DNA from: Candidatus Cloacimonadota bacterium
GTDB lineage: Bacteria; Cloacimonadota; Cloacimonadia; Cloacimonadales; TCS61
Length of the DNA stretch: 11,535 nt
NCBI GenBank assembly: GCA_014382915.1
Contig: JACNIV010000331.1
Coordinates: 1 to 11,535, forward strand
Reading direction: 5' to 3'
The translations under genes and the position numbers were made by a program. Each line of letters opens with the position of its first letter. Within the stretch, counting starts at the first letter, position 1. Below the pieces are notes generated by a model, which saw only the letters and a program-made list of their open reading frames with translations, was not told the origin of the DNA and searched no databases. Shown one piece after another: positions 1 to 11,535 of this stretch.

Positions 1-75
1 TTTTTTTTTTGATTGTAGAATTCTTTTAAAGTGGATGTATTGGATGATAGCTGGGGCTTAGAAATATGATTATCG

Positions 76-91
76 CCAAAGTAGGCTTTGG
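76..91 (+). repeat. Small inverted repeat (hairpin) in leader of the first gene
   Basis: The arms CCAAAG (76-81) and CTTTGG (86-91) are perfect reverse complements around the 4-nt loop TAGG. The element is bracketed by two copies of the 8-mer GAAATATG (61-68 and 94-101). It lies directly upstream of a longer palindrome, so a transcript starting upstream would fold two stem-loops in series before the ribosome binding site. Six-bp arms are short and could be chance; function unknown. Confidence 0.4.
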
Positions 92-101
92 GTGAAATAT
101 G

Positions 102-127
102 CGTTCCCAAACAGGGGTTTGGGAACG
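102..127. repeat. Perfect 11-bp palindrome with 4-nt loop, REP-like
   Basis: The left arm CGTTCCCAAAC (102-112) and right arm GTTTGGGAACG (117-127) are exact reverse complements separated by AGGG. This GC-rich stem stands out in an AT-rich region. It sits about 10 nt ahead of the Shine-Dalgarno of the following gene. From memory, GTTTGGGAACG-type palindromes recur as dispersed extragenic repeats in several bacterial genomes, so a REP-like element is the best guess. No second copy lies in this window, so repetitiveness cannot be shown here. It has no T-run behind it and so is not a standard intrinsic terminator. Confidence 0.6.
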
Positions 128-137
128 AGAGAATAGC

Positions 138-142
138 GGGAG
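138..142 (+). promoter_or_regulatory. Ribosome binding site that sets the start at 148
   Basis: GGGAG lies 5 nt before ATG 148. The open frame extends upstream to an ATG at 88, but that start has no such site and would translate through the 102-127 palindrome. The site therefore favours 148. Confidence 0.6.
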
Positions 143-147
143 AAAAT

Positions 148-735
148 ATGCAAAAAAAAGGAATATTCTGTTTGGAAGGTTTATGGTACGATGATCTGCG
201 AAAGCGTTCCACAGTAAAACCGATCCTGGAACTTTTAGAATTAAATTCCAATATTTCATTCCTGCACTCAGACTGCGCTACCGAAGTAGAATTCAATTTC
301 TATATTAACAAATGGAAAACAGCAAAATATAATCACTACCCGATTTTGTATCTGGCATTTCATGGAAAAGAAAACGGACTACTAATTGAGAAAGACGTCT
401 TTACGCTTGAGCAAATAGGTGATCTGCTGGCAGGGAAGTGTAAGAACCGGGTAATTTTATTTGCTTCCTGCACTACAGTAAAAACCGATCTGCGTAACCT
501 GAAAAAATTTCTGAGAAAAACAAATGCTCTGGCAATCTGTGGATACAGGCGTATTGTGCCCTGGATATCTTCTACCTCTTTTGAACTGATGCTATTAGCA
601 GCTATGCAGGACAATGTTTTTGATGGACGTGGGATTGAAGCGATTTACCGTAAAATATCAAAAGTTGCGAAAATGTTCAAAGAACTTGATTTCCTGATGG
701 TAACAAAAAGAGAAATTGCTGCAAATAATAGCTGA
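148..735 (+). CDS. Unknown protein with CHAT/caspase-like His-Cys pattern (DUF6642-like)
   Basis: The product is 195 residues with no signal peptide or membrane segment, so it is probably cytoplasmic. A hydrophobic strand leads into H72-G73 (YLAFHGKENG). About 35 residues later a second strand ends in S107-C108 (VILFASCTT), followed by a CGYRR-x-VPW stretch near 131-139. A strand-His-Gly, then a strand-Ser/Ala-Cys, is the layout of caspase-fold CHAT peptidases, and the opening KGIFCLEGLW resembles what I recall of DUF6642. The family call is from memory and peptidase activity is inference. The start at 148 is chosen for its GGGAG site; an in-frame ATG at 88 would add 20 residues read through a palindrome. 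It is a single-gene unit converging on the sigma factor gene, 32 bp away. No partner or substrate gene adjoins it. Confidence 0.6.
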   Translation: MQKKGIFCLEGLWYDDLRKRSTVKPILELLELNSNISFLHSDCATEVEFNFYINKWKTAKYNHYPILYLAFHGKENGLLIEKDVFTLEQIGDLLAGKCKNRVILFASCTTVKTDLRNLKKFLRKTNALAICGYRRIVPWISSTSFELMLLAAMQDNVFDGRGIEAIYRKISKVAKMFKELDFLMVTKREIAANNS

Positions 736-767
736 AAAATTGCATTAACTATTAACTGAGAGTATAG

Positions 768-1625
768 TTATTTTATCAGATAATCAATATCGTTTTCAAC
801 TTCTTTGTATGTTTTTTCCAGGATCTTTTGAAGTGCTTTTTTCTGGATCTGCCGAACCCGCTCGCGAGATAAACCCAGCTCTTCACCTATTTGAGCAAAA
901 TTTTTACTTTTATCGCCTTCCAAACCGAAATACTGTTTCACGATATATGCTTCCCGAGGGGGCAGCTTTTTAATAGATTCTTCGATACTGTCTTTAACTT
1001 TATCTCGGTAATAAAGAGTTTTGGGATCGAGAATTTCTGAATCTTCCAGGAAGTCATGCAATGAAACTTTTTCATGTTTACTTGTAAAACTGGAATCATC
1101 CAGGGAAAGAGTATTAATTCTTTGTTTGCTGATTTTATCGATAGCTTTTTCATCCAGAAGGGTCATTTCGGAAATTTCTTCGATGGAAGCCTGATGTCCG
1201 GTTTCGCTAAAGACTTTATCCCGGGCAAGTTTGATTTTGTTGGCTATATTGGCTTTTCCCAGAGGCATACGAATGACAGTTGTTTTCTCCGCCAAGGCAA
1301 ATAGTATTTTTTGTTTGATCCACCATACAGCATAAGAAATTAATTTATTGTGTCTTTCAGGATCAAATTTTTCGATAGCTTTTATTAATCCCATGTTGCC
1401 TTCGCTGATCAGTTCGGAAAGAGTTAATCCTCTATTTTGGTAGCGGGCAGCTATTTTTACTACAAATTTCAGATTGGCAGTAACGAGTTTATCAAGCGCT
1501 TTTTTATCACCCTGTTTAGCTTTGATGGCAAGCTCGATCTCCTTCTCTCTGGAAAGAGGTTTGATCCTGGCGATCTCACTCAAGTAGCTTTGCAGGGCTC
1601 TATCATTAAAAACGTTCTCTGTCAT
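768..1625 (-). CDS. Sigma-70 family RNA polymerase sigma factor (group 1/2, no region 1.1)
   Basis: This 285-residue factor directs RNA polymerase to promoters. Region 1.2 covers about residues 8-34 (LQSYLSEIARIKPLSREKE). Region 2 covers about 50-115, with NLKFVVKIAARYQNRG, the LISEGNMGLIKAIEKFD core-binding segment and SYAVWWIKQKI for promoter melting (W101, W102). Region 3 is about 120-205. Region 4 is about 212-270, with the helix-turn-helix IGEELGLSRERVRQIQ. Region 1.1 is absent, as in Bacteroidota-type primary sigma factors of similar length, which the region 2.4 text also resembles. The start has a good GAGGAG site. It is last in a four-gene operon, 15 bp after the MerR gene. Whether it is the housekeeping factor or an alternative RpoS-like one cannot be decided here, so no symbol is given. 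Several region 2.4 residues differ from the usual ones. Confidence 0.92.
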   Translation of the reverse strand: MTENVFNDRALQSYLSEIARIKPLSREKEIELAIKAKQGDKKALDKLVTANLKFVVKIAARYQNRGLTLSELISEGNMGLIKAIEKFDPERHNKLISYAVWWIKQKILFALAEKTTVIRMPLGKANIANKIKLARDKVFSETGHQASIEEISEMTLLDEKAIDKISKQRINTLSLDDSSFTSKHEKVSLHDFLEDSEILDPKTLYYRDKVKDSIEESIKKLPPREAYIVKQYFGLEGDKSKNFAQIGEELGLSRERVRQIQKKALQKILEKTYKEVENDIDYLIK

Positions 1626-1640
1626 ATCTCCTCGGATTAA

Positions 1641-1943
1641 TCATACTTGAAAATCGCTTTTATGATCATAAATAAAATCAAGAAGTTCATCATCGGTCAT
1701 TTTCAATTTTTTTGCCAGTGAAAAAACCATCTTCACACCGGAAAGATTCATTCCAATTTCCTGGGTAAAGGTAATAATGATAGTGATTTTTGTCACATCA
1801 TTCTTTGAGAAAAGACGGGTGTTATGGTCGGAACGGAGAGGTTTTATCAGGTTTTTTCTTTCATACATCCTGATAGTCTGGTCGTGGATTCCCAGTTTTT
1901 TTGCAACTTCACCAATTAGAAAAAAACCTTCTTTCTGTGGCAT
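1641..1943 (-). CDS. Short MerR-family regulator, HspR-like
   Basis: The product is 100 residues with an N-terminal winged helix-turn-helix: FLIGEVAKKLGIHDQTIRMY (about 8-27), then ERKNLIKPLRS and TRLFSKNDV forming the wing. The segment EIGMNLSGVKMVFSL (62-76) resembles the E-G-x-NL-x-GIK-x-I stretch of HspR repressors. Only about 25 residues follow, so there is no ligand-binding domain, and no cysteines for metal or redox sensing are present. HspR proteins normally repress dnaK/clpB operons, but no chaperone gene lies here, so the target is unknown. It sits between the NlpD-like peptidase gene (11 bp upstream) and the sigma factor gene (15 bp downstream), which suggests it is made together with the sigma factor. 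AGAGGA lies 5 nt before the ATG. Confidence 0.85.
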   Translation of the reverse strand: MPQKEGFFLIGEVAKKLGIHDQTIRMYERKNLIKPLRSDHNTRLFSKNDVTKITIIITFTQEIGMNLSGVKMVFSLAKKLKMTDDELLDFIYDHKSDFQV

Positions 1944-1954
1944 AATTTCCTCTT

Positions 1955-2872
1955 TTATAAAGCCGGTAAAACGTTTCTGGGGTTCAATGCCTTACCCTTT
2001 ACTCTGTATTCGAAATGAAGATGAGGACCGGAAGTGCTTCCGGTTTTCCCTACAGTACCGATGGGCTGTCCCTTTTTTACTGTCTCCCCCAGGCGGACAA
2101 GATTAGATTCGTTGTGAGCATAAACCGTCATCACATAGTTGTCATGCTCCAGGATAATAACATTTCCGTATCCTCTCTGGGTTCCCACATAGGCTACTTT
2201 CCCGTCCAGAGCTGCATAGATCGGTTCTCCCACAGATGCTGAAATATCTATCCCTTTGTGAGGCCTGCCATTTCTGTTTCCGAATTCCGATGTCACAACT
2301 CCGTTTACCGGCAGGAAAAGATCGATCTTTTTTTGAACGGATGTTTGATAATCTTTATCTGGAATTTCTTCTTTTACAGAATATGTTTCTTCTACTGGTT
2401 TTTGGATGGATGCAACTTCGGTTTTACCTGCCACAAGCCAGATCTTCATTCCCGGCTTTAAATCGTATGAAGTTATACTATTATAATCGAGCAGGTCCAG
2501 AATACCGACATCATACATTTTTGCAATGCGGTGAAGCGACTCTTTCTGCTTAACCAGATGATAGCCTCTTTTGGGAATGGAACGCACTGTAACGAATTCG
2601 CTTTTCCCATTTGGTTTTGGGGTAAGATAGATCTTCTGTCCGATAAATATCCGGTCTGAAGTAAGATTATTGAAAAGCTTAAGTTTATCCGTGGAAATGA
2701 TGTATTTATCGCTTATGGCTGAGAGTGTCTCTCCTCTTTTTACAATATGATATTCCTCTGAAGGAGTAACATAAATTGGATTACTGGACATGGAAAAGAT
2801 ATTACCAGCAACAACAAACAATATTAAAAAAACCGTTGTTTTGTATGAGGAGAATATTAACTTTTTTATCAT
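1955..2872 (-). CDS. Secreted LysM-LysM-M23 metallopeptidase, NlpD/EnvC-like
   Basis: This 305-residue envelope protein acts on peptidoglycan or activates enzymes that do. An N-terminal hydrophobic segment (about 11-27, after KK) is a signal peptide or anchor. There is no clear lipobox cysteine, unlike NlpD. Two LysM domains bind glycan: about 41-83 (YHIVKRGETLSAISDKY) and about 103-147 (YHLVKQKESLHRIAKMYDV). The M23 domain occupies about 185-303, with zinc ligands H205 and D209 (HKGID) and H286, and likely catalytic H253 (YAHN) and H284 (HLHFE). All expected residues are present, so hydrolase activity is plausible, unlike the degenerate LytM domains of NlpD and EnvC. It lies 26 bp after the acylphosphatase gene. 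Its Shine-Dalgarno is weak (GAG), which suggests translation helped by the upstream gene. Confidence 0.92.
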   Translation of the reverse strand: MIKKLIFSSYKTTVFLILFVVAGNIFSMSSNPIYVTPSEEYHIVKRGETLSAISDKYIISTDKLKLFNNLTSDRIFIGQKIYLTPKPNGKSEFVTVRSIPKRGYHLVKQKESLHRIAKMYDVGILDLLDYNSITSYDLKPGMKIWLVAGKTEVASIQKPVEETYSVKEEIPDKDYQTSVQKKIDLFLPVNGVVTSEFGNRNGRPHKGIDISASVGEPIYAALDGKVAYVGTQRGYGNVIILEHDNYVMTVYAHNESNLVRLGETVKKGQPIGTVGKTGSTSGPHLHFEYRVKGKALNPRNVLPAL

Positions 2873-2898
2873 AATCTCAAACCGAAAAATAACGGATT

Positions 2899-3198
2899 TC
2901 AGTATCCAATACTAAAATTTGAATACCCTTTGGCTGAAGATAATTCAGACACTTCGACATTCTTTACTCTGGACATAGAAGGACCTTTCCATAATTCTTG
3001 GATAAATAGTTCCAGGTCTGCTTTATTTCCAATTGCAGTAATTTCCACTTTTCCATTCATAGAGTTTTGCACTCTGCCACGAATATTGAAAACATGGGCT
3101 TGGCGAACGGCATAAAACCTGTAACCAACTCCCTGTACTCTCCCAGTGACAACGATTTTTAATTTCTGCATAAACGAACTCATTTTTTTATTTTGCAT
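2899..3198 (-). CDS. acyP: Acylphosphatase
   Basis: This small cytoplasmic enzyme hydrolyses acyl phosphates such as carbamoyl phosphate or 1,3-bisphosphoglycerate. The product is 99 residues from the chosen ATG. The signature GRVQGVGYRFY gives the phosphate-binding R27, and RGRVQN gives the catalytic N45. The end, GYSNFSIGY, matches the family's closing strand. Family members are usually about 90 residues, so an internal ATG at 3171 (giving 90 residues, starting MQKLKIVVTG) is a serious alternative. Neither start has a clear Shine-Dalgarno. I keep 3198 because it lies about 25 nt from the predicted transcription start of the TATAAT box at 3231-3236. It is first in the four-gene minus-strand operon. 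Confidence 0.9.
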   Translation of the reverse strand: MQNKKMSSFMQKLKIVVTGRVQGVGYRFYAVRQAHVFNIRGRVQNSMNGKVEITAIGNKADLELFIQELWKGPSMSRVKNVEVSELSSAKGYSNFSIGY

Positions 3199-3230
3199 TC
3201 TTAAAATATGAGTGAGTTAATGTCAAATAA

Positions 3231-3236
3231 ATTATA
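3231..3236 (-). promoter_or_regulatory. Candidate -10 box of the acyP-peptidase-merR-sigma operon
   Basis: Read on the minus strand these six bases are a perfect TATAAT. The region 17-18 bp upstream holds only a partial -35 match (TTAATC). Transcription would start near 3224, about 25 nt before the acyP ATG at 3198. The match is good for a housekeeping promoter, but FCB bacteria often use other -10 and -35 motifs, so the call is tentative. Confidence 0.4.
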
Positions 3237-3266
3237 AGAAATTTACTCATCTCAGATTAAATCCGC

Positions 3267-3293
3267 TTGACATTGAAGCACATCTTTTAAATT
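3267..3293 (+). promoter_or_regulatory. Candidate promoter of rsmG and the downstream cluster
   Basis: A perfect -35 hexamer TTGACA (3267-3272) is followed 14-15 bp later by AT-rich TTAAAT or TAAATT (3287-3293). Spacing is short and the -10 is weak, so this is a candidate only. It is the only promoter-like signal in the 114-bp gap ahead of the run of plus-strand genes. The 8-mer TTGACATT here (3267-3274) recurs inverted at 3219-3226. Confidence 0.3.
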
Positions 3294-3312
3294 TTCCTGC
3301 TAGGGGAAAAAT

Positions 3313-3954
3313 ATGCAGGAAAGAATTTTTAAAACTTTTCTTGAAGAAAAGAGTAAAAATATTGATGTATTAATGGATTCGTTTCACACTTATTTTGACC
3401 TGATTTCCGAAGCTAATAAAAACGTAAATCTTATTTCCCGTAAAACTCCGGTTCAGGATTATTGGACTGTTCATTTTCTGGATTCGATTATCCCAGCCGA
3501 GTTATTTGATTTTACTGGGAAAAAGATACTTGATTTTGGAACAGGTGGAGGTTTGCCGGGCATACCATTGAAACTACTATTTCCAACTTCTGAAATGTAC
3601 CTGCTCGATTCGACCCAGAAAAAAATAAGGGCTGTAAAAAATATTGTCAAAAAACTTGACTTAAAAGAGTGTTTCACGATTGTTTCACGGTTGGAAGATC
3701 TTGATGAAAAGTGGGAAAATTATTTTGATTTCATAGTGTGCCGGTCAGTAAGGATTCTGCCGAAGTATAAAAAAGCAATGTTCAGGATGCTACAAAACAA
3801 CGGCAGGATAATTCTTTATAAAAGCAGAAAGCTGGATGATGTGCTACAATTTAGGAATTATAAAATTCATGATGTCAGCCAGCCAGTTCTTGGTAAAAGA
3901 AAAATCATAGAAATAATGAAGGAAGGGGAAAAAACAGATAAAGAAAGCTGGTAG
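3313..3954 (+). CDS. rsmG: 16S rRNA (guanine-527-N7)-methyltransferase RsmG
   Basis: RsmG uses S-adenosylmethionine to methylate N7 of G527 in 16S rRNA; its loss classically gives low-level streptomycin resistance. The 213-residue protein has the N-terminal family stretch NVNLISRKT...HFLDSI (about 37-59), the SAM-binding loop ILDFGTGGGLPGIPL (72-86), LLDSTQKKIRAVKN (97-110) as the second Rossmann acidic strand, and VCRSVRILPKYKK (142-154) near the active site. AGGGGA before the ATG is a strong ribosome binding site. In many bacteria rsmG lies next to parAB near the replication origin, and that arrangement is seen here (23 bp to the parA ATG). The gene also contains two TGTTTCACG repeats (3670-3689). 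Confidence 0.95.
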   Translation: MQERIFKTFLEEKSKNIDVLMDSFHTYFDLISEANKNVNLISRKTPVQDYWTVHFLDSIIPAELFDFTGKKILDFGTGGGLPGIPLKLLFPTSEMYLLDSTQKKIRAVKNIVKKLDLKECFTIVSRLEDLDEKWENYFDFIVCRSVRILPKYKKAMFRMLQNNGRIILYKSRKLDDVLQFRNYKIHDVSQPVLGKRKIIEIMKEGEKTDKESW

Positions 3955-3977
3955 CTGTTTTAATATAATTGAAAATT

Positions 3978-4733
3978 ATGAGAAAAATAATAACGATTGT
4001 AAATCAGAAAGGCGGGGTTGGCAAAACCACCACCGCCGTCAACCTGGCATCTGCTCTGGCTATTTATGAAAAAAAAACCCTCCTGTTGGATTTTGATCCT
4101 CAGGGAAATTCTTCAAGTGGCATCGGTTCGGAAAAGAAAAGTCCAAATATATATGAAGCTCTTATTGGCAAGGTTGAATTGGGTGATGTAATTAAAGAAT
4201 CTCCTATTTTGGAAAAGCTGTTTATCGTTCCTGCTAATATAGACCTGAGCGGTGCAGAGATTGAACTGGTGAAGGAATATTCCAGGGAATATAAATTGAA
4301 GACAATTTTGAAAGCTCTCCATGACGGGTATGAGTATATTATAATAGATTGTCCACCTTCGCTGGGACTTTTAACTGTAAATGCACTTACTGCCTGCACG
4401 GATGTTATTATTCCTATTCAATGTGAATATTATGCCCTGGAAGGCGTAAGCCAGCTTCTCACTACTATCCGGCTCATCAAGAAAGGCTTGAATCCCGATC
4501 TGAACATCATGGGAATCCTTCTTACGATGTATGATAGAAGACTGAATCTATCACAGCAGGTAGCCAAAGAAGTACGCAGATATTTTCAGGAACAGGTGTT
4601 CGATTCTATTATTCATAGAAGCGTTAAGCTAAGTGAAGCGCCCAGTTTTGGAAAATCGATTTTTCATTATGATATTAAATCACCCGGCTCTAAAAGCTAT
4701 TTAGAATTAGCAAAGGAAGTGATATCACGATGA
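3978..4733 (+). CDS. parA: Chromosome-partitioning ATPase ParA (Soj)
   Basis: ParA is a DNA-binding ATPase that moves ParB-bound origins. From ATG 3978 it has 251 residues. The deviant Walker A KGGVGKTT (11-18, signature K11 and catalytic K16) is complete. [10 protein letters not shown] (35-44, switch I region with D40) and the Walker [12 protein letters not shown] (D124) are intact. The C-terminal [14 protein letters not shown] is typical of chromosomal Soj. A TTG three codons upstream (3969) is an alternative start; neither has a recognisable Shine-Dalgarno, so translation may depend on rsmG. The stop overlaps the parB start as ATGA (4730-4733), indicating coupling. Confidence 0.95.
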
Positions 4734-5578
4734 CAAGATTAGGAAAAGGATTAGAAGCATTAATTAGTTCGGGACCGGAATCAGTAGATAAAACTACAGG
4801 TATAACCACTTTAAAGATAGATCATATCAAGCCAAACAGATTTCAACCCCGTAAAAAGTTTAAACAGGAAAAACTGCAAGAACTGGCAAACTCATTGAAA
4901 GAAAACGGCATTATACAACCTATTATCGTAACTAAAAGAGATGAATCACAATATGAACTGGTAGCCGGTCAACGCAGACTGGAAGCCGCTAAATTAGCCG
5001 GCTTTGACGAAATACCGGTAATAATTCGAAGTGTTTCTTTAAAAGAACAACTGCAATTTGCCATCATAGAAAATGTACAGAGAGAAGATCTGACAGCCAT
5101 TGAAGAAGCACAGGCTTATCAACAATTGAATGAGGAATTCAATCTGACCCACGCCCAGATTTCCGAGATAGTAGGTAAAGATAGAGCAACTATCACCAAC
5201 CTGATAAGATTGCTCAAATTAAACGATAATATTCAAAAAATGATCCTGGATGAAAAGCTTTCTCCCGGGCATGCTAGAGCTATTTTGCAGGTAGAAGATC
5301 AATTCCACGAAGATTTTGCTAACCTGATCATACGAAACGGTCTTTCTGTCCGCAAAACGGAAATGGAAGCAAAACGTATAAAAGAATCCGGTTTGTTTGT
5401 AAAACCTAAAGCAGAAATACACATAATTCCCGAATTAGCCGAACATGAAAAAATACTGAAAAATCGTTATAAAACAAAAGTGAAGATCACTGATAAAAAT
5501 AATAAAGGCAGAATTACATTTTATTATACGGACAAAGTTGAACTGGATAAACTCCTAAATAAGTTGGAAAATGAATAA
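4730..5578 (+). CDS. parB: Chromosome-partitioning protein ParB (Spo0J), CTP clamp
   Basis: ParB binds parS sites and slides as a CTP-gated clamp. The 282-residue protein opens with [10 protein letters not shown], the ParA-contact segment. The CTP-binding N domain includes [11 protein letters not shown] (34-44), [16 protein letters not shown] (76-91) and [19 protein letters not shown] (112-130). A helix-turn-helix follows ([23 protein letters not shown], about 140-162), then a C-terminal dimerisation part ending in [10 protein letters not shown]. The usual GERR motif reads GQRR (Q81), noted as a finding. The start overlaps parA by 4 nt and the end overlaps the M23 peptidase gene by 8 nt. No full palindromic parS is present in the window. 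Confidence 0.95.
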
Positions 5579-6236
5579 AATTCTACTTGCAGTAATTCTG
5601 ATTTTGTTAATAATTGTGGTGATTGTTCTACCAAAGTATTTCAAAATTCAAAACAAAGTAGAAAAACAACAGCAGGAACTTGATATTGCCACCAGGTACA
5701 TTCAGCAATTGAATCAGAAATTGAAATCCATTCCCCAGGAAAAGCTAAAACAAACAAGTGATCCGGATAAGATACGTGACCTGCTGAACGGTTACTTGAA
5801 AGAGAAAAGAATTGAAGACAAAATACCTGCAATCGATAAAATATCACAGCAGAAAAATGAAAAAAGATTCATTCCCGATCTTATTCCTGTGCAGAGAAAT
5901 TTTGCGCTCAGTCAGAAATTCTCTGAGAAGCACAAAGCTGTAGATTTTGCTGCTCCTACCGGCACGGAAGTAGTTGCCTCTGCCGCTGGTGAGATCCTTA
6001 GTGTTTATTATGATAAATATCTGGGAAATGTAATGATCATTGATCATCTTAATGAGTATGCTACACTATATGCACATCTTGCCACATCTATCTATGAAGC
6101 AAAAACCTTTGTTGAAAAAGGGGAAACTATTGCTTTGGTAGGAAATACGGGAAACAGCACTGCTCCACACCTGCATTTTGAAATCCTGGTTAATGGAGAA
6201 AATATCGATCCGGAAAAAATTCTTAATATAAAGTGA
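5571..6236 (+). CDS. Membrane-anchored M23 peptidoglycan endopeptidase, partner of the bactofilin
   Basis: This 221-residue protein has an N-terminal transmembrane helix (about 4-20). A Gln/Lys-rich coiled-coil linker follows (about 24-60), and then a periplasmic M23 domain (about 105-215). Zinc ligands H121, D125 (HKAVD) and H202, and catalytic H169 (YAHL) and H200 (HLHFE), are all present, so it should cleave peptide cross-links. The domain is near the N-terminal membrane helix, with no LysM, unlike the peptidase at 1955-2872. It overlaps parB by 8 nt and ends 7 bp before a bactofilin gene. M23-bactofilin pairs are known cell-shape modules (LmdC-BacA; Csd1-CcmA in Helicobacter), so the bactofilin probably localises this enzyme. 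Confidence 0.9.
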   Translation: MNKILLAVILILLIIVVIVLPKYFKIQNKVEKQQQELDIATRYIQQLNQKLKSIPQEKLKQTSDPDKIRDLLNGYLKEKRIEDKIPAIDKISQQKNEKRFIPDLIPVQRNFALSQKFSEKHKAVDFAAPTGTEVVASAAGEILSVYYDKYLGNVMIIDHLNEYATLYAHLATSIYEAKTFVEKGETIALVGNTGNSTAPHLHFEILVNGENIDPEKILNIK

Positions 6237-6243
6237 GGAAAAT

Positions 6244-6648
6244 ATGAACAGAAACAGAAAAGTAGAACTCTCTACCATTGTTGGTAAGGGAAGTAAAGTA
6301 AAAGGTACTTTATTTGTTGAAGGTGGTGTTCGCATTGATGGAAAAGTAGAAGGTGTCATAGAATCGCACGGTTTTGTAACTATTGGTCTATCCGGGGTTG
6401 CCAATGCAAACATTAAAGCGGATGAGTGTCTGGTTTCCGGTAAAGTAGTGGGAAATATAGTCTGTGAGGATGCACTGGAGTTGGATAAAACCGCTGATCT
6501 TACTGGAGATATTATTGCCAAAGTCCTGAAGATTCATACAGGAGCTGTATTCAATGGCAATAGTTCTATGAAATCAGAGATCAAATCATCTTCTTTAAGA
6601 AAAATAATCCCGGTAAAGAATGTGGAAGAAACAAAAGATACTGAATAA
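6244..6648 (+). CDS. Bactofilin (polymer-forming cytoskeletal protein)
   Basis: Bactofilins form nucleotide-free filaments on the inner face of the membrane and place cell-wall enzymes. The 134-residue protein has a short polar N-terminus, a right-handed beta-helix core (about 9-105) with regular G-x-V/I turns (IVGKGSKVKGTLFVEGGV, IDGKVEGVIES, VSGKVVGNI, LTGDIIA), and a charged tail. Length and pattern fit family DUF583/bactofilin. GAGGA (6235-6239) overlapping the stop of the peptidase gene supports ATG 6244. It overlaps the following atpZ-like gene by 29 nt in another frame. The upstream M23 gene is its likely partner. Confidence 0.93.
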   Translation: MNRNRKVELSTIVGKGSKVKGTLFVEGGVRIDGKVEGVIESHGFVTIGLSGVANANIKADECLVSGKVVGNIVCEDALELDKTADLTGDIIAKVLKIHTGAVFNGNSSMKSEIKSSSLRKIIPVKNVEETKDTE

Positions 6649-6850
6649 AGAACTGTTGAAGTACTTTGGCCTGATAACACAATTAGGACTTTCTGTTATA
6701 ACATCTATCCTGATCTTTACTTTTGGCTTCATATACCTGGATAGAAAGCTTCATACTGAAAGCAAACTGATAATAATTGGTGTGATATTGGGAGTTATTG
6801 CAGGCATAGTGGCAGCATATAGATTGATTCGAAGATTTTATGAAAAATAA
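6620..6850 (+). CDS. AtpZ/AtpI-like small membrane protein of the ATP synthase operon
   Basis: The 76-residue protein has two transmembrane helices (about 19-37 and 50-66) joined by a short polar loop (YLDRKLHTES), and a basic end (RRFYEK). This size and G-x-x-x-G-rich second helix (IIGVILGVIAGIVAAY) match the AtpZ-like family found directly before atpI/atpB in many bacteria. A role in ion supply or in rotor assembly has been proposed for these families. The ATG lies inside the end of the bactofilin gene; no clear Shine-Dalgarno is seen, and an in-frame TTG at 6656 is an alternative that would shorten the overlap. Confidence 0.75.
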   Translation: MWKKQKILNKELLKYFGLITQLGLSVITSILIFTFGFIYLDRKLHTESKLIIIGVILGVIAGIVAAYRLIRRFYEK

Positions 6851-6866
6851 AAACTACTAACTAATT

Positions 6867-7244
6867 GTGGAAAATAGAAAATACGTTAAACGAATTCTGG
6901 TCATTATTCTCTTGACAAACATACTTGCAGCTTTGAGTTTGCCGTTGTTTTTCAGGGAAGCCCTGGGTTGGATTTTGGGTTCTACAGTCAGTGCAATAAA
7001 TTTTTTCTGGCTGGCTCATAATGTGAAAATGAGCTTAGATTTGCAACCAACGAAATCCAAACTGAACGCTGTGAAGGGAACTTACTTGCGATTATTGTTC
7101 CTTTTGATTTATTCGGTTCTGATCTTAAATTTTGTTAAACCGAATATTATAAGTTTCGGATTAGGGCTGTTGGCAGCTCAGATGGTGATATACCTGAATG
7201 AATTTGTAAAAAACTTGAAAAGAAGCAGGCTTTTCAGAGGGTAG
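6867..7244 (+). CDS. atpI: ATP synthase subunit I (AtpI-like)
   Basis: The product has 125 residues and four predicted transmembrane helices: about 9-28, 31-49, 74-91 and 94-112. It lies between the atpZ-like gene and atpB, the usual place of atpI. AtpI acts as a chaperone for c-ring assembly in several bacteria and was shown to matter for a Na+ c-ring in Acetobacterium woodii, which is relevant given the unusual c subunits downstream. The start is GTG at 6867 without a clear Shine-Dalgarno, so the exact start is uncertain. The stop is 1 bp from the atpB ATG. Confidence 0.75.
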   Translation: MENRKYVKRILVIILLTNILAALSLPLFFREALGWILGSTVSAINFFWLAHNVKMSLDLQPTKSKLNAVKGTYLRLLFLLIYSVLILNFVKPNIISFGLGLLAAQMVIYLNEFVKNLKRSRLFRG

Positions 7245-7245
7245 A

Positions 7246-8157
7246 ATGACGAAGAAAAAAAGCCCGATGCTAAGAATAATTTTGATATTTTTCGTTATCG
7301 AAATTATACTGGTTTTCTTGTCCGGGAATTTCAGTAAGCAACTGGAAATAGGATTTGAACACGGAAAATTCCGCATCAGGCATGTAGAAACAGAGTATAA
7401 CCTGCAGGAAAAAATAACCGAAGAATTCCAGATAGATGAGTATTATAAACAACATGGTGAAACACCCGAAATTTATGGAAGTGAAAAAATCTATAATACT
7501 TTCAAAAACATATTTGGTGTGGAAGGTGCTGTTGGAACATTCCAACTGCTGCGTATGCTGCTGATCGTAGATATTGTGCTTCTTCTCACAGCTCTTTTTA
7601 TCAGGAAAAACCTGGCTCGCCGCCCTGCAAAATCGCAAATCATTTTTGAATTAATATATACTTCTCTGGAAGAATTTGTTTCCGAAACCCTGGGAGAGGA
7701 TAAGGCTTATTATACGCCTTATATAGTTACGCTCTTCCTGTTCATCTGGGTTTGTAATATGGTTGGCATGATCCCGATTCCCGGATTTATGGAGCCAACC
7801 AGAAATTTGAATGTCCCGCTTAGCTTGGGATTTATGGTCGTAGTGGTGGTTCATTTTTCTGCTATTAAATTTAAAGGTGCCTGGAATCACCTGCAAAATT
7901 ATATTAATCCGGTAAAAAATCCCTTATTCCTTTTGGATATTGTGGGAGAAGTATCTAAAGTTGTTTCGATCTCTTTCCGTCTTTTTGGAAATATTCTGGG
8001 TGGAGCGATCATTATCCTGGTTGTATCTTCCCTGGTGAGTTTCGTTGTCTTCCCGATAGGTTTGACTTTATTCTTTGGAATATTTGTAGGAACGATACAG
8101 GCATTTGTTTTTACAATGCTGGCATTAACATATATCAGTGTGGAAATAACGGAGTAA
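7246..8157 (+). CDS. atpB: F-type ATP synthase subunit a
   Basis: Subunit a forms the stator half-channels against the c-ring. The 303-residue protein carries the essential arginine R245 in SISFRLFGNILGG, with E235 ten residues before it and Q286 in the last helix (IQAFVFTML). NPVKNPLFLLDIVGEVSK and EPTRNLNVPLSL are typical family stretches. It is longer than the roughly 240-270 residues common elsewhere: residues 1-100 add an N-terminal hydrophobic helix (about 9-26) and a charged soluble segment of about 70 residues before the canonical first helix (101-119). Bacteroidota-type a subunits also have long N-termini. AGAGGG precedes the ATG. Confidence 0.96.
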   Translation: MTKKKSPMLRIILIFFVIEIILVFLSGNFSKQLEIGFEHGKFRIRHVETEYNLQEKITEEFQIDEYYKQHGETPEIYGSEKIYNTFKNIFGVEGAVGTFQLLRMLLIVDIVLLLTALFIRKNLARRPAKSQIIFELIYTSLEEFVSETLGEDKAYYTPYIVTLFLFIWVCNMVGMIPIPGFMEPTRNLNVPLSLGFMVVVVVHFSAIKFKGAWNHLQNYINPVKNPLFLLDIVGEVSKVVSISFRLFGNILGGAIIILVVSSLVSFVVFPIGLTLFFGIFVGTIQAFVFTMLALTYISVEITE

Positions 8158-8160
8158 GAA

Positions 8161-8913
8161 ATGGCACTTTCGGTTGAGCATATTCAAATTGCAGCGTACC
8201 TGGGAGCAGGAATCTGCGTCGGAATTGGTGCTGTTACCACAGGAATTGGATCCGGTATAATTGCCGGAGAAGGTGCTTATGGAATCGTTAAGCAGCCCAA
8301 AGCAAATGAGCAAATATTCAGGACAATGCTGATAGGTCAGGCAGCTGCTCAAACTGCCGGTATTTTTGCTCTTGTAATTTCGATGCTGCTTATTTACGGC
8401 AGAGCAGATGCTCCTGAAGGCGGGTGGTTCAAAGCTGCAGCATATTTAGCTGCGGGCCTTGCTATGGGACTGGGTTCTGTAGGTCCATCTCTGGGAGCAG
8501 GATATGCAGGCGGGCAAGCTTGTAAATCTGTAGCAAGAATGCCTAAACACGGTAATGCGATCATGGGGAATATGCTTATCGGTCAGGCTCTGTCGCAAAC
8601 TTCTGCCATTTTTGCACTTGTTGTTGCTTTCCTGCTTATATATTCTGTACCCAATCAAGCAGCAGACATATCAATGGGCAGGATCATTGTTAAATCGGTT
8701 GCCTTGATCGCAGCAGGACTCTCAATTGGATTTGGTACATTAGGCCCAGGAACAGGTATTGGTTATGTGGCAGGAAAAGCCAGTGATATGATGGGAAGAT
8801 TTCCTAATGAAAAGCCCAAGATAATGAGAACAATGTTTTTGGGTGCGGCTGTTTCGGAATCGACAGCGATCTACTCACTGGTCGTGGCATTTTTATTAAT
8901 TTTCGCATTATAA
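8161..8913 (+). CDS. atpE: Triple-hairpin F-type ATP synthase c subunit with one ion-binding glutamate
   Basis: This 250-residue rotor subunit is a fusion of three c-type hairpins (about residues 9-79, 91-161 and 177-249), giving six membrane helices, against about 80 residues for a normal c. Each hairpin has the glycine-rich first helix (GAGICVGIGA, AAGLAMGLGS, AAGLSIGFGT), a polar loop with a basic-x-Pro (KQPK, RMPK, RFPN) and a second helix. The ion carboxylate is kept only in hairpin 3 (E233 in VSESTAIYSL). Hairpins 1 and 2 have Q64 (AAAQTAGIF) and Q146 (ALSQTSAIF) instead. The neighbouring ligand position on the first helices is S31, A113 and I200. It follows atpB by 3 bp with GGAG 6 nt before the ATG. 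Fused c subunits with lost carboxylates are known from V/A-type rotors and the A. woodii c1. No frameshift or stop is seen, so it looks functional. Confidence 0.93.
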   Translation: MALSVEHIQIAAYLGAGICVGIGAVTTGIGSGIIAGEGAYGIVKQPKANEQIFRTMLIGQAAAQTAGIFALVISMLLIYGRADAPEGGWFKAAAYLAAGLAMGLGSVGPSLGAGYAGGQACKSVARMPKHGNAIMGNMLIGQALSQTSAIFALVVAFLLIYSVPNQAADISMGRIIVKSVALIAAGLSIGFGTLGPGTGIGYVAGKASDMMGRFPNEKPKIMRTMFLGAAVSESTAIYSLVVAFLLIFAL

Positions 8914-8928
8914 TTTATGTAATAAATT

Positions 8929-8934
8929 GGAGGA
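8929..8934 (+). promoter_or_regulatory. Strong Shine-Dalgarno of the single-hairpin c gene
   Basis: GGAGGA ends 3 nt before ATG 8938 in an otherwise AT-only spacer. It is the best ribosome binding site in the cluster and stronger than the GGAG ahead of the triple-hairpin gene. This fits a need for more copies of the single-hairpin c per complex. Confidence 0.6.
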
Positions 8935-8937
8935 ATC

Positions 8938-9189
8938 ATGAATTTAACTTTAGCACAAGGAATCGTAAAAGCTTCTGCACTTCTGGGTGCCGGTCTATGT
9001 ATGGGAATGGGGGCTTTGGGACCTGGAGTCGGCGAAGGTTTCGTAGCAGGAAAAGCCTGTGAAGGTATTGCTCGCTCTCCCGAAAATGCAAGCCTTATCA
9101 CCAGGACGATGCTAGTAGGTCAGGCTGTATCTGAATCTACAGGTATTTATTCTCTGGTTATTGCTCTTCTGTTAATATTTTCTACGTAA
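8938..9189 (+). CDS. atpE: Single-hairpin F-type ATP synthase c subunit, Na+-type motif
   Basis: The product has 83 residues, two membrane helices and the conserved loop ARSPEN. The second helix carries V64, E66, S67, T68 and Y71 in AVSESTGIYSLVIALLL. This matches the sodium-binding set of the Ilyobacter tartaricus c (V63, E65, S66, T67, Y70). At the position of Ilyobacter Q32 there is E33 (GVGEG), as in the two-carboxylate Na+ motif described for Fusobacterium nucleatum. It is therefore probably a Na+-translocating rotor subunit. It lies 24 bp after the triple-hairpin gene and is most similar to hairpin 3 of that protein, suggesting origin by duplication. A 63-bp gap separates it from atpF. 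Confidence 0.95.
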   Translation: MNLTLAQGIVKASALLGAGLCMGMGALGPGVGEGFVAGKACEGIARSPENASLITRTMLVGQAVSESTGIYSLVIALLLIFST

Positions 9190-9203
9190 AAGAAGGCAAA
9201 ACA

Positions 9204-9227
9204 GGAAGGGAATAAAAACTCACTTCC
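9204..9227 (+). other. Weak stem-loop between the c and b genes
   Basis: GGAAG (9204-9208) and CTTCC (9223-9227) pair, with a few further pairs inside across mismatches and an A-rich loop. It sits in the 63-bp gap after the single c gene, the largest gap within the atp genes. No T-run follows, so it is not an intrinsic terminator. It could slow mRNA decay after atpE, but the stem is short and may be chance. Confidence 0.25.
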
Positions 9228-9252
9228 AAGCGAACACTAAACTGGAGATTTT

Positions 9253-9735
9253 ATGATAAGTATAAATTATGCTTTCATTCTGGTAATATTGAATTTTATT
9301 CTATTGCTAATTGTCTTGAATAAAATTCTTTATAAACCAATTAAGAAATTTTTGATAGAGCGTCAGAAAAAGATAGCTTCCGACATGGATAATGCAGAAG
9401 CTTCCAAACTGGAAGCTGAAAAACTAGTTCAGAAAAAGGAAGACGAACTGAAAGCATCGGCAGAAGATGTTAGAAAAATGAAAAAAGCTGCCAATCGAGA
9501 TGCTGCAAATCAGGCAGCAGATATTGTGAAAAATGCCAAAGATCAGGAAAAGAAAATTCTGAAGGATACAGAAGAACAACTGGTTCACGAAAAGAAAAAG
9601 GCGATGAAAGAGATCGAAAGTGACCTTACAGAAATGGTCACGAATCTTTCTGCGAAGTTCCTTTCTGAAAAAGTGAATGATAAAAATGACAGGAACTTAA
9701 TAAAGAAAATGCTTACAGAAAGAGAGAATAAGTGA
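9253..9735 (+). CDS. atpF: F-type ATP synthase subunit b
   Basis: Subunit b is the peripheral stalk. The 160-residue protein starts with one membrane helix (about 4-26, MISINYAFILVILNFILLLIV) and then LYKPIKKFLIERQKKI, the standard junction. A long charged, Ala/Lys/Glu-rich helical coiled coil follows (about 37-130). The C-terminus (LSAKFLSEKVND) contacts the delta subunit. Length is normal. Only one b gene is seen, so the stalk is presumably a homodimer. GGAGA lies shortly before the ATG. The stop overlaps the atpH start by 4 nt (GTGA). Confidence 0.95.
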   Translation: MISINYAFILVILNFILLLIVLNKILYKPIKKFLIERQKKIASDMDNAEASKLEAEKLVQKKEDELKASAEDVRKMKKAANRDAANQAADIVKNAKDQEKKILKDTEEQLVHEKKKAMKEIESDLTEMVTNLSAKFLSEKVNDKNDRNLIKKMLTERENK

Positions 9736-10268
9736 GAAACAAACTTATTGCTCAACGCTATTCTAAAGCAATTATTTTGAACATGGAGAAGAGACTACTG
9801 GATTCCCTTCTTGAAGATACTAATTCCTTAAAAACGATTTTTTCTCAAGATCCTTCTTTGATAAAATCTTTTGATTCATTTTTATATCCTCTTAAGAAAC
9901 GTATAGATTTAGCACTGGATGTGGCTGATAAACTTAATAATAAAAATATCTGGAAAAATCTTTTTCGAATATTGATAAAAAAACATAGATTCACGATCAT
10001 CCCGGATATCCTCATTGAATTAGAAGAAAAAATTCTCGATAGTAGAAATCAGATCAAAGTTTCACTGAAGATCGCACGTGAACAAACCGATAAAATCCTG
10101 AACGATATAGCAGAAGTGATAAAAGATATTTTAAAAAAGGATGTAATTTTGGATGTTAAAATAGATTCTTCAATAATCGGGGGATTTATTGCTCAAACAA
10201 ATTCCATATTAATCGACGGATCTATCAAAAACAGTTTAGATAGATTAGTAAAAATTAAAAATAAATGA
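9732..10268 (+). CDS. atpH: F-type ATP synthase subunit delta
   Basis: Delta (OSCP) joins the b stalk to the top of the alpha3-beta3 head. The 178-residue protein begins [13 protein letters not shown], the family's N-terminal helix. It ends with the OSCP signature [20 protein letters not shown] followed by IKNSLDRL. It is diverged and Lys/Ile-rich in the middle, as is common for this subunit. The start is GTG inside the end of atpF; AGAGAG upstream is a possible ribosome binding site. It ends 7 bp before atpA. Confidence 0.93.
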
Positions 10269-10275
10269 GGACAGT

Positions 10276-11535
10276 ATGAAAATACAACCAGATGAAATAA
10301 GTGCAATACTAAAAGATAAAATCAATGATTTTAAATTTGAGATTGATATTGCTGAAACCGGAAAAGTAGTACAGGTTGGTGATGGAATTGCCCGTATTTA
10401 TGGAATGGATAATGTAATGGCGGGAGAAATGATCGAATTTCCCGGCGGTGTTGTGGGCATGGCTTTGAACCTGGAAGAAGATAATGTTGGGTGCATTATT
10501 TTTGGTGAAACCAGGAAGATCAAAGAAGGTGATATTGCCAAAAGAACCAAGAAAATTCTTCAGGTTCCGGTGGGTGAAGCAATGCTGGGACGTGTGGTGA
10601 ATTCACTTGGACAACCCATAGATGGTAAAGGTGAGATCAAAGCTAAAGAATATAAACCCGTCGAAAGGAAAGCCCTGGGTGTTATTCAAAGACAACCTGT
10701 GAAAGAACCTCTTCAGACAGGATTAAAAGCTATTGACTCTATGATACCGATTGGCAGAGGGCAGAGGGAACTTATTATTGGTGACAGACAGACGGGGAAA
10801 ACAGCTATTGCGATCGACACGATTATTAACCAGAAAGACACTGATGTGGTCTGTATTTATGTTGCGATTGGACAGAAAAAATCGTCTGTTGCAAAAATCG
10901 TGAAAATATTGGAATATCACGGAGTAATGGATTATACGATTATTGTTATGGCATCTGCTTCAGAATCAGCATCACTGCAATATCTGGCACCTTATACCGG
11001 ATGTACAATGGGTGAGTATTTCAGAGATATCAGCAAACATGCACTCATCATTTACGACGATCTTTCCAAACATGCTGTTTCCTACCGTGAATTATCACTT
11101 CTTCTAAGAAGGCCTCCCGGACGTGAAGCCTATCCCGGTGATGTTTTTTATCTGCATTCGCGTCTTTTAGAAAGAGCTTCCAAGCTGAATGAAGAACTGG
11201 GTGGAGGATCCTTAACTGCACTCCCTATTATTGAAACACAGGCTGATGACCTCACAGCCTATATTCCTACAAACGTTATTTCGATTACCGACGGACAGAT
11301 ATTTCTGAATAGCCGTTTATTCTATTCGGGAGTAAGACCTGCAATCAATGCCGGACTTTCGGTATCTCGTGTAGGCGGAAGCGCTCAGATAAAAGCAATG
11401 AGAAGCGTTATCGGTCAGTTACGTGTGGATCTGGCTCAGTATGCTGAACTGGAAGCTTTTGCCAAGTTCGGTTCTGAGCTTGATAAAGCTACACAAGCTC
11501 AGCTTCTCAGGGGTGAAAGGTTGGTCGAAATACTT
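10276..11535 (+). CDS. atpA: F-type ATP synthase subunit alpha (partial, cut by window end)
   Basis: Alpha is the non-catalytic nucleotide-binding subunit of the F1 head. The first 420 codons are present with no stop; family proteins have about 500 residues. The start ATG has GAGGA 5 nt upstream. The sequence shows the beta-barrel domain ([13 protein letters not shown]), the Walker A GDRQTGKT (169-176), the Walker [21 protein letters not shown], the signature [20 protein letters not shown] and the arginine finger R365 in [11 protein letters not shown]. No missing key residue is seen. In most operons gamma and then beta follow, beyond the window. Confidence 0.97.

Follow-up and report, generated by a model that had tools for sequence, protein, structure and literature searches.

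What kind of rotor is encoded by an F-type ATP synthase operon that carries two unlike c-subunit genes side by side? The question is raised by the window analysed here, i.e. the whole stretch of 11,535 nucleotides (positions 1 to 11,535 of contig JACNIV010000331.1) from a Candidatus Cloacimonadota metagenome-assembled genome of 1.98 Mb that is 77.8% complete. The initial annotation had proposed a mixed rotor, in which a c protein of three fused hairpins (c3 hereafter) joins a single-hairpin c protein (c1). Taken as a whole, this interpretation is partly supported by our analysis. Judging from the sequences, we think it likely that c3 and c1 form one mixed F-type ring, with c1 as the major ion carrier and c3 as a site-poor sector.

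The genes of the window follow the order atpZ-atpI-atpB-c3-c1-atpF-atpH-atpA (Table 1), and the Pfam and TIGR00962 matches bear out the F-type setting (a, c, c, b, delta, alpha) that had been read from the sequence. The product of atpB contains an SFRLFGN motif with R245, which we take to be the stator arginine; the motif is found in 67 of the 70 loci with a subunit-a-like frame and is absent in L051, L093 and L094. The atpD gene was found by profile on contig C326 of the same assembly, where the flanking frames, judged by eye without a search, look like the end of atpG and like atpC. The F-type assignment is based on the PF00137 hairpins of both c genes, on the adjacent genes for a, b, delta and alpha, and on the beta gene on C326. 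No PF00137 protein other than c3 and c1 was found in this 77.8% complete assembly. In the same genome (78% complete), the search for an A-type catalytic subunit A gave weak cross-matches only, the best of them (E 7.4e-34) at the atpD locus. We also considered an A/V-type origin of the operon and rejected it, since the neighbours are F-type and the best family models are those of F-type c.

Table 1. Features of the ATP synthase operon in the window.
Feature	Position	Strand	Evidence
atpZ-like (ATPase_gene1, PF09527)	6620..6850	+	Pfam E 7.3e-12
atpI (PF03899)	6867..7244	+	Pfam E 1.7e-9
atpB, stator subunit a, 303 aa	7246..8157	+	Pfam E 5.2e-44
c3, three fused hairpins, 250 aa	8161..8913	+	ORF; Pfam ATP-synt_C x3, E 9.4e-45
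Spacer from c3 to c1, containing the strong Shine-Dalgarno sequence of c1, TTGGAGGA	8914..8937	+	
c1, single-hairpin c subunit, 83 aa	8938..9189	+	ORF; Pfam ATP-synt_C x1, E 6.8e-18
atpF, subunit b	9253..9735	+	Pfam E 9e-19
atpH, subunit delta	9732..10268	+	Pfam E 2.5e-28
atpA, subunit alpha, cut by the contig end	10276..11535	+	TIGR00962 E 4.5e-226

Two further genes of the window deserve mention. In the region 5571-6645, a bactofilin gene lies directly upstream of atpZ; among relatives it holds this place in 19 of 70 loci, many of which start downstream of that point, and it is often preceded by an M23 peptidase gene. The linkage between this cytoskeletal gene and the ATP-synthase operon is conserved. 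At positions 88-735, the window encodes a DUF6642 protein (E 9.7e-28) without a PADLOC match.

Both c proteins are as first described. The open reading frame, the three ATP-synt_C stretches and the site column confirm a 250-residue c protein with three hairpins and a single Glu (E233), and the frame and the Pfam match confirm the adjoining 83-residue single-hairpin protein with E66. In c3, the ion-site positions of hairpins H1, H2 and H3 are occupied by Q64, Q146 and E233 (codons CAA, CAA and GAA), and the equivalents of position 33 are S31, A113 and I200. The outer-helix carboxylate is present in c1 and, within c3, in the third hairpin only. The c1 protein carries a two-carboxylate set, E33 and E66, together with S67, T68 and Y71; with E33, E66 and S67 its site is probably Na+-binding. 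E233 is without its usual Na+ partner, I200 standing at that position, and this isoleucine would make H3 a poor Na+ site. AlphaFold, supplied with 53 aligned sequences, models c3 as three hairpins (pLDDT 94.9, pTM 0.89). Pairwise identities among H1, H2, H3 and c1 are 28-54%, from 23/81 for H1-H3 to 44/81 for H3-c1.

We then asked how widespread the pair is. A search of 124 Cloacimonadota genomes with c3 gave matches in 72. Two of these (G023 and G041) were excluded because their c is a divergent single-hairpin one within a cluster of another gene order, and the fused c gene or pieces of it remain in 70 of the 124 genomes, so that the arrangement proves conserved in relatives, a point on which the initial annotation had made its proposal depend. 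Among the 70, three hairpins stand in one frame in 67, including three loci cut at contig ends (L064, L070 and L089) and one that leaves the frame near its end (L051). The other three are a two-hairpin form (G123, L090), a broken frame (G108, L091) and a contig-end piece (G089, L092). The two-hairpin protein of L090 has Glu in both hairpins and is followed by a single c. All 18 named loci that bear the triple protein belong to Cloacimonadota.

Gene order is just as constant. The succession c3-c1-atpF is found in all 65 loci with both c genes on one contig, and in 63 of them atpB comes immediately before c3; in the remaining two the contig stops at c3. In the five remaining loci c1 is not beside c3: L064, L067 and L070 lie at contig ends, and G106 and G121 keep both genes on separate contigs (L082/L096 and L085/L095, respectively). 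In G106, the c3 cluster extends as far as atpA, and neither c1 nor atpF nor atpH was recognised in the interval, so that the operon looks split. An atpD gene passes the NCBI score cut-off in 69 of the 124 genomes, or 67 once G023 and G041 are dropped. A multi-hairpin c is present in 66 of these 67, counting the broken frame of G108 and the two hairpins of G123; in the sole exception (G060), the contig ends inside atpA. The c3 gene is phylum-wide wherever the F-type enzyme is kept, and no local oddity.

Other rotary ATPases were met during this survey. Within family f2, c3 occurs in none of the 49 genomes, and 45 of the 49 carry an A/V-type catalytic subunit (best E-values from 2.1e-89 to 7.3e-165, with no score reaching the curated cut-off): the c3-type F operon is replaced there by an A/V-type enzyme, a swap of rotary ATPase inside one order. 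Two members of this family, G041 (L093) and G023 (L094), possess an F-type cluster in which a beta-like gene precedes atpB and the one c is single and divergent; it is presumably similar to the "alternate" (N-type) ATPase. In four genomes outside this family (G071, G095, G109 and G122; 57-80% complete), c3 was not found and no F-type atpD passed the cut-off. Finally, a same-genus genome possesses a second atpD-like gene (G074:C79:2807-4069, 669 bits), perhaps from a second F-type enzyme or from contamination.

The number of ion-site carboxylates in c3 is far from constant. Written as the H1-H2-H3 residues, the 67 proteins fall into EEE (8), EQE (25), QQE (22, the window's own code), EQQ (6), QQQ (2), GQE (2), QQR (1, L051, which departs from the frame near its end) and EQ- (1, the cut L070). 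The initial statement that each triple subunit removes two ion sites holds for the QQE type of the window but not generally, since relatives keep from three carboxylates to none. H2 is without a carboxylate in 59/67 proteins, and H3 keeps its Glu in 57/67. Non-Glu letters at the three sites are Gln in 92 of 95 cases, and in the QQQ proteins the codons are CAA or CAG; the frequency of Gln is weak evidence because Gln lies one base from Glu.

It is the single c that hardly varies: Glu66 is present in 65/65 c1 proteins, residue 67 is Ser in 64 and Thr in one, and position 33 is Glu in 63 and Gln in two. In H1, the pairs formed by position 33 and the site are E/E (32), S/Q (25), V/E (7), T/G (2) and gap/E (1), and this hairpin mostly loses both carboxylates together. 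In H3, position 33 is Ile in 63 proteins and Val in four. Position 71 is Phe in H1 and H2 (67/67 each) and Tyr in H3 (65/67) and c1 (65/65). A basic residue is found in the hairpin loop of H1 in 61/67, of H2 in 67/67 and of H3 in 66/67. The glycine motif of H1 is partly lost, its position 28 being Thr in 34, Ser in 15, Gly in 13 and Ala in four of the 67 proteins.

Acetogens already provide an example of an F-type ring in which a fused, site-poor c is mixed with single ones. The c1 chain of Acetobacterium woodii (PDB 4BEM) is the top solved chain by sequence for both c proteins of the window, the score of the window c1 being one to which the chain's two hairpins add up, and by fold for c3. The PDB entry holds one c1 chain and nine c2 chains, i.e. 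a mixed 9:1 ring. As in the Na+ F1Fo of A. woodii and Clostridium aceticum, a multi-hairpin c precedes a single c in a bacterial F-type operon, and as in A. woodii, Gln replaces Glu in the dead hairpin. The window also has fewer carboxylates than hairpins in its multi-hairpin c, as expected of a system of the A. woodii kind; the eight of 67 c3 proteins that keep all three fall outside this description. However, A. woodii c1 has two hairpins and one carboxylate whereas the window c3 has three hairpins, and the dead hairpins are the first two in the window (Q, Q, E) and the second in A. woodii (E then Q). In addition, the Na+ partner position of the third hairpin holds Ile instead of Gln/Glu, and the carboxylates per c3 vary from three to none across Cloacimonadota, unlike in A. 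woodii c1. The c3 hairpins are also more diverged, with 28-42% identity versus 58% in C. aceticum c1 according to the accessible part of PMC7911925.

For the window c1, a second likeness is with the Na+ c11 ring of Fusobacterium nucleatum (PDB 3ZK1, E 7.1e-22 over residues 1-82), which has the same Glu pair and Ser in the accessible part of its description (PMC3692424). The window c1 has Glu at the equivalents of positions 32 and 65, with Ser/Thr beside the second, and both c1 and the H1 pair, where kept, look like these two-carboxylate sites. That part of PMC3692424 mentions no fused c in F. nucleatum, a difference from the window. Chains of at least three fused c hairpins are known from archaeal A/V-type enzymes, with three in Methanocaldococcus jannaschii and 13 in Methanopyrus kandleri (PMC2359735, accessible part). 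The window c3 is like them in this respect but differs in its F-type neighbours and in its best models, which are those of F-type c. Na+ coupling of the F-type enzyme has been inferred for related genera, as far as the accessible part of PMC8542988 goes. The window's own genome contains two Rnf/Nqr-family genes and a membrane pyrophosphatase; a Na+-decarboxylase beta subunit was not found in it at 78% completeness. In the open-licence literature, as far as its texts are accessible, no triple-hairpin c is described for a bacterial F-type enzyme, most subscription journals lying outside this search. As far as the literature searched shows, the triple form with a graded number of sites is new.

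How might such a rotor work? We propose that c1, with its two-carboxylate and probably Na+-binding site, would be the main ion-carrying part, and that c3 would take the place of three neighbouring hairpins at one or few ring positions. In the window, c3 would be a sector of two Gln hairpins plus a Glu233 that lacks the usual Na+ partner. With the glycine-rich inner helix mostly kept and the basic-x-Pro loop nearly always, the fit of the ring to F1 and subunit a would be preserved. A full turn would still yield three ATP, with fewer ions carried. For a ring assumed to have 11 hairpins including one c3, and with each carboxylate counted as a site (that of H3 included), the EEE, EQE, QQE and QQQ types would have 11, 10, 9 and 8 carboxylates, respectively. 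The window type would then carry 9 ions per turn instead of 11, and the ions per ATP would be 3.67, 3.33, 3.00 and 2.67 in the same order; at an assumed 50 kJ/mol, the minimum ion-motive force would be 141, 155, 173 and 194 mV. Fewer ions per ATP would thus raise the yield of ATP per ion, at the price of a higher threshold force. The three adjacent dead hairpins of a QQQ c3, more than in A. woodii c1, might stall the rotor.

The history of the sites bears on whether their loss matters. We built a tree from 63 c3+c1 rows with the site columns removed. Four loci were omitted from it: L051, whose c3 frame departs towards the end, L070 and L089, both truncated at a contig boundary, and L087, on account of its very long branch. 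On it, the minimum number of carboxylate state changes is one for H1, four for H2 and five for H3; the corresponding counts on a quick tree made earlier from 67 rows were 1, 3 and 6. The count carries no direction. For H3 (Glu in 55 rows, non-Glu in 8) losses are the simplest reading, and in H2 (Glu in 8, non-Glu in 55) Glu may have been regained. The H1 site was lost once. Meanwhile, c3 is under purifying selection (dN/dS 0.013-0.089; 13 of the 15 pairs gave a value), and c1 is more constrained (0 to 0.047 in 15 pairs). The QQQ protein of L040 gave 0.084 and 0.088 against two neighbours; the two comparisons involving L045, the second QQQ protein, reached saturation, and several further pairs have dS above 1, which makes the ratios rough. 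The initial annotation had called for a tree of the individual hairpins. In the one we built from 20 genomes, the sequences of H1, H2, H3 and c1 separate into four groups, one for each (SH-aLRT 99, 95, 99 and 87), and thus the triplication predates the sampled phylum.

Repeated state changes at H2 and H3 also fit neutral drift of a part that has another role. In particular, c3 could sit in the ring as a structural starter or size ruler that nucleates assembly, its site loss being nearly neutral and the change of ratio a by-product. In favour of this explanation, the carboxylate of H3 has changed state five times or more and that of H2 four times or more, in a protein that is still constrained and retains the loop and much of the glycine motif. 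We nevertheless hold it unlikely: the H1 site has never come back in the window clade (26 of 63 rows, one change), and the predominance of Gln among the non-Glu letters is expected if the pocket must be neutral and polar at the stator, a point limited by the single base that separates Gln from Glu.

Expression signals give a hint of the relative amounts of the two proteins. In 60 genomes with both values, the Shine-Dalgarno sequence of c1 (mostly GGAGGA) is stronger than that of c3 in 53 and not stronger in seven, with medians of -9.3 versus -6.1 kcal/mol; the start codons were partly chosen by Shine-Dalgarno energy, for both genes alike. Start-site strength being no more than a proxy, this suggests that more c1 than c3 is made. 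The difference may have no other cause than the overlap between the atpB stop and the region around the c3 start. Within 6000-11535, promoter-like and terminator-like sites are not more numerous than in shuffled sequences; there is one promoter-like match inside c3 (8234-8261) and one terminator-like match inside its end (8866-8885).

Separate genes, start signals of unequal strength and this terminator-like match, itself not above chance, could be taken to mean that the cell builds two alternative rotors under different conditions, one ring of c3 (e.g. 4 x 3 = 12 hairpins) and one of c1. We regard this as very improbable given that both genes occupy a constant position in one operon in 65/65 loci with both on one contig, that the signals do not exceed shuffles, and that a c3-only ring would be without any carboxylate in the two QQQ genomes. 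It is equally hard to credit that c3 stays outside the rotor and serves only to assemble the c1 ring or to inhibit it, for site-free proteins do exist (QQQ, 2/67) but H1 has the full two-carboxylate pair in 32/67, H3 its Glu in 57/67, and the nearest solved relative is a ring member. An assembly artefact, a pseudogene or chance is ruled out by the presence in 70/124 genomes, by purifying selection and by the codons read directly.

Beyond Cloacimonadota, a search with a 405-residue homologue gave, among the matches listed, 119 new c proteins with four (82), five (27) or six (10) hairpins (P0121-P0239; P0126, P0205 and P0147 are examples). Organisms are named for 14 of the 120 listed rows, and all are Desulfobacterota-type sulfate reducers, Deltaproteobacteria or Pseudomonadota/Proteobacteria; names among the matches listed include Desulfosarcina variabilis, Desulfonema ishimotonii and Desulfarculaceae. 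Like c3, these proteins belong to the PF00137 family and mostly have Gln at the site of the middle hairpins. A loose pattern reads E-Q-Q-E in 64 of the 85 four-hairpin proteins (the 82 plus three from another search), and an alignment of 26 five-hairpin proteins shows E65, Q145, Q226 and Q307 in every row and E388 in nearly every one. Unlike c3, they have four to six hairpins, and a partner single c beside them is not established. Their gene neighbourhood was sought among viral contigs, where no relative turned up, and among plasmids, where there was no match.

Their first hairpins group with H1 of Cloacimonadota in two trees (SH-aLRT 95.8, and 90 in a tree of 85 columns with many open forks), and these sequence groupings suggest a common origin. 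Trees in which the Cloacimonadota hairpins (p-AU 0.142) or the c3 hairpins (p-AU 0.080) are forced together are not rejected, nor is an independent triplication in Cloacimonadota, separate from the 4-6-hairpin proteins.

The ion-to-ATP ratio is usually thought to vary with ring size. Returning to the mixed ring of c1 and c3, we tentatively suggest, as a possibility rather than a probability, that a built-in blank sector passes the stator at each turn and that the ratio is set by point mutations in c3 at constant ring size, and has been repeatedly tuned in this way. If so, the neighbouring blank hairpins would number two in the window and three in the QQQ genomes, and c3 and the 4-6-hairpin c proteins would form one family of partly blank F-type rotors. 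The passage of two or three adjacent blank hairpins by the stator is the harder mechanical question. One phylum seems to hold a graded series, from three carboxylates to none in the fused sector with an unchanging single c. With this series it can be tested what number of adjacent dead hairpins is tolerated in an F-type rotor, and whether anaerobes adjust the ion cost of ATP via site loss.
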